NCBI RefSeq assembly: GCF_006228385.1
Contig: NZ_CP039852.1
Coordinates: forward strand, 3,550,001-3,614,000
Source of the DNA: Salinimonas iocasae
GTDB taxonomy: Bacteria; Pseudomonadota; Gammaproteobacteria; Enterobacterales; Alteromonadaceae
Direction of reading: 5' to 3'
DNA length: 64,000 bases
Below the pieces are notes generated by a model that ran no database searches, was not told the origin of the DNA, and worked only from the letters and a program-made list of their open reading frames with translations. Shown in pieces: positions 1-64,000 of the stretch (the first letter of the stretch is position 1; the number at the start of each line of letters is the position of its first letter). Position numbers and translations under genes: made by a program.

Positions 1-1680
1 TTATTGCATCAGGGCCTTATAGAAGAAAAAGCCCTTAAAGAGCTGATAAGCTCATCTAAAGACCACCGACAGGTTGTGCAGCGACTGATGACTGAGCATC
101 GCGTGCAGGAAGCTCAGGTAGGCAACTCGCTGTCGGTGCATTATCAGGTCCCCTATCTGGCGTACCTGCCAGACAAGTACCACCTTTACCAGAACGACAG
201 CAAACTGAATCTATCATACCTGAAGCGTAACTTTGTTTCGGTCATCGCCGATGTTCATGACAATCCTATTGTGCTGATGGCCGAACCCAACAATGCCGCG
301 TTATTGATGGAAATTGAAAGCGCCATGGGCATTGATGTTTACGATATTGCTGTCGGCCTGCCAAACCAGATACTACAATATCTTGGTGAGGGCAGTGGTG
401 GTGCTGCGCCGGGCGAGATGAGCGAAATACTCGACGAGATAGGTGGCTCAACAGAAGAGGTAGACGATCACACTGACGAGTTATCCGACGATGCACCTGC
501 GGTAGTTCGCCTTGTTAGTCGTATTTTGCATGATGCCAAACGCCTTAATGCATCAGATATTCACATTGACCCGGAAAAGTCGGGCCCTACCCGGGTTCGG
601 ATGCGAATAGATGGTGTCTGCCGCGATATGAACCAGATTCCTAAGGGGCATCACAGCGCGGTTATCGCCCGGATAAAAATTATGGCCAACCTGAATATCG
701 CTGAAAAGCGTGTACCGCAGGATGGAAAATTGACTTTCGGCATGAGCGGCCAGCCTGTGGAAGTGCGTGTCGCGACTATTCCAACGGTCGCGGGCGAAGG
801 CGTGGTAATGCGTATTCTTGCATCGGGTGGCGCAATGCCTATTGATAAGATGAACCTTGCGCCTTCCAATATGACCCGCCTGGAAACTATGATCAAAAAG
901 CCTCATGGTATCTTGCTGGTAGTTGGCCCTACGGGTTCTGGTAAAACAACCACCCTTCATGCTGTTCTTGGTTACCTGAATACACCAGACAAGAAAATCT
1001 GGACGGCAGAAGATCCTGTGGAAATTACACAGTCAGGCCTTCAGCAGGTTCAGGTCAGCCCCAAAATCGGCTTTACTTTCGCAAATGCACTTCGGGCATT
1101 TCTTCGGGCTGACCCAGATATTATTCTTATTGGGGAAATGCGTGACAAAGAAACCGCTCACGCTGGTATTGAAGCGTCACTGACCGGTCACCTTGTATTG
1201 TCTACCCTGCATACAAACTCAGCGCCTGAAACCATTACCCGCTTACTGGACCTTGGTCTCGACCCGGTCAACTTCTCTGATGCCTGTGTGGGTATTCTGG
1301 CCCAGCGTCTGATACGCACCTTGTGCAGTAACTGTAAGGAAAGCTATAACGCCTCTGAGGAAGATATCGCTTTTATCCGTCGTCAGTATGGCGATGCATA
1401 TATCGACGAGCTGAACATGAATGATTCACTCACGCTTTACAAAGGAGCAGGATGCGATGAATGTGGTGGCACGGGCTACCGCGGCAGAACCGGGGTGCAC
1501 GAACTGCTTGGTATGACGCCTGAATTGCGCTCGCTGATTTACAAAGAAGGCAGTGTCGCCGAGATGAAATCTCAGGCGATGGATGATGGTATGCGCACAC
1601 TGGTTCAGGATGCGCTTTTTAAAGCGCTTAAAGGCGACACAGACATCGCTCAAGTACAAATTATCAGCGGCGCCGAGTAA
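1..1680 (+). CDS. GspE/PilB-family secretion or pilus assembly ATPase (5' end cut by window edge)
   Basis: Cytoplasmic hexameric ATPase that powers type II secretion or type IV pilus extension. The frame is open to the left edge, so the N-terminus is missing. Visible in order: an N-terminal MshE/GspE-N-like region, an acidic linker, then the ATPase core with Walker A GPTGSGKTTT near residue 308, Asp box TAEDPVE, Walker B DIILIGEMRD, His box STLHTN, and a zinc module with CSNC and CDECGGTGYRGR. The CxxC pairs are typical of GspE and PilB. No other secretion genes are in view, so GspE, PilB and MshE cannot be separated. A terminator hairpin follows directly. Confidence 0.9.
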   Translation, partial: LLHQGLIEEKALKELISSSKDHRQVVQRLMTEHRVQEAQVGNSLSVHYQVPYLAYLPDKYHLYQNDSKLNLSYLKRNFVSVIADVHDNPIVLMAEPNNAALLMEIESAMGIDVYDIAVGLPNQILQYLGEGSGGAAPGEMSEILDEIGGSTEEVDDHTDELSDDAPAVVRLVSRILHDAKRLNASDIHIDPEKSGPTRVRMRIDGVCRDMNQIPKGHHSAVIARIKIMANLNIAEKRVPQDGKLTFGMSGQPVEVRVATIPTVAGEGVVMRILASGGAMPIDKMNLAPSNMTRLETMIKKPHGILLVVGPTGSGKTTTLHAVLGYLNTPDKKIWTAEDPVEITQSGLQQVQVSPKIGFTFANALRAFLRADPDIILIGEMRDKETAHAGIEASLTGHLVLSTLHTNSAPETITRLLDLGLDPVNFSDACVGILAQRLIRTLCSNCKESYNASEEDIAFIRRQYGDAYIDELNMNDSLTLYKGAGCDECGGTGYRGRTGVHELLGMTPELRSLIYKEGSVAEMKSQAMDDGMRTLVQDALFKALKGDTDIAQVQIISGAE

Positions 1681-1685
1681 AAGTT

Positions 1686-1709
1686 ACTGACACCGCTGTC
1701 AGTTTTTTT
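1686..1709 (+). terminator. Rho-independent terminator after the secretion ATPase
   Basis: Perfect 7-bp stem ACTGACA/TGTCAGT with a 4-nt loop, followed by seven T residues, six bases after the stop codon. Confidence 0.85.
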
Positions 1710-1858
1710 AACAGCTTGGTGGCTTTCGCTGAGCGTCAGGTTCGATATGCTTTTGATTTCGTTCATTAGTTTCGATTGGGAGCAATAATTGCTTCTTTTC
1801 CGGTTCCTTTAAAATCATTCCAGCTATGTTGTAGGAATAAACCTGGAACATTCTTTTT

Positions 1859-2617
1859 ATGAAATCTCGTTCTTTACTGGCATTATCGTTAGGTTTCGCT
1901 GCGACCGTATCATTCTCTTCCTCAGCAGCAGTGATCGACTTAAGCGGATGGTCTTCCGAAGGTGAAGGCACATGGACAACGCAGGGTGACAACAGCACGG
2001 TCTTACAATCTGCAAACAGTGACCCCACCGTATTTTTCAATGGAATGGACAGTCAGGGAATGCAGCTGTCAGGCTCTATCAGTGTAGAGCAGGATGCTGA
2101 TGACGACTTTATCGGTTTTGTACTGGGTTACAATGCGGGCGACTTGACCAGCGACGAAGCAAGTTATTTACTTATCGACTGGAAGCAAGCCGACCAGAGC
2201 TTTTATAACCGCCCTGAACTGAGCTTTGAAGGTGATGCGAATGCAGGCCTTTCTATCTCGCAGGTAAATGGTGCATTAAGCATAGAAGACGCATGGCGCC
2301 ATGACGGTACGGTGACTGAACTGCAGCGCGGTACTAATCTGGGCTCTACCGGGTGGGAAGATAACACCGCTTACAGCTTTGATTTAATTTTCAATGCTGA
2401 TCAGGTACAGGTTTACGTTAATGACGTTTTGGAGCTTGATATTAGCGGCACGTTCACTAATGGCTCCTTCGGGTTTTATAACTTTAGCCAGCCTAATGTG
2501 CTGTACGCAGGCATTACGGAAGATGTCGTTGCGCCTCCGGCAAATGTGTCGGCGCCCCTGACAGCGGGTCTTATGGGCCTTGGGTTAGCTGGTATCTTTC
2601 TGCGCAGAAGAAAGTAA
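1859..2617 (+). CDS. Secreted thrombospondin-C-like domain protein with VSAP-CTERM anchor
   Basis: Residues 1-23 form a signal peptide ending at SSAA. The body resembles the thrombospondin C-terminal L-type lectin-like domain: a DDDFIGFVLGYN segment followed by YLLIDWKQ, matching the 'FGFVFGYQ...YVVMWKQ' pattern of that family. The C-terminus is a sorting signal: VSAP, a hydrophobic stretch, then RRRK, the Alteromonadales variant of PEP-CTERM processed by an exosortase/archaeosortase system. Likely a surface or matrix protein. No exosortase is visible here. It is monocistronic, bounded by terminators on both sides. The ATG lacks a good Shine-Dalgarno sequence, but the signal peptide begins exactly there. 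Confidence 0.8.
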   Translation: MKSRSLLALSLGFAATVSFSSSAAVIDLSGWSSEGEGTWTTQGDNSTVLQSANSDPTVFFNGMDSQGMQLSGSISVEQDADDDFIGFVLGYNAGDLTSDEASYLLIDWKQADQSFYNRPELSFEGDANAGLSISQVNGALSIEDAWRHDGTVTELQRGTNLGSTGWEDNTAYSFDLIFNADQVQVYVNDVLELDISGTFTNGSFGFYNFSQPNVLYAGITEDVVAPPANVSAPLTAGLMGLGLAGIFLRRRK

Positions 2618-2663
2618 CATTCTAACGGAATAGCATCTCGCGGAAAGAAGCTACAACTATTTG

Positions 2664-2688
2664 AAGTCGCCGTTTTGGCGACTTTTTT
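2664..2688 (+). terminator. Rho-independent terminator after the VSAP-CTERM protein
   Basis: Perfect 8-bp stem AAGTCGCC/GGCGACTT with a GTTTT loop, running into a T tract. Confidence 0.9.
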
Positions 2689-2815
2689 ATTTCCTCTTAC
2701 TCACGTTCTGCCCTCGGCAGCCAATGCACCTCTTCTTACCGGTTAAACAACGACAAAACTGCGCCTAGTCGCCACTTTTACGTATCATAGAGTCGGATTT
2801 AGTCAGGGTACCTTC

Positions 2816-4516
2816 ATGTTCGCAGTAGATTTTGAGATTCTCATTGCCGCATTACTGTTATTTGCCGGCATACTTTCAAGCAAATTGTCTCCCCGCCTGG
2901 GCTTACCGATGCTGGTTATCTTTCTGCTGGTCGGTATGCTTGCGGGTGAAGCCGGGATAGGCGGAATTCAGTTTGATGATGCGCAAACAGCGCATGCACT
3001 GGGTACGCTGGCCCTTGCTGTGATTTTGTTTGATGGTGGGCTGCAAACATCCTTATCGGCCATAAAGCTGGCCTGGAAGCCTGCATCGTTGCTATCGACA
3101 CTTGGCGTTGCTATTACGGCAGGTATCACCGGAGTAGCAGCCGCATACATTTTGGGGATACCCCTACTGGTCGGGTTATTACTTGGCGCGATTGTCGGCT
3201 CTACTGATGCCGCAGCTGTTTTTTCTATTCTTCGAAGTGCCGGCATTCACATTAAGCCCCGATTGAAAGCAACCCTTGAAATAGAAAGCGCCTCCAACGA
3301 TCCAATGGCCATATTTCTTGTAGTAGGGTTATTACAACTAATCACAAACCAGATGCAGCCAGGGCCCGATTTGGCGATACTGTTTGCCAAGCAAATGGGA
3401 ATCGGGGCTGTGACCGGCCTTATTGTTGGCTGGCTCGCAATTAAAATGATTAACCGCATCCAGCTGATTGCCGCAGGGCTTTATCCGGTACTAATCGCCG
3501 TATGCGGCGCGCTTGCATTTGGTGTATCAGCCACGTTGGGTGGCAGCGGCTTTTTGTCGACCTTTATCGCCGGGGTAATTATTGGCAACAGTCGCTTCGT
3601 ATTTCAGCAGGCAACGTTTTTGTTTATGGATGGGCTAGCCTGGCTCAGTCAGATAGCCATGTTCGTGATGCTGGGGCTGCTGGTAAATCCACCTTTACTG
3701 CTTGAGGTGTGGGCAGAAGGGCTGGTTATTGCAATCATTCTTGTTTTTGTGGCCCGTCCTCTGGCTGTTGCGCCTCTATTGGCATTAACGGGTTTTAACC
3801 GGCGCGAAATATCATTAGTGTCGTGGGTAGGGCTTCGCGGCTCGGTGCCAATTATTCTGGCAATCTTTCCGCTATTGTTTGGTATAGAAGAAGCAGGCCT
3901 GGTGTTTAACGTGGTTTTCTTCGTGGTGCTGTTATCTGCGACCGTACAAGGTTCTACCCTGCCCTGGGCGGCAAAAAAGCTAAAGCTTACGCAAGCACCA
4001 CCAGACTGCCCGGTGAAAAAACTGGAGGTGCCCTCGCTAGGCGGCGTGAACGCAGATATTGTCGAAATTACACTTAATGAGCGCTCTCGCGTATGCGGTT
4101 TCACCCTTGCTGCACTACCACTTCCCATTGGCGTAAATATCGCCATGATAGTGCGGGGTGATGAAGTACTGCCACCTGAAGAAAATACGTCACTGGAAGC
4201 GGGGGATCACCTTTTCATCACTCTAGAACCGCAGCTGCGTAGCTATCTTGATGCCCTTTTCGCAGCGAAAGATGAAGCCGTTAGAGAAGGGCTTCATGGT
4301 ACAGCTTGTTTCGCCGGTTCGACCTCGCTGGGTAGCCTGGCGCTATTCTATGATGCCCCTTTTCAAAAGGAGGAGCCTGAGACCGCCGCGCAGTATCTGA
4401 ACCGTAAACTGAAAGTAGTTGAATCCGGCGCGCTTGTTGAGCACGCGGACGTTTCGCTATCGGTCAGTGTACATAAGGGCAATGACATAACCATTGTATG
4501 TTATGCCCCTGATTGA
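2816..4516 (+). CDS. cvrA: K+/H+ antiporter, CPA1 family (CvrA/NhaP2-like)
   Basis: Inner-membrane cation/proton antiporter, 566 residues, close to E. coli CvrA (578). About twelve hydrophobic segments fill residues 1-390, including a conserved GSTDAAAVFSIL motif and ESASNDP, the carboxylate pair of the CPA1 ion site. After the membrane part come a TrkA-C-like regulatory domain (about 400-485) and a CorC/HlyC-like C-terminal domain, the arrangement of CvrA/NhaP2. Family knowledge assigns K+/H+ exchange and osmotic or low-osmolarity adaptation; which cation is moved here is inferred. It stands alone, convergent with the next gene with a 15-bp gap. Confidence 0.9.
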   Translation: MFAVDFEILIAALLLFAGILSSKLSPRLGLPMLVIFLLVGMLAGEAGIGGIQFDDAQTAHALGTLALAVILFDGGLQTSLSAIKLAWKPASLLSTLGVAITAGITGVAAAYILGIPLLVGLLLGAIVGSTDAAAVFSILRSAGIHIKPRLKATLEIESASNDPMAIFLVVGLLQLITNQMQPGPDLAILFAKQMGIGAVTGLIVGWLAIKMINRIQLIAAGLYPVLIAVCGALAFGVSATLGGSGFLSTFIAGVIIGNSRFVFQQATFLFMDGLAWLSQIAMFVMLGLLVNPPLLLEVWAEGLVIAIILVFVARPLAVAPLLALTGFNRREISLVSWVGLRGSVPIILAIFPLLFGIEEAGLVFNVVFFVVLLSATVQGSTLPWAAKKLKLTQAPPDCPVKKLEVPSLGGVNADIVEITLNERSRVCGFTLAALPLPIGVNIAMIVRGDEVLPPEENTSLEAGDHLFITLEPQLRSYLDALFAAKDEAVREGLHGTACFAGSTSLGSLALFYDAPFQKEEPETAAQYLNRKLKVVESGALVEHADVSLSVSVHKGNDITIVCYAPD

Positions 4517-4531
4517 TTTGCCTTTACAGAA

Positions 4532-5278
4532 CTATTTTTTCAACACCAGCTTGCCAAATACCGATGCATCTATGTAACCACGGTTTTTATCGCCATCAAC
4601 TGGCTCAATATCATGTGAGCCGATGAAATGCTCGCGCTTTTCGCTTCCGTCGTTATCGCAATAGGCCAGCATGAAACCTATCACCTTTTCTGCCTTCAGG
4701 CTTACTGGTTCGCCCGGAGATGCTGTATTGAAAGTGTCCGGGTAAAGCCTGATCGCAACCTCCCACGTAATCTTGTAAGGTGCTTCGGTCTCGCGCGTCC
4801 AGCGACTATTAATATGTTCGTTTAACAAAATTACGCCGTTGCCATCGTTCTCATTACCAAAATCAGCAACATTACCATCCAGTGCAATATGGTAAGCAAA
4901 GGCATTAAAGCTGTGAAGATGGTTACCACCTGAAGCGTCCTCATCAATAAAGATTTCCAGACAGTCATCATCCCAGTATGCTTCTTTCGGATCGGGGTGT
5001 GAGTCTATTAAGACATCGTCAGTGATTTCCGCAAGAAGATAAACAAACTCTTTGTCCCACAATAGCTTATAACGACCGGAAAAATCCTTTTTAGCTGGTT
5101 TTCCACCAATAATATATTTATCGAGTGGATACCATTTAGCAGACCGCCAGTCTGTCTCAGTTGCCTGACCGTCAATGGTAATCGGCGATGTCGCCTTGGT
5201 AACGGGTTGCGGTACGTCTTCAGCATTCGCCGTAGTGGCAAACCATAGTGAAAATATAAGCGAAGTCAGGCGTTTCAT
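4532..5278 (-). CDS. Secreted CBM9-like sugar-binding protein
   Basis: 248 residues with a signal peptide ending near ATTANA (residue 19). The mature part is a single family-9 carbohydrate-binding / DOMON-like beta sandwich: ITIDGQATETDWRSAKWYPL at the start, then LLWDKEFVYLLAEITDDVL and YWDDDCLEIFIDEDASGG, all typical of CBM9-like domains of extracytoplasmic proteins. No catalytic domain is attached, so it may bind a sugar, bind heme as some DOMON proteins do, or be a small periplasmic sensor partner. Its ligand is not visible. It sits two genes from a hybrid sensor of the type often used for polysaccharide sensing, which is only circumstantial. Confidence 0.8.
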   Translation of the reverse strand: MKRLTSLIFSLWFATTANAEDVPQPVTKATSPITIDGQATETDWRSAKWYPLDKYIIGGKPAKKDFSGRYKLLWDKEFVYLLAEITDDVLIDSHPDPKEAYWDDDCLEIFIDEDASGGNHLHSFNAFAYHIALDGNVADFGNENDGNGVILLNEHINSRWTRETEAPYKITWEVAIRLYPDTFNTASPGEPVSLKAEKVIGFMLAYCDNDGSEKREHFIGSHDIEPVDGDKNRGYIDASVFGKLVLKK

Positions 5279-5547
5279 ATGCGGCCCCTATAGGCGATTA
5301 CAGGCAAAATTTTCACCTGGTGTTGTCAATAAGTGTCAGTATTTTACACACTCACGCTGCACAAGTGATCAGAGGAATTTCAGGATAATAAAATTTCTTT
5401 TAATTATCATTATGATAGCTACAAATTCTCAAGCGTCAATATTTTGGCACCTTCAATGCATTATATTTTAGGCGGGTAAGAATGATGTTCCGCATATGCC
5501 GAGATTGTTCAGACTAAAAAAGGCCGTGCTGTTCATTCAGCCAGAAA

Positions 5548-6117
5548 ATGCTAATGACGCTAAATCAATTACCTACTTATGCTACATCCCTTATTCAGGC
5601 GCAGCGTGACAGCCACTTTTCAACGAATACAATTCCCCGACCCAAACGATGCGACACATCCACCGCATTCAGCAGCGATGCCGAAAGTCAGAGGGAGCAC
5701 AGCCATCAGAATGCTCGCGCTTATCACGATGCCATATTAAATACTCGTCGTCGGCGTAAATACGATGCACCCAGAGTTGTTTACTCTTCTGAGACAGACA
5801 GTCTTCCCCAGCAACAATGGCGTCAGGCAGCCACAGAAGCCAGACGCGCGCCAGTAAAAGGTTTATATGCCGGTGCTACGGCCAGACACCAGATTGACGG
5901 GGCTATAGAACAGCTACGTCAAAAGGCGTTATTGTTGCAACTGCTTATTATGAACAACCCGGACGGCTTTATGAGCGCTACGTCCCGAATTCTGTTTGAG
6001 CGCCTGACGCATGTTCAACACATACTTCAAAACGAAGTAGAGCATGAAGCTGAGCGTCTGCGCCACTTTCAGCCTGAAACTGACCGCTGCGGAAATTTAA
6101 TCGATGAGGTCAGCTAA
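5548..6117 (+). CDS. Hypothetical Arg/Gln-rich protein
   Basis: 189 residues with no recognised family. The first 60 residues are polar and low in hydrophobics, followed by a basic patch (NTRRRRKY near 67). Residues 110-185 are predicted helical with heptad-like leucines (QLRQKALLLQLLIMNN, then RLTHVQHILQNEVEHEAERL), suggesting a short coiled coil. No signal peptide or membrane segment. The start is uncertain: ATG at 5548 or ATG at 5554, with no clear Shine-Dalgarno. The 3' end overlaps the stop of the convergent sensor gene by 8 bp. A real cytoplasmic protein of unknown role seems likely but is not proven. Confidence 0.5.
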   Translation: MLMTLNQLPTYATSLIQAQRDSHFSTNTIPRPKRCDTSTAFSSDAESQREHSHQNARAYHDAILNTRRRRKYDAPRVVYSSETDSLPQQQWRQAATEARRAPVKGLYAGATARHQIDGAIEQLRQKALLLQLLIMNNPDGFMSATSRILFERLTHVQHILQNEVEHEAERLRHFQPETDRCGNLIDEVS

Positions 6118-9100
6118 CCTCTGAGCTGACTGTTCGTTCCTGATACTGACTGGGCGTTTCATTACACTGAATTTTAAAACTTCGGCTGAAGTAAGAAACA
6201 GTGCTAAAACCTACATCATAGGCAACCTGGGTTACCTGCTTTCCTTCATCGAGCAACTTTTTAGCGTTAAATATTCTGTAGTGCTTTAAAATCTCACTGA
6301 AGTTCATTTTAAACAGCACCTGTAATTTACGGGATAATTGTCGCTCACTCACCGCCATCAAACTCGCCGCATCACATTTATTAAATGCCTCATCATGGTA
6401 GTGCTTAGACAAGACTTGCATGAACCCCGTGTAAAAGGCCTGGTCTTTAGCATTGGCAAACGCCGGCACGTCGAACGGGGATGGTTCATTTACAGGCGCC
6501 GATGCTTTCTTATTTCGCGACAATAACGACAACAACTGACCGGCTGTATAGCGCAACGTAGCAGCTTCTACCGGCTTCTCCAGAATGCTGTCTATATTAA
6601 GCTCAACACACTGTTCCAACATATCATCGCTCTGCGCATCATTGATGAGGATAAAAGGAATATCCTCAAGTGCAGGGGTTTTAAGCATTGCCTCACGTAG
6701 GGCAAAGCCATCGCACTCGGGCATGTGGCCATCGCTGATAACAAGATCCGGCACTATAACCTGCATCGTTTTTAACGCCTGCTTCCCCTGCGATGCTTCC
6801 ACGCAGTTGTATGATAGCCTTAGCGTATCTTTAAGGTACTGCCGCATATCAGGATTATCGTCAACAATAAGTACAATGGGTCGCTGGTCATCTATACGAG
6901 GAATTCGCGGAACAACATCAACCACCATAGGTGGTGATAGTGGCATTTCTTCGGACAGATTAATCAGAGGTAAATAAACTGACAGGCGGTTTCCGCGACC
7001 GGGTTTACTGTCGATACCTATCCAGCCCGAATTCGCCAAACTTGCTTCTTTGGCTATTGCCAGGCCAGGGAGCCATTCTTCTTCTGAATCTGCATCATTC
7101 TGGGCAAATCGCTCCAGGACATCTGCTGCATCTGATTCACTTAGTGCCTCACCTGAGTCTTTAACCACAATAACCAGCTGCAATGCCTCGCAGCGTGTTT
7201 CGATGGTCACCTCTCCACCGTGAGGACTGGCGGCAATGGCGTTTCGAACCAGGTTATATACAATTTTTTCCAGAGACTCGGGCAACAGGGATATAAACCC
7301 CGTCGCTTTAAGGCGTGCAGTCAGCTTAATCGCTTTGCGCGTAATTTCAGGCTCCAGATTGGCCAGAAGTACGGGAAAATGCTCTTTGATCGAATAAGAT
7401 TGTCGGGGCAGCGATTTAGACGATTCTAACCGCTCCACCTCTGTGATTTGATTAATTAATAAATGAAGACGCCGCGCGTTTCTGGCGATGACATTAATCC
7501 GGCGGGGATTATCCACATCGTTCGGCTGGTCCTGCACCAACTGCAAGGGGCCGAGTATCAGTGTTAATGGTGTTTGAATTTCTTTGGCAACGTTTAGCAG
7601 AGCCCGGTGCTTTCTTTTCAAAATAGTGCGAATGTAGGTCTGGTTTTGCTCCAGCACTTGTTTCTGCTCATCCACCTTATCTGCAAGTTCTTCATTACGT
7701 GCCGCCACCCGGGCTTTTATCTGTAATACTGCATAAATCAGTATCAGCAACCCTGCCAGAAAATAGGCTGCATATGCGTAAGGTGTTTGCCACCAGGGTG
7801 GTGCTACGATTATGGTTATTGTGCTGATCTCGTTTATACGATAATTGCTTTTGATTCGCGCCTGAAGCTCATAACTTCCTGGCTCAAGCGAAGAAAAATT
7901 GACTGCGGCCTCCGCTCGCCCAGCTTCATACCATCTGGGATTATTGCCGAGTAAGCGATATTCGATCAGCTTTTCCGCGCCCGTTAGATAATCGGCAACC
8001 ACAAGGTTCAGCTCAAACATTTTTTCGTCGTAGGATATGGTTATTGCATTCTCAGTACGTTTTACCAGTCGTTCACTGGCATCAACTACCTTATTTTGAG
8101 CACTGTCGAAGGTTTGTAAACCAGTAAAGACTACCCTCGCACTCTCTTTTTCAAAACTTGTAAGACTAGACAGGAGTTTCTTTTTATCAAGCAGATAGGA
8201 AAAGTTGTCGCCAATCACAACCAATTGTTTTTCGGCGCTGTGTAAAGCATCGTATTCGAAGTCGATATCATTTATACCAAGCTGTTTCCCAATCGGAGCG
8301 TACGCCTTTTCATTCAGGCTATAAATGAACAGTCCGGCATTAGTCGCAACGAGAAAGCGCTCGCTATCAACTTCAGCAATACCCCGAATATACTGAAACG
8401 GAAAGTTATCAGCGTTTTTTATCTTTTTACTTTCATCAAGATAAGAGAGCCCATGCCCATCCCCGCACATCCATAGTCGACTCTTAGTATCAAGATAAAG
8501 GCACGTTAAGCCTGAATATGGCAGGGATGCCAGTTTTTCAGTGCTTGTTGAGGAGTTTTCTGAGTTTAAACGGTAAATTCCGTCATACAGAGCACTTACA
8601 TAAACCGTATTTTTATCAGCAACAGCAATTTTTTCCAGTTCACCTTCAAAAAGCAAAGTCGCCCTGTCATCATGCCATTTAACTACTTCATCATGTACGC
8701 CATTACTAAGAAGAATAGTCACAGTTTCGTTGTCAGGGGAAAAAACATCTTTGACTGTTATTTCTTTCCGATAACCGTTCCTAAAGGTATTTGAGGCTGA
8801 TGAATTCCGTGACAATTTATTCAGAGTATAAAATGTGCCTCGCTGATCAATATATTTTATCTCCTCAGCGTTACTTTTTATTAAAAAATGCGGGCCCAAA
8901 GTCGTGAGAGGGTAGCTCACTGAAGATTTCTGCTGAGGGTTATAGGAAAATAACCTTTTGTCTCCTGTAAAAAGAACTTCTTTGTTGTCATCAAAAGATA
9001 TATCGTAAAGTGTATTTGCACTGCTCTCTAAGCTTCCACCCAGAAAATGTGTACCTTTAGCGCCTACTGGAATAGCAAAAAGACCGCGCTGTGTATCAGC

Positions 9101-10054
9101 GGCGAAAAAATTACCTTCTTCATCGAAGGTGAAGTCCAGTACCACCTCCGCGGCGCGGGATGACAGAAGTGGGCTGAGTAAGTCCGGCGTTTTGATTTCT
9201 TTCTCTGATAAATTGAGTTCATAAAGCCTGTCAGCTGCAACCCACAGCTTCCCGCTCTGGTCTCTTTCCAGCTTGAACACTGCTGTATCGTTCGTTCTAT
9301 CCCAAATAGAGTCTCTTTCTATTAAAGGTGTAACGGTATGATTTTGTTTATCGAACCGATATACGTTTTCGTTTGTCCCGATAAAAATATTGTCGCTCTC
9401 TACCATAAATGCGGTTAGGTAAGTCGCTTCAGGGAAATAACTGCTTTTGGCGAAATACGAGATCGAATGGCTGGATAAGTTTAATCGACGCAAGCCTTTT
9501 GTGATATCCAGCCACCACACTTGCTCATCGTCCAATTTAAGGTGTCGGATGTCTGTAACAGTATCAGGGGATAATTCCGAAAGTGAAACGAGCAATCTCT
9601 TCGACCGTTTATCAACAATATGAAGATCCCGAATCGTACTTATCGCTATATAGGTATCGCTGACATCTACCGACCAAACTGAACGTGTGTCGAGGTGCTG
9701 AACAATAAATGGCTCTATTGTCTTATGTCGTCTGTTTAATAAATAAATACCATCACCAAATGCCGCAACTAAGTGATAGTCCTCGTCGAATCGAGTTATA
9801 GACGAAATATAATTTGTTTTAAGTGATGAATTAAGCGCGTCAAAGTGGTGTACTGACGAACCAATTATACCGAATAGTCCGTTTTCTGCTCCCAGCCAGA
9901 TTTCATCACTGGTCACGTCAATTGTTCGAATTACACCTGTTGGCTTTCCATCGAAAGATTTTGAAAAGTCTAAGGGTGTTACAACCTGCCCTTCCGCTTT
10001 TCCAATAGACACGATAACTATAAAAAATAGGACATTATAGAGTTTACTTCTCAT
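6110..10054 (-). CDS. Hybrid two-component system protein: propeller sensor, degenerate kinase, receiver, AraC-type HTH
   Basis: One-protein sensor/regulator (HTCS type). Order: signal peptide, periplasmic Reg_prop beta-propeller repeats (about 30-690), a Y_Y_Y domain (about 700-770), one membrane helix (YAYAAYFLAGLLILIYAVLQ), HisKA-like helix, HATPase, receiver, AraC/XylS HTH at the C-terminus. The receiver keeps its acidic pair (VDDNPD), phospho-site Asp (VISDGHMP) and Lys (LEKP). The kinase H-box reads AKEIQTPLTLILGP, where the family has S-H-E-F-R-T-P-L: the histidine is Lys (codon at 7583-7585). The ATPase N-box (NLVRNA) is present, but the G1 box is DSGEA rather than DxGxG. The start was moved to the ATG at 10054 because it has an upstream AAGGA and begins the signal peptide; 15 extra residues are possible. 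Target genes are unknown. Confidence 0.88.
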   Translation of the reverse strand: MRSKLYNVLFFIVIVSIGKAEGQVVTPLDFSKSFDGKPTGVIRTIDVTSDEIWLGAENGLFGIIGSSVHHFDALNSSLKTNYISSITRFDEDYHLVAAFGDGIYLLNRRHKTIEPFIVQHLDTRSVWSVDVSDTYIAISTIRDLHIVDKRSKRLLVSLSELSPDTVTDIRHLKLDDEQVWWLDITKGLRRLNLSSHSISYFAKSSYFPEATYLTAFMVESDNIFIGTNENVYRFDKQNHTVTPLIERDSIWDRTNDTAVFKLERDQSGKLWVAADRLYELNLSEKEIKTPDLLSPLLSSRAAEVVLDFTFDEEGNFFAADTQRGLFAIPVGAKGTHFLGGSLESSANTLYDISFDDNKEVLFTGDKRLFSYNPQQKSSVSYPLTTLGPHFLIKSNAEEIKYIDQRGTFYTLNKLSRNSSASNTFRNGYRKEITVKDVFSPDNETVTILLSNGVHDEVVKWHDDRATLLFEGELEKIAVADKNTVYVSALYDGIYRLNSENSSTSTEKLASLPYSGLTCLYLDTKSRLWMCGDGHGLSYLDESKKIKNADNFPFQYIRGIAEVDSERFLVATNAGLFIYSLNEKAYAPIGKQLGINDIDFEYDALHSAEKQLVVIGDNFSYLLDKKKLLSSLTSFEKESARVVFTGLQTFDSAQNKVVDASERLVKRTENAITISYDEKMFELNLVVADYLTGAEKLIEYRLLGNNPRWYEAGRAEAAVNFSSLEPGSYELQARIKSNYRINEISTITIIVAPPWWQTPYAYAAYFLAGLLILIYAVLQIKARVAARNEELADKVDEQKQVLEQNQTYIRTILKRKHRALLNVAKEIQTPLTLILGPLQLVQDQPNDVDNPRRINVIARNARRLHLLINQITEVERLESSKSLPRQSYSIKEHFPVLLANLEPEITRKAIKLTARLKATGFISLLPESLEKIVYNLVRNAIAASPHGGEVTIETRCEALQLVIVVKDSGEALSESDAADVLERFAQNDADSEEEWLPGLAIAKEASLANSGWIGIDSKPGRGNRLSVYLPLINLSEEMPLSPPMVVDVVPRIPRIDDQRPIVLIVDDNPDMRQYLKDTLRLSYNCVEASQGKQALKTMQVIVPDLVISDGHMPECDGFALREAMLKTPALEDIPFILINDAQSDDMLEQCVELNIDSILEKPVEAATLRYTAGQLLSLLSRNKKASAPVNEPSPFDVPAFANAKDQAFYTGFMQVLSKHYHDEAFNKCDAASLMAVSERQLSRKLQVLFKMNFSEILKHYRIFNAKKLLDEGKQVTQVAYDVGFSTVSYFSRSFKIQCNETPSQYQERTVSSEVS

Positions 10055-10164
10055 CCCAGGAATTCCTTGTCCTGATAATGAAAACGTTATACCGCGCATT
10101 TAGTGCAAAATACAGTGGTCTGACCGAAGACTAGACTAAAGTTTAAACACAAGGAAGAAGTACA

Positions 10165-10329
10165 GTGAAAAAGGAAAATTCAAAAATCGTTCAATTACAA
10201 CAAATTGATATATTGAAAGTTTCAGCAGGGGCAATGTCCTTTAAACCAGCAGGGTACTCGGGAATAGAAGACAATCTGCGCCTGACTCCTCGCTTCCCTT
10301 CTCCCAAAAAGCCGATCCCCGGCTTTTAA
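10165..10329 (+). CDS. Small peptide (54 aa) with a double-glycine-like leader
   Basis: GTG start with a strong Shine-Dalgarno (AAGGAAG, 7 bp upstream). Residues 8-22 (IVQLQQIDILKVSAG) fit the leader consensus of peptides processed by C39-peptidase ABC exporters: Leu at -12, acidic at -8, hydrophobic at -7, Val at -4, Ser at -3, and AG in place of GG. The remaining 32 residues are rich in Pro, Lys and aromatics, with no Cys. It is divergent from the hybrid sensor gene and its stop lies in a bidirectional terminator. No exporter or immunity gene is in the window. The function is inferred from the leader pattern only; it could be another kind of small protein. Confidence 0.5.
   Translation: MKKENSKIVQLQQIDILKVSAGAMSFKPAGYSGIEDNLRLTPRFPSPKKPIPGF
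10306..10327. terminator. Bidirectional terminator between the small peptide and the HAD gene
   Basis: Stem AAAAGCCG/CGGCTTTT around an ATCCC loop, with A and T runs at both ends, so it can serve both convergent genes. It overlaps the last codons of the small peptide. Confidence 0.65.
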
Positions 10330-10333
10330 TATA

Positions 10334-10840
10334 TCAAACTAACAAAAACTGCATTCCGGCACGTTCTGCCGCGATGCGGTCGTAATCAAAGTCTCCCACA
10401 TATAAGCAGCGGCTGGGATGAAGCCCCCAGTTCGCTGCAATTTGTAAGAGCGCTGTAGGATCTGGTTTGGCGGGCGCGTCTTCACGGGTAATTACTGTTG
10501 TAATTGGAATCTGATTGGTTTCTATCTTTATTGTGGTTGCGTTCCGGCTATTGCGGGTGACGATAGCCATAGGCACCCCTTCAGCCTGCAAGGCTTCCAC
10601 CAGTGCTTTACCTTTACTGAGCCAGCGCGCGCCGTGGGCATCGGCTAACTCTTGCTCTACAATAAACGCTGCCGCCGCGTCCTTTTGTACTGCATCTTCG
10701 ATATCTTCAACAAACGTAAGAATATCCACCCCGGTGGGACACCCAAGTTTCTTTCTAATATCACGAAAATTCAGGCCCGACTCAACCAGAGTGCCGTCCA
10801 GGTCGAAAATAACACCCTCAATATCAGAAAAATCAATCAT
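10334..10840 (-). CDS. HAD-superfamily hydrolase (phosphoglycolate-phosphatase-like)
   Basis: 168 residues. Motif I FDLDGTLVES at residues 12-21 carries the nucleophile Asp and the acid/base Asp; motif II is IVTRNSR; motif III Lys lies in DAPAKPDP; motif IV is VGDFDYD. The cap is a short helical insert between motifs I and II, as in subfamily IA phosphatases such as Gph or PgmB-like enzymes. At 168 residues it is shorter than usual (about 220), with a reduced cap. A small phosphorylated metabolite is the expected substrate; which one cannot be read from the sequence. It lies 12 bp downstream of umuC in the same direction and may be co-transcribed from the SOS promoter. Confidence 0.85.
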   Translation of the reverse strand: MIDFSDIEGVIFDLDGTLVESGLNFRDIRKKLGCPTGVDILTFVEDIEDAVQKDAAAAFIVEQELADAHGARWLSKGKALVEALQAEGVPMAIVTRNSRNATTIKIETNQIPITTVITREDAPAKPDPTALLQIAANWGLHPSRCLYVGDFDYDRIAAERAGMQFLLV

Positions 10841-10852
10841 TACCCTGCCCGC

Positions 10853-12109
10853 TTAACATGTGATTTTTGGAATGTCCTGCCAATTAGTTGTAAACTGAGG
10901 CGATAGAAAATTACGCTTCATCGACCACTTCACATTTACCCCTTTGGCAGCAATGCCTAATGTATTCTTACCATATCTTTGATTAATCAGGTCCATGCAC
11001 TGCATTAATTCTGGTTTAGATTCGCACGTATTAAACAGATCAGGTTGTGATTGGGCCACCGGGCAAAGCGATATCGCACCAACACCACTTTTGTGAAACT
11101 TCACTCCCGGCCTGTAAATCTCTCTGGCCGCTTTAGATACGACTCGTACCAGACTGCTCACATCGTTAACCGGAAACGCAAAGGTATGTTGAACACTTCG
11201 ATGATAATGGCCATTGCTAGCAAAAGGGTTGGCATGGGCAAATACAGTAAGCACCTGAATAGCACTTTCCTGACGTCTTACTTTTTCAGATACGCGCTCA
11301 GCATGCCAGGCCAGGGATTGGCGCAAGTCTGTGAAGTCAGTTACCGGAGAGCCGAAAGCACGTGTAGAAAACGTTTGTTTCTTTTCAACAGGTAGCGACT
11401 CCCACTCAAAACAAAATGTCCCGTTGAGTTCTCGCACGGTACGTTCAATTTCAACCGAAAATTGTTTTCGCATAGCTTTGGGACACGAATCCGCTAACGC
11501 CAATGCAGATTCGACATCCATAGTTGCTAATCGTGCCGCGATACGTTTTCCCACGCCCCAAATATCGCTGGCCTGCATTTGGCCTAAAACCCGCCGCCGA
11601 ATCGCATCATTGACCAACACCGCTGTTCCTTTGTTGGTTTTACGCTTTTTTGCCACAAAGCTTGCTACTTTTGCCAGAGTAGGTGTAGTGCTTATTCCCA
11701 CACTGACCGGAAGCCGAAGCTCGCGCGCTACTGTTTCTCTTATCATCAGCGCGTAGTCTGCCCACCCTTCTTTGGGTACCCACTGGCCAAAATCCAGAAA
11801 GCACTCATCAATACTGTATACGTGCTGACGAGGCGCGAATCGACCAATAACCTCCATCATTTTATTGGAAAGATCATCGTAGAGTTCGTAATTGGATGAG
11901 CGGATGACCGCACCATGGGCGCGCAGCATATCCTGGACTTTATAATACGGTCCGAACTTTTTAACGCCCAGCAGTTTAGCCTGATCGCACAACGCACAGA
12001 TACACCCGTCATTGTTGGTCAGCACAACTACTGGGCGCTGCCTGATCGATGGGTCAAAAATCTTTTCCGCTGAAGCGTAAAAGCTATTTACATCAATTAG
12101 CGCAAACAT
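10853..12109 (-). CDS. umuC: DNA polymerase V catalytic subunit UmuC (Y-family translesion polymerase)
   Basis: 418 residues, near E. coli UmuC (422). The start MFALIDVNSFYASAEKIF holds the first catalytic Asp; YSIDECFLDF holds the catalytic DE pair. The helix-hairpin-helix (GVGKRIAARLA) and little-finger domain follow. With UmuD' it copies past lesions during the SOS response. The start codon overlaps the end of umuD by 13 bp, the usual translational coupling. The frame is intact. Confidence 0.95.
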   Translation of the reverse strand: MFALIDVNSFYASAEKIFDPSIRQRPVVVLTNNDGCICALCDQAKLLGVKKFGPYYKVQDMLRAHGAVIRSSNYELYDDLSNKMMEVIGRFAPRQHVYSIDECFLDFGQWVPKEGWADYALMIRETVARELRLPVSVGISTTPTLAKVASFVAKKRKTNKGTAVLVNDAIRRRVLGQMQASDIWGVGKRIAARLATMDVESALALADSCPKAMRKQFSVEIERTVRELNGTFCFEWESLPVEKKQTFSTRAFGSPVTDFTDLRQSLAWHAERVSEKVRRQESAIQVLTVFAHANPFASNGHYHRSVQHTFAFPVNDVSSLVRVVSKAAREIYRPGVKFHKSGVGAISLCPVAQSQPDLFNTCESKPELMQCMDLINQRYGKNTLGIAAKGVNVKWSMKRNFLSPQFTTNWQDIPKITC

Positions 12110-12513
12110 TGTGAGAGCTGTCTGGCATAGCGATGGAGCCTGACAGAGCGAATCACTATGCCTTCTTCTTCAAATATGTCGCCGTCGCGCAACTGATGAC
12201 CTTGCTGATTACTACCCGGCGATAACAGCAAGCTCGCCTTGCGATCGAATAGCTTGCACACAAAGCTGCCATTTAAATTTGCCACTACAACATCTAATGA
12301 CGATGCATTGGCTGCGCGATCTACAATAAGAAGATCGCCGTCGAAAATACCCACGCCCGTCATTGAATCACCCTTGGCCTGACCAATAAAAGTTGCGGTA
12401 GGGTGCTCAATTAACAGCTCATCCAAATCCAGCGTTAACTGCCGATACTCTGCAGCAGGCGATTGAAAGCCGCTTATTCCGGCCTGCGCGAAAACAGGAA
12501 TTACTTTTAACAT
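12097..12513 (-). CDS. umuD: UmuD, self-cleaving subunit of DNA polymerase V
   Basis: Peptidase S24 family. From the ATG at 12513 the protein is 138 residues (E. coli 139). Predicted self-cleavage is Ala11-Gly12 in the context FAQAGISG; E. coli uses Cys-Gly. The catalytic Ser50 (GDSM) and Lys87 (FVCKLF) are 37 residues apart, as in E. coli. An ATG at 12534 is also in frame but lies only 5 bp from the LexA box with no ribosome-binding site, so 12513 is preferred. RecA* triggers cleavage to UmuD'. Confidence 0.93.
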   Translation of the reverse strand: MLKVIPVFAQAGISGFQSPAAEYRQLTLDLDELLIEHPTATFIGQAKGDSMTGVGIFDGDLLIVDRAANASSLDVVVANLNGSFVCKLFDRKASLLLSPGSNQQGHQLRDGDIFEEEGIVIRSVRLHRYARQLSQCLR

Positions 12514-12538
12514 ACTGCATATCTCTGGTTGCATTTTA

Positions 12539-12558
12539 TACTGTTTATATATACAGTA
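12539..12558. promoter_or_regulatory. LexA (SOS) box shared by umuDC and yebG
   Basis: TACTGTTTATATATACAGTA differs at one position from the E. coli consensus TACTGTATATATATACAGTA. It is the only such box between the divergent umuD and yebG genes, so it probably represses both. Confidence 0.92.
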
Positions 12559-12603
12559 TTTGCAGTTGTCTCGTTAAAGTCAAATTACAAATCGGAGTGA
12601 ATC

Positions 12604-12897
12604 ATGGCGATTACCGTACAATATGTCGTAACACACAAAGAGGTTGAAAAGCTTGTGACCACGGACAAAAAAGCCGCAGATCAATACGATAAAATGCTGG
12701 ATACCGCAGATAACCTGGCTGGCTTCATGGCGGCTATGGGTGTGAAAATGGAAGAAGCTCATATGGAAGAGCTTTCGATCATGCTGGCAAAGAATAAAGA
12801 AAAGGTAAATAAGTTACTCAAAGGTACTTCTCTGGATAGCGTATTGGAAGACAGCAGCGCAGAAGTGGTAAAGCTTAAAGCTGGCAATGAGAATTAA
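12604..12897 (+). CDS. yebG: YebG, SOS-induced protein
   Basis: 97 residues (E. coli YebG 96). It begins MAITVQYVVTHKEVEKLVT and carries the diagnostic KKAADQYDKMLDTADNL segment, which matches E. coli KKEADAYDKMLDTADLL. The C-terminal third is helical and acidic. YebG is a LexA-regulated, DNA-damage-induced protein whose biochemical role is not settled. Shine-Dalgarno CGGAGTGA precedes the ATG. Divergent from umuDC across one LexA box 46 bp upstream of the start. Confidence 0.9.
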   Translation: MAITVQYVVTHKEVEKLVTTDKKAADQYDKMLDTADNLAGFMAAMGVKMEEAHMEELSIMLAKNKEKVNKLLKGTSLDSVLEDSSAEVVKLKAGNEN

Positions 12898-12925
12898 CAG
12901 ACAATAACAGCGGCGGCTTTTTTTC

Positions 12926-12970
12926 TCAGGTCAGAGTTGTTATAACAACGACATCCCGAGCCTGACCTGA
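12926..12970 (+). promoter_or_regulatory. Nested inverted repeats directly upstream of the ABC transporter pair
   Basis: Outer arms TCAGGTCAG (12926-12934) and CTGACCTGA (12962-12970) are perfect inverted repeats. Between them lies a perfect 14-bp palindrome GTTGTTATAACAAC (12936-12949). The structure ends 5 bp before the ATG at 12976, which has no clear Shine-Dalgarno. The core TGTTATAACA recalls Zur-type operators, but the usual central spacer is absent. It may be an operator or an RNA leader. Confidence 0.45.
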
Positions 12971-12975
12971 AACCA

Positions 12976-13689
12976 ATGTCGCATCAATCGAATTTGTATT
13001 CATCCACCGGGACGGAACTGGCTGTAGACATCAGAAATCTGGTGTATTCGTACAGCAAGTCTGCGTCTCCGGTTATTAATGTCAACGCATGGCAAGTCCC
13101 CAAACGTGGCCATGTTTTTGTCTCCGGCGCCTCAGGCTCAGGCAAAAGTACATTACTTAATTTACTGACCGGTACACTTCAGCCGGATTCCGGGTCTGTC
13201 ACATTGTTCGACACTGACTTCGCTGCGCTGTCGGCGCGACAAAAAGACGCGTTCAGGGCGAAACATATTGGTGTTGTCTTCCAGCAGTTTAACCTGATTG
13301 ACTACCTGACTGTACTTGAAAACCTTACAGCGGCCGCCTACTTTGCGAAAAACAAGTCTTTAGATATTGAAGCCCGTGCCAGGCAGTTATTGGATAAGTT
13401 GCAATTGCCGGCATCAGTGCTTAACCAGAGGGCTGATACACTGAGTGTGGGTCAACAGCAGCGCGTGGCGATTGCCAGAGCGCTAATCAATGCACCACAT
13501 CTTATTATTGTTGATGAACCCACCTCAGCACTAGACGCAGACGCCCGGGATAAATTTATGCAGTTGCTGGTTGAGGCGACTTCAGACAGTGCTGTTATTT
13601 TTGTCAGCCATGATAAAAGCCTGGCCCGATATTTTGATACCCGGGTCGACATGGCAACACTCAACCAGGCCGGTACGGTTACCTCATGA
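12976..13689 (+). CDS. ABC transporter ATP-binding protein (LolD/MacB class, ZrgC-like)
   Basis: 237-residue ATPase. Walker A is SGASGSGKST, the Q-loop is VFQQFNLIDYLTVLENL, the signature is LSVGQQQRVAIARAL, Walker B is LIIVDEPTSALD, and the H-switch is FVSHD. This is the subfamily that pairs with FtsX-type permeases (LolD, MacB, DevA). Its stop overlaps the permease start by 4 bp (ATGA), so the two are translationally coupled. With its His-rich partner it resembles ZrgB-ZrgC of the Vibrio zinc-regulated ABC system; that assignment is an inference. Confidence 0.88.
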   Translation: MSHQSNLYSSTGTELAVDIRNLVYSYSKSASPVINVNAWQVPKRGHVFVSGASGSGKSTLLNLLTGTLQPDSGSVTLFDTDFAALSARQKDAFRAKHIGVVFQQFNLIDYLTVLENLTAAAYFAKNKSLDIEARARQLLDKLQLPASVLNQRADTLSVGQQQRVAIARALINAPHLIIVDEPTSALDADARDKFMQLLVEATSDSAVIFVSHDKSLARYFDTRVDMATLNQAGTVTS

Positions 13690-14975
13690 TTGCAAAGATA
13701 GCGCTGGCGAGCCTTAAAAACCGACGCACCTCCGTAGTGCTGACATTAATATCTATCATCATCAGTGTAAGTTTGTTGCTGGGTGTTGAGTTTATCCGTG
13801 GGCAGGTAAAACAAAGTTTTACCCGCACCGTTTCCGGCGTGGACTTAATCGTAGGTGCGCCTACCGGCAACCTAAATCTGCTGCTCTATTCAGTATTTCG
13901 TATCGGTAATGCCACTAACGGCATAAGCTGGGAACAGGTTGAGAAGCTAGATGACCATGCATTGGTTAAATGGGTGATTCCTGTTTCTTTGGGCGACAGC
14001 CACAAAGGCTTCAGGGTCGTAGGTACAGACAACCGATATTTTACCCATTATCAGTATGGCAACCAGCAGTCACTTGAAATGTTTTCCGGGGCGTCATTCG
14101 CTGGTGATATGTCTGCGGTAATCGGCAGCGAGGTGGCCAGGTCGCTGGGCTACTCGGTTGGTGATGAGCTGGTAATTTCACACGGCCTGGGGAACGTGAG
14201 TTTTAAACAGCACGAGCAACACCCGTTTACGATAACCGGTATACTCGCAGCAACGGGAACGCCAATTGATAAAGCGGTACATGTCACGCTGCACGGTATA
14301 GAAGCAATGCACGAACAGGCAACCGCGTCCTCGTCTGTACGTTCATTACGTATTCGAAAGCCCACAGGCCAGGATGAGCATACCTCCTCACATGATGATG
14401 ATCACGAAGCCCACCAGCATACGCCAGAGCAGGTTACGGCGATTTTTGTCGGCCTGACCAGCCGCGCAGCCGCATTACAATTGCAGTATCAGCTAAATCA
14501 GAAAAACGATGAACCTGTGCTGGCAATTTTGCCTGGGATGGCGCTTTCACAGTTGTGGCAACTGATGGGGGGCATAGAGAAGCTATTGCTTGGAATCTCA
14601 GTGCTAATCCTGGTGGCATCACTTATCGGTTTGATCACCATGCTACTGGCTACAATGCGCGAGAGGCGTCACGAAATAGCAGTTTTACGCGCGATGGGTG
14701 CTGGTCCCCTTTCGATATTGTGGCTGGTACAGACAGAAGCATTGCTTGTAGCACTGACCGGATGCATTGCAGCGCTTGGCATCGATGCTGGTTTGTTTGT
14801 ATTGCTGGAACCTTTATTAAGTGAAGAATTTGGCCTGTTTATCAGCGGAACATTATTGACAGTAAACAGTGCCATTATTATAGGCAGCGTGTTGGTCGCT
14901 ACGTGGTTGTGCAGCTTTGTACCTGCGCTGGCTGCCTACAGGCAGGCACTTCATGCCGGGCTTAGTCAGCGCTAG
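13686..14975 (+). CDS. FtsX/MacB-type ABC permease with His-rich periplasmic loop (ZrgB-like)
   Basis: 429 residues. One N-terminal membrane helix ([20 protein letters not shown]), a large periplasmic MacB-PCD-like domain (about 45-285), then three C-terminal helices (about 300-420): the four-helix FtsX topology. Residues 230-246 form a His/Asp-rich stretch ([18 protein letters not shown]), a likely metal-binding loop. This combination is seen in zinc-regulated ABC systems (ZrgB of Vibrio) but also in uncharacterised permeases. No ZrgA-like periplasmic protein is beside it. The 3' end overlaps the convergent Aer-like gene through a shared CTAG. Confidence 0.82.
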
Positions 14976-16555
14976 TCGCCAACCCTGCCCGTTGTAGAAA
15001 ATCGGGTGATGACAGAATTTACCTGCGTCACCATATTACGCAGCTCCTGGCTCGAATGAAGGGAAGACTCAGATGCTTTTTCTGTCTCCTTAGCGCCATC
15101 GGCAATTTCCACAATTTGCTGATTGATGTGCTCAGCCACGCTGCTTTGCTCCTCTACAGCAGAGGACATTTCAATCGTCTGGTCGGCAATAACACTGACC
15201 GCCTGATTAATCTCCGACAATGTCGCACGCGTTTCCTCTACGGTATCAGTGCCTCGTGTCGCGGCTTCCAGCCCCGCATCAGACACCTTAACCGCCCGCT
15301 CAGAGCGCTCTGCAAGAATCTGAATAATATTATGGATTTTGTCAGTAGACTCGCGGGTTTTAGAAGCCAGAGAGCGCACCTCATCGGCCACCACCGCAAA
15401 GCCACGACCTTGCTCACCTGCACGAGCCGCTTCGATAGCCGCATTTAATGCAAGAAGATTGGTTTGCTCGGCAATGGTAGAAATAATACTGGCTGCCTCG
15501 CCGATATCTGACGTGGACTGCGCCAGTTCCTGCACGGTTGTAGATATAGACTGCACCGCCTCTTTCAGCTCGCGAATAGACTCCAGCGCCATGTCTGCCT
15601 TGTGATTACCGTCTTCTACATTCTTTGAAGCTGTCCGCGCGCTGCTGGCATTCATCTCAACCCGTTCTGCAACTTCATTAATTGCCTGCGACATTTGCGT
15701 CACCGCCGATGCAATCTGCTGAGTAGCCTGGTTTTGCTGGCTGACTACGCTACTTGCGCTTACCGCCTGACCATGAGTGAGATCTGCAATCTGATCAAGT
15801 CCGCTGGCAGCATCTTCAATGCGCGTCAGCGCAGTACGTGAACGCGCCAGCTCGCAGCCCAGCACCAGTTTGGCACGGGCTTTTATACCAGTATCGTCAA
15901 AATAGGTCTGCGCGACTACCTCATCACTAAAACTGTCCGGGCTAAGTGAAATCAATCCTTCCCAGTCACGTCGCTGACTAATACGACTCCATATGCCCGC
16001 AACGCCAAACCCTGCTGCGGCAACAACTGCGGGCACAACCCCGCCAACTGCCCCGCAAACTGCGGTTGTCGCAAGCCCTGGGATTAGAACCGGCAAACTG
16101 GCGGAGAGCCAGTCAAGGCCGCTGCGCATCGCACTTACCGCAGACTTACCCTGACGTAGTCGCAGATAAGTATTTTCTGCACGTTGAATTTCTTCGGGTA
16201 AGGCCGGTACCCGCACCGACTCATACCCGACAATATTACCCTTTTCATAAACGGGTGTTACGAACGCAGATACCCAGTAGTGGTCGCCGGATTTACGTCT
16301 GTTTTTAACCAGCCCCAACCAGATATTTCCCGATTCAAGGGTTTGCCACATTTGCTTGAAAACCGCCGACGGCATATCAGGGTGACGAACCAAATTGTGG
16401 TTCTTGCCGATCAGTTCATCCTCATCAAATCCACTTACTTCGATAAACTGCTGGTTACAATGCGTAATTACACCGCGTCTGTCAGTTGAAGATATCAGAC
16501 GGTAATCTGATGGAAATTTATATTCTTTGTTGGTGACGGGCTGATTGTTGCGCAT
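14972..16555 (-). CDS. Aer-like aerotaxis/energy-taxis receptor (PAS plus MCP signalling domain)
   Basis: 527 residues from ATG 16555. The PAS domain (about 20-110) carries the Aer fingerprint: [18 protein letters not shown] and [15 protein letters not shown], the FAD-binding motif class of E. coli Aer. A hydrophobic hairpin (about 150-195) anchors it in the inner membrane. A HAMP-like linker and a full methyl-accepting signalling tip ([20 protein letters not shown]) follow. It senses redox or energy state and signals CheA/CheW. The upstream ATG at 16654 would add 33 residues without homology to Aer, so 16555 was chosen. No CheW-tethering pentapeptide is seen. Confidence 0.9.
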
Positions 16556-16857
16556 AAAAATTCTCCGGCATTCCCTTGTATCGCGTATCGCTTCACTGAC
16601 GGGTAGAAAAGTGTGGGAAATAAGCCCTTTCGACATGAAAGCGGCAGGCATCATGGTGATAATTATCGGCTTCCGGCGAAACAGCTAAAGTATTTTTTCA
16701 AATACGTTCCCGGCACTATCTATACGTATCAGTCAAAAGTCTAATCACGCAAGTATAGGTAATAATTGATATTTTTAAAGTGTTTAAGTGTGGTAAATGC
16801 GACAGGCAGGGAAGAAAAAAGCGAGCGCTGTAATAACGCTCGCCTGAGAAAGTTATA
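16556..16857. other. Gap between the Aer-like and CZB receptor genes
   Basis: Holds the promoter region of the Aer-like gene and the terminator of the CZB receptor at its right end. I see no gene in it. Confidence 0.6.
16812..16843 (-). terminator. Terminator of the CZB receptor gene
   Basis: On the minus strand: stem GCGAGCG/CGCTCGC with a 9-nt loop, followed by six T residues, 15 bp after the stop codon. Confidence 0.85.
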
Positions 16858-17952
16858 TTAACGGGCTGCCTCGTGGGCCAGGCGATCAAGTAGAACCATT
16901 GTTTCCTGACTTGCCTTTTCCATATCCCGGAGTAGTCGGTATGCCTGCTCTTTATGATTATTATGAAATGCTGATACCGCCTCTGTACCTGTACGGTGGA
17001 CTTTAGCATGAGGCGCTTCCAACCGGACAAACGCATCTGATTGCGCAAGCGCCGTTCCGGCCTGCTGCTGATACCACTGCCCTAACCGGCATGCACGGTG
17101 ATCAACAAGCTCATCAATACGCTTGTGACTACCACCATTCATCATAGCGTACACTTCACTCTTCCACGCCACATGGTCCAGCTTAACGGTCTGAATGAAA
17201 GTCTGGTGCGAAGCCACCGTAATCGTCTCTTTCATGCTTGAGCAGTGCGAAACCATCTGATCGTAATCCTGACTGAGGTCATTAACACCCGATGTCAGAT
17301 GCGTGTTATTTTCCTGCAATTCAGATACGGCACCCACCGCCGCCTTCGTTGACTGGATTATTCCTTTAACCAGTTCAGCAACCTCACTGGCTGACTTATT
17401 CGTTTCGTTCGCCAGGGCCCGGACCTCATCAGCAACAACGCTAAAGCCTCGTCCTGCGTCTCCCGCTCTGGCTGCTTCAATGGCTGCATTTAGTGCCAGC
17501 AGGTTGGTTTGATCTGAGATACTGGTGATTGTACTTACAAATTTATTGATGTTGTCAGCCGTATCAGATAACCCTGCAATACGCTCGCTCATTTGCCCCA
17601 TTCTGGCGTTCAGCGCTTCCATTGCCTGCCCGATACTTTGCAAAGACGCAGAGCTGGAAGTAAATAAACTATCAATATTGCTCAGGTTGCTGCTTTCATT
17701 ACTAATTAGCTCGTAAGAGTGCGCTACCGTTTCGCGGATGTCTGCGACCTGATTTAACGATTCGAGCAATGACTGCGAAAGTACATCTGCAGCACCCGCA
17801 TCGACCTGATTCTGCAATACACCGTTGCGACTACGCTCTTCATCAAGCGCGGTTTCAAGATGATAAATTTTATCCTGCAGCGCTGCTTTTTCTTGCTCTA
17901 AGCGCGCAATTTCCTGTTGTTTTTCATCAAAAGAAGATCGTAAGACGAGCAT
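16858..17952 (-). CDS. Soluble chemoreceptor with C-terminal zinc-binding (CZB) domain
   Basis: 364 residues, no signal peptide or membrane helix. Residues 1-45 form a coiled coil ([19 protein letters not shown]). The MCP signalling core (about 80-240) includes [20 protein letters not shown]. Residues 255-360 form a CZB domain: H in [13 protein letters not shown] and C in [12 protein letters not shown] in APHAKVH, the 3-His/1-Cys zinc site of TlpD- and DgcZ-type proteins. Such proteins report zinc or HOCl/oxidant exposure to the chemotaxis kinase. It has its own terminator and lies between the Aer-like gene and the cytochrome bd operon. Confidence 0.9.
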
Positions 17953-18040
17953 AACCGCCTCTTAAGTAAAAAATGCCAGCCAATACTGACACACTTATTA
18001 AAAAAACCTATTGGCCATTAGTCCAAATTGGGGGCTGGGG

Positions 18041-18068
18041 AAAAACAGGCCACAGTGTACGACCTGTT
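18041..18068 (-). terminator. Terminator of the cyd operon
   Basis: On the minus strand: stem AACAGGTC/GGCCTGTT (one T-G pair), 9-nt loop, then a short T run. It lies 34 bp after the cydC stop. Confidence 0.6.
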
Positions 18069-18101
18069 ATCGGCCCGACAGGAAAAAAACTTTATGACTT
18101 T

Positions 18102-19619
18102 TCAGGCGTGCTCACATAATTTGTCTGACTGACAAGCCTGACTCATGGTAACTGACGTGGTGACCTGTAACTGTGACACGCCGATATGTGTCGCAATAAT
18201 AAGAAGTTTTGTTTCAGCAATTTTGTTGAATAGCTGCGCAAGTGTTTTACAGCTAAACACATCCAGCCCTTCAAAGGGCTCGTCAATCAGTAAGACCTGC
18301 TTTTCGGCCAGCAAAGCTCTGGCAATCGCAATGCGTTTACGTTCTCCGCCAGACAACGATCTGCCACCCGCTCCCAGCCACTCATTCAGATTTTTCATAG
18401 AGCTCAGGCCAAGGTCCTTTAACACCTGCCTGATAGCTTCATCACAGATTTTGCGAGCTGGCGCCAGGTTTTCGCGAAGCGTCGCCTGAAGAATTACCGG
18501 GGTCTGTTCTACATAAAGCCAGTTTTCAACAAGGCCCGGCTGTAGGGTAATTCCAGCGCAATACTTGCGTCCGCGGTAAGGAATTTCTCCGGCAATAGCC
18601 TGAAGCAACGAGGATTTACCCGCACCGGATGCGCCGTTTACTGTCACGATACCGGTGGAAGGGAGATTCGCCGAAACAGGCGCTACATGACGCCCCGCCG
18701 CACAAAAATTTTGCAAACGAACGTGCCCGGAAACGGCGGGTTGTAAATTTACCTTTCGCATTTCCAGCGATGCCAAAGCATCCTGTGCGTTTTGGAATCT
18801 TGCTGCAAATGTTGTGGTAGCTACTGCTCGCCCGAGCCAGTCTGGCGCTGCAAAGAGCACCAGCGGCAAAATCATCGCTAATGGATTTGCGTAAACCTCA
18901 GCACCCGCGTACCAGGCATACAATCCGAGCATCACAAAACATAGCGCCTGTAGAAGCCATACCGCCTGTTGTGACAACGTATTAAGACGCGTCTCCAGCG
19001 ACCATAAACGCATGGCAGTCGGGCGCTCGTGCTGAGCCTGCGTATACAGGTGCCACAACGAACTGCAGCGCAGATACGCCTCGCTTTGTTCGGTGAGCTC
19101 ATGTTGGGCTGCAACCTGTTTTACGGCAATAGCCAGACTTTTAACAACTACCCACACTGTAAGGATCAACCAGCCTATGCCCAGCAGCGCCAGCCATATT
19201 GTGCCAGGCAGTGATAACATCACGCCCGCAATAAGTAACAGGGGCAGTAGTAACAATGCCGAAGCAAGTTGTGAAATGCAGGCTATCCAGACCGAAGCAA
19301 GCGTTTCTGTATGCTCACTGAGCGCATCAGCCAATTGAGCTTTACGCCCAATACGGTGATTTGTCAGTCGTTTGAATAACCGGTGTCTTAACCCCGCGGT
19401 ACGTGCAAGAAGATCCCGATGACCAGCCCACATATGTCCGTACCCTGACGCTATTCGCAACAATGCCAGCGCTCGGATAACAACAGCGGGTAGCATGTAA
19501 TTAAAACCTGCAGGTGCGATTGCACACGCGGCTATAAACCAGGCCGATATCACCAGAATAAACAGACCGGTTGCGCCGTGGATAATAGCAAGAAGTAATG
19601 TTATCCAGGGTGTTTTCAT
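18102..19619 (-). CDS. cydC: CydC, subunit of the CydDC thiol exporter
   Basis: 505 residues from the ATG at 19619, which overlaps the cydD stop as ATGA; an in-frame ATG at 19634 is less likely. Six membrane helices (about 10-300), then an ATPase domain: Walker A NGASGAGKSSLL, signature LSGGERKRIAIARALL, Walker B VLLIDEPFEGLD. CydDC exports cysteine and glutathione and is required to assemble cytochrome bd. Last gene of the cydABXDC operon. Confidence 0.92.
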   Translation of the reverse strand: MKTPWITLLLAIIHGATGLFILVISAWFIAACAIAPAGFNYMLPAVVIRALALLRIASGYGHMWAGHRDLLARTAGLRHRLFKRLTNHRIGRKAQLADALSEHTETLASVWIACISQLASALLLLPLLLIAGVMLSLPGTIWLALLGIGWLILTVWVVVKSLAIAVKQVAAQHELTEQSEAYLRCSSLWHLYTQAQHERPTAMRLWSLETRLNTLSQQAVWLLQALCFVMLGLYAWYAGAEVYANPLAMILPLVLFAAPDWLGRAVATTTFAARFQNAQDALASLEMRKVNLQPAVSGHVRLQNFCAAGRHVAPVSANLPSTGIVTVNGASGAGKSSLLQAIAGEIPYRGRKYCAGITLQPGLVENWLYVEQTPVILQATLRENLAPARKICDEAIRQVLKDLGLSSMKNLNEWLGAGGRSLSGGERKRIAIARALLAEKQVLLIDEPFEGLDVFSCKTLAQLFNKIAETKLLIIATHIGVSQLQVTTSVTMSQACQSDKLCEHA

Positions 19620-21226
19620 TGTATCCCTCTGCAATACTGCTCTACGTGCTGGTTAGTCACCTCCCAGCGACTGCTAAACCATGCTTCATTTAGGGGCTTA
19701 TGCGATACCCAGATAACCGTTTTGTCTTTGCAGCAGTGATGTATTAACTCACACAACACGCGATGCTGTGTTTCGGGCAGATGTGCGGTTGGTTCGTCCA
19801 GAAGCCAGACATCAGCATCTTTTAACAGCAGCCTGGCCAGCGCCAGACGCTGTAACTGGCCACCGGATAATGCCGGTTGATCGCCCATTCTGGTATCAAG
19901 ACCTTCCGGCAACGCCTGTACTACGTCAAGCATTTCAACATCGCTAAGTACACTCTCTATTTGCTGTTCAGTGTATTCCGTTCCCAGACACAGGTTTTCA
20001 CGCAGCGAATCTGGCAAAAACACCGCCTGTTGGCTGAGCATCACGCAATAACAGTCAAGTGCATGGCTGGCTTCACGAAATCCTGCCAGCGATTCTAGCA
20101 ATGCTGTCTTACCAGCGCCGGAAGGACCGGATACCTGAATCCAGTCACCCGGATTCAGAGTTAATTCAGATGCATAAAGGGTGGGTGTCTTAAGCTCAAA
20201 TTCACGCGCATAAAAGCCAGAGAAGGGCCCATCAGCGTTTTTCGCAGGTAGCGCAACCTTTAACAGCCCGTTAAGGGCCTCCGAAGCTGCTGTTGCCTGC
20301 GCTTTTTGATGATAAAACTGCCCCAGTTTTTTTAACTGACTGAGCAACAGCGGGGTCGATAGCAGGATCCACAACCCGGAAAAAAACGATATTTCAGGGC
20401 CTATCTGTAATTCACCCAACAGACTGAACCCGATAAAAACAGCAATAAGGGCAACCGCCAGTGTGGAAAAAAAATCCAGTACGGTGGAGGATAAAAAAGC
20501 GACTGACACAACTTTCATCGTGCGCTTATTCAGCGCGTCACTGGCTTGCTCCATTTGTCTTTGCTGACGGGGATGTGCGCCTAGTGCGCTTAATAAAGGT
20601 AAGGCCATTAGCCGATCGCTAAACAGGCTTCCCAGCCTTGCCAGCGCTGTAAATTCCCTCTTATGCAAATACGCAGCGCCTTTACCCACTATCACCATAA
20701 ACAGCGGCACTACCGGCAATGTAAGCAGCAGCATCAGGCCGATAAAATAATTCAGATAAGCAATAATCAGCAGCACCACCAGCGGTATGATCACTGCAAT
20801 GTACTGTTGCACACAGTAGTCGGTGCGCCAGTTGACCAGTGCTGGCAAGTGCTTTTGCCACACCATTTGCCAATGATAAACCGTTCGGGTGCTGACCAGA
20901 GCATGTTGCCGCGCCCTGAACTGCTCACTCAGGCGTTTTTCGAGGGTGGTTAACTGACGAAGTCGCAATGCCTTGCCCAGTCGGATATCAATCCCCTGGA
21001 ACACCCAACTGACAAACAGCGCAACGCAAAGCCCGATTAATAAAGACGATGAAGCAGGCTGGCCGTCAATCATCCACTGCTGTGCAATTCCTGCGAATGC
21101 GCCAAACGCTGCGATAAGCGCCAGCTCTTTGCAAACGCCGGTGGCTATCAATGGTGTCAACGGGGGTAGCGTGTCGCTACCCACCTCACAACGAAGCCAT
21201 TGTTTTAACGGGTCCTGCCTCATCAT
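19616..21226 (-). CDS. cydD: CydD, subunit of the CydDC thiol exporter
   Basis: 536 residues (E. coli CydD 588). An N-terminal ABC membrane domain of about six helices and a C-terminal ATPase with Walker A VSGPSGAGKTALLES, signature LSGGQLQRLALARLLL, Walker B VWLLDEPTAHL. The D-loop reads TAHLP, slightly off consensus, which fits a heterodimer with one weaker site. It starts 7 bp downstream of cydX and overlaps cydC by 4 bp. Confidence 0.92.
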   Translation of the reverse strand: MMRQDPLKQWLRCEVGSDTLPPLTPLIATGVCKELALIAAFGAFAGIAQQWMIDGQPASSSLLIGLCVALFVSWVFQGIDIRLGKALRLRQLTTLEKRLSEQFRARQHALVSTRTVYHWQMVWQKHLPALVNWRTDYCVQQYIAVIIPLVVLLIIAYLNYFIGLMLLLTLPVVPLFMVIVGKGAAYLHKREFTALARLGSLFSDRLMALPLLSALGAHPRQQRQMEQASDALNKRTMKVVSVAFLSSTVLDFFSTLAVALIAVFIGFSLLGELQIGPEISFFSGLWILLSTPLLLSQLKKLGQFYHQKAQATAASEALNGLLKVALPAKNADGPFSGFYAREFELKTPTLYASELTLNPGDWIQVSGPSGAGKTALLESLAGFREASHALDCYCVMLSQQAVFLPDSLRENLCLGTEYTEQQIESVLSDVEMLDVVQALPEGLDTRMGDQPALSGGQLQRLALARLLLKDADVWLLDEPTAHLPETQHRVLCELIHHCCKDKTVIWVSHKPLNEAWFSSRWEVTNQHVEQYCRGIQ

Positions 21227-21232
21227 CTTTCC

Positions 21233-21346
21233 TTAGGGCTGTGTGTCCGAGCGGTCCATATCTTCTGTGGATTCAAGCCACATGGCATTGATAATGCCAA
21301 ACGCGCAAGCCAGCAGAACCCCGAGAATCCAGGTGAAATACCACAT
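21233..21346 (-). CDS. cydX: CydX, small subunit of cytochrome bd
   Basis: 37 residues, begins MWYFTWILGVLLACAFGIIN, almost the E. coli CydX N-terminus (MWYFAWILGTLLACSFGVI), and ends in a polar acidic tail. A single membrane helix that stabilises the heme b595/d site of cytochrome bd. It lies 8 bp downstream of cydB, with an AGGAGG ribosome-binding site, and 6 bp upstream of cydD. It is easily missed because of its length. Confidence 0.95.
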   Translation of the reverse strand: MWYFTWILGVLLACAFGIINAMWLESTEDMDRSDTQP

Positions 21347-21354
21347 AATGCCTC

Positions 21355-22491
21355 CTAATAAATGGCGTGAGATTTATCTAAGTCATCTGATTTGAGTCGA
21401 CCACGCATGACGTAAAAACCATATGCTGTGTAACTCAGTACTATCGGTACAAAAATGCAGGCAACGGCGAACATTATTTTAAGTGTCATCAGGCTTGAGG
21501 TTGCGTCCCACATAGTCAGACTGGCGTCAGGCATGGTGGTACTTGGCATAAGAAACGGAAACATAGAACAGCCTGCGGTCAGAATGATACCGGCCATCAT
21601 CAGGCTGCTACCCACGAACGCCCAGCCCGGACGGTGTAACTTTGAGCAAACTGCACAAAGCATCCCCCCGGCAATCCCCAGTGCAGGTGCGGCCACCATC
21701 CAGGGATACTGAATATAGTTTCTCATCCAGCCACCAGGCTCAGTAACCACTGTTTTCAAAAGCGGGTTAGATGTGCCCAGCGTATTAATTTGTGAGGTAA
21801 CGACAAAGCCATCAATACCAAACGCGACCCAGATGCCGGCGACAATGAACAGAACCACGGTAGCCACAGACAGAATCACTGAAGTAGCGCGGGCGCGCAC
21901 TTCCACAAAGCCATCGGTTTTCATTTGCAGCCATGCTGCGCCGTGGTTGAGTAACATGGCCACAGACACCAAACCAGTGAGCAGGGCAAAGGGAGACAGC
22001 AATCCAAAAAAGCTGCCTGTGTAGGTTGCTTTAAGGGTATCGTCCAGTACAAAAGGCACGCCGAGCAATAAATTGCCAAATGCCACGCCAAAGATGAGTG
22101 CCGGAACGAAACCGCCGGCGAATAGTGCCCAGTCCCACGCTTTGCGCCATTTTGCATCAGGAAGCTTACTGCGGTAATCAAAGCCGATTGGCCGCATCCA
22201 CAACGCGATCAATGTTAACGCAAGAGCCAGATAAAACCCTGAAAATGCCGTGGCATAGATCATCGGCCATGCGGCGAAAATAGCTCCGCCAGCAGTGATA
22301 AACCAAACCTGATTACCGTCCCAGTGGGGGCCGATAGTGTTTATCATGACGCGCCGCTCTTTATCATTATGACCAATGATTGTGAGCAGTGAGCCTACCC
22401 CCAAATCGAACCCGTCAGTGACAGCAAAGCCAATTAGCAGCACACCAATCAGGCACCACCAGATTACGCGCAATACCTCATAATCAATCAT
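21355..22491 (-). CDS. cydB: Cytochrome bd ubiquinol oxidase subunit II
   Basis: 378 residues, as in E. coli CydB (379). It begins MIDYEVLRVIWWCLIGVLLIG and has the conserved DGFDLGVG and GPHWDGNQVWFITAGGAIFAAWP segments, with about nine membrane helices. Partner of CydA in the high-affinity quinol oxidase. Its start overlaps the cydA stop by 4 bp. Confidence 0.97.
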   Translation of the reverse strand: MIDYEVLRVIWWCLIGVLLIGFAVTDGFDLGVGSLLTIIGHNDKERRVMINTIGPHWDGNQVWFITAGGAIFAAWPMIYATAFSGFYLALALTLIALWMRPIGFDYRSKLPDAKWRKAWDWALFAGGFVPALIFGVAFGNLLLGVPFVLDDTLKATYTGSFFGLLSPFALLTGLVSVAMLLNHGAAWLQMKTDGFVEVRARATSVILSVATVVLFIVAGIWVAFGIDGFVVTSQINTLGTSNPLLKTVVTEPGGWMRNYIQYPWMVAAPALGIAGGMLCAVCSKLHRPGWAFVGSSLMMAGIILTAGCSMFPFLMPSTTMPDASLTMWDATSSLMTLKIMFAVACIFVPIVLSYTAYGFYVMRGRLKSDDLDKSHAIY

Positions 22492-24065
22492 GCTCTTACT
22501 CCTTCGTCTGTTGTCAGACCAATTGTTTCATCGACTTCACTATCATCAGCCGGCGGGACCGGCCCCTTGCGGGCGAATTTTTTCATCAGGTAAAAAGCGA
22601 TAATGAACATGACCGTATAAAACCCGCTGTACAACACCAGCGTGGTAACGACATCAGATACACTCAGGTTCGAAACAGAGGTGTGTACTGGCAGTACTTC
22701 GGCGATTGACCATGGCTGTCTGCCGTATTCGGCGACAAACCACCCGGCCTCACAGGCAATCCAGGGCAGTGGCAGACTGTACAGTGCCGCTTTTAGTAAC
22801 CAGCGCGGCTGGGTAATACGATGTTTGGTACTGTAATAGAATGCCGCAATAAATAACGCCAGCATTAAAAAGCCGCACACGACCATCAGACGGAAGGACC
22901 AGAACAGGGGCGCCACTGCAGGAATACTGTAATCAACAGCCTGAGCAATGGCAGCATCAGTTGGGTTGGTAATATCCTGGGTATAGGGCTCAAGTAACAT
23001 GGCATAACCCAGATTGTCTTTGTGCTGGTTAAACAGCGCCAGCTCCTGCTCACTCGCATCACCTGAACGCACGCTATTAAGGTGTTCGTAGGCAATCACA
23101 CCGGATAGTATTTTTTCACGGTGAATAACTTTCAGGTCTTTAAGGCCTGTTACCTCTTCATCCAGCGACCGGGTTGCTATCAGCCCCATTAGCCATGGCA
23201 CTTGCACCGCATACTCTGTCTGCTCTTTTTCATCGTTGGGTAAGCCGAACAGCGTAAATGCTGCCGGCGCAGGATGTGTCTCATATTCTGCCTCAACCGC
23301 GGCCAGTTTTACTTTTTGAACATCACCCAACTCATAGCCACTTTCGTCTCCCAGCACGATGACCGACAACACTGATGCCAGCCCGAAGCTTGCGGCTATA
23401 GCAAATGAACGGCGAGCAAATGCAATATGTTTATGATTAAGCAGATAGTAGCTGGAGATAGCCAGCACGAAGATAGCGCCGGTGACGTAGCCGGCTGACA
23501 CGGTGTGGACGAATTTAACCTGCGCAACAGGGTTGAAAATCACCTCAGCAAAGCTGGTCATCTCCATACGCATAGATTCAAAATTGAATTCTGCGCCTAC
23601 CGGATACTGCATCCAGCCATTAGCAATCAGTATCCAGAGTGCAGAAAAGTTTGAGCCAAGCGCTACCAGCCAGGTCGTCATCAAGTGTTTCACTTTCGAC
23701 ATTTTATCCCAGCCGAAAAAGAAGAGTCCGACAAACGTCGACTCCAGAAAGAAGGCCATCAAACCTTCAATAGCCAGCGGGGCACCGAAAATATCACCCA
23801 CATAATGCGAGTAATATGACCAGTTCATCCCGAACTGAAATTCCATCGTCAGTCCCGTAGCAACACCGATGGCAAAGTTAATACCGAACAGCTTGCCCCA
23901 GAATTTAGTCATCTCCCGGTAGATTTCTTTGCCGGTCATTACATACACCGACTCCATAATAGCCAGCAAAAAGCTAAGGCCTAATGTCAGTGGCACAAAA
24001 ATAAAGTGGAACATAGCAGTCAGTGCAAACTGCCAGCGCGATAGTTCAACCAACGTATCGCTCAT
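22488..24065 (-). CDS. cydA: Cytochrome bd ubiquinol oxidase subunit I
   Basis: 525 residues (E. coli 522). It begins with the SRWQFALTAMFHFIFVPLTL segment holding the heme b595 ligand His20. The quinol-binding Q-loop (about 250-380) is of the long E. coli type, with GLPNDEKEQTEYAVQVPW. Carries hemes b558, b595 and d; couples quinol oxidation to O2 reduction at low oxygen and resists H2S, NO and peroxide. First gene of the cydABXDC operon. Confidence 0.97.
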   Translation of the reverse strand: MSDTLVELSRWQFALTAMFHFIFVPLTLGLSFLLAIMESVYVMTGKEIYREMTKFWGKLFGINFAIGVATGLTMEFQFGMNWSYYSHYVGDIFGAPLAIEGLMAFFLESTFVGLFFFGWDKMSKVKHLMTTWLVALGSNFSALWILIANGWMQYPVGAEFNFESMRMEMTSFAEVIFNPVAQVKFVHTVSAGYVTGAIFVLAISSYYLLNHKHIAFARRSFAIAASFGLASVLSVIVLGDESGYELGDVQKVKLAAVEAEYETHPAPAAFTLFGLPNDEKEQTEYAVQVPWLMGLIATRSLDEEVTGLKDLKVIHREKILSGVIAYEHLNSVRSGDASEQELALFNQHKDNLGYAMLLEPYTQDITNPTDAAIAQAVDYSIPAVAPLFWSFRLMVVCGFLMLALFIAAFYYSTKHRITQPRWLLKAALYSLPLPWIACEAGWFVAEYGRQPWSIAEVLPVHTSVSNLSVSDVVTTLVLYSGFYTVMFIIAFYLMKKFARKGPVPPADDSEVDETIGLTTDEGVRA

Positions 24066-24155
24066 GATGTGTCTCCTTAGTACTTATTTTTCGAGTTATC
24101 AAACGGGCATGAAAACTCTGTGTGCTAAGTGAATCACATCGTAATTAAGCAGGAT

Positions 24156-24169
24156 TTGATCTATCGCAA
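24156..24169 (-). promoter_or_regulatory. Weak FNR-like site upstream of cydA
   Basis: The minus strand reads TTGCGATAGATCAA, matching the right half of the FNR consensus TTGAT-N4-ATCAA perfectly and the left half at three of five positions. It lies 91 bp upstream of cydA, and within the last codons of the neighbour's downstream region. Oxygen regulation of cydA is expected, but this site is tentative. Confidence 0.25.
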
Positions 24170-24188
24170 GAGAACGCAGATTGAACGG

Positions 24189-24950
24189 TTAAAACAGGGT
24201 AATAGCGGCATCGTAAAGCAGACGGATGGCAAGAAGTGTGACAATCCATTTAAAGGCAGTTTTGAAGTGGTGCGTGGGGAGCCGTACCAGCACTTTAAGC
24301 CCAAGCCAGGTACCCGCGGCGCCACTGGTAATCATCAGTGCAATTAATGGCAGCCATTGATAAACCGCAAAGCCTATGGTGCTGAACACGATAGCTTTAA
24401 GCGCATGCTGCATAGTCATACAAGCAGCAAATGTGGCGGTCAGGGTAAGTTTGTCATCGTATTTTCTATGTATAAACGCTGCGACCAATGGTCCGGCAGC
24501 ACCGACAAACATTGCAATAAGCGTGGTCACAGCACCAGTCACGATATTTCCACGGCGGGAAACACTTCGGGTCTTCGGTGAAGGTCCCCAGACCAGCAGC
24601 AATATAAACACTGCAACCGCCAGCTGAATAACAATTACCGGTAAACGCACCACAATAAATGATGCCAGCACGGCACCTGCCACAGCACCTGCCAAAAAAT
24701 AGAAGAAGACCGGCTTATCGAGGTGACGTACCGTCATTAACGCCCGATTGCCGTTTGCGCCGAACTGTACAAGGCCATGCAAAGGAATCAATACCTGAAC
24801 GGGAACCACAGATGCCATGACAGCCAGTAATAAAACACCGCCGCCCACACCGAGCATGGCAGTAAACAATGCAGTGACAAAAGAGGTGACAGTAAGCAGC
24901 AACACTGCCCCCTGTGAGACACTGCCTGCTACTGTGAGTAAATCCATCAA
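24189..24950 (-). CDS. TauE/SafE (TSUP) family anion exporter
   Basis: 253 residues, about eight membrane helices in two related halves. The first half carries FVTALFTAMLGVGGGVLLLA and the second has VGAAGPLVAAFIHRK, typical of the TSUP family, which exports sulfite, sulfoacetate or related organic anions. The substrate is not visible. It ends 123 bp upstream of cydA in the same direction, with no clear terminator, so read-through into cyd is possible. Confidence 0.85.
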   Translation of the reverse strand: MMDLLTVAGSVSQGAVLLLTVTSFVTALFTAMLGVGGGVLLLAVMASVVPVQVLIPLHGLVQFGANGNRALMTVRHLDKPVFFYFLAGAVAGAVLASFIVVRLPVIVIQLAVAVFILLLVWGPSPKTRSVSRRGNIVTGAVTTLIAMFVGAAGPLVAAFIHRKYDDKLTLTATFAACMTMQHALKAIVFSTIGFAVYQWLPLIALMITSGAAGTWLGLKVLVRLPTHHFKTAFKWIVTLLAIRLLYDAAITLF

Positions 24951-25098
24951 CGTTGTTGCTCCTGTCCAGCCGTTTACTGATGCTGGCCGTTGTCTGCTCA
25001 GGCGTTGTACGGAATACCTGTGTGTAAAAAAATGTACCTGCTACAAGGGGCCATGGCAACTACACTGTCGCAATATTATCCGTTTTACCAGGTTTACT

Positions 25099-25548
25099 AT
25101 GACTGACAACTTTACCTTATCTTCCTTTGTACTGCTGGTTGATGACGAAAATGAAGCCAGTGAGTTTTACAGGAAAAAGCTTGGATTTTCACTTGTGGCC
25201 GATACCCTGAGATCCGACGGTTCCAGATGGGTGACACTTGCCCCCAGCGATTCCAGTCCGGTAAGATTGGTGCTTAAACGCGCGGTAAGCCGTGACCAGC
25301 AAGCGCTGGTGGGTCAGCAAGCCGGAGATGGTACCGTTGGCGCGTTGTCCGCCAGCGATATTTGCCAGATGCGAAATACTTTAGAATCTAGAGGGTTAAC
25401 CATCTTGCCTTCGCCTTATCAACCGGATATGCGTCGTGCCTTTATGGTGGCAGATTTGTATGGCAATCAATGGGAAATTGTACAGGCATCTCACGTGGTG
25501 GCATTTGATGTTGCCAAACCCAGCACCTCTGCCCGGGTAAGTGCGTAA
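25099..25548 (+). CDS. VOC-family (glyoxalase/bleomycin-resistance-like) protein
   Basis: 149 residues from the ATG at 25099; a longer in-frame extension to 24817 would run antisense through the exporter gene and is rejected. One vicinal-oxygen-chelate fold: FVLLVDDENEASEFYRKKLGF at the start and FMVADLYGNQWEIVQ at the end, with the metal-ligand position Glu in WEIVQ. Such proteins include glyoxalases, dioxygenases and antibiotic-binding proteins; the substrate is unknown. Divergent from the TSUP exporter. Confidence 0.85.
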   Translation: MTDNFTLSSFVLLVDDENEASEFYRKKLGFSLVADTLRSDGSRWVTLAPSDSSPVRLVLKRAVSRDQQALVGQQAGDGTVGALSASDICQMRNTLESRGLTILPSPYQPDMRRAFMVADLYGNQWEIVQASHVVAFDVAKPSTSARVSA

Positions 25549-25694
25549 CAAAACCGCTTGCCCCTCCCTTTATACTTTGGTCTAATTGCTCAACCTGCAA
25601 ATTCTGGATACTTTTCTCTGTTCAGATTTCGCCATGAAACGTTAATAATACCGGGCGGATTTTTTTCGGGCGCTTTTAGCCAAAGGATAAGAAA

Positions 25695-26645
25695 GTGATT
25701 GCAAAACGCTCTGCTAAGCTTTATCGATGCCCGGATTGTCGCTATGTGTTCTCGACCGACACTTCTCACTTTTTTTCAATTTATGATAATTGCCCGCAGT
25801 GTCACTCTAATTCGCCGAAGCGTTGTTTAGAGCCTGAAGCCATCGCACTGACACACAGGGCACGCGAATCTCACCCGATTATAAAAACGACGGTTGTTGC
25901 CTTTGCCGGAGAAAAGGGCTTCAAGAAAGCGAGCCAGGTCGCTGCCCACCCTTTTGTTACCACACTTCCAACCAGTGAATATCTGCGTCAAAAAAACCCG
26001 GTGCTCAGTGGTGAGGTATGGCTTGAAACCAGTACATTGCACACTCGTTCATGGGATGTAGCTTATGACAGCCCGACCAATCCGGGTGCTCATTTGTATG
26101 ATAGCTGTCAGGTGCTGGGAAACTCTGCGAAAAATGAAACGCTTTATGGCTATTATCTGGTGGAAACCGACCAGATGCGACGGCTTCGGGATATCACTTA
26201 TCAATGCGGAGCGTGTTTCCGAACCACTCAGCAAAATACCATTTTTTGCCAAAGTTGCCTGCAAACCCCCAATCTGTCTACGCGCCAGCTTTCCAATACG
26301 GTGTTGCTGCCATTAACGCAAGGTCATGCACGTAAGAATGCCCGACCTGACCTGCTTCAGAAGGCAATCAAGCGTTATACAGAAAAGCAATTAAACCTGA
26401 CCAAAAAAGAACAGCGTTCGCAGCTTGAATCGCTTATTTTCGAACCTCAGCACCGCTCACCTGAAGATTATCACGGTAAACGGTGGCTGGTGGAAAACGG
26501 TATCAATATAAAGCATTGTCGCTACGACGCTGAACAGGATACCTTTGAGATTACACCGCCGTTACCAGGTATCCCTGAGTTTAATTCAGTACTGCGCGAG
26601 CGATTACAACATTTCCCCTACGAGTACAGAATCATCAGTCACTAG
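25695..26645 (+). CDS. Hypothetical protein with two zinc-ribbon motifs
   Basis: 316 residues, not recognised. N-terminal ribbon CPDC (residues 12-15) with CPQC (36-39); a second ribbon CGAC with CQSC lies near 176-195. Between them is a mixed region with a conserved-looking [19 protein letters not shown]. The C-terminal third is basic and helical. Two structural zinc sites suggest nucleic-acid or protein binding, but no known domain is seen. GTG start at 25695 preceded by AAGGATAAG. Its stop is shared with the convergent chemoreceptor gene through CTAG. Confidence 0.7.
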
Positions 26646-27955
26646 TTAAGACTTTGACTGAACTGACCAACTGCGTCGACGACCTCTTTCGCGCCGCTTT
26701 GAATCTCAACAATCACATTACCTGCATCATCGGCCAGCGCCGCGCCACGTTCAGCCTGTTCCTTACCGGCATTTACACGTGCCACTGCATCGGAGGTCAG
26801 CGACTGATTGCGCTGAACAACACTGACAATTTCTTCTGTTGCAGCGGTCGTACGTGAGGCCAGTTGCCTTACCTCATCGGCGACCACAGCGAAGCCACGT
26901 CCCTGATCACCGGCCCGCGCAGCTTCGATAGCGGCATTTAACGCTAATAGGTTGGTCTGCTCAGCAATCCCACTGATGCTGTTGATAATGGTAGCTATTT
27001 GCTGAGACTGCTCATCCAGCTCGACAATACCTTCGCTGGCCTTAACCATCTTATCGGCCAGAGAGTTCATCACCGAAACGAGCTCTTTAATAACCTCACT
27101 TCCTTCAGTGGCGGTTTTATCCGTTTGCTTTGATGTGCTAAATGCAATTTCGGCAGCTGCAGAGATGGCTTGCTCGCGCTCTACCTGCTCGGTCACCACC
27201 GATGCAAATTTAACAACTTTATACAATCGCCCGTGGGGATCCATCACCGGGTTATAGGAGGCCTCTAGCCACAGCTCTCTGCCGCTCGAGTCAATTCGCT
27301 TGAAACGCCCGGAGTGAAACTGCCCTTTGTTCAGGTATTGCCAGAACTGACGGTACTCATCACTGTCAGCCAGCGATGCTTCGCAAAATATTTTATGATG
27401 CTTGCCCCGGATATCTTCCAGTCGATAGCCGGTTGCCCGCAGAAATGGTGTGTTTGCCGTGATAATCGTACCGTCAGGCTCAAACTCAATAACCGCTGTA
27501 GAGCGTTGCAGTGCATCAACCAGATTCTCATGCTCTTTAGACTGGCTGATCGTGCGGGTAAGGTCACTGCTGTGCAAAGTGAAATGCAGTAGGTCGCCCG
27601 ATAAATTCTGGACTGGCTGCATTATTGTTCTCAGCCACCCCTCCGTACCATCCGCTTTGGTAATGTTCACTACACCGACATAATGCGACTGCCGCTCAAA
27701 TGCCGATTTAAACTTGTCATAGTGGGGCGTAGTTTTCGCCACATCAGGAATAAATGAGAAGAAGTCTTTGTTTAGCACGCCATCCTGTGCGTAGCCCAGT
27801 TCTTCACAAAACACGCTGTTTACATACTCAAGGTTGCCGGTGCGACTCAGTCGGCAGTACAGCATCTCATCATCCAGACGGTTGCGAGTTTGCCGCAAGT
27901 GATGCAGTTCTTCCTGCATTTGCGTCAGTTCATTTTTTAAACGGCTATTGAACAT
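26642..27955 (-). CDS. Cytoplasmic chemoreceptor with two PAS domains
   Basis: 437 residues, no membrane helix. An N-terminal coiled coil (about 5-30) is followed by PAS1 (about 32-135: [16 protein letters not shown]) and PAS2 (about 150-260: [19 protein letters not shown], then [18 protein letters not shown]), then a shortened MCP signalling domain with [23 protein letters not shown]2 belongs to the BdlA-like class, which couples redox or ligand state to biofilm dispersal and chemotaxis signalling. The length is close to Pseudomonas BdlA (417). No adjacent che genes. Confidence 0.88.
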
Positions 27956-28227
27956 GGCTTCTCCGAAGCAGTAAGATCTTTATTCTTGTTACAAATGATA
28001 ATCATAGTGCATACCGTCATGCTGACCAGTAAACTTTTGGATAATCACTGTATGTAAGAAACGACATAGTGATGGTAATTTGTTCACCCTTAGCTATCGG
28101 CTGGCAGAAAATTCTCAACATTAAATATCAAAAAATTCACATTAATTAGATACTTAGAAACGCAAAATGAAGATGGCATATATTTGGCTTTCTGATAAAT
28201 CAAGTACAACAGTTAACCAGCCTGATA

Positions 28228-28803
28228 ATGAATAAATGTGTGAAGCGGACAATTCTCACTTGTTTAATTGCGACAGCAAGTATAACAACGTCATTTTCAA
28301 CGCTGGCTGACGATCGGTCGAATGACTGGAAAGCAACGGCTAATGACGCCTGGATTGACGGTAAAGTGGAAGCCACCCTGCTGTTTAACGGGCAACTTAA
28401 CACCTTCGACATCAATACTGATGTCAATGACGGAAAAGTCATTCTGACCGGCAAAGTTGGCAGCGAGGTAGATAAGCGTCTTGCCACAGAACTTGCTGAG
28501 TCTATCGAAGGCGTGGACGAAGTGGATAATCGTTTATCGGTGGTTACGCCTCAGGATTATGAAGGTAATTGGGATACATTTACCCAGGATATGAAGGACG
28601 CCAAAATAGCAACCGTCATTAAGACAAGGTTGCTATTGGAGTCGGAACTTTCTGGCACTGATATTAATGTGGATGTCAGCCAGGGAGTAGTCACACTTGC
28701 AGGCACGGTGAGAAACCCCAGTGAAAGGGATCTGGCTGTCGCCATTGCGAAGAACACTGCTGACGTAAGCGACGTCAAAAGTGAACTGTCTGTTGACAGT
28801 TAA
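28228..28803 (+). CDS. Periplasmic BON-domain protein (OsmY-like)
   Basis: 191 residues with a signal peptide ending near STLA (residue 27). Two BON domains: about 45-112 (VEATLLFNGQLNTFDINTDV, then GKVILTGKVGSEVDKRLATE) and about 125-190 (KTRLLLESELSGTDINVDVS, then GVVTLAGTVRNPSERDLAV). OsmY-type proteins are periplasmic, induced in osmotic stress or stationary phase, and protect envelope proteins or bind lipid. The 272 bp upstream hold no gene. A strong terminator follows. Confidence 0.88.
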   Translation: MNKCVKRTILTCLIATASITTSFSTLADDRSNDWKATANDAWIDGKVEATLLFNGQLNTFDINTDVNDGKVILTGKVGSEVDKRLATELAESIEGVDEVDNRLSVVTPQDYEGNWDTFTQDMKDAKIATVIKTRLLLESELSGTDINVDVSQGVVTLAGTVRNPSERDLAVAIAKNTADVSDVKSELSVDS

Positions 28804-28846
28804 TCTCCCCTCTAGGCCGGCCCAGGCCTAATTATACCTCTGATTT

Positions 28847-28874
28847 CTCCCGCCATTTGGCGGGAGCTTTTTTT
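28847..28874 (+). terminator. Terminator after the BON protein
   Basis: Perfect 8-bp stem CTCCCGCC/GGCGGGAG, ATTT loop, then C and seven T residues. A second inverted repeat, TAGGCC/GGCCTA, lies just upstream at 28813-28830. Confidence 0.92.
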
Positions 28875-28947
28875 ATAAGCCTAATGATTTTACCTTGCAT
28901 GATACAATGACGTGTTTTTGATATTTATCTCTTCTTGCGGCAGTTAA

Positions 28948-30126
28948 ATGACCTATCTGATTTTATTTTTTGCGTTGCTGGCCACTGCTGTCGGGCAAAG
29001 TGTTTTTCTGACTGTACTACCTTCTCTTGGTCGTGAAGCAGGACTGACTGAATGGCAGGTTGCGGTGATGATGTCATCCTCCGCATTTGTTTTTGCCATC
29101 GGCGCTAACTGCTGGAGCCGGGTGACAGTAAGATACGGTTATAAGCGCCTGCTGATGGTCGGCCTGTCTGGTTATACACTGGGTACTTTTGTGTTCGCAT
29201 CGCTGTGGTGGGCAGGCTTGACGGGTTTTTTAGGTGGCACCGCGTTATTCGTTATCCTGCTGTTAGCCCGAAGCCTGCAATCTTCAGTGATGTCGGCAAC
29301 ACCACCGTCGGCGGTGGGCTACGTGGTAGCAATGAGCGAGCAGCGACACAGGGCGTCAGCTATCAGTAAGGTAACATCGGCCAACAATCTCGGGCAGGTG
29401 TTGGGCCCGCCGCTGGCTGGCGTGCTGGTTACCTTCGGATTGCTCACCCCTCTTTACAGTATTCTCGCGCTTACGATTGTTGCACTGTTGCTGGTGTGGC
29501 AGAAGTTACCCGCCTTTTTACCGTCAGCAAAGCCGCAAACCGATGCATCGGGTCCGGATGTCGGCCCGGTGTCTGCCTCAGTAAAACTTTTTATCATTGG
29601 TTGCGCCTGTTTGTTCTTGTGTATGGCAATGATGCAGCAAAGCCTTGCCTTTTTTCTTATGGATGAAAATGGTGTAAACACTGTACAAGCTGCACAACTG
29701 ACGGGTTCGGCAATGATGGTAAGCGCCGTGTTCTCGCTGATGATTCAGTTTGGCGTAGTTCAGCGCCACCTGATGAGACCAGAAACGTTAATATGTGTGG
29801 CGGCACCACTTTTAGCGCTGGCTTATCTGATTATTGCCATTCACCAACAAACCGTAATGCTGTACGTGGCGATGGGGATACTGGGACTAGGCATGGGAGC
29901 CGCTTACCCGTCACTGGCGGCGCTGGCAACGATGCGCTGTTTGCCGGAAAGACAAAGTCGGGTAACCGGCATGATAACGGCAACCCCGGCCATGGGTTAT
30001 ATTATCGGCCCACCACTCTCAGCCATGGCCTATCACTTCGATCACCGCTATCCGTTCATGCTGGCGGGTGTCATTATGCTGGTTATAGCGACACTACTGA
30101 TATTTAAAATCAAATCAGAAGGTTGA
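28948..30126 (+). CDS. MFS efflux transporter
   Basis: 392 residues, about twelve membrane helices. It begins MTYLILFFALLATAVGQSVF. The motif-A-like loop after helix 2 reads SRVTVRYGYKRLLMVGLSGY, and the helix 5 motif C-like region is NNLGQVLGPPLAGVLV, a marker of proton-driven drug antiporters (DHA1 group). The substrate is unknown. It is monocistronic. Confidence 0.85.
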   Translation: MTYLILFFALLATAVGQSVFLTVLPSLGREAGLTEWQVAVMMSSSAFVFAIGANCWSRVTVRYGYKRLLMVGLSGYTLGTFVFASLWWAGLTGFLGGTALFVILLLARSLQSSVMSATPPSAVGYVVAMSEQRHRASAISKVTSANNLGQVLGPPLAGVLVTFGLLTPLYSILALTIVALLLVWQKLPAFLPSAKPQTDASGPDVGPVSASVKLFIIGCACLFLCMAMMQQSLAFFLMDENGVNTVQAAQLTGSAMMVSAVFSLMIQFGVVQRHLMRPETLICVAAPLLALAYLIIAIHQQTVMLYVAMGILGLGMGAAYPSLAALATMRCLPERQSRVTGMITATPAMGYIIGPPLSAMAYHFDHRYPFMLAGVIMLVIATLLIFKIKSEG

Positions 30127-30170
30127 TGTGCAAAGTAACAGGAAGCGCTGGGGGCTATCCGGCGTTTGGC

Positions 30171-30656
30171 TTAGCTGACATTTTTATAGAAAAAAGAGAA
30201 AAACCAGCGCCGTGCAAGCTTCATGTCAAAAGCTACCTGGCTTTTGTTACCTTCACTCACAGCACTTTTCACCTTTTCATAGGAATGCTTTTCTGCGTTG
30301 TACTGACGCGGCGAGCTGACATTATAGCGATACGCAAATTGCTGATGGGCTGCATTGTCCTGGTTTTCAAAAACGGGCATAGACAATGAACATTTATTGT
30401 TCTTTTCCCAGTAGATAATGCTATCCACTTCTACTGTGTTGGCAAGATCTAACAGCGCTTCGCTCTTAGCCGTATCAGGCTTTATCGACAGCTTAGTGGC
30501 ATCGCTTTCCCTGCCTATCTCACATGCCACCGCCGCAATCATGGAAAACGTAGCGCGATTCTCTTTAAAGTGGCTTTGCATGTGCTCATAGCTGGGGTGC
30601 ACAGAGCAGCCTGTAAGCAGCAGTGATAAGCAAATACAGAATAAAAATCTAAACAT
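30171..30656 (-). CDS. Hypothetical lipoprotein
   Basis: 161 residues from the ATG at 30656, which begins a lipoprotein signal (MFRFLFCICLSLLLTGC, lipobox LLTGC, lipidated Cys17). The mature part is mostly helical and polar with no recognised domain. An upstream in-frame start at 30716 would bury the signal peptide and is rejected. The likely location is the outer membrane, since position +2 is Ser rather than Asp. Confidence 0.65.
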   Translation of the reverse strand: MFRFLFCICLSLLLTGCSVHPSYEHMQSHFKENRATFSMIAAVACEIGRESDATKLSIKPDTAKSEALLDLANTVEVDSIIYWEKNNKCSLSMPVFENQDNAAHQQFAYRYNVSSPRQYNAEKHSYEKVKSAVSEGNKSQVAFDMKLARRWFFSFFYKNVS

Positions 30657-30731
30657 ATAATTGATAGCTAGCGCACGAACGCAGTTAAATTTGACTATAA
30701 GCGCGTACCATACCAATCCCTGCTATATTTG

Positions 30732-30762
30732 TAAAAAAACCGACGCCACAAGCGTCGGTTTT
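30732..30762 (-). terminator. Terminator after the GAF-EAL gene
   Basis: On the minus strand: 11-bp stem AAAACCGACGC/GCGTCGGTTTT with a 5-nt loop, followed by more T residues. Confidence 0.9.
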
Positions 30763-30795
30763 CAACCGGGAATAAGCGTTAGGTGCTCAGTTGAT

Positions 30796-32025
30796 TCAGG
30801 ATAGCTGATCGAAAGCGACAGGCCTTGAAAAGTACCACCCCTGAAAGAATTTCACGCCCAGTTGTTCCAGGGCATGATACTCTTCAATAGTTTCAATGCC
30901 TTCTGCCACAACCTCGCAGTTAAAACTACTCGCAAACGCAAGCAGGCCTGTTACCAGCGCCTGTCGCTTCGTGTCCTGGTGAATATTGCTGGCAAGACTT
31001 AAATCCAGTTTTATGACATCCGGCTCAATTTCCAGTATATGCTTCAGACTGGCAAAGCCTGCTCCAACATCATCTATGCAAATTTTAAAGCCTTTATCAC
31101 TGAGCGGCTTTAAAAAGGTGCGGAACTCTTCGTAATTGGTAATGCGTACATGTTCCGTTAACTCGATTCGAAGCTGATCGCTATCCACATCACGCAATAG
31201 CCCGGGCAGCAGACCACTTTCCATCATTCGCGGACTTACATTGATGGCAACTTTTAATCCAAGGCCGCTGGCATTAGCCTGCTTAAGTCGTTGCGCGACT
31301 TTATTAACAATGGCACTTTCTACTTCCAGCCCAAGGTCAACAAGATCGGCATCATACAACCATTCATTGGGCGGGCGGTACGGTTCTGTGTTGAATCGTG
31401 CTAATACCTCATAATACTCATAATGCTGGCTTTGCTGACCGTATATCGGCTGGAACACCACATCAATCTGCCCATTATCAATGACCGACCTGACCTGCCT
31501 GCGAATGGCTTCCTGTTTCTTTTTACTATTGAAACTTCTGCCAAGTACCTGGCCGATGTAAGATGCGATGATATGCAGCAACTCGACATCCCGCTCGCCC
31601 AGCGTGTCATTCGATGATTTGTCATAACAGCACAATGTACCGTAAATCTCGCCTTCACCAAGCGGAATCGGCACACCGATGTACGAGCCAATATTGAGCT
31701 GCGTAGTCACCGGCATCTTATTGGTAATAGGGTCGACACTGGTATCACTGATAATGTTATTAAGCTGACCTTCCACGATTTTGAAACAAAAAGATTCTTC
31801 AAGTGGGTCAGAGGCACCCGACTTCAGCTCACACCAGCCTGAAGCGTTCTCGTCTATTCTTACAAGTTCAACTAATCGATCGGTTTCAGTAAAGCGTGAG
31901 GTAAACGCCACATCCATATTCAGGTAACGACGAATCGCTTCAAGAAGCATAGACAAATCGGCGATACTTCCTAATTTGGCAGGATCGCCACCTGCCAAAA
32001 ACGCTTCAAAACTTTGCTGCGACAT
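30796..32025 (-). CDS. GAF-EAL cyclic-di-GMP phosphodiesterase
   Basis: 409 residues, cytoplasmic. GAF domain about 20-160 (NIGSYIGVPIPLGEGEIYGTLCCYD). EAL domain about 180-405 with motifs that look catalytically complete: YEVLARF in place of EALLRW, INVSP, RIELTEH, the metal pair in IDDVGAGFASL, VIKLD, VAEGIE, and FQGWYFSRP. It should hydrolyse c-di-GMP to pGpG when its GAF ligand or redox signal is bound; the signal is unknown. Monocistronic with its own terminator. Confidence 0.9.
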   Translation of the reverse strand: MSQQSFEAFLAGGDPAKLGSIADLSMLLEAIRRYLNMDVAFTSRFTETDRLVELVRIDENASGWCELKSGASDPLEESFCFKIVEGQLNNIISDTSVDPITNKMPVTTQLNIGSYIGVPIPLGEGEIYGTLCCYDKSSNDTLGERDVELLHIIASYIGQVLGRSFNSKKKQEAIRRQVRSVIDNGQIDVVFQPIYGQQSQHYEYYEVLARFNTEPYRPPNEWLYDADLVDLGLEVESAIVNKVAQRLKQANASGLGLKVAINVSPRMMESGLLPGLLRDVDSDQLRIELTEHVRITNYEEFRTFLKPLSDKGFKICIDDVGAGFASLKHILEIEPDVIKLDLSLASNIHQDTKRQALVTGLLAFASSFNCEVVAEGIETIEEYHALEQLGVKFFQGWYFSRPVAFDQLS

Positions 32026-32404
32026 AGAACATTCTCTACTATCCCGGTATTACTTTTATTCACCCCGAGAGGGTAATCCTTTAAAAAACCTGCTTTGGAC
32101 ACTTACTGGCTTACAAATGGCAAAACGCCGGCCGGCAAGAAACAGCACCTGACCGAAATGTTCTCTCTTTTACAATGTTGCGGTATTGCTTTGCACATAG
32201 TGACTTATTGTAGCGGTAAGTTGTTGGTTTCGCACGAGCAGCGCATTATATCAGGTGCATCGTGAACACCTCAAAGCTAATCATCCTGAATGGAAAACAA
32301 CATGGCTTAAAGCAAGGTCGATTAATAACAGATTTGCAAAGCAGGTAACGTATAAAGGTAAATACCTATATATGAATCTTCAGAGCGATAACCCTATATG
32401 GTGT

Positions 32405-32413
32405 TGCTATAGT
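32405..32413 (+). promoter_or_regulatory. Extended -10 promoter for the candidate small RNA
   Basis: TTGCTATAGT contains a TGn extension and TATAGT (32408-32413). No good -35 is present, which extended -10 promoters tolerate. The start is expected near A32420. Confidence 0.4.
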
Positions 32414-32419
32414 CTTTTC

Positions 32420-32506
32420 ATCGCTTCGGTATCCCATCTCTAGCCGCAGCGATAACCATGTGTATTCCAATTTATTGACCGAGGTCCTCCAAGCCTCGGT
32501 TTTTTT
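32420..32506 (+). ncRNA. Candidate small RNA (about 87 nt)
   Basis: From the predicted start at 32420 the RNA begins with a hairpin: ATCGCT (32420-32425) pairs with AGCGAT (32448-32453), extended by three inner pairs across one mismatch. An unpaired linker (about 24 nt) follows, then a terminator with stem ACCGAGG/CCTCGGT (32478-32500) and seven T residues. No gene on this strand is upstream, so the terminator has no coding owner. The shape is that of an Hfq-type small RNA. I do not recognise the family. Confidence 0.45.
32478..32506 (+). terminator. Orphan rho-independent terminator
   Basis: 7-bp stem ACCGAGG/CCTCGGT, 9-nt loop, then six further T residues; no protein gene precedes it on this strand. 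Confidence 0.85.
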
Positions 32507-32794
32507 ATGCCTGCTGTTCAGGCCCACTGCTATTGCGCCTGATGTGGGCAATCAGCGACACCTTATCCTCATTGCTGTGCTTTTATCCCAGCCATTCAGC
32601 GTCATCTGTCTACGCCCCGCCCCGCGATATACCTCCCTGTGGTGCAGTTTTCTGACAAACAGATGATGTGGTGCGTTTTTGGCATGAGTAAATTATCGAC
32701 ACGGTGGGACAGGCTGTAGACCAGTGATGATATAGCCCGCCCTGTTCGATGATGGTTTTTACTTGTTTTTACGTGAAGGAAGCGTTAGCCCGTT

Positions 32795-33310
32795 ATGATA
32801 CTGACGATTCGACCAGAACAGCCAGCTGACATTTCGCCGATACGCGAGGTTGTTAAACAGGCATTTCACCATGCAGAACATACTAATCAGCGTGAGCACG
32901 CTATTGTTGATGCACTGCGTGAAGCGAAAGAGTTGTATCTGTCCCGTGTGGCAGAGAGAGACGGTCAGATGATCGGTCATATTGCTGTTTGCCGCATTCA
33001 CATTTCGCATGGGCACAAAGGCTGGTTTGGTATTGGTCCGGTTTCGGTAATTCCGGAATATCAGGGCAAAGGTGGCGGCTCCAGACTGATTCAAAGTACG
33101 CTTGAACAACTTGAGGAAAGTGGCGCGAAGGGATGTGTGTTAGTCGGTGATCCTGCTTATTACACACGTTTTGGGTTCGAACAGGTCAATTCACTGACTT
33201 TTTCAGGTATTCCGCAGGGATATTTTCTGGCGCGTTCGTTTGGCAAAGGCTTTCCCAAAGGCGAGGTTTCATACCCTGCCGCTTTCGGCAGCTCCGATAA
33301 AGCGGTATAG
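32795..33310 (+). CDS. GNAT-family N-acetyltransferase (YhbS-like)
   Basis: 171 residues, one GNAT fold. IRPEQPADISPIREVVKQAF opens the domain; the acetyl-CoA loop is VIPEYQGKGGGSRLI, matching Q/RxxGxG/A; GDPAYYTRFGF and the C-terminal segment are typical of the YhbS group, whose substrates are mostly unknown. It may acetylate a small molecule or tRNA-related target. Monocistronic; convergent with the antitoxin-like gene. Confidence 0.85.
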   Translation: MILTIRPEQPADISPIREVVKQAFHHAEHTNQREHAIVDALREAKELYLSRVAERDGQMIGHIAVCRIHISHGHKGWFGIGPVSVIPEYQGKGGGSRLIQSTLEQLEESGAKGCVLVGDPAYYTRFGFEQVNSLTFSGIPQGYFLARSFGKGFPKGEVSYPAAFGSSDKAV

Positions 33311-33316
33311 CGCGTC

Positions 33317-33340
33317 AAAGATGCTGTCCCTGGCATCTTT
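33317..33340. terminator. Terminator-like hairpin between convergent genes
   Basis: Perfect 8-bp stem AAAGATGC/GCATCTTT with an 8-nt loop. The T tract is short, so it may terminate weakly in both directions. Confidence 0.45.
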
Positions 33341-33349
33341 AATTCACGC

Positions 33350-33778
33350 TTAGCGGCGTACCGCTACTTTACGGACGGGCTTTCTGGGCTGTCCGGGTAT
33401 CATGAATGAGGGAGGTGCGACAGGTTTCTCTCTTTGTTCTGACTCTAGATAATCACTGATATAGTTTACACCGGCCAGGTTGTGGCAGGCATCTTTAGGG
33501 ATTGCGCCCAGGTGGGGATTGTGTCGATTGAACCAGTCAATCATCTGCCCGGTGTCTCCATCTGACATGGCATACAGTAAATGGTACATACGGATAAATG
33601 CAATTTGGGCCTCGCTTTCCTCAGAGGTGCTTTCAAACCCCACTAATGAAGTTTCTTTCAGCGCATTTTCGCTCACGCCCAGAAGTTGCGAGGCCTCCAA
33701 TGCGGTTAACTGTAATTCTTCGTATGCCCAGGTAAACGCTTTCATTACTACAGCGGGTGGATTATTTGCCATTCTCAT
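33350..33778 (-). CDS. DUF2384 / MbcA-ParS-Xre antitoxin-like protein without a toxin partner
   Basis: 142 residues from the ATG at 33778, which has AAGGAG 7 bp upstream; an in-frame start at 33826 has no such site. An N-terminal helix-turn-helix-like part (LTALEASQLLGVSENALKE) is followed by a helical segment resembling the DUF2384 toxin-binding domain (AFIRMYHLLYAMSDG, WFNRHNPHLGAIPKDA). In toxin-antitoxin pairs this family sits next to a RES-domain toxin; none is beside it. The basic C-terminal tail (RKPVRKVAVRR) is unusual. It may be a solitary regulator. Confidence 0.65.
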   Translation of the reverse strand: MRMANNPPAVVMKAFTWAYEELQLTALEASQLLGVSENALKETSLVGFESTSEESEAQIAFIRMYHLLYAMSDGDTGQMIDWFNRHNPHLGAIPKDACHNLAGVNYISDYLESEQREKPVAPPSFMIPGQPRKPVRKVAVRR

Positions 33779-33942
33779 GACCTTACTCCTTCTGTTGCTG
33801 GTAACTCTCTCATGCCCGAATAACATTTTGCAGTTATCTTATGCAGTTTAGTGCAATTTCTAATCCACAATGAACGTTCAGTTACATCTGTTCGCGCCGT
33901 TACTCATGTAACGGCACATATTTACATTTCAGCCTTTGTTAA

Positions 33943-34503
33943 TCAGGCAGCCAGAATGCGAGATAATTCCGCAAATGTTGCAGGCCTGGCGATATTTACT
34001 TCCAGATGTAGTAATTCAGCGATGTCCAGTGCACTGATAAGCCCTCGGATTTCGTGACTTTTTTGGTCCGTAACAAGACAATGTTGCTGTCCTGAAGCCC
34101 GCAATGTTTCAAGAACATCTTTAACCTTAGCCCGCTGTAACTCTTCAAAAGCAACGCTGTGAAGCGTGTTCCGTGGCTGCATACAGTCTGCCGCGATAAT
34201 ATCTTCGCGAGGTGTGCCGCTCGCCACAATCTGCAACAATCGCGCTTCGCTAACGTTATCGCGAGTAATCAGGCCGCAAAATCGTTCATTACTGTCTGTA
34301 ACCAGCGCCGCATGAACGTGGGACTGCTTTAATAAAGGTAAAATACTTAACGCAGGCGTGGCAGCACTTAAACGGTAGGGTGCATGCTCTTTGAAATCTG
34401 CAACAACAAGTTTCGCAGGTGAGTCTGGTGATAAGTGTTCATTAGTTTGTGGCCATGCCAGCGTGTCCGAGGGTTCGGTTTTAAAAAGAGATAAGGTGTG
34501 CAT
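33943..34503 (-). CDS. Two-CBS-domain protein
   Basis: 186 residues, cytoplasmic. A pair of CBS domains: about 40-95 (LSAATPALSILPLLKQSHVHAALV then GLITRDNV) and about 105-170 (CMQPRNTLHSVAFEELQRAKV then CLVTDQ and GLISALDIAE). CBS pairs bind adenosyl ligands such as AMP, ATP or SAM and regulate partners. No catalytic domain is fused. The next gene downstream is the antitoxin-like gene on the same strand, 165 bp away. Confidence 0.8.
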   Translation of the reverse strand: MHTLSLFKTEPSDTLAWPQTNEHLSPDSPAKLVVADFKEHAPYRLSAATPALSILPLLKQSHVHAALVTDSNERFCGLITRDNVSEARLLQIVASGTPREDIIAADCMQPRNTLHSVAFEELQRAKVKDVLETLRASGQQHCLVTDQKSHEIRGLISALDIAELLHLEVNIARPATFAELSRILAA

Positions 34504-34561
34504 AGGAAAATCCTCATAAACTCATTTAATTGCGTGTTTTTGTGGCGTACTGCCAGTGCGA

Positions 34562-34861
34562 TTAAATGTAATGAGGCGGGGCGCGGATGGGGGGTGTAAC
34601 GCCTTCTGTCTGCGCAGCAGATGCACTATTTTTGACTAAAACCGCAAACGGGCGCTGCGCAAGAGGCTGCGTAGCAGAAGATAGTAAACCGTCGCCGTCA
34701 GTATCTTCTGCCTGCTGAATATTTTCTTTTACCAACTCACCGAAGCAGCTGTCTGCAGCAGCAATACGCTGCAGGTCCAGACGATTATCAGACAGGCCCT
34801 GACCGTTCCCCTGGGCGGGCAACAGTAGTAGCAGGCTGACAACCAGTAACCAGTGCTTCAT
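34562..34861 (-). CDS. Small secreted protein of unknown function
   Basis: 99 residues from the ATG at 34861 with a signal peptide (MKHWLLVVSLLLLLPAQGNG). The mature part has one Cys (DSCFGELV) and a calcium-loop-like DTDGDGLL near residue 55, then a Pro-rich tail. No family recognised. A TTG start 18 bp upstream is possible; neither start has a strong ribosome-binding site. Confidence 0.5.
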   Translation of the reverse strand: MKHWLLVVSLLLLLPAQGNGQGLSDNRLDLQRIAAADSCFGELVKENIQQAEDTDGDGLLSSATQPLAQRPFAVLVKNSASAAQTEGVTPPIRAPPHYI

Positions 34862-34986
34862 TTTACGATTTTGGCGCAAGATTTATCTTTCATGGTAAAG
34901 AGTATAAGGTCGATGATGCATTTTTCATCAGGCGCTGGTCTGAATAAATATTGCGTTAACCGCGTAAGTACGGCTTTAAGCGTTAG

Positions 34987-35007
34987 AGGGGCACCTGCAT
35001 TGCCCCT
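34987..35007. other. Hairpin downstream of ndh
   Basis: Perfect 7-bp inverted repeat AGGGGCA/TGCCCCT with a 7-nt loop, 13 bp after the ndh stop. No T tract, so termination is uncertain. Confidence 0.4.
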
Positions 35008-35019
35008 GAGATCGTTGAA

Positions 35020-36312
35020 TTAATGTAGCTTGAATTTTGGTCTTACAATATTGCTCACTTTGCGGCTTAGCAGGGTCATCAGACCTTTTAACCATCCATG
35101 CACCGTAAACTGATGATTGTTATAAAGTGATACATATACCAGTTTTGCCAGCCGTCCCTCTATAAACATACTGCTGTTAGACAACGCGCCCATCAGGCTG
35201 CCTACAGTGCTGTATCGGCTTAAATGGACCAGTGAGCCATAATCCTTATACGTGAAGGTTTCCAACGGCTTATTTTTAAACAGGTTGATTATATTTTTAC
35301 CTGCGGTACTGGCCATTTGGTGTGCAGACTGGGCACGGGGAGGCACCCACGAGCCATCTTCCTGTTCAAAGCCGGCGCAATCACCGATAACAAAAATATG
35401 ATCATCGATGGTACTTTGAAGATGCTTATTCACCAGAATCTGATTCGCTTTGTTGGTTTCAAAAACATCCATATCTACCAGAAAATCAGGGGCCTTTACA
35501 CCGGCCGACCACACCATCAAATCCGCTTTTATCAGCTCATCTTCACTGGTAATAAAGCCTTCTTCTGTGGCTTTTGAGACCATCGTCCCCTCTCGCAGGG
35601 TAATACCCAGTTTTTTGAGCGCCTGCTTCGCGGAGCCGGCTATTTTCTCAGGCAACGCCGGAAGAATGCGTTTACCGGCCTCAATGATGGTCACGTTCAG
35701 CCGCTCGGATGACATGTCCGGCATACCATACGCTTTGGCAAGGTTGGCGATGTGATGAAGCTGAGCGGCAAGCTCAGTACCGGTTGCGCCCGCACCGACA
35801 ATCCCTACCTGCAACGTAGTTTTATCAACCTCTGACTGATTGATACGTAATAATTGATTGAGTAGCGCTCTGTGAAACTGTTCAGCCTGATCCAGTGAAT
35901 CAAGTGTAAAGCAGTAATCCTTCACACCCGGCGTGCCAAAGTCGTTACAAACACTTCCCATTGCCAGCACCAAATAATCATAATTGATGTGGCGCTCAGG
36001 AAGAATTTCATGTCCCTTTTCATCATTGAGAGTATTGAGCACGATATGTTTATCGTCGGGGTTGATATGGGTCAGCTCACCCAGTTCAAAACGATAATGA
36101 TGCTTTACAGCATGCATGCGGTAGTCGACGCCATCTGAGCTTTTATCAATCACTCCTGCCGCAACTTCGTGGAGTAACGGCTTCCACACATGAGTGCGCG
36201 AGCGATCGACCAGTATGATTTCGGCTTTTTCTGATTTCCCCAGTGACTTACTTAACCGGGTGACCAGCTCCAATCCTCCGGCGCCACCACCTACAACAAC
36301 TATACGTTTCAT
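35020..36312 (-). CDS. ndh: Type II NADH dehydrogenase (NDH-2)
   Basis: 430 residues from the ATG at 36312 (E. coli Ndh 434). The FAD-binding motif is VVVGGGAGGLEL at the N-terminus; the NADH-binding motif is VGIVGAGATGTELAAQL; the conserved second FAD motif is IFVIGDCAGFE with the quinone-site segment RAQSAHQMAS. Non-proton-pumping, peripheral inner-membrane enzyme that feeds electrons from NADH to quinone. In this window it can supply quinol to cytochrome bd. The start upstream at 36378 lies before the FAD motif without homology and is rejected. Confidence 0.93.
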   Translation of the reverse strand: MKRIVVVGGGAGGLELVTRLSKSLGKSEKAEIILVDRSRTHVWKPLLHEVAAGVIDKSSDGVDYRMHAVKHHYRFELGELTHINPDDKHIVLNTLNDEKGHEILPERHINYDYLVLAMGSVCNDFGTPGVKDYCFTLDSLDQAEQFHRALLNQLLRINQSEVDKTTLQVGIVGAGATGTELAAQLHHIANLAKAYGMPDMSSERLNVTIIEAGKRILPALPEKIAGSAKQALKKLGITLREGTMVSKATEEGFITSEDELIKADLMVWSAGVKAPDFLVDMDVFETNKANQILVNKHLQSTIDDHIFVIGDCAGFEQEDGSWVPPRAQSAHQMASTAGKNIINLFKNKPLETFTYKDYGSLVHLSRYSTVGSLMGALSNSSMFIEGRLAKLVYVSLYNNHQFTVHGWLKGLMTLLSRKVSNIVRPKFKLH

Positions 36313-36658
36313 ATTTAAACCTGTTTGTAATCGTTCCAGCCATACACACTCCATGAATATGTATGGCTGGGGCGACACTCAGGTTTGCTCTTACAGTCCG
36401 CACTCCTTGTATGTACGGCTAAATAGAATGATCAGTCTTGCAGATTTCTCTTATATTGACCTAAAAAGCAGCCGGGTGCGAATAAACCCATATCAATTTG
36501 AAAATAAAACAAATTCAGATGATTTTTCTGAAGATTTTATATGTAACGCTACCTTGCAAGACATCAGTGATTCATACCGCCGAACGGTATAAGGTTCAAA
36601 AAGGCCGGACACTTGCATCGGGCGGCAGCAAAGTTTGTAAACCAAAGGACATTGAATT
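36313..36658. other. Divergent intergenic region between ndh and the DUF2721 gene
   Basis: 346 bp holding the divergent promoters of both genes. I see no gene or clear operator in it. Confidence 0.5.
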
Positions 36659-37135
36659 GTGGATACCTTAATTCCCAGTCTGTCACAACTGATTGAGTTC
36701 TCCGTCGCCCCGGTTTTCCTGCTCACGGGTATTGCCGGATTTTTGAGTGTCATGTCTGGCCGCCTGGGAAGGATTTCTGATCGGGTACGGATTGCAGAAC
36801 GTCAGATCCAGACCCTGGCGGACCCGCAACTGGTTGAGCGCTCCAAACAGGAAATTATCGTCTTATGGAGCAGAGTCCGGGCAGCTAACTGGGCCATCGG
36901 ATTCTGCGTAGCGTCCGGATTGATGATATGTCTGGTAATCGGCTTGTTATTTGCCGGCTCGCTGCTGGTTATTGATCTTAAAATGCCTATTATCGTGTTG
37001 TTCGTACTGGCGATGCTGCTACTGATATGTGCATTGGTGCTGTTTCTTGTGGAAGTAAGACTGGCAACGCACTCTATCAATATTGTAAGAACCATTCATA
37101 AGCCTGACAGAAAGCGTGCAGGTACATCGTTTTAG
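36659..37135 (+). CDS. DUF2721 membrane protein
   Basis: 158 residues with membrane helices at about 15-35, 75-100 and 105-130. The N-terminal LSQLIEFSVAPVFLLTGIAG and RLGRISDRVRIAERQI segments are diagnostic of DUF2721, a family of small bacterial membrane proteins with no known function. GTG start preceded by AAAGGA. Divergent from ndh. Confidence 0.82.
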   Translation: MDTLIPSLSQLIEFSVAPVFLLTGIAGFLSVMSGRLGRISDRVRIAERQIQTLADPQLVERSKQEIIVLWSRVRAANWAIGFCVASGLMICLVIGLLFAGSLLVIDLKMPIIVLFVLAMLLLICALVLFLVEVRLATHSINIVRTIHKPDRKRAGTSF

Positions 37136-37143
37136 TTTAATGC

Positions 37144-37167
37144 GGCGCCTGACTCTGCGCAGGCGCC
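37144..37167. other. Strong hairpin between convergent genes
   Basis: Perfect 8-bp inverted repeat GGCGCCTG/CAGGCGCC with an 8-nt loop, no T tract. It may slow polymerase from both sides. Confidence 0.45.
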
Positions 37168-37186
37168 ATGAAACATTTTCAAACAA

Positions 37187-37807
37187 TTAGCCGGGGCGCG
37201 GCATGATGCGCTTACCCGATTCATCAATAGTAAAGTAGTCACCCGTTCCACCACCACGCAATACCGGCTGGCCTGCCACGGTCTGGTAGACGCCGTCCTC
37301 TATCATGGTTTTATTAATATGCACCGCAACAACTTCACCAAATACCATCCAGGTATCAACATCATGCTGCGCTTTATCTTTTAACCGGACAATCTGCGTT
37401 TTCTTACACTCCATTATCACCGGACTATCAGCAACATGTGGCACATCAATACAGCGTGAAGGCGCTTTTTTCAATTTCCCGACATTGAATTCATCCACGT
37501 CCTGCTCTACTGAGGCGCTGGTTTCATTCATTTTTTCCATCAACGGCTCGCTCACCAAGTTCCAGCAAAACTCACCGGTTTGTTCGATATTTCTGACAGA
37601 GTCCTTATAGCCGACACTGGCAAATCCGATTATCGGCGGCACGTAGTTAAACGCGTTAAAAAAGCTGTATGGCGCCAGATTCACCTGACCCGCATTATCC
37701 TGACTGGCTATCCAGCCAATCGGACGGGGGGCGATAATAGCATTGAACGGGTCGTGGGCCAGACCGTGACCGTTGCCAGGTTCATAATAATGGTAGTTAT
37801 TGGACAT
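37187..37807 (-). CDS. Flavin reductase / FMN-binding split-barrel protein
   Basis: 206 residues. Conserved FNAIIAPRPIGWIAS at the N-terminus and NLAPYSFFNAFNYVPPIIGF form the FMN site of the flavin-reductase-like family (DIM6/NTAB group). It probably uses NAD(P)H to reduce FMN, or is an FMN-binding oxidoreductase toward an unknown substrate. Monocistronic; no monooxygenase partner is adjacent. Confidence 0.88.
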   Translation of the reverse strand: MSNNYHYYEPGNGHGLAHDPFNAIIAPRPIGWIASQDNAGQVNLAPYSFFNAFNYVPPIIGFASVGYKDSVRNIEQTGEFCWNLVSEPLMEKMNETSASVEQDVDEFNVGKLKKAPSRCIDVPHVADSPVIMECKKTQIVRLKDKAQHDVDTWMVFGEVVAVHINKTMIEDGVYQTVAGQPVLRGGGTGDYFTIDESGKRIMPRPG

Positions 37808-37989
37808 TGTATCCCTATCGAAGTAGACATTATTGTTCGTTGGTACGCACTGATGCGCCAGTGCGGATTGCTAACAGGCCGATTTCACTATTAATTTTGC
37901 GCTGCATCGCGCATTTATTTGTCCGACAAAATGAACCTCGGATTATGGTTTTGGTATAAATGGATTATAAGATCGCCCAGGGAAAGAAA

Positions 37990-39045
37990 ATGAAAGCATG
38001 GTATATCGGGCTGTTTAGCCTTTTATTCATAATGCCTGCTCAGGCACAAAAACAAGATGACGCAAGCACTTACGACCAATTAAAATATGATGCCCAGCTA
38101 ACGGGGATGCCTTACCCTTTTGAGGTCAGTGAGTTTTCGCTGAGTTCACAGGGCAGCGACCTGACCATGGCATATATGTATCTCCCACCTGAAGATGATT
38201 TTCCGGTAGTCACACTTTTTCATGGTAAGAACTTCAATGGCGCTTACTGGGAGACCACAGCAAGTTGGCTGCACGATCAGGGTTACGGTGTTCTCATTCC
38301 CGATCAGATTGGGTTTGGCAAATCTTCCAAACCTACCGATTATCAGTATAGTTTCGCGGCCCTGGCGAATAATACCAAAGCCCTGATGGATAAGCTGAAT
38401 ATCAATAAAACTGTCGTTGTCGGTCATTCAATGGGCGGTATGCTGGCAAGCCGGTTTTCGCTCATGTTCAAAAAGACAGCCCAGCGACTGGTTCTGGTCA
38501 ACCCCATAGGCCTTGAAAACTATCTGGTGTACGAAGAGTATCGGGACGTGAATAACTTCTATCGCAGCGAGCTGAAAAAAATGCCGGAAGATATTCTTAG
38601 CTATCAAAAGAAAAACTATTACGACGGTCGCTGGAATAAACGATTTGCGAAACACGCTGAATTTTTAATAGGTTGGGTTCAGGGTCCGGACTGGCCGATT
38701 CTGGCAAAAGTCAGCGCGCTGACTTATGACATGATACTGACGCAGCCAGTAATAGAAGACTTTAAATACCTTGATATGCCGGTAACGTTAATAATCGGTA
38801 CTCGCGATAGAACAGCGCCAGGCCGGGATTTGAAAAAGCCGGGCGTGAGCCGGGAATTGGGCCGTTACGATAAACTGGGTGAAGAGGTAAAAGAAAGAAA
38901 TCCGGATATTACCGTTGTCGAACTTAAAGACTTGGGCCATTTGCCACATATCGAGGATTTCGACAGATTCAAATCGCCGTTTTTAGAAGCGGTAGTAAGG
39001 AAGACGCAGGCAAACGATCCGGCAGAGTCCTCGTCAGATAAATAA
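37990..39045 (+). CDS. Secreted alpha/beta hydrolase
   Basis: 351 residues from the ATG at 37990, which has AGGGAAAG upstream and begins a signal peptide (ending PAQA, residue 19). Alpha/beta-hydrolase fold: oxyanion HGKNFNG, nucleophile elbow GHSMGG, acid Asp in GTRDRTAPG, and His in LGHLPHIEDF. The cap region holds Tyr/Lys-rich helices. Likely a periplasmic esterase or lipase-like enzyme; substrate unknown. An ATG at 37960 is in frame but gives no signal peptide. Confidence 0.88.
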   Translation: MKAWYIGLFSLLFIMPAQAQKQDDASTYDQLKYDAQLTGMPYPFEVSEFSLSSQGSDLTMAYMYLPPEDDFPVVTLFHGKNFNGAYWETTASWLHDQGYGVLIPDQIGFGKSSKPTDYQYSFAALANNTKALMDKLNINKTVVVGHSMGGMLASRFSLMFKKTAQRLVLVNPIGLENYLVYEEYRDVNNFYRSELKKMPEDILSYQKKNYYDGRWNKRFAKHAEFLIGWVQGPDWPILAKVSALTYDMILTQPVIEDFKYLDMPVTLIIGTRDRTAPGRDLKKPGVSRELGRYDKLGEEVKERNPDITVVELKDLGHLPHIEDFDRFKSPFLEAVVRKTQANDPAESSSDK

Positions 39046-39546
39046 CCTGTAAAGCGCTACCACAGATCTGGGCCTGCACCGAAAATCAGTGCGGGCGTTT
39101 AACCTGTTTTTTAACGGGTTTTGTTACTACGGGAGACGTTCTGGTTCCCCGTGGACGATAATGGTAGCGTTTAGCCGCCTTTAACACTTGTGCTTTTTCG
39201 CCTGATTCAACTGGCTCGCGCTTTTGGGACTTACTTAATGAATATCGAAAACACATAACTACCTCTACCCATGGCATCAGGTTTTGCTTTGCAAATAACC
39301 TGGTGAATACACCGGTCTCAATAGCACCTCATGCATCGAACAGACCGGTTGAACGTTCAATGCTAATAGACAAAATATATCTGATTTAAAGTATGCAGTA
39401 CTTGTGCCACGGTAACTCGCACGGTACTGGCTGGATTTTTCAGCCACTATAGTAGATGATAGTCTGATTTAAAGAATCAGGCTGGAAATTTACACGCATT
39501 CCGGGCAACTTTTTTCTTCAAACTTAGCCTCAAAGGGTCTTTTTAT
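39046..39546. other. Intergenic region upstream of gpmA
   Basis: 501 bp. It holds a doubtful short minus-strand frame (39086-39277), and in the gpmA leader a hairpin GGCTG/CAGCC (39429-39445), a 12-bp direct repeat TCTGATTTAAAG (39380-39391 and 39463-39474), and an inverted repeat CTGATT/AATCAG (39464-39480). Confidence 0.6.
39086..39256 (-). CDS. Doubtful small basic protein
   Basis: 56 residues from the ATG at 39256 (63 from 39277). Highly basic (AAKRYHYRPRGTRTS, then KKQVKRPH at the end). An AGAGGT lies upstream of the inner ATG. No family recognised; it may be a spurious frame in a gap or a small nucleic-acid-binding protein. Confidence 0.25.
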   Translation of the reverse strand: MCFRYSLSKSQKREPVESGEKAQVLKAAKRYHYRPRGTRTSPVVTKPVKKQVKRPH

Positions 39547-40293
39547 ATGTATAAACTGGTACTTATCCGCCATGGTGAAAGCCAATGGAACCTCGAAAAT
39601 CGCTTCACTGGATGGCATGACGTCAATCTGACTGACACCGGCATCGCGCAGGCGACCAATGCTGGTAAATTGTTGAAAGATGCGGGGTTTGAATTCGATC
39701 TGGCTTATACATCTGTACTGCTTCGTGCTATCAAAACACTGAACCTGGCGCTTGAGGAAATGGGTCAGCATTACCTGCCTGTTGAGCGCCACTGGCGTCT
39801 GAATGAGCGCCATTACGGGGCGCTAACAGGTTTGAATAAAGCTGAAACCGCCGAGAAGCATGGTGATGAACAAGTTAAAATGTGGCGTCGTAGTTTTGAT
39901 GTACCGCCTCCTTCGGTAGACACTGACAGTGAACATTTCCCCGGTCATGACCGTCGCTACAGCAATGTAGACCCTAAAATTTTACCGCGGGCGGAAAGCC
40001 TTAAATTAACCATCGAACGCGTTCTGCCGTATTGGCACGATGTTATTCGCCCAAGCATCCAGGACGGCAAGCGTATAATCATTGCTGCGCATGGGAACAG
40101 TTTACGCGCGCTTGTGAAATATCTGGATGGCATGAGCGAAGAAGAAGTTTTAGAACTGAATATCCCGACCGGTGTGCCGCTGGTATATGAGCTGGACAAA
40201 GATATGAAGCCTATTTCCAAAGAATATCTGGGCGACCCGGAAGAAATTAAGAAGATGGTGAATTCTGTAGCCAATCAGGGTAAGTCAAACTAA
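39547..40293 (+). CDS. gpmA: 2,3-bisphosphoglycerate-dependent phosphoglycerate mutase
   Basis: 248 residues (E. coli GpmA 250). [18 protein letters not shown] with catalytic His9, the [16 protein letters not shown] segment, and second catalytic His in [16 protein letters not shown]. Converts 3- to 2-phosphoglycerate in glycolysis through a phosphohistidine. Monocistronic with a strong terminator; upstream leader contains repeats (see gap entry). Confidence 0.97.
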
Positions 40294-40310
40294 TAGCTTG
40301 ATGAGCAAAT

Positions 40311-40340
40311 AAAAAGCCGCGCATTAGCGCGGCTTTTTTT
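40311..40340. terminator. Bidirectional terminator between gpmA and the large lipoprotein gene
   Basis: Stem AAAAGCCGCGC/GCGCGGCTTTT with an ATTA loop and A/T runs at both ends. Confidence 0.92.
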
Positions 40341-40355
40341 ATCAATCATAAGAAC

Positions 40356-42863
40356 TTATTGCAGTCCTATTGATGAAATATCAAACGGAACTGTATCCAG
40401 CTTTTCCAGTGTGCGGATATCGCGAGTAATGTCAGTCGGATAAGGTCCGTAGTACTCAACAAATACAGGCTTAAAATCGTGAACATGCATCAGGGTAATA
40501 TCTTTTTCATTTTGCTTGAGCAATTCCCATGTCCGCTGATGATAAAGTACGCAGCTTGCTGACTCGATAAAGCAGGTTTGTGAAGGGCTCAAATTATCGC
40601 TGTCGTAGAAGCGCGTAATGACCAACTTGCCTTCTGCGTTGATAGACCAGGAACCGCTGTAAACCAAAACCTCGTCCTCCTGAAGTACACCGTCCTCGTT
40701 GTCGTCATTAGAAGAAACGGTAAATGCATGCCCATTCTCCTTTAATTCAAACCAGAAGCGGTCCAGCTCTGACTCACCGAGTATGGTATCGTAACCGTAA
40801 ATGCCCGGAACACTATCTGCGCTCCATGACTCCTCGTCAGATTTGAAAACAGCCAGCACACCAGCATCATGTCGATATACAGGTTTTCCCGTTTCATCCC
40901 GAACTTCCAGCGCAAGAACATCACCGCTACGTCTTTCAGAAAATTTTCTGAGTACCAGTGTGCTGCCTTCAAGCGCTTCTGCTTCGCTGACTAGCGCTTT
41001 ACTTGAAAAACCTTCGATTGTTAGAACGCCATTATCAAGGGACCAAGACACTTGCTGATCTGTTAGCAGCGCCGTAGCCGAACCATCAGCGTTCAGGTCA
41101 AATTGCTCGTAGTACGTTTGATCATATGACGTGTCGTCATCCTGCAGGACTATTGACTCTGGTAAAGTCAGATACAGGCGGGTTGGAGCCGTAATCTCAA
41201 TGGGTGATATAGTCTTTTTGACAGTCAGAAGCTCTGTCCATCCGGAGCGTTCCGCTTCGAACTCAGGATTGTCCGGGTAGCGCATCTCATTCACATAGGT
41301 CATGAGAAAGTCTTGCGTATTACCATTATCGGAAATAAGCGTGTAGGTTCTGCTGACTGGTATATTTTCTTGATAGACTTGGTAAGTATCTCCGGCAGCA
41401 TTTGTTTTAGACGGAAAACTGACAAACCTGACATCGCCACCATAAGTAAGCAACAGTTTAGCGCCATCTGGCTGCCAGGTGAAACTGACGCCAGCGTCTG
41501 TGCCGGTTCGATCGGAAAAAAACCGTAGTACTGAAGAATAATTCTGAAGGTCTGATGCGGGAAGCGTATAGAAGACAAACTCATCATCAAACGTCGCATC
41601 GGTTGCTAATAACGTCGGGTCTTCAAATATTTCCTGTTGCGCCTCTTCAAATTGTGGCGTCTGAACCACTGTTTCGACATAGGCGTTCGTCTGCTCTTCG
41701 CTTTCTATTAACGCAAGTGTATCTGTGACCCCTTCTGGTAACTGGGTTTCTGCGGTAGTGGCTTTATCAATGGCAACTTTGATGGCGGTAGCCAGTTTCA
41801 GGACCAGTTGCGGGTCCACCTCTTCACTGACTTCTTCCACGGTTTCTTCAGAAAAAATATCCTTATCCTTCGCAGCCCGTTTCATCAGCGCGTATTTTGC
41901 AGTGGTAATGTTCGATACGGTAGTGCCCGGATTATCATCAATATCCAGCACCCCATCCCCCTGACTGTCTTCAATAAGTGTGTCGACATTAGACAGCAAT
42001 GAAATGAGTCCCGCAGCAGCCTGGTCGCCCGTACCTTTAGCTTTGATCGCCACAAATGCATTGTTTTGCGACTCATCAACTTCCAGCGTAAACGAATAAT
42101 TTCCGCTGGCATCGGTAACAATCCCGTCCATATACTCTTCGCCATTAAGCAACACGGTAATTTCAGCGTTGTCTAAGGGCGCATCGGTTGCCAGTCCGTT
42201 GATGGTTAGCGAAGACGTGATGCGCTTAATCTCTACCGATGTGGAGGCGGTAGCCGTATCGCCATCATCATCCGTCACGGTAAGTTCAAACGTTGCTGTA
42301 GCATCGTTATCAAGCTCAGGTAAAGTTAACTGTAAAGAGTCTGTATCAGTGCCACTAAGCTGCGCTTCTGGTCCGGAAGTCTGCGTCCATTGGTAGGAAG
42401 CGATACTACCGTGATCAAGGTCAACATCGCTGGTAATCGTCACATCTGTCTTTTCTTCTGCAGTATAGGATTCCTGCATTGAGACTGATGGTTCAATCTG
42501 ATTGACGGTAATGGTAGTAGTTTGCTGAGTACTGTCGCCGGCATCATCGGTGGCCGTTAACTGCAGGGTGACTGTTGCATCGGACTCTACTGCAGGTAGC
42601 TTAATAACCGCTGTGTCGGTCTGGCCACCTGAAATAATTTCGGCATCACCATCAGTGACGCTCCATTGCATGGTACTGACCGATCCATCAGGGTCTGAGA
42701 CCGTTGCCGATACAGTGGTTTGCTTATTCTCAGGGCTGCTGCTGGTACTTTGCAGCTCAATAACCGGTGGGGTGTTATTAACTACTTTTTCTTTGTCATC
42801 ACTGCCGCCGCATCCGGTGAGGACAAGTACAGATGAAGCACATAACAAGGACAATCGTTTCAA
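40356..42863 (-). CDS. Large outer-membrane lipoprotein with two PKD/REJ-like domains
   Basis: 835 residues. Lipoprotein signal ending LVLTGC (Cys18), followed by a GGSDDKEK linker. Two Ig-like PKD/REJ domains (about 30-125 and 126-215), each with an SDPDGS- or TDDDGD-type turn; then a carboxypeptidase-regulatory-like fold (about 220-290: ITVLLNGEEYMDGIVTDASGNYSFTLEVD). Residues 290-430 are helical, and the C-terminal 400 residues are beta-rich with no known family and an EF-hand-like DNDDNEDG. Probably exposed at the cell surface; binding partner unknown. Monocistronic. Confidence 0.75.
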   Translation of the reverse strand: MKRLSLLCASSVLVLTGCGGSDDKEKVVNNTPPVIELQSTSSSPENKQTTVSATVSDPDGSVSTMQWSVTDGDAEIISGGQTDTAVIKLPAVESDATVTLQLTATDDAGDSTQQTTTITVNQIEPSVSMQESYTAEEKTDVTITSDVDLDHGSIASYQWTQTSGPEAQLSGTDTDSLQLTLPELDNDATATFELTVTDDDGDTATASTSVEIKRITSSLTINGLATDAPLDNAEITVLLNGEEYMDGIVTDASGNYSFTLEVDESQNNAFVAIKAKGTGDQAAAGLISLLSNVDTLIEDSQGDGVLDIDDNPGTTVSNITTAKYALMKRAAKDKDIFSEETVEEVSEEVDPQLVLKLATAIKVAIDKATTAETQLPEGVTDTLALIESEEQTNAYVETVVQTPQFEEAQQEIFEDPTLLATDATFDDEFVFYTLPASDLQNYSSVLRFFSDRTGTDAGVSFTWQPDGAKLLLTYGGDVRFVSFPSKTNAAGDTYQVYQENIPVSRTYTLISDNGNTQDFLMTYVNEMRYPDNPEFEAERSGWTELLTVKKTISPIEITAPTRLYLTLPESIVLQDDDTSYDQTYYEQFDLNADGSATALLTDQQVSWSLDNGVLTIEGFSSKALVSEAEALEGSTLVLRKFSERRSGDVLALEVRDETGKPVYRHDAGVLAVFKSDEESWSADSVPGIYGYDTILGESELDRFWFELKENGHAFTVSSNDDNEDGVLQEDEVLVYSGSWSINAEGKLVITRFYDSDNLSPSQTCFIESASCVLYHQRTWELLKQNEKDITLMHVHDFKPVFVEYYGPYPTDITRDIRTLEKLDTVPFDISSIGLQ

Positions 42864-43078
42864 GATTTATTCTCCCTTTTTCCGGCACGCGTTGTTCGCC
42901 GCTGGCATCCATGCCGGTAATTTTTATTTATTATCTATGATCTTTCTAACTTAAATTTAGTAGTTAGCCGATACTGTATAGCAGAGCAACACTTTTCCTT
43001 CCACTTTTGTGATGAAATAAGCACCATTTTTCTTTCTGACGCGTAATGGCTTAACACTATTAACTGAAGGGTTGCGAT

Positions 43079-43651
43079 ATGAAGATAGCAGTGGTTTTTC
43101 ACAGTGGCTACGGCCACACAAAGCGTCTGGCAAATGCGTTTTTTGATGAACTTGAGCAGCACGCGGCAGCACAAAACACGCTTATCGAGATTGACGAAAA
43201 TGGCGATATCACAGACGGTCAGTGGTCTGTTCTGGATGATGCTGATGCCATTATTTTCGGCTCACCTACCTATATGGGCATGGCGTCCTGGCAGTTTAAG
43301 AAATTTGCTGATGAATCCAGTAAACGGTGGTTTGAGGACAAGTGGCGCAACAAGGTGGCTGGTGGCTTTACTAACTCAGGGTCAATGAATGGCGATAAGC
43401 ATTCTACGCTACACTACTTTGTTACGCTGGCTGGCCAGCATGGCATGATATGGGCGAACATGGGTATGAAGCCAGCGAATACTAATGATGCTGATCGTAA
43501 CGATGTAAATTATGTAGGCGCATTTATTGGACTAATGGCACAGTCACCGATAGATGCCGACGCGGATGAAGCCCCCTGCCAGGGCGATTTGGATACAGCC
43601 AAAGCCTACGCTAAGCGCGTGCTTGAAGTAACTGAAAAGTGGGTGGGATAG
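43079..43651 (+). CDS. Flavodoxin-fold NAD(P)H-dependent oxidoreductase (WrbA-like)
   Basis: 190 residues. FMN phosphate loop FHSGYGHTKRLA at the N-terminus, GSPTYMGMASWQFKKF as the second flavin loop, and AGGFTNSGSMNGDKHST as the third, which matches WrbA-type quinone reductases. Two-electron reduction of quinones, protecting from oxidative stress, is the expected role. Monocistronic. Confidence 0.88.
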   Translation: MKIAVVFHSGYGHTKRLANAFFDELEQHAAAQNTLIEIDENGDITDGQWSVLDDADAIIFGSPTYMGMASWQFKKFADESSKRWFEDKWRNKVAGGFTNSGSMNGDKHSTLHYFVTLAGQHGMIWANMGMKPANTNDADRNDVNYVGAFIGLMAQSPIDADADEAPCQGDLDTAKAYAKRVLEVTEKWVG

Positions 43652-43747
43652 ATATGATGCCCGGCATTTTTACGTGTCGGGCAACTTAGTTTCATCTATC
43701 GTGTTTTGCTATAATACCGCGCACATCAGCACAGGAGTCAGCGCGGT

Positions 43748-44194
43748 ATGGCGAAACACAAACCCACTGTTGAGATAGTCAGTTACGGTATTTACAAACA
43801 CTGGGATGCCAAATCCAAAGCCTTGCCCAAAATCGATCGATTCACGACCCGGATCCCCTGCGAGCTTGATATTGAGTTTGGCTACATCGTCAATATCAAG
43901 CGCGCGAAAAACGCAAAGCTCAGATACTGTATTTATCACCCTGATATCCCGGACGAGGATGGACACCCAATGCCTCCTTTTGACGGTCTAGAGTATGTTG
44001 GTAACAATGACTGGGATTTTTATCTGGGCGATACATTGTGGGAGCCTGTGGCTAATAAGACCGGCCCGTGGCGCATGACACTGGAACTTGATGGGCGAAT
44101 AGTGGCAGACAAAACGTTTGAAGTAGAAGATGAAGCGCCCTATGAAGGCGCCTCATTCTGGAAAAGGGGAAAGCTGCGTCCCCGCGGGTATTAG
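43748..44194 (+). CDS. DUF3859 domain protein
   Basis: 148 residues, predicted beta-sandwich, with [14 protein letters not shown] near the N-terminus and [21 protein letters not shown] near the C-terminus, the markers of DUF3859. No signal peptide, so cytoplasmic here. Function unknown. Its stop overlaps the convergent acr3 stop by 4 bp. Confidence 0.75.
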
Positions 44195-45204
44195 GCAAAC
44201 CAGTGGCGAGTACGGTTGGCAAACCAGACCAGCGATAACATCACAGGCACCTCCACCAGTACGCCTACAACGGTTGCCAGCGCGGCCCCGGAGTGCAGAC
44301 CAAATAGTGAGATAGCGACTGCAACAGCAAGCTCAAAGAAATTTGATGTACCTATCATGCATGCTGGTGCCGCCACGTTATGCGGTAACTTCAGCCGTTT
44401 CGCCAGATAGTACGCAATAGCAAAGATTCCGTACGTCTGTATCAATAGCGGTATCGCTATAAGCACTATGCTCTGAGGCTTTTCAATAATCGTATTCGCC
44501 TGAAAGCTGAACAGCAGTATCAGCGTTGCCAGTAACCCCACAATTGAAAGCGGCTTGAGCTTATCCACCAGCGAGATAACCGCCTTTTCTCCGCGCTTTA
44601 GCAACAGGGTACGAGTGATAAACCCTGCCACCAGCGGTAGTATTACGTAAAGCAGCACTGATAATAGCAATGTGTCCCACGGTACGGTGATATCTGATAC
44701 GCCCAGCAACAGGCCGGCCAGTGGTGCGAATGCGAAAATCATAATAACATCGTTAACTGACACCTGAACCAGCGTGTAGTTAGCATCACCACGGGTCAGA
44801 TGGCTCCATACAAACACCATCGCGGTACATGGCGCCACACCCAATAGAATCATACCGGCGATATACTCACTGGCGGTTTGCGGGTCGACCCACTGAGCAA
44901 ACAGCCCTTTAAAAAATAACCAGCCCAGCAACGCCATGGTAAACGGCTTTACCCACCAGTTTATAATCAGTGTCAGCATCAGCCCTTTTGGCTTCTTGCC
45001 TACATCCTTAAGCGCCGCAAAGTCTACCTGAATCATTATGGGATAAATCATCAGCCAGATAAGTACAGCCACCACCAGATTGACATGAGCTACCTCAAAC
45101 TGTGAGACCGCGGCAAAAAAATCGGGGGCCAGAGTTCCGGCAACAACACCAGCCACAATACAAAGTGCTACCCACAACGACAAATAGCGCTCGAAAAAAC
45201 CCAT
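44191..45204 (-). CDS. acr3: Arsenite efflux permease, ACR3 family
   Basis: 337 residues, ten membrane helices. [15 protein letters not shown] carries the conserved Cys of ACR3 needed for arsenite transport. Exports As(III) made by ArsC. Last gene of arsR-arsC-acr3 on the minus strand, 12 bp after arsC. Confidence 0.93.
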
Positions 45205-45216
45205 TTACTGCTCCTG

Positions 45217-45687
45217 TTATTTTGCGCCTAGTTTATTCAGGGCGACACGCAATGCATCCCCTTCTAAATCCGCCCGTGCTATTGCTTTTAAATCACGGGC
45301 ACGTGTTTCAATTTCACTGATGACATCTTCAAAAGCGCGCGCTTTCTGTTCATCAGTTCCAGTGACCTTTGATGGATCTGGCAGACCCCAGTGCACTTTC
45401 AGAGCGCGGGAAAAGTACATCGGACATGTCTCACCCGCAGCTGCGTCGCAAACGGTGATGACAACCCTTGGCTGAAACTGCTCAAAATCGTCCCATGACT
45501 GACTTTTCAAGCCGTCGGTGGGGTAACCGGCTTCATGCAAATACTTTATTGTCAGGGGATGCACTTCACCGGCAGGCTCACTACCGGCGCTTTGAGCGGT
45601 GATCTCTCCCTCGGCAATGGTATTTACAATCACTTCGCTGAGCACACTTCGACAGCGATTGTGTGTGCAGATAAATAGAATTTTCAT
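45217..45687 (-). CDS. arsC: Arsenate reductase, thioredoxin-coupled type
   Basis: 156 residues, low-molecular-weight phosphatase fold. P-loop CTHNRCRS with Cys7, and the redox pair in VITVCDAAAGETCP, the three-cysteine set of thioredoxin-dependent (Staphylococcus/Bacillus-type) ArsC. Reduces arsenate to arsenite. The start overlaps the arsR stop by 4 bp. Confidence 0.93.
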   Translation of the reverse strand: MKILFICTHNRCRSVLSEVIVNTIAEGEITAQSAGSEPAGEVHPLTIKYLHEAGYPTDGLKSQSWDDFEQFQPRVVITVCDAAAGETCPMYFSRALKVHWGLPDPSKVTGTDEQKARAFEDVISEIETRARDLKAIARADLEGDALRVALNKLGAK

Positions 45688-46025
45688 GATGATGTTTCCT
45701 GACAGTTGTTCGACATCGCATGCTCCAATCGATTATAAGCTTCTTGCATATAGTCCTGATTGGCTTGCTCGGTGGTTTTTAAGACCCGCTGCGCCCATTC
45801 CGGCAGGCCAGTGTGAAGTTGATAATACATCCACTTCCCCTGACGCTGAGCCTCAACAACGTTGCATTTTCTAAGGTCCGCCAGGTGGCGCGAAATTTTC
45901 GGCTGACTGAGCGACAGCGCATCAATAAGATCGCATACACACAGTGATTTGTGCGTAACCAGTAACAACAGAATCTTCAGACGCGTGTCATCTGCCAGGC
46001 ATTTATAAAAAGATAATGGAGACAT
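45684..46025 (-). CDS. arsR: ArsR-family arsenic-responsive repressor
   Basis: 113 residues, winged-helix ArsR/SmtB fold. As(III)-sensing pair Cys29 and Cys31 in SLCVCDLIDAL; recognition helix SQPKISRHLADLR. Releases DNA when arsenite binds. First gene of the ars operon. The ATG has no Shine-Dalgarno; a 10-bp inverted-repeat operator arm begins 3 bp upstream. Confidence 0.93.
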   Translation of the reverse strand: MSPLSFYKCLADDTRLKILLLLVTHKSLCVCDLIDALSLSQPKISRHLADLRKCNVVEAQRQGKWMYYQLHTGLPEWAQRVLKTTEQANQDYMQEAYNRLEHAMSNNCQETSS

Positions 46026-46027
46026 TA

Positions 46028-46069
46028 AACAAATATGGAATAACAGATATATGAATTATCATATTTGTT
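46028..46069. promoter_or_regulatory. Inverted repeat in the arsR promoter, likely ArsR operator
   Basis: Perfect 10-bp arms AACAAATATG (46028-46037) and CATATTTGTT (46060-46069) separated by 22 bp, directly before arsR. The minus strand between them contains TATGATAAT, a possible -10. Confidence 0.7.
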
Positions 46070-46164
46070 TTGTACGCGGCTGTCTACCTACAGCGTCAGT
46101 CTTGGCTGGTTAAAATCCAGAAACGCAGTGATGCACGAAGAGATTGCGCTGTTTTTTTAAACAT

Positions 46165-46384
46165 TGCATTGACCGACTCCCGACGGTCAGGGCTCAATAT
46201 TGCAGCTTTTAACATCGGCATTGCCATTGGCTCTGTGACCGGTGGCGCTATTGTTGAGCAGTTAACGCTGCAGGACACAACCTGGATTGGTGCGCTTATT
46301 ACCTTCAGCGCGCTGCTGCTAACACGGTTTTCAGGTCATCTTGATAAACGTGCAGCCAGCGATGCTATTCCATCCAGGACCTGA
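46165..46384 (+). pseudogene. 3' remnant of an MFS transporter gene
   Basis: The last 65 or so codons read as the C-terminal end of an MFS drug exporter: LNIAAFNIGIAIGSVTGGAI and TTWIGALITFSALLLTRFSG fit the AraJ/YdhP-type helices 11-12. Nothing upstream in any frame supplies the other ten helices, and the sequence toward arsR is not homologous. Degraded remnant, probably of an ars-linked transporter. Confidence 0.75.
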
Positions 46385-46513
46385 TTCTTAATAAAGTATT
46401 TTTATGCAGGATAAACCGACCGGGCAATGTTGACCGTTTAAGTAACAGATAAACTTAAAACCAACATGCAGATGCACTGCGCTATACGCCGTGCATCTGC
46501 AAGGAATACAAAT

Positions 46514-47464
46514 ATGACTGCTACAAAGAATAAGGCCTGGCATTTTGATCGCGCAGGACGCGCGCTTTATCAGGAAGAGACGCCACTACCCGACCTTGCG
46601 CCCGATGAAATCCTTATTGAAAACAAAGCCAGCGGTATTAATCCGGTTGACTGGAAGTTTATTGAGGATGACCCGCTAAACTGGCCAAAAGGGCGAATCC
46701 CCGGCGTTGACGGTGCGGGTGAAGTTGTGGCCACAGGCGCCGAAATTGATGAGGCGATGATCGGTCAGCAAGTCACTTATCATCAGTCATTGCAGCAAAA
46801 CGGTAGTTTTGCCGCATTTACTATTGTTAAAGCCAACCGGGTTATGCAGTTACCTCGCAATATGTCCTTTGAGTTTGCTGCGGCGCTACCCTGCCCGATG
46901 CTGACCGCCTGGCATGCAGTCAGCAAACTGCCACCAAGTCCGGGTGCAAAAGTGCTGGTTGCTGGCCTGGGAGCAGTAAACAAACTGACCGTGCAGTTTT
47001 TAAAACGTGCCGATTATGAGGTGCATGCATTGTCAGGCAGCCTTGATGAAGAAGAGGCCAGCGCGTTGGGTATTACAACAGTACACCGCAATAAGGAAAA
47101 CTTATCCCGCCAGTATTTTGCTGTTATTGATGCGGTAAGCGCTGATAACGCCACAGAACTAGTTTCGCTCCTACAGGCTAACGGCCATATCGTTTGTATT
47201 CAGGGCAGAATCGAAAAGCCGGTAGACCCTGCGTTTACACGTACTATCTCATACCATGAAGTCGCGCTTGGCGCGCTGCACCAGTATGGCGATGAAGAAG
47301 CCTGGACCACGCTGATGAAAGATGGTGAGGCGTTGCTGGAAGATATTCAGGCAGGTCTTGTTACTGTCGATGACCCTGTTCTTTTTCCTTTTAGTGAAAT
47401 GAATCATGCGCTGTCGCATAGTCGGCAAACCAAAGAAAAAACAGTGCTCGACACTGCCGGATAA
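46514..47464 (+). CDS. Zinc-independent MDR-family oxidoreductase (quinone-oxidoreductase-like)
   Basis: 316 residues from the ATG at 46514, preceded by AAGGAA; the frame extends 48 bp further but without homology. GroES-like domain with GINPVDWKFIEDDP and PGVDGAGEVVATG; Rossmann loop VLVAGLGAVNKLTVQFLKRA. No zinc-binding Cys/His set, as in quinone reductases and zeta-crystallins. NADPH-dependent reduction of an unknown quinone or enone is likely. Monocistronic. Confidence 0.85.
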   Translation: MTATKNKAWHFDRAGRALYQEETPLPDLAPDEILIENKASGINPVDWKFIEDDPLNWPKGRIPGVDGAGEVVATGAEIDEAMIGQQVTYHQSLQQNGSFAAFTIVKANRVMQLPRNMSFEFAAALPCPMLTAWHAVSKLPPSPGAKVLVAGLGAVNKLTVQFLKRADYEVHALSGSLDEEEASALGITTVHRNKENLSRQYFAVIDAVSADNATELVSLLQANGHIVCIQGRIEKPVDPAFTRTISYHEVALGALHQYGDEEAWTTLMKDGEALLEDIQAGLVTVDDPVLFPFSEMNHALSHSRQTKEKTVLDTAG

Positions 47465-47561
47465 GACCAGGGCAGTCAGGTAGCAACGCCCGGTAAAATA
47501 TTCTGTTCATTGTGCCGTTATTGCCGTTTATATTAATGGCACAATACCCCGCCAGTCCCGC

Positions 47562-47582
47562 AGCGCTTTAGTCTTAAGCGCT
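47562..47582. other. Hairpin in the gap before the GH13 gene
   Basis: Perfect 7-bp inverted repeat AGCGCTT/AAGCGCT with a 7-nt loop, no T tract, 98 bp after the MDR gene. Confidence 0.35.
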
Positions 47583-47662
47583 TCAGGTAATGTCACAGTA
47601 ATGGCACCACATTTGCTGAGCAGTTCTGCGCCAATTCACGGCGCATTACCTGGAGAACTAAC

Positions 47663-49387
47663 ATGTCTGCGTTTGATGGACGACTCGGCGTTACCCCTTT
47701 AGAAAACGGCTATCAGTTTTCAGTATGGGCTCCCAATGCAAAAGCGGTTGCCCTCACTGGCACATTTAACGACTGGGAAGACCAGTCGATGGAACCTGCC
47801 GAGGGCGGAATGTGGTGGTGCATTAATAAGGCTGCCCGTAATGGTCATGAATACAAATTTGTTATCGAAGACAGCCAGGGCAATAAGCTTTCAAAAAACG
47901 ACCCCAGAGCACGGCATCTGACTAACAGCGTGGGTAACAGTATTATCTATGACGACGATTACGTTTGGCAAACTCACGACTTCCAGCCGCCTGCGCTTCA
48001 TCAGCAGGTAATTTATGAAATGCACATTGGCACCTTTGGAAAATCCGGAGAAACTTTTGGCACCTTCGATTCAGTTATCGAGCGCTTAGATGCACTGAAA
48101 GATCTTGGCATTACGATGATTGAGCTGATGCCAGTGAATGAGTTTGCCGGCGACCAAAGCTGGGGATATAACCCCGCCTACCCGTTCGCTGTTGAGGAAG
48201 CCTATGGCGGTCCCGACGGCCTCAAACGCTTTATAGATGCTGCCCATCAGAGCGGTATTGGCGTCATTCTTGACGTAGTGTATAACCACCTTGGTCCCAG
48301 CGATTTAGACCTGTGGCAGTTTGATGGCTGGAGTGAAAATGATAAAGGCGGCATTTACTTTTATAATGACGAGCGAAGCAGCACGCCATGGGGGGATACA
48401 CGCCCCGATTACGGTCGTCAGGAGGTACGCCAGTACTTTATCGATAATGCGCGCATGTGGCTAAGTGAATTTAAAGCTGATGGCTTGCGCATGGATATGG
48501 TGCCCTATATGCGAAGCGTATCAGGCATCGATGATGGCAGTGACGATATTCCTGAAGCCTACGTTATGATTAAAGAAATCAATCAGATGGTGGCTGATGA
48601 ATTTGACCACAAAGTGACTATCGCCGAAGACTTGCACAGCCATCATTTTATCACCGATGCGCCGCCAGAAGGCTGTGGTTATACAGCGCAATGGGACGCC
48701 GGCTTTGTGCATCCGGTCAGGGCGGCGCTTACCGCAACGGATGACAGCGGAATTGATGTTAATGCGGTTATTACTGCAGTATCACACACATACAGTCAGC
48801 GGCCATTTTCCCGCGTGGTCTACACCGAGTCCCATGATGAAGTTGCCAACGGCCGCGCCCGGGTTGTTGAAGAGGTCGCACCGGGTAATGTAGATGATGA
48901 CTTTTTTGCTCACAACAAAGCGGTGATAGCTGCGGCTCTGGTACTGACGACATGTGGTATCCCGATGTTATTTCAGGGGCAGGAATTTAAACAGCACGGC
49001 TGGTTTAGTGATGTTCATGACATTGACTGGGAACGACGCAAACAATTTAACGATATCGTTGCTGCGTTTACAGCGCTGATTGCACTTCGCACTAACCAAC
49101 ATGGAAACAGTGCGGGGCTCACCGGCGCCTTCACCGAGATAGTACATCAGGATGACGAAAACAAAGTCATAGGATTTATGCGTACCGATGAGCACAATGC
49201 CCAGCCAGTATGGGTGTATATGTCGCTGGCCAATCGCACGCTGGAAAACTATTCGCTGTCGGGCTTACCTGAAAATCCGCAATGTCTGTTCGCCTGGCAA
49301 CATGAAGATGTCACTAACACATTTTCTGTCGAAGGAAGCAGCGCCAGCTTGCTTCCCTATAGTATTTTTATCTTCAGCGGGCAGTAA
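47663..49387 (+). CDS. CBM48-GH13 alpha-glucan enzyme (branching-enzyme-like)
   Basis: 574 residues. N-terminal CBM48 (about 15-95: FSVWAPNAKAVALTGTFNDW). GH13 barrel with DVVYNH (region I), GLRMDMV (nucleophile Asp278), TIAEDLH (acid/base Glu322) and ESHDEVANG (transition-state Asp392). SHDE is the form found in GlgB and in trehalohydrolases, not in alpha-amylases, which have NHD. At 574 residues it is much shorter than GlgB (about 730) and lacks its N1 module. Substrate is some alpha-1,4-glucan; branching, trehalose-releasing or hydrolytic action cannot be told apart. No signal peptide. Not in a glg operon. Confidence 0.82.
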   Translation: MSAFDGRLGVTPLENGYQFSVWAPNAKAVALTGTFNDWEDQSMEPAEGGMWWCINKAARNGHEYKFVIEDSQGNKLSKNDPRARHLTNSVGNSIIYDDDYVWQTHDFQPPALHQQVIYEMHIGTFGKSGETFGTFDSVIERLDALKDLGITMIELMPVNEFAGDQSWGYNPAYPFAVEEAYGGPDGLKRFIDAAHQSGIGVILDVVYNHLGPSDLDLWQFDGWSENDKGGIYFYNDERSSTPWGDTRPDYGRQEVRQYFIDNARMWLSEFKADGLRMDMVPYMRSVSGIDDGSDDIPEAYVMIKEINQMVADEFDHKVTIAEDLHSHHFITDAPPEGCGYTAQWDAGFVHPVRAALTATDDSGIDVNAVITAVSHTYSQRPFSRVVYTESHDEVANGRARVVEEVAPGNVDDDFFAHNKAVIAAALVLTTCGIPMLFQGQEFKQHGWFSDVHDIDWERRKQFNDIVAAFTALIALRTNQHGNSAGLTGAFTEIVHQDDENKVIGFMRTDEHNAQPVWVYMSLANRTLENYSLSGLPENPQCLFAWQHEDVTNTFSVEGSSASLLPYSIFIFSGQ

Positions 49388-49411
49388 AACCACCCCATTT
49401 TAATAATTCTA

Positions 49412-49443
49412 TTGACCCTGGAGTTTACTCCAGGGTTTATACT
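49412..49443 (+). promoter_or_regulatory. MerR-type promoter and operator of the zntR-like gene
   Basis: -35 TTGACC (49412-49417) and -10 TATACT (49438-49443) separated by 20 bp, the ZntR-type spacing. The spacer holds a palindrome, CCCTGGAG/CTCCAGGG around TTTA (49416-49435), like the CTGGAG/CTCCAG operator of E. coli zntA. The expected start near 49450 is one base before the ATG. Confidence 0.85.
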
Positions 49444-49450
49444 TGCCACC

Positions 49451-49876
49451 ATGACTACTGTGGCTACATTAAAAATTGGTGAACTGGCCCGCCAGGCAAA
49501 TGTCTCGGTGGACACCATTCGCTTCTATGAGAGCAAAGAGCTGATTAGCGCAACCATGCGCTCTGCCAGTGGATATCGTCTGTTTAGTGACGAGGATCGA
49601 ACACGCCTGCTATTTATTCAGCGTGCCAAGCAAGTTGGTTTTACGTTAGAAGAAATTGGTGAGCTGCTCGCGCTCAAACTTCATCCTGATGACCATACCT
49701 GCGAAGAAGTGAAACAGCGTACCGCGCAAAAGCTTCAGAAGGTCAGTGAAAAAATCGCAGAACTGGAGCGTATTCAGCGTTCGCTGAAAACCCTCTATAC
49801 CGCATGCGGCGGGGGCGCACAAAGCGCTCAACATTGTTCTATCCTGCAGTTACTGGAATCGGATAACCCGTTATGA
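49451..49876 (+). CDS. MerR-family metal-responsive regulator (ZntR/PbrR-like)
   Basis: 141 residues from the ATG at 49451. A longer frame back to 49412 would translate the promoter itself and is rejected. HTH: LKIGELARQANVSVDTIRFYE and SGYRLFSDEDRTRLLFI. Metal-site Cys in HTCEEVK, and ACGGGAQSAQHCSI near the end, aligning with CCGTAHSSVYCSI of ZntR, with one Cys of the CC pair replaced by Ala. Zn, Cd or Pb is the likely inducer. It overlaps the permease gene by 4 bp. Confidence 0.9.
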   Translation: MTTVATLKIGELARQANVSVDTIRFYESKELISATMRSASGYRLFSDEDRTRLLFIQRAKQVGFTLEEIGELLALKLHPDDHTCEEVKQRTAQKLQKVSEKIAELERIQRSLKTLYTACGGGAQSAQHCSILQLLESDNPL

Positions 49877-51033
49877 ATGATCTGTATTTGTTAGCTGAAA
49901 ATTTTCTCGCGCTGTTTATGGAATCGGCCCCGTGGCTACTGCTTGGATTGCTGGTAGCAGCCATCATGCATGAGTTAGTACCGGTATCACTGTTACAGCG
50001 CCATATGGGCAGTGACAGTGTGGGCGCGGTTACAAAAGCGGCCGTTATTGGTGCACCGCTGCCATTGTGTTCCTGCGGTGTTATCCCAGCTGCGGTGGGC
50101 CTGCGCCGAAGCGGTGCCTCAAAACCGGCCACCGTATCTTTTTTAGTATCTACGCCAGAAACCGGCGTCGACTCGGTATCGGTCTCTTATGCCCTCCTTG
50201 GCCCGCTATACGCTATTGTCCGCCCTTTTGCTGCTATTTTTAGTGCAATTTATGCCGGCTTGATGGTGAAGTTTTTTGCGCCCGCTGATGCACCATCCAA
50301 ACCAGTGGCAGCATCGGCAAACGCATCCTCATGCTGTAGCAGTGCAACCCCCGAGCCCGCTGAAGCGACAGGCTGTTGCGGCACTAAAGATGCGCAAGCC
50401 TCGGCGTGTGGCAGTAAACATCCAACGCTGCGGCAGACCCCGGCGCGAGACAAAGCAAAAGCGATGTGGGCGTTCGGCACGGGGCAGCTGCTTTCAGATA
50501 TCACGCTGTGGCTGCTGTTCGGACTCACTTTGGCAGCTGCGATTCAAACCTGGGTACCCACCGACTTCTTAACGCAGTGGGGTGATGGCGTAATAGCAAT
50601 GTTGGTCATGGCACTTATCGGCATTCCCATGTATATCTGTGCCACCGCATCAACCCCGCTGGCTGTCGGCTTTCTGGCTGCAGGCTTATCGCCCGGTGCG
50701 GTACTGGTATTTTTACTGGCGGGCCCGGCGACAAACGTATCGACCATGGGAATGATGTTAAAAGAGCTGGGTCGGCGCGCATTAATGCTGTACCTGTTTT
50801 CTGTTTTAACTGCCAGTATCGCTCTGGGTTATACGCTGAACTGGGCAGTATCAGCGTTCTCACTGCAGCCACTGATTGTAACGGCTGGTGCGATGCATGA
50901 ACACGGCGAACATACGCAAATTGTCTACGTGATAAGCGCCTTGGTTTTAGCACTGCTTATGGTCAGGAACCTGGCTAATCAGACAATAGAGCATTTTCAG
51001 ACATCGTCATCCCAATCAGACTGCTGTCATTAG
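49873..51033 (+). CDS. Cys-rich metal efflux permease (ArsP_1 / SO_0444 family)
   Basis: 386 residues, about eight membrane helices. First half has GAPLPLCSCGVIPAAVGLRRSG and FLVSTPETGVDS; second half has GIPMYICATASTPLA and GPATNVSTM, the repeated motifs of the permease family PF03773. The central cytoplasmic loop (about 145-185) is Cys-rich (SSCCSSAT, ATGCCGTKDAQASACG), and the C-terminus ends SDCCH, as in the SO_0444-type Cu/Zn efflux proteins. Translationally coupled to the MerR regulator (ATGA). The metal is inferred. Confidence 0.87.
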   Translation: MNDLYLLAENFLALFMESAPWLLLGLLVAAIMHELVPVSLLQRHMGSDSVGAVTKAAVIGAPLPLCSCGVIPAAVGLRRSGASKPATVSFLVSTPETGVDSVSVSYALLGPLYAIVRPFAAIFSAIYAGLMVKFFAPADAPSKPVAASANASSCCSSATPEPAEATGCCGTKDAQASACGSKHPTLRQTPARDKAKAMWAFGTGQLLSDITLWLLFGLTLAAAIQTWVPTDFLTQWGDGVIAMLVMALIGIPMYICATASTPLAVGFLAAGLSPGAVLVFLLAGPATNVSTMGMMLKELGRRALMLYLFSVLTASIALGYTLNWAVSAFSLQPLIVTAGAMHEHGEHTQIVYVISALVLALLMVRNLANQTIEHFQTSSSQSDCCH

Positions 51034-51164
51034 CAAAAACTGCCATGGAAGGCAGATAGTTTCTTTGATGTTATCCGGCGTTTTTCTATTGATTTTTGCT
51101 TATTTTTAAAACAATATTGAGCCAATTTGCATCAGGAAGATGCGTTGTACCACGGACTGGCACT

Positions 51165-52070
51165 ATGATTTATTATCCTGCCTCGCGCGCGAGATTCTTT
51201 TCCCGGTTATTCAACTGGGCACGTCGCACTACCCGACGTTTTCACCTGTCAGAGACAATCAGAATTTGTCGTCAGCTCATCCACTTCGGACCATGGCGAT
51301 ACAGTATCATTGCTTTAATTCAGTTTTTTCGTGGCCCTGCCCGCTGGCGTCCCACTGACAAATCGCTGATGCCGGAACTTAATGCCAGAGCAATAGCCTC
51401 TGCTCTGGACGCAAACGGGGTATATAAAGCGGGGGTTTTGCCGCAGGCGTTTACCGATAGTATGACGCACATTACTGACCAGCTACCTGCCGCTGAATAT
51501 CATCAGTCCCATGAGGTTAGCCAGCACGTAGCGCAAATTGCCAGTGATCCTGCAATTATCAATGTGGTCAGCGAATACCTGCAATGCGAGCCTGTTCTGA
51601 TTGAATCTTCTATATTTGTCACCAATCCTGAGACAGGAAAAAAGCCGCTTTCGCAAAATCACTTTCATTATGATTATGCCGGCTGGCAGTCGCTCAATGT
51701 GTTTGTTTACCTGACGGATGTCAGCATAACGAGTTCCCACCATGTTGTTATTGCAGGTTCACACAAGCGCATGTCGCTGCGTACATTAATAAGCGGCGGG
51801 GTGAGCGACGAGCATGCCTATTCCTCGCTTTATCACGATATAATGCCCATTACCGGAAAGGCCGGCACGGTATTTTTTGAGAATGTGGAATCTTTGCATA
51901 AGCGTACTCAGGGAGCCGAACGACGCGTTTTGCTGAACCTGACCTTTACGTCACACCGAAACCTTCTCAGCCATGGCAGAGCCCATCCTCGTCAGCTTAA
52001 AAAACGCGATACAATATTTGCCGAGATAACAGAACAAGCCAGCGAGAAAAATCCTGCCGCTGACTTATAG
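51165..52070 (+). CDS. PhyH-like Fe(II)/2-oxoglutarate dioxygenase
   Basis: 301 residues from the ATG at 51165; an upstream in-frame start at 51096 adds 23 residues. Metal-binding HxD in NHFHYDYAGWQ (about residue 166) and distal His in ENVESLHKRT with the 2-oxoglutarate Arg in RRVLLNLTF match phytanoyl-CoA dioxygenase-like enzymes. The 90 N-terminal residues are basic and not conserved. Substrate unknown; homologues hydroxylate lipids or natural products. Monocistronic. Confidence 0.75.
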   Translation: MIYYPASRARFFSRLFNWARRTTRRFHLSETIRICRQLIHFGPWRYSIIALIQFFRGPARWRPTDKSLMPELNARAIASALDANGVYKAGVLPQAFTDSMTHITDQLPAAEYHQSHEVSQHVAQIASDPAIINVVSEYLQCEPVLIESSIFVTNPETGKKPLSQNHFHYDYAGWQSLNVFVYLTDVSITSSHHVVIAGSHKRMSLRTLISGGVSDEHAYSSLYHDIMPITGKAGTVFFENVESLHKRTQGAERRVLLNLTFTSHRNLLSHGRAHPRQLKKRDTIFAEITEQASEKNPAADL

Positions 52071-52130
52071 GGTTTTGTATCGCCGCGCGTTACACTTAGC
52101 CGACAAAATAGATTTTCAGGCTGGCAAAAA

Positions 52131-53003
52131 GTGACAAAGGCGAAATGGGTAGTGGGAATCGACGGTGGCGGCACACGATGCCGGGCGCGCCTCGAGTCTG
52201 CTCAGGGACAGTTGGTAAAAGAGCTTGAGACAGGCCCTGCAAATGTTGCACAAAATGCCGGGCAGGCTTTTCACTCAGTATCGCAATTATGTGATCAGCT
52301 ATTACAGCACATTCCCACTGAAGATAGAGCCAACGTGCGCGTAGTTGCTGGCCTGGCGGGTCTCAATATTGACAAGTATGCCACCATTGCGCGGCAGTGG
52401 GCACTCCCTTTCGATATCACTTATACCACGGATTTACACATTGCCTGTGCCGGCGCGCACTTACAGCAGACGGGCGCATTGATTATCACAGGCACCGGCA
52501 GTTCAGCCTATGTCAAAACCGCCAGCACTGAGAAAATACTGGGTGGCCATGGCTTCCCGTTAGGGGACGAGGCTTCCGGCGCCTGGCTTGGCTGGCAGGC
52601 CTTGCAGAGTACGCTGCACTCCCTGGATGGCCTGATTGCGCCCAATGAGCTGGCACAAGAGACCTGCACAACGTTAGGATTGCACACCTGTGAGGCGCTC
52701 GTTGCCCACTGTCTGCATTTTCGCTCTGTCGATTACGCCACTCTTGCCCCGCTTGTCATCCAACAGGCTGCGTCGGGTGAATCCGTTAGCAGAGCAATCA
52801 TGCAAAAAGGCAGTGAGTATCTGACCCGGATTTTTACCCGGATACAGTCATTCACGCCAGGTCGTATAGCAATGACCGGCGGACTGGCGCCTTTATGGCG
52901 TCCCTGGCTGGACACGAATGTGCAGGCGGGGTTAGCTGAACCGCTGGCAACGCCTACACAAGGCGCGATATGGTTAGCGCGATCTTCTTCAACTTCAATC
53001 TAA
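52131..53003 (+). CDS. N-acetylglucosamine kinase (BadF/BcrA ATPase fold)
   Basis: 290 residues. ATP phosphate-1 motif GIDGGGTRCRARL at the N-terminus, GTGSSAYV as phosphate-2, GGHGFPLGDEASGAWLG, and GGLAP near the end. This is the eukaryotic-like GlcNAc-kinase group used by Vibrio and Alteromonas. GTG start. It is followed 13 bp later by nagA, so the pair makes GlcNAc-6-P and deacetylates it. Confidence 0.87.
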   Translation: MTKAKWVVGIDGGGTRCRARLESAQGQLVKELETGPANVAQNAGQAFHSVSQLCDQLLQHIPTEDRANVRVVAGLAGLNIDKYATIARQWALPFDITYTTDLHIACAGAHLQQTGALIITGTGSSAYVKTASTEKILGGHGFPLGDEASGAWLGWQALQSTLHSLDGLIAPNELAQETCTTLGLHTCEALVAHCLHFRSVDYATLAPLVIQQAASGESVSRAIMQKGSEYLTRIFTRIQSFTPGRIAMTGGLAPLWRPWLDTNVQAGLAEPLATPTQGAIWLARSSSTSI

Positions 53004-53016
53004 AACAGCGCAGATT

Positions 53017-54132
53017 ATGACTGATTATTTTGCCGAAACCCTGTTCGATGGCCGGACCCTGCTAAACAACGTGTTGTTTAGCGAAGATAAAGGGGTGATT
53101 ACAGCATTTACTCCCGACGCTTCAAAAGCAGATACACAAAATGCCACACATTTGGCCGGGCTTGTCGTGCCGGGCTTTGTTGATATTCAGGTCAACGGAG
53201 GCGGTGGTGTGCAATTTAATGATAAGCCCAGCGCGGATACGCTGCACATCATGACCAGGGCCCACCGACAGTTTGGCACCACCAGCATGCTGCCCACCAT
53301 AATTACCGACGATATAGACATTATGCGCCAGGGTGCGGACGCTGTTGCCGAAGTACATGCGGCGAACCCGTCCAGGGTGGTGGGTATTCACTTTGAGGGC
53401 CCACACCTGAGTCAGGCGAAAAAGGGCATGCACAGTGATGCACATTTGCGCCCGCTCACTGATGCCGAAATGACGCTGTTCAGTAGAAAAGAGATAGGTC
53501 AGGTTATGGTGACCGTTGCCCCTGAAGCAGTGTCGTGCGAACAAATTAAAGCACTGGTTTCAGCAGGTGTTATTGTCAGTGTGGGTCATACTAATGCCAC
53601 GTTTGAGCAGTGTATGGCAGCATTTGAAGCAGGCGCGACAGGGGCTACCCACCTGTTCAATGCTATGTCGCCGCTGACCAGCCGCGCACCAGGTGTAGTG
53701 GGCGCAGCGCTGTATCATGACAGCGTGTATTGCGGCCTGATTAATGACACGCATCATGTTCATCCGGCAAGCGCTGCAGTGGCGATTCGGGCTAAAGGTA
53801 CAGACAAAACCATGCTGATTACCGATGCAATGGCGCCTGCAGGCAGCGATATTGATTACTTTGTCTATCAGGGTGTTAATGTCTATCAGCGTGGTGAAAC
53901 GCTAAATTTGGAAGATGGAACACTGGCAGGCTCAAATCTGACGATGGCAGAGGCTGTGCAAAATACCCATCGCGTAGTAGGAACCGATCTTTACGCGGCC
54001 CTGCAAATGGCCACTGCAACGCCATCGGACTTCCTGAAAAATCCCGGTATTGGCCGCCTTGCCGAGGGGTCATGGGCTAACTTTGTGCTGCTGGATGACA
54101 CTTTAGATGTAATGAACGTTACCTCGGTGTAG
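53017..54132 (+). CDS. nagA: N-acetylglucosamine-6-phosphate deacetylase
   Basis: 371 residues (E. coli NagA 382). Metal and substrate residues: HFEGPHLS, VGHTNATFEQC, ATHLFNAMSPL, NDTHHVHP and the catalytic Asp in LITDAMAP. Produces glucosamine-6-P. Second gene of the nagK-nagA pair. No nagB, nagC or chitoporin in the window. Confidence 0.95.
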   Translation: MTDYFAETLFDGRTLLNNVLFSEDKGVITAFTPDASKADTQNATHLAGLVVPGFVDIQVNGGGGVQFNDKPSADTLHIMTRAHRQFGTTSMLPTIITDDIDIMRQGADAVAEVHAANPSRVVGIHFEGPHLSQAKKGMHSDAHLRPLTDAEMTLFSRKEIGQVMVTVAPEAVSCEQIKALVSAGVIVSVGHTNATFEQCMAAFEAGATGATHLFNAMSPLTSRAPGVVGAALYHDSVYCGLINDTHHVHPASAAVAIRAKGTDKTMLITDAMAPAGSDIDYFVYQGVNVYQRGETLNLEDGTLAGSNLTMAEAVQNTHRVVGTDLYAALQMATATPSDFLKNPGIGRLAEGSWANFVLLDDTLDVMNVTSV

Positions 54133-54172
54133 GTACCAAACCGGGGCTGCCGCTATACGCAATCCCGCCCGA

Positions 54173-54757
54173 TCAGAAGAAATTATAACGAAGATTTACA
54201 CCGTAAGTATTTACACCATCGCCAATTGACGCTTCTGCACCCAGCGCAAACTGATCGGTAAAAAAATAATCGGCAGCCACTGATACACCGGTGTCGCTGC
54301 CTTCATCCACGTCAATAAACTTAACCGCGCCGCGCAACTCAAAACTGCGCGTCAGCATCGTGCGCACCCCAGCGGTCAGGCCGTAGCCGTTATCGTCGAT
54401 AGATTCTGAACGACTACCTATTTTGGCAGTCAGTTTTACGTACTCATAACTCAGTGTACCGTACACATCGGTTGAACTGGTTAGCCCGTAACGATAGCCA
54501 ACGCCCAGCGATGCCTCATCAAAATCCAGATCGAAAGCGTCGACATCATCACTCAGTCGACTAAACGAGCCGTTTAAGAAAATATGATCTGTCAGCGCTT
54601 TAGACGCGAAGATTTTCACACCAGAAGGTTGAAAGCCGTCGCTGTTATCAATATCCGCCTGGCTATAGCCAATTGACGCATAATCATAAACAGGCTCTAC
54701 TGCAGCAGCACCTGCACTGCACAACCCTAATAAAGAGGCCATTAGTACACGTTTCAT
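54173..54757 (-). CDS. Small outer-membrane beta-barrel protein
   Basis: 194 residues with a signal peptide ending GAAA (residue 19). Alternating hydrophobic strands, ending in NLRYNFF with the terminal Phe used by the BAM machinery. About eight strands, as in OmpA/OmpX-size barrels. Function unknown. Convergent with nagA. Confidence 0.78.
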   Translation of the reverse strand: MKRVLMASLLGLCSAGAAAVEPVYDYASIGYSQADIDNSDGFQPSGVKIFASKALTDHIFLNGSFSRLSDDVDAFDLDFDEASLGVGYRYGLTSSTDVYGTLSYEYVKLTAKIGSRSESIDDNGYGLTAGVRTMLTRSFELRGAVKFIDVDEGSDTGVSVAADYFFTDQFALGAEASIGDGVNTYGVNLRYNFF

Positions 54758-54910
54758 AACTTATTCCTTTAATAATTCCATATTCGCCTATGTGCGCGAA
54801 CAGCGAATAGATAGTAACCAGATTAATTGAAGGAATTAAAGTAATTATGCCGTCTCTATCTGTGCAGACAGGTCTCACTATTCATACCTGATAGCTGTAA
54901 AAGCGTGATA

Positions 54911-55411
54911 TTACTGTCTTACAACTTTAAAGCTTACGATCCAGGGTTTGCGCTTATCGTATCCCTGTCCCAGGGTCAGTAAGATACGTGCCGGTTCCTG
55001 TGGATTTTCCATGGTAGTAGTACGGCTTCTTGGCGCCTCCTCCGTGCTGGCTTGCCAGGTATCCCCAAGACAACGCTGGGTCAGCATTTGTGCATCATCA
55101 TGAACATTTTGTGCTTCCTGTTCTGATGCATACTGCGCACTACACATGTATTGCATGGTACCGTCACTCGTTTCAACAACCTTACAGTTATCACCCACCA
55201 GCTGCGCTTTGGCATTCCAGGAGGTCATAAATTTTGAGCTGACCTCAGCCCCCTTAAGCGGCATAAACCCATTCTCAGCAGAGCGCACTAGTGCCGTGAC
55301 CTTCTCACAATCAGACATCGCATCGATTTTACTTTGTTGCTCTGATGACATGCCCGAGCAGCCGGCGAGTACGAATGAAAGAAGTAAAGAAGAGGATAAA
55401 TAGTTGTTCAT
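54911..55411 (-). CDS. Hypothetical lipoprotein
   Basis: 166 residues. Lipobox SFVLAGCSG with lipidated Cys18. The mature part has three Cys residues (SDCEKV, DNCKVV, YMCSAQ) and one more in QRCLGD, likely disulfides. No known family. Monocistronic. Confidence 0.7.
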   Translation of the reverse strand: MNNYLSSSLLLSFVLAGCSGMSSEQQSKIDAMSDCEKVTALVRSAENGFMPLKGAEVSSKFMTSWNAKAQLVGDNCKVVETSDGTMQYMCSAQYASEQEAQNVHDDAQMLTQRCLGDTWQASTEEAPRSRTTTMENPQEPARILLTLGQGYDKRKPWIVSFKVVRQ

Positions 55412-55691
55412 TAAGGTCTCCGTATCTTTTCACCAGGTAACGAAAAAAGAGACCGCAAACAGACTGCTTCGGCTAACCGACTGTTTATCTTTTTTTGATG
55501 ATTGTGCAATTTATATAGCAATTATAAGCCAATACGTACAAAGCGCGTGCTTTTGTTTAGTTTATTTTTTATTCAGGACAAACCCGTAATTTTTTACTGT
55601 TTTGACCAGCCCACAATTCAGAAAATGGACTTTTCAGCGTGTATCAACTATTTCATTTAAGACACGTCGCTTTGCCTGCCTGGTGATAACG

Positions 55692-57254
55692 GTGAAAAAT
55701 AACAATCGACATTGCGGTTGTCTGTTCCTGATTCCAATGGCACTCGTAGTAGTGCTGTCCGGCTGTGCTCGCCTGCCGCCACGAGAAATTCCCGATGAGC
55801 CGCCGCTGGTCTCTGTTATTGATTCACCGTTGTATCAGGAAATCGAAAAACTGGGTTTAAAGTACCAGGGGGACTCCGGTTTCGAGCTGTTATCCGACGG
55901 AATGGAAGCACTGGCGGTCAGGTTGCGGTTAATTCAGGCAGCGCAGGTCAGCCTGGATGTGCAATATTATATCTGGCATGACGACTTGGTCGGTCAGGTA
56001 ATGGCGAACCGGTTACTTAAGGCAGCGGATCGGGGTGTTCATATACGTTTATTATTGGACGATCTGGATACCTCCGGCAAAGATAAACCACTGCGAATCC
56101 TCTCACACCACCCCAACATTGATGTCCGTCTGTTTAACCCTTTTCCGGACCGCGCATTCCGATGGACCAGTTTTATCAGAGACGGTGCGCGGCTTAATCG
56201 TCGCATGCACAATAAATCACTGACTGCAGATGGCGCACTGACCGTGGTCGGGGGCAGAAATATCGGTGATGAATATTTTGATGCCAGCCGAAGTGTACGC
56301 TTTTCCGATATTGATGTTTTGGCGGTTGGTCCGGTAGCGCTGAGTGTAAGAGCAGCATTCAACAACTATTGGAAAAGCCGGTACAGCTACCCTATCGAAC
56401 AGCTTGTAGCGTTGGACGATAATCCTGACGAGGCGCTTCACCAGTTTCGGCTGCGCTCTGAAGCCGCCTATGAAAAAGCCCTGAATAGTGAATATGCTGA
56501 AGCTGTTCGGGCGCGCTGGGACGTGGTTGGACGTATAGACGAATCACATAAAGTGAACTGGGGGGACTGGCAGCTTTTTGCCGACAAACCTGAAAAGCTG
56601 GATGGTAGTGAGGTTGATGCTAAAACCTATATCGCGCCGCATCTTGGTAAGTTGTTAAATGAGGCAGACACCGAAATACTGTTGATATCGCCTTACATGG
56701 TCCCGGGTGACGCATTCACTCGCTTTCTTGCCAAAAAGGTGGCCGAAGGTATCAGCGTATCGATTATGACAAACTCGTTAGCTTCCAATGATGTAGCCAT
56801 GGTGCATGCCGGGTACAAAAAATATCGCGAACCATTGCTTAAAAGCGGAGTGCGCCTTTACGAGTTTAAACCTACCAGCAGTGTGGAAGATACGCAGCGT
56901 ATTAATTTGTCATGGCTGGGGTCAACCCGCGCAAGCTTGCACGGTAAGTACTTTATACTGGACAGAGAACAGATGTTTGTTGGCAGCTTCAATATGGATC
57001 CGCGTTCGGTGGCATTAAATACCGAAATGGGCATTTTGTATCAGGATAAACAAACCGCGTCACAGATAGCATCATCGTTTGAAAGTTACGTTGAGAACGT
57101 GGCGTATGAGCTAAAACTTCGTGATGGCGATATCATCTGGGAAACGACAGAAAACGGAAAACAAGTCATCCTTGATACTGAACCGCAAACCACATGGTGG
57201 CAGCGCGTAATGCTGAACATCCTTTCCTGGGTAGCGCCCGAGTCACAGCTCTAG
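55692..57254 (+). CDS. Phospholipase-D-fold lipoprotein (cardiolipin synthase C-like)
   Basis: 520 residues from GTG 55692. Lipoprotein signal ending VVVLSGC (Cys24). Two HKD sites: HNKSLTADGALTVVGGRN (about 172) and HGKYFILDREQMFVGSFN (about 417), each with the His, Lys and Asp needed. The arrangement resembles ClsC/YmdC-like PLD proteins. Likely acts on phospholipids at the outer face of the membrane. Frame extends to 55602 but no signal peptide lies there. Confidence 0.85.
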   Translation: MKNNNRHCGCLFLIPMALVVVLSGCARLPPREIPDEPPLVSVIDSPLYQEIEKLGLKYQGDSGFELLSDGMEALAVRLRLIQAAQVSLDVQYYIWHDDLVGQVMANRLLKAADRGVHIRLLLDDLDTSGKDKPLRILSHHPNIDVRLFNPFPDRAFRWTSFIRDGARLNRRMHNKSLTADGALTVVGGRNIGDEYFDASRSVRFSDIDVLAVGPVALSVRAAFNNYWKSRYSYPIEQLVALDDNPDEALHQFRLRSEAAYEKALNSEYAEAVRARWDVVGRIDESHKVNWGDWQLFADKPEKLDGSEVDAKTYIAPHLGKLLNEADTEILLISPYMVPGDAFTRFLAKKVAEGISVSIMTNSLASNDVAMVHAGYKKYREPLLKSGVRLYEFKPTSSVEDTQRINLSWLGSTRASLHGKYFILDREQMFVGSFNMDPRSVALNTEMGILYQDKQTASQIASSFESYVENVAYELKLRDGDIIWETTENGKQVILDTEPQTTWWQRVMLNILSWVAPESQL

Positions 57255-57547
57255 CCCCCTATGTAAGAAAAATGTCATTGTTTGTAATTTGCGCAATTAT
57301 TTTCTGTCATCTACCCTTTTTAATGACAGCTTTATGAAATGCGTTTTTGTTGGCGTCGTTTTTCGGTAAACCCTGATTGAGTTTAGCCCTGCGTTATCAG
57401 CCCCTCCGAAATTTTTTACAACTGCGTTCTTTGTCTTTCTTACCGTTCTGATATGTCGTACCACCTCGGTAATACGTTCAGACTCCCTGATTGATGCAAC
57501 CGTCCTAGTGAAGTCTTGCGTGTTGCTGGTAATAGGAAATACAAGAA

Positions 57548-58750
57548 ATGACTTTTTTCAGCTATGGAATCCAACTCTCAAAGTATTGTACTGCGACACT
57601 GAGCACTCTGCCCCGTATCATTAAACTTATTCCGGTTGCCGGCCTGCTGGGCCTGGTTGGCTGTACCAGTATGCCGGATGAGCAAGCTTCCGACGAATCA
57701 GTATCTGTCAGTAACGACAGTCGTCCTTTAAGCAGTTTCGCCATGCAGGCCTCTGAGCAGGCCTGTTATGATCGCACCTCTGAACCCTATACCGCCGTGG
57801 TTGATGCACATTTTCATCCGCGACCTTTTGGCGGTCCGGCTATCCCGCCTGATGAACTCTTTGAGTATTTTGATGACACCACTGTCAGGTTCGTCAACTT
57901 TTTCGGCATTGGACAGGTTCTTGAACTTGATTCCGGTTGCACCTATTACCTTGACTGTCCCGGCGTAGCCGCTAAACCCAGTATTAAAAATGACTTTGTT
58001 AATGGTATGCAGGTGATGGCATATCCGCACGAAAACCTGCACGTGACGTTATCCATGACATTTATGGATTTGGCCCACCCGGAAGATATTACGAAGACGA
58101 TTGAGCTGTATGATAAGGAATATCCGGATATGTTTACCTGGTCTGGAGAGCTCAATGTTATGAAACAAGCGTTGTTGGGTAATTTGCATGAACCGGCAAC
58201 GGAAGAGAGCATCGATAACTGGGCGCCGTTTATGGAAGTACTTCGCGAACGCGGTATACCAGTAACCCTGCATTCAGACCTGGGTAACGACAACAATCCC
58301 ACTGAATTTCTTCCTCTCATGAAGTATGTATTAGCCGCCTACCCCGATAACAAAATTGTTTGGGCGCACATGGGCCTGTCTAAAGAACTGTCCAAAATGA
58401 ATCCGTACGATCACGTTTCTATCATGAAGGGATTACTGGATGAATACCCTAACCTGATGCTGGATATATCCTGGGATGTGCTTTACAACTCCTACCATGA
58501 CTGGGGCCCGGTATTTATCAGCTTCTTTAACAGTTACCCAACCCGCATATTGCCTGGTACTGACTTTGTTGCCGCCGGTAACAAAGATTTCGATATGTAC
58601 GCCAAAGAGCTTGATGTTACCAGTCGCGCGTTAAAGGGCTTAAATGATGAAGCGTTCCGTTTAATCGCATTGGGCGAAAATTATTTCCGGCTGATGGAGC
58701 TGGACTACAACGCACCGAATATCTGTCCGACCACGGCGGCACTTCAATAG
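57548..58750 (+). CDS. Lipoprotein of the amidohydrolase_2 family
   Basis: 400 residues. A long n-region and lipobox GLVGC (Cys39), then a TIM barrel of the metal-dependent hydrolase type: VDAHFHPRPFGG (about 86), TLHSDLGND, VWAHMGLSKEL, and LPGTDFVA with the last metal Asp. The HxH motif and the following His and Asp are all present. It is the first of four co-oriented genes; the OprD-like porin begins 10 bp after its stop. Substrate unknown. Confidence 0.78.
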   Translation: MTFFSYGIQLSKYCTATLSTLPRIIKLIPVAGLLGLVGCTSMPDEQASDESVSVSNDSRPLSSFAMQASEQACYDRTSEPYTAVVDAHFHPRPFGGPAIPPDELFEYFDDTTVRFVNFFGIGQVLELDSGCTYYLDCPGVAAKPSIKNDFVNGMQVMAYPHENLHVTLSMTFMDLAHPEDITKTIELYDKEYPDMFTWSGELNVMKQALLGNLHEPATEESIDNWAPFMEVLRERGIPVTLHSDLGNDNNPTEFLPLMKYVLAAYPDNKIVWAHMGLSKELSKMNPYDHVSIMKGLLDEYPNLMLDISWDVLYNSYHDWGPVFISFFNSYPTRILPGTDFVAAGNKDFDMYAKELDVTSRALKGLNDEAFRLIALGENYFRLMELDYNAPNICPTTAALQ

Positions 58751-58760
58751 GAGTATTCTC

Positions 58761-60059
58761 ATGGCTGGCAAACACAGATTTGTCGCCTGTGCCCTGTTGT
58801 CCGAAATACTGATTTTCAGTGTCCCCGTGAGCGCAGTCGATAATGACGGCCTGGATGACGAACCCAACCAGCAAAGTGACATAGAACCGCTGGATGTGGA
58901 AGATACCGTGCGCCGCGCGTTTTTCGAAGATACTTCATTGGTGCTAAAACCTCGTACCTACTACCTGTCGAGGGATCGTGAAACCGACCCCGACAGTGTC
59001 GGCTGGGCGCTGGGTGGTGCACTTGAGTACAAATCCGGATGGTGGCGCGACAGCCTTCGCCTTGCGGCTACCGCATACACATCGCAAAAGCTTTACGGCC
59101 CGAGTGACAAGGATGGCACCCTGCTGTTCAAACCCGGTCCGGAAGGGTTCACCGCGCTGGGCGAACTGAATCTGACCTACCGGTTTTCTGACGATCATGG
59201 CATCCGCATAGGGCGGCAGCGCTTTGAGCTTCCGTATTTGGGTAGCCACGACATCCGCATGGTTCCCAATACCTTTCAGGGTGTAGCCATCGGCAATGTG
59301 TCGCCGGAAGGTTTAGGGTATATGGCCGGGTATGTCGATAAAATTAAGCGTAAAAATGACGATGATTTCATATCAATGTCGCAAGCTGCGGGCGCCGAAA
59401 ACAGTGATGAGGGTGTGTACTTTGCCGGCGTACGCTACCGCTTTGCCGACGGCCCGTTAGTAGGCGGTATATTTCAGCGCACCGAGGAGGTTTTCGATAC
59501 GCTGTTTTTAAAAGCCGAGGGACCACTTTACCAGTTCGACACCTATCAGCTAAATGGCTATTTGCAATACACCGATCAGAGCAGCACCGGAGATGCACTT
59601 ATCGGCGATTTCGATACCTCACTATTATCCGCCAAGCTTGAGCTGGCCGCCGGGCCGGTAAGCTGGCGTATCGCCTACAGTACGACCGATGACAGCTTTG
59701 GCATACAAAAGCCCTATGGTAACCCTGCTAACTACCTTTCGGTGATAGTCGATGACTTTGACCGGGCGGGCGAAGATGCCTGGCTCATAGGCGCCTCTTA
59801 CGATTTTGGCAGAGTCGATGTCGGCCAGTTAAGTGCATTTGCCAATATCGTCAGGGGCGATACACCTGACGCGGGCTCAAATGCCAGTCCGGATGAAACC
59901 GAGTACGACATTACCGTCGACTTCCGAGGCCAGCGCGACTGGGCAGAACGACTCTGGGTTCGTGTTCGTGCTGCTTATGTGGATCAGGACGAGGCGCTGG
60001 GGGGCAATGACTTTCTGGATTTTCGCATCATCGTTAATTACGACTTTACGCTGTTCTGA
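58761..60059 (+). CDS. OprD-family outer-membrane porin
   Basis: 432 residues with a signal peptide ending VSAV. After an acidic stretch (DDEPNQQSDIEPLD) comes a beta barrel: IGRQRFELPYLGSHDIRMVP is diagnostic of OprD-like porins. It ends with a terminal Phe (YDFTLF). It starts 10 bp after the amidohydrolase and its stop lies 11 bp before the next gene. Specific uptake of a small anionic or acidic substrate is expected. Confidence 0.85.
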   Translation: MAGKHRFVACALLSEILIFSVPVSAVDNDGLDDEPNQQSDIEPLDVEDTVRRAFFEDTSLVLKPRTYYLSRDRETDPDSVGWALGGALEYKSGWWRDSLRLAATAYTSQKLYGPSDKDGTLLFKPGPEGFTALGELNLTYRFSDDHGIRIGRQRFELPYLGSHDIRMVPNTFQGVAIGNVSPEGLGYMAGYVDKIKRKNDDDFISMSQAAGAENSDEGVYFAGVRYRFADGPLVGGIFQRTEEVFDTLFLKAEGPLYQFDTYQLNGYLQYTDQSSTGDALIGDFDTSLLSAKLELAAGPVSWRIAYSTTDDSFGIQKPYGNPANYLSVIVDDFDRAGEDAWLIGASYDFGRVDVGQLSAFANIVRGDTPDAGSNASPDETEYDITVDFRGQRDWAERLWVRVRAAYVDQDEALGGNDFLDFRIIVNYDFTLF

Positions 60060-60070
60060 TGGAGTGTTTC

Positions 60071-61594
60071 ATGGCTACGTATAAAACAGCTTTAGCAATA
60101 TCCCTGTCAATGGCGTTCAGTCATTCGGCTCTGGCACAGTCCTCTTCACAAAACGACCAGCTGGCTGAGGAAATTCGCCAACTGCAGGCGCTAAAAAAGG
60201 AACTTGAACAACGAACCCGGGAATTTGAACAACGTATCGCGGCGCTGGAGCAACAGGTCGGGGAAAGTCAGGTCGAGAGCGATAGTGAAACTCAAAGCGA
60301 GCGTGCCGATCAGTCTGCCAGCCAGGTAGCAAAATCTCCGCCGGTCGCCGCGCCTTCGGATCCAGTGCCACCGGTTGATGGAATGCAGTCGCCTGCAAAC
60401 TGGGGGACATACGAGCCCGGCAAAGGGTTTGTTCTGGCCAGAACCGATTATGGCGAAGTGGATTTCAGTGTTTTCAGCTACGCCAGATATCTGAACCAGG
60501 AGCTGTTTGACGATACCTATACCGACTCATTCGGGCGTACCCGGACACTGGATATCCGCAACGATATTCAGATGCAGAAGCTGACGCTGAATTTCAAAGG
60601 CTGGCTATTCGATCCTAAATTACGCTACCTGTTCTACACCTGGACCGCCAATACCAGCCAGGGGGATCTGTCGCAGGTGGTGGTCGCGGGTAACCTAGGC
60701 TATCAATTCAACGAGCATTTTAATCTTTATGCCGGAATTGGCGGCCTGCCTTCAACACGCTCAACCAACTATACCTTCCCAAACTGGCTCAAGAATGATC
60801 ACCGCACCATTGCCGATGAGTTTTTCCGAGGTTCATATACCACGGGTATCTGGGCGTCAGGAAAAATTGTCGATGGTCTGGAATACCGGGCCATGCTGGG
60901 TAATAACTTAAGTCAGCTCGGCGTTAATGCAGCTCAGCTGGACGATGGTTTGAACACGGTATCGGCCGCGCTGTGGTGGATGCCCACCACCGGTGAGTAT
61001 GGCCCCGGTAACGGGCTGGGGGATTACGAGTTTCATGACGAACTGGCCACCCTTGTCGGTATCAACTTTACCCACAGCCGCGAAGATGCGCAGGGGCAGT
61101 CTGATACAGAAGGCTTTGAGAACTCTCAGTTGCGGTTATCTGACGGCACGCTGATTTTCAGTGAAGACCCTTTCCTGACAGGCGGAAACGTACGCCGAGC
61201 CACCTACCAGATGGCAGCCATCAGCGGCGGCCTGAAATATCAGGGCTGGTCGCTGGAAGCTGAAGCCTATCTGCGCCGGTTAGATAACTTCAGAACGATA
61301 GGCACTATTCCTGTCAGCTCGCTGACAGACCATGGGTTTCAGCTACAGGGCTCTACCATGCTGATACCCAGCGAATTGCAGGCTTACGCGGGCTACTCAA
61401 AGATTTACGGCGACTACGGGAACCCCTACGACTTTTCCGTTGGTCTGAACTGGTTTCCCATGGCCCTGAAAGAATTCCGTCTTAGCGTCGGCGGTTTGTA
61501 CCTGAACGACTCGCCAGTGGGCTATTCATCAGTACCCTTTTCGGTGGGTGCTAATGGGTGGGCGTTTACCACAGATGTCATTGTGGCCTTTTGA
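60071..61594 (+). CDS. Porin with N-terminal coiled coil (OprP/OprO-like)
   Basis: 507 residues from the ATG at 60071, with a signal peptide ending ALAQ. Residues 30-65 form a coiled coil (QLQALKKELEQRTREFEQRI), a trimerisation feature of phosphate-selective-type porins; the barrel follows and ends TTDVIVAF. Frame begins 12 bp earlier, but no ribosome-binding site is there. Second porin in the same operon. Confidence 0.8.
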   Translation: MATYKTALAISLSMAFSHSALAQSSSQNDQLAEEIRQLQALKKELEQRTREFEQRIAALEQQVGESQVESDSETQSERADQSASQVAKSPPVAAPSDPVPPVDGMQSPANWGTYEPGKGFVLARTDYGEVDFSVFSYARYLNQELFDDTYTDSFGRTRTLDIRNDIQMQKLTLNFKGWLFDPKLRYLFYTWTANTSQGDLSQVVVAGNLGYQFNEHFNLYAGIGGLPSTRSTNYTFPNWLKNDHRTIADEFFRGSYTTGIWASGKIVDGLEYRAMLGNNLSQLGVNAAQLDDGLNTVSAALWWMPTTGEYGPGNGLGDYEFHDELATLVGINFTHSREDAQGQSDTEGFENSQLRLSDGTLIFSEDPFLTGGNVRRATYQMAAISGGLKYQGWSLEAEAYLRRLDNFRTIGTIPVSSLTDHGFQLQGSTMLIPSELQAYAGYSKIYGDYGNPYDFSVGLNWFPMALKEFRLSVGGLYLNDSPVGYSSVPFSVGANGWAFTTDVIVAF

Positions 61595-61648
61595 CGTTGC
61601 GTGACTCAATCACAGCCATGTTAGCTGATTTGTTAAAAAGGAGAGAAT

Positions 61649-63151
61649 ATGAAACGCATGATTTTCGGGCTGATAGCAGGGCTGCTTACCTGTGCTGCCA
61701 GCGCGCAGGACAATAAAAAACCCAATGTACTGGCTATTATGGTGGATGATGTGGCGCAGGTGTCTTTAAGTGCCTATTCCCATGGCATGACTTACAATAC
61801 GCCCAATATCGATCGTATTGCTGAAGAAGGCATTCTTTTTACTGATCATTATGCTCAGCCAAGTTGCACTGCCGGACGTGCCGCCTTTCTGATGGGCCAG
61901 TTGCCGGTGCGCACCGGCTTAACTACCGTCGGCCAGCCCGGTAACCCCCTAGGCATTAAAGAAGAAGACCCAACCATCGCGGAGTTTTTAAAAGAACGGG
62001 GTTATATGACCGCGCAGTTTGGTAAGAATCATCTGGGTGATTTGGATGAGCACCTGCCTACCAATCACGGCTTTGATGAGTTTTTTGGCAATCTTTACCA
62101 TCTTAATGTTTCCGAAGAGCCGGAACAGGAAGATTATCCCAAGTCAGACGCGTTTAAGAAAAAGTTTGGCCCGCGTGGAGTCATTGAGTCTTACGCCGAT
62201 GGCAGAGTGAAAGATACCGGCCCGCTGACCCGCAAACGCATGGAAACGTTTGATGAGGAAATTCTGGCAAAAACCATCGATTTTATTGAGCGGGCGGTAA
62301 AAGCCGATAAGCCATTTTTTGTCTGGCATGCCACCAGCCGTATGCATGTTTACACTCACCTGAAGCCTGAAAGCCGGCATCTTGCAACTCAAATCAGCTC
62401 TGAAGAAGATGTGTTTGGCAGCGGCCTCATTGAACACGATGGTCATATAGGCAAGCTGCTGGATAAACTGGAGCAGTTAAACATTGCCGATAACACTATT
62501 GTTATCTACACCACCGATAACGGCCCGGAACAAAGCAGCTGGCCGGATGCCGGCACCACTAAATTCCGCGGAGAGAAAATGACAACCTGGGAGGGCGGGG
62601 TACGGGTGCCGTTTCTTGTGCGCTGGCCCGGAAATATTCCTGCCGGTGAAAAGCGTAATGGCATTTCCTCCCACGAAGATGTGTTCCCCACTATCGCGGC
62701 AGCGGTAGGCGAGCCGAATCTGCGCGAAGCAATGAAAAAAGCGCACAGCGTGTATATCGACGGCGAGAACAACCTGGCTTACTGGAAAGGTGAGGCAGAC
62801 GAGTCGGCCCGAAACCATTTCTTTTATTATTACGAGTCACAGCTGACAGCAGTAAGGGTAGGCCCCTGGAAAATGCATTTCGCCACCAAACCCGGCGGCC
62901 GTTATTACGAAGATTTAGTCACTCACACCATGCCCAAGTTGTTTAATTTGCGTAAAGATCCCATGGAGCATTACGATGGCGTAACCGGCTTTCATCAAAT
63001 CATGCGCAAAAGCTGGGTGATGCAACCGGCAATATCATTACTGACTGAGCATATAAAAACCTTTGAGGAATTTCCGCCCCGTCAGGAAGCTGCCTCACTG
63101 AATATTAATGAGGCGATCAACAAAGCAAAATCTGTATCGACCACGCGCTAG
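61649..63151 (+). CDS. Secreted type I sulfatase (formylglycine-dependent)
   Basis: 500 residues, signal peptide ending ASAQ. Metal site NVLAIMVDDV; active-site QPSCTAGRAA with Cys73, the residue converted to formylglycine (C-x-A-G-R form); FGKNHLGD, and the C-terminal YTTDNGPEQSSWPD metal motif. Cleaves a sulfate ester in the periplasm. The maturase is not in view. Fourth gene of the co-oriented cluster, 54 bp downstream of the porin. Confidence 0.92.
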   Translation: MKRMIFGLIAGLLTCAASAQDNKKPNVLAIMVDDVAQVSLSAYSHGMTYNTPNIDRIAEEGILFTDHYAQPSCTAGRAAFLMGQLPVRTGLTTVGQPGNPLGIKEEDPTIAEFLKERGYMTAQFGKNHLGDLDEHLPTNHGFDEFFGNLYHLNVSEEPEQEDYPKSDAFKKKFGPRGVIESYADGRVKDTGPLTRKRMETFDEEILAKTIDFIERAVKADKPFFVWHATSRMHVYTHLKPESRHLATQISSEEDVFGSGLIEHDGHIGKLLDKLEQLNIADNTIVIYTTDNGPEQSSWPDAGTTKFRGEKMTTWEGGVRVPFLVRWPGNIPAGEKRNGISSHEDVFPTIAAAVGEPNLREAMKKAHSVYIDGENNLAYWKGEADESARNHFFYYYESQLTAVRVGPWKMHFATKPGGRYYEDLVTHTMPKLFNLRKDPMEHYDGVTGFHQIMRKSWVMQPAISLLTEHIKTFEEFPPRQEAASLNINEAINKAKSVSTTR

Positions 63152-63157
63152 TCCTCA

Positions 63158-63185
63158 TGTGCCATCTGCATCAGCAGGTGGCACA
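63158..63185. terminator. Hairpin between the sulfatase and the TPR gene
   Basis: 12-bp stem TGTGCCATCTGC/GCAGGTGGCACA with one T-G pair and an ATCA loop. No T tract, so termination is possible but not certain. Confidence 0.45.
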
Positions 63186-63187
63186 GG

Positions 63188-64000
63188 CTACTGCCCGTTA
63201 TTCAGATAACGCTGTAATTCAAGCTTTTCGACCAACGCCTTAATTTGCGGATTACCGGGTAACAGCGCTGACAGATGTTTTGCGTATTTCAGCGCTTTAG
63301 CATGATGCTTTTGTTGCAGGTTTATCTGCACTAACAGATAGGTAAGCTCCGGATTGGCGTCGTCGGTTTCAAACGCCTTTTCGAGGGCGACGGTCGCCGC
63401 GCTTTTTTCACCCATCTCGTTTAACAGCAATCCATACGTGTACAAATACCGCACCGCACCACTTTCTGTCGCTATTTTCAAATGCTCACGCGCTTTATTG
63501 CGTTGTTTTTCTCTGATCCAGCTCATCGCCAGGGCATAGTGAATATCAGGCGCGTTTGGACTTATTTTCAGCGCCTGATTAAGTACATCACGACTTTTGG
63601 CTTCGCTTTGCGAGCGACGCAGCAGCTCGGCCAAATTAATGTATGCTGGCATGTATATGGGTTCTACCTGAATCGCATCGCGGTAGTGCTTTTCTGCCTG
63701 TTGCTGATCATTGAGCACCAGTGCCAGGTTGCCAAGATTGGTATGCGCCGAGCCACGCTCAGCCTGATAAGTTTGCGTGTTTCGGTAATCCTGCACCGCA
63801 GAAGTCAGCGTCTTGCGCTGCGCGGCCGTGATTGAATCTTTAAATTCCGGGGTTAGCACACCTGCCAGCGCCCGCCCGGCAGCACTACGAATAGCCAGTC
63901 TCGAATCACTTAACAGCGGCCCCAGCAGCCTTAGCTGGTCGGTCAGCGCAAAACCTCGTGCCCCGGTTATTGCACCCAGGCGTTTGAGCGGTTCATCGTC
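63188..64000 (-). CDS. HEAT/TPR-repeat protein (5' end cut by window edge)
   Basis: The frame is open to the right edge: 47 more codons upstream of the internal GTG at 63859 read through without a stop and include a HEAT-like SDSRLAIRSAAGRALAG. Then five to six TPR units (about 75-260: HTNLGNLALVLNDQQQAEKH, YINLAELLRRSQSEAKSRDV, YALAMSWIREKQRNKAREHL). HEAT plus TPR at the C-terminus is the layout of multiheme cytochrome-TPR proteins; no heme motif is in the visible part. It is convergent with the sulfatase cluster. Confidence 0.8.
   Translation of the reverse strand, partial: DDEPLKRLGAITGARGFALTDQLRLLGPLLSDSRLAIRSAAGRALAGVLTPEFKDSITAAQRKTLTSAVQDYRNTQTYQAERGSAHTNLGNLALVLNDQQQAEKHYRDAIQVEPIYMPAYINLAELLRRSQSEAKSRDVLNQALKISPNAPDIHYALAMSWIREKQRNKAREHLKIATESGAVRYLYTYGLLLNEMGEKSAATVALEKAFETDDANPELTYLLVQINLQQKHHAKALKYAKHLSALLPGNPQIKALVEKLELQRYLNNGQ

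Follow-up and report, generated by a model that had tools for sequence, protein, structure and literature searches.

In the HTCS proteins described from Bacteroides (BT4124, BT4663, BT1754 and others), a membrane sensor, a kinase, a receiver and an AraC-type domain are joined in one chain, as in the protein studied here, and the residues at the interface between the receiver and the DNA-binding domain (REC-DBD) can be aligned with those of our protein (PMC11253607). Phosphorylation improves DNA binding by BT4124 and BT4663, and the S/CHIP-DK contact between the two domains keeps the DNA-binding domain off until phosphorylation; substitutions in this latch motif gave DNA binding without phosphorylation (PMC11253607). 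BT4236 of B. thetaiotaomicron is an HTCS with Gln for the kinase histidine and a non-consensus latch (CSIP-EK), and a phosphorylation-independent mechanism was suggested for it by the authors (PMC11253607). It is the sole HTCS precedent that we found for the question of whether an HTCS needs phosphotransfer, and it is a single case treated in one sentence of the discussion, whereas here the losses are repeated across a gammaproteobacterial genus (PMC11253607). Beyond BT4236, no paper on His-less HTCS, on the present locus or on an exchange of sensors such as that described below was among the 8-20 top-ranked matches listed by each of our searches, which covered few subscription journals. In DivL of Caulobacter, a Tyr is found in place of the phospho-accepting histidine. 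DivL is likewise a repurposed histidine-kinase fold (its structure 4q20 was among the sequence matches of our protein), but it reads a separate phosphorylated regulator, DivK, whereas our protein has a receiver and a DNA-binding domain of its own (PMC4211667). A pseudokinase HTCS has precedents in BT4236 and DivL, and the surprising parts are the recurrence of the loss and the exchange of the sensor.

The gene was found in Salinimonas iocasae, in a window of 64,000 nucleotides (the whole stretch of DNA analysed, positions 3,550,001 to 3,614,000 of contig NZ_CP039852.1; coordinates below are those of the window). Its minus-strand open reading frame at 6110-10099 codes for 1329 aa; with the ATG at 10054 as the start, from which residues are counted here, the length is 1314 aa. 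The HTCS domain order of sensor with Y_Y_Y, HisKA, HATPase_c, Response_reg and HTH_18 was present in one chain with Pfam matches over the cut-off, and the Reg_prop match in the sensor fell below it:

6110..10099, minus strand: HTCS gene with a pseudo-histidine kinase, start at 10099 or 10054
7835..10054, minus strand: sensor, residues 1-740, propeller type by the Reg_prop match below cut-off
7805..7990, minus strand: Y_Y_Y domain, residues 689-750, Pfam match
7421..7606, minus strand: HisKA (dimerization) domain, residues 817-878, Pfam E 4.1e-9
6965..7279, minus strand: HATPase_c domain, residues 926-1030, Pfam E 6.8e-14
6551..6874, minus strand: receiver domain, residues 1061-1168, Response_reg E 3.8e-18, modelled at high confidence
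6134..6367, minus strand: AraC-type HTH_18 DNA-binding domain, residues 1230-1307, E 2.3e-19

The best 25 matches of the NCBIfam search were all kinase models, each scoring far below its cut-off. That the same genome encodes an HTCS partner with an intact His was considered and rejected, as only one of the 12 HTH_18 matches, that of the protein itself, lies in an ORF longer than 620 aa, and the other Y_Y_Y protein of the genome (L001/L068, open frame of about 1500 aa) gave no HTH_18 match.

The initial annotation had claimed a Lys at the position of the phospho-accepting histidine and a degenerate G1 box, together with an intact AraC domain and a receiver intact in its Asp, Lys and acidic residues, and all of these readings held. 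K824 lies within LLNVAKEIQTPLTLILGP, the G1 box reads DSGEA, Asp1108, Lys1160 and the VDD acidic pair are present, and the HTH_18 match is strong (E as listed above). In addition, and absent from that annotation, the G2 box is degenerate as well (EEEWLPGLAIAKE vs xxGxGxGLAxxKE in most relatives), the receiver switch Thr/Ser is replaced by Asn1138, and the S/CHIP latch motif reads EDIP:

7583..7585, minus strand: codon AAA (read 7585-7583) of K824 at the phospho-accepting His position, from the sequence and motif alignment
7145..7159, minus strand: degenerate G1 box DSGEA, residues 966-970
7058..7075, minus strand: degenerate G2 box WLPGLA, residues 994-999
6731..6733, minus strand: receiver Asp1108, kept
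6641..6643, minus strand: Asn1138 at the conserved receiver switch Thr/Ser position
6656..6667, minus strand: EDIP (1130-1133) in place of the inhibitory S/CHIP latch, a motif taken from PMC11253607

With K824 where a canonical HTCS has its phospho-accepting His, the protein resembles an HTCS in its domain architecture but is a pseudokinase version, outside the canonical members. As expected of a pseudo-histidine kinase, the His and the G1 and G2 residues are absent and the domains are still recognised by Pfam, and since the receiver has lost the Thr but keeps D, DD and K it is a partial pseudo-receiver. Most Bacteroides HTCS carry S/CHIP-DK, whereas our protein has Lys for His, Asn for the switch Thr and EDIP-DK as its latch, its D and K being matched by spacing from the published residue numbers; the losses of G1, G2 and the switch Thr are also additional to what is described for BT4236 (PMC11253607). 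A sequencing error at 7583-7585, or chance, as the source of the Lys is ruled out by independent relatives that share it: P0002 (96% identical, the closest among the database proteins listed), P0003 (57%), P0005 (53%) and the genus member G313 (L033/L054, 49%). An Arg is found at the same position in P0004, P0007 (Salinimonas chungwhensis) and P0009.

We searched 59 genomes of the genus, and 51 have one intact orthologue (ORFs of 1262-1347 aa) after exclusion of four without a full-length match (G303, G268, G068, G332), the broken copies of G319, G305 and G327, a copy split over contigs (G219), and a second match in G330 (L093) that keeps the His. Alignment of the H-box among these relatives, a check that the initial annotation had proposed, showed that the His is absent in 19 of the 51, being replaced by Asn (7), Lys (4), Ser (3), Arg (2), Gln (2) or Ala (1). 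Missing phosphorylation-site residues are what these proteins have in common with pseudo-histidine kinases generally, but in a survey of HisKA domains 0.9% (722 of 76,471) were reported to be without the His (PMC12632262). The readable pieces of G305, G327 and G219 keep the His, and the broken G319 copy has no recognisable one. The three broken copies are at loci L083, L089 and L091. Orthology of the genus copies is supported by synteny, as the gene directly upstream belongs to one HAD family in 35 of the 57 fetched loci and a Y-family-polymerase-like neighbour, named by eye from its sequence, was found in 23 of the 57. The anchor in the window is:

10334..10840, minus strand: HAD hydrolase gene, upstream of the HTCS gene

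On a tree of the region from kinase to HTH, built from 74 rows by a quick search with no bootstraps after removal of the trait columns, the His state changes at least five times. P0005 (Lys) was left out of this tree, as were L014, L020, L022, L025 and L027, which were shortened by the choice of frame and all keep the His. Trees of single domains, also with trait columns removed, gave similar counts (DHp 5, CA 5, REC 5, DBD 6). A single clade of all 22 His-less tree rows was rejected (p-AU 2.4e-34), and so was a single clade of the seven Lys/Arg rows of the wider group around our protein (p-AU 7.6e-4), the latter because G168, P0006 and G304 inside the group keep the His; these p-AU values are only indicative, since the groups were defined after the trait was seen. 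The His was present in 6 of the 13 proteins of the near group (P0001-P0013) and in 108 of 108 proteins beyond it, in a motif table of P0001 and 120 proteins listed of 1441 found. It is also kept in 64 of 64 loci outside the genus (from the best 80 loci, the other 16 being assigned to the genus) and in 15 of 15 same-family rows from other genera. A generic loss among the hybrid kinases of the genus was considered and rejected, as all 19 of the other hybrid kinases, taken from 19 genomes of the genus, keep the His; this control is narrow because 18 of the 19 read FLANMSHEIRTPM. As independent His-less versions stand beside close His-keeping relatives, the need of HTCS for phosphotransfer can be tested by comparing orthologues.

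It is probable that our protein is an HTCS in which the kinase has turned pseudokinase and the state of the sensor reaches the AraC domain by conformation, without His-to-Asp phosphotransfer. The periplasmic sensor would detect a ligand, probably a carbohydrate, and the resulting change of shape would travel along the dimeric scaffold of HisKA and HATPase and the tethered receiver to the AraC DNA-binding domain. Repeated loss of the His while the gene stays intact suggests that the sensor may work by shape change alone. The earlier suggestion that the protein signals without phosphoryl transfer of its own is well supported for the His step and likely right, as the His is gone, it was lost at least five times and the gene is intact in 51 of the 59 genomes. 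Signalling by conformation, the role of the kinase as a scaffold, a carbohydrate as ligand and the CBM9 gene (below) as target are what we infer. The reading is favoured by the protein being the only HTCS of its genome and by erosion of the latch across the genus, the latch His being present in 101 of 108 distant homologues (among 120 listed of 1441 matches) and absent in 42 of the 51 genus orthologues. Counting against this reading, loss of the latch and loss of the His are not coupled in independent pairs, and the latch is lost in 16 of 19 His-less rows (three keep it) and in 26 of 32 His-keeping ones. A link between latch loss and His loss was considered and rejected, since in five independent pairs the latch was the same or differed in the opposite direction, and loss of the switch Thr did not predict loss of the His in four independent pairs. 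Genus-wide erosion of the latch may have been permissive for the His loss. The REC-DBD model of our protein (pLDDT 93.5, pTM 0.75) and that of a latch-bearing relative, L061 (pLDDT 93.0, pTM 0.83), differ in the direction expected of a looser interface, though a single pair does not amount to a test. In fold searches receivers were matched, and whole regulators were matched with high rmsd.

Somewhat unlikely, though the likeliest of the alternatives considered, is a receiver that obtains its phosphate in trans, from another kinase (an option also raised in the initial annotation) or from acetyl phosphate, with the pseudokinase part setting stability, acting as a phosphatase or serving as a scaffold. 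All eight Lys/Arg rows in the wider clade of our protein retain Asp1108, the acidic pair and Lys1160, which favours phosphorylation in trans and counts against purely conformational signalling, as a fully phosphate-free receiver would not need these residues. The Arg rows G278/P0004 also keep Ser, a conservative form, at the switch position, and at least one further hybrid kinase of the genome (L191) has the His. However, the switch Thr is Asn in our protein and in the other Lys rows of its wider clade, and the genome offers no second HTCS as a possible partner. The switch position is Ala in the Arg rows G323/P0009. G168 and G304 of the same clade still have the His, but their switch Thr has already changed to Ala and their HELRTP to HELQTP or HELQAP. 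Another His-less clade, of ten genomes, has Asn, Ala or Lys for the His, ER or DN for the acidic pair, and G1 and G2 boxes that are mostly recognisable. All ten have Glu for the receiver Asp, which speaks against a general role for phosphorylation in trans. The loci of this clade are L074, L075, L079, L080, L086, L087, L101, L104, L105 and L106. The other kinase and receiver motifs examined are intact in the Gln group (two genomes) and the Ser group (three), which suggests recent loss of the His. A phosphatase variant is opposed by the degenerate ATP lid of our protein, as the ATP lid is used in phosphatase action. In its favour, the His contributes to the phosphatase activity of HisKA proteins but is not essential for it (PMC12632262). 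For pseudo-receivers, a change of Asp to Glu is described as common (PMC12632262).

That the locus is decaying, the kinase having drifted out of function and the Lys marking the way to a pseudogene, appears improbable. Decay does occur at this locus, as the copy is broken in 3 of 59 genomes (G305, G319, G327), beyond recognition of the HisKA and HATPase motifs in G319, and no full-length orthologue was found in 4 of 59. Against it stand the 51 intact ORFs, the same Lys in proteins of the clade at 49-96% identity, and low dN/dS in all domains of His-less pairs. By NG86, for 26 His-less pairs in four groups and only where dS could be estimated, dN/dS was 0.02-0.13 in DHp (0.07 to 0.28 in His-keeping pairs), 0.03-0.15 in CA, 0.03-0.19 in REC and 0-0.08 in DBD, and in the sensor, where measurable, 0.07-0.20. 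Purifying selection is thus present in every domain of His-less pairs with measurable dS. Between our protein and G313, its nearest partner at the DNA level, dS was saturated in four of five domains, REC alone being unsaturated (dN/dS 0.10), and selection in the Lys clade is therefore inferred from the intact ORFs and the other His-less groups. Low dN/dS argues that the kinase half of the His-less proteins has a role other than phosphotransfer from this His, and the simplest reading of that role would be a dimeric scaffold.

The sensor turned out, unexpectedly, to be exchanged as a cassette. Comparison of kinase-receiver residues 785-1170 with sensor residues 30-680 gave eight pairs that are 94-100% identical in the former and only 24-36% in the latter (G278/P0004, G000/P0003, G168/P0006, G315/G316, G315/G309, G309/G297, G306/G256 and G187/G324), three of which use database proteins from contigs of 6-39 kb and are possible chimaeras, with G306/G256 and G187/G324 on contigs of at least 67 kb. 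More widely, sensor identity was below 60% in 41 of 69 pairs with kinase identity above 78%, pairs that share rows and are not independent. In G306/G256 the DNA is 88% identical up to about 60 bases before the start codon, identity is lost through the sensor, and from near nucleotide 2280 the sequences match again, at 96.7% over 9.5 kb; G187/G324 is similar (88.9% and 85.5%), and in G315/G316 identity ends 234 bases before the start and is back at about nucleotide 1984. Unswapped pairs, for example G316/G309 and G318/G329, align throughout. The boundary corresponds roughly to the sensor at 7835-10054 in our protein. On the sensor tree rows are grouped across kinase clades, and when four kinase pairs and the seven-row Asn group were each forced together on it, all five were rejected, with p-AU 0.004 for the Asn group and, for the pairs, 2e-5, 4e-8 and two values that are far lower. 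Both sensor classes were found with His-less kinases (Asn and Gln groups), so the sensor class does not explain the loss of the His. Cassette exchange was seen at loci L055, L057, L070, L072, L074, L075, L079, L094, L095 and L106.

Sensor allele classes shared across species suggest balancing selection, and gene transfer alone could be the source of part of the pattern. Tentatively, the locus might encode a phosphotransfer-free, one-component-like receptor and be a polymorphic recognition locus under balancing selection, with old trans-species ectodomain classes moved as cassettes before a near-unchanging pseudokinase and DNA-binding module, and with the death of the kinase as a by-product of conformational signalling. 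In pneumococcal pherotypes the ComD sensor differs between the types. These competence peptide types resemble the present case in that strains related to each other carry different versions of one signalling locus, and differ from it in that here no linked ligand gene was seen exchanged with the sensor in the compared loci and the module behind the sensor is a pseudokinase HTCS (PMC5629823). Whole sensors exchanged before a near-identical signalling module document how modules are rewired in nature, and the question arises which ligand or conflict maintains the allele classes. A DNA-binding protein locked on or off, with a sensor that no longer signals, would agree with the lost latch (EDIP), as in the few Bacteroides HTCS thought able to bind without phosphate (PMC11253607), and with the Asp to Glu change of another His-less clade, which can mimic phosphate (PMC12632262), but is very improbable given that the sensors are under selection (dN/dS as above in the measurable His-less pairs) and that intact cassettes belonging to old allele classes are exchanged, which is hard to explain if they are functionless.

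A likely target of the regulator is the gene of a CBM9-like protein nearby. As to linked carbohydrate genes, which one would look for next to a glycan-sensing regulator of a utilisation locus, this family was present within the fetched stretch in 19 of the 57 loci, in some of them several kilobases off. The features next to the HTCS gene are:

4532..5278, minus strand: gene of a CBM9-like, apparently secreted carbohydrate-binding protein
5445..5460, minus strand: candidate operator TGCATTGAAGGTGCCA upstream of the CBM9 gene, a clade-conserved pattern
5548..6117, plus strand: small conserved gene, tail to tail with the HTCS gene

The candidate operator has 16 bases with TGC half-sites 11 bp apart and lies between the CBM9 gene and the gene at 5548-6117. 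The pattern is at the same place in five of the six clade loci (G000, G313, G278, G168 and G323), and G304 has one mismatch to it. It occurs once in the 4.16-Mb genome (reversed control 0), where about one match is expected by chance according to our estimate; only its repeated position is thus of interest, and an operator role would be a guess. The small gene (189 aa) gave no Pfam or NCBIfam match at E up to 0.01, and it adjoins the HTCS gene in six loci of the wider clade. Two genes from the CBM9 gene, at 1859-2617, lies a gene with a thrombospondin C-terminal-like domain and a PEP-CTERM-like end (below cut-off).
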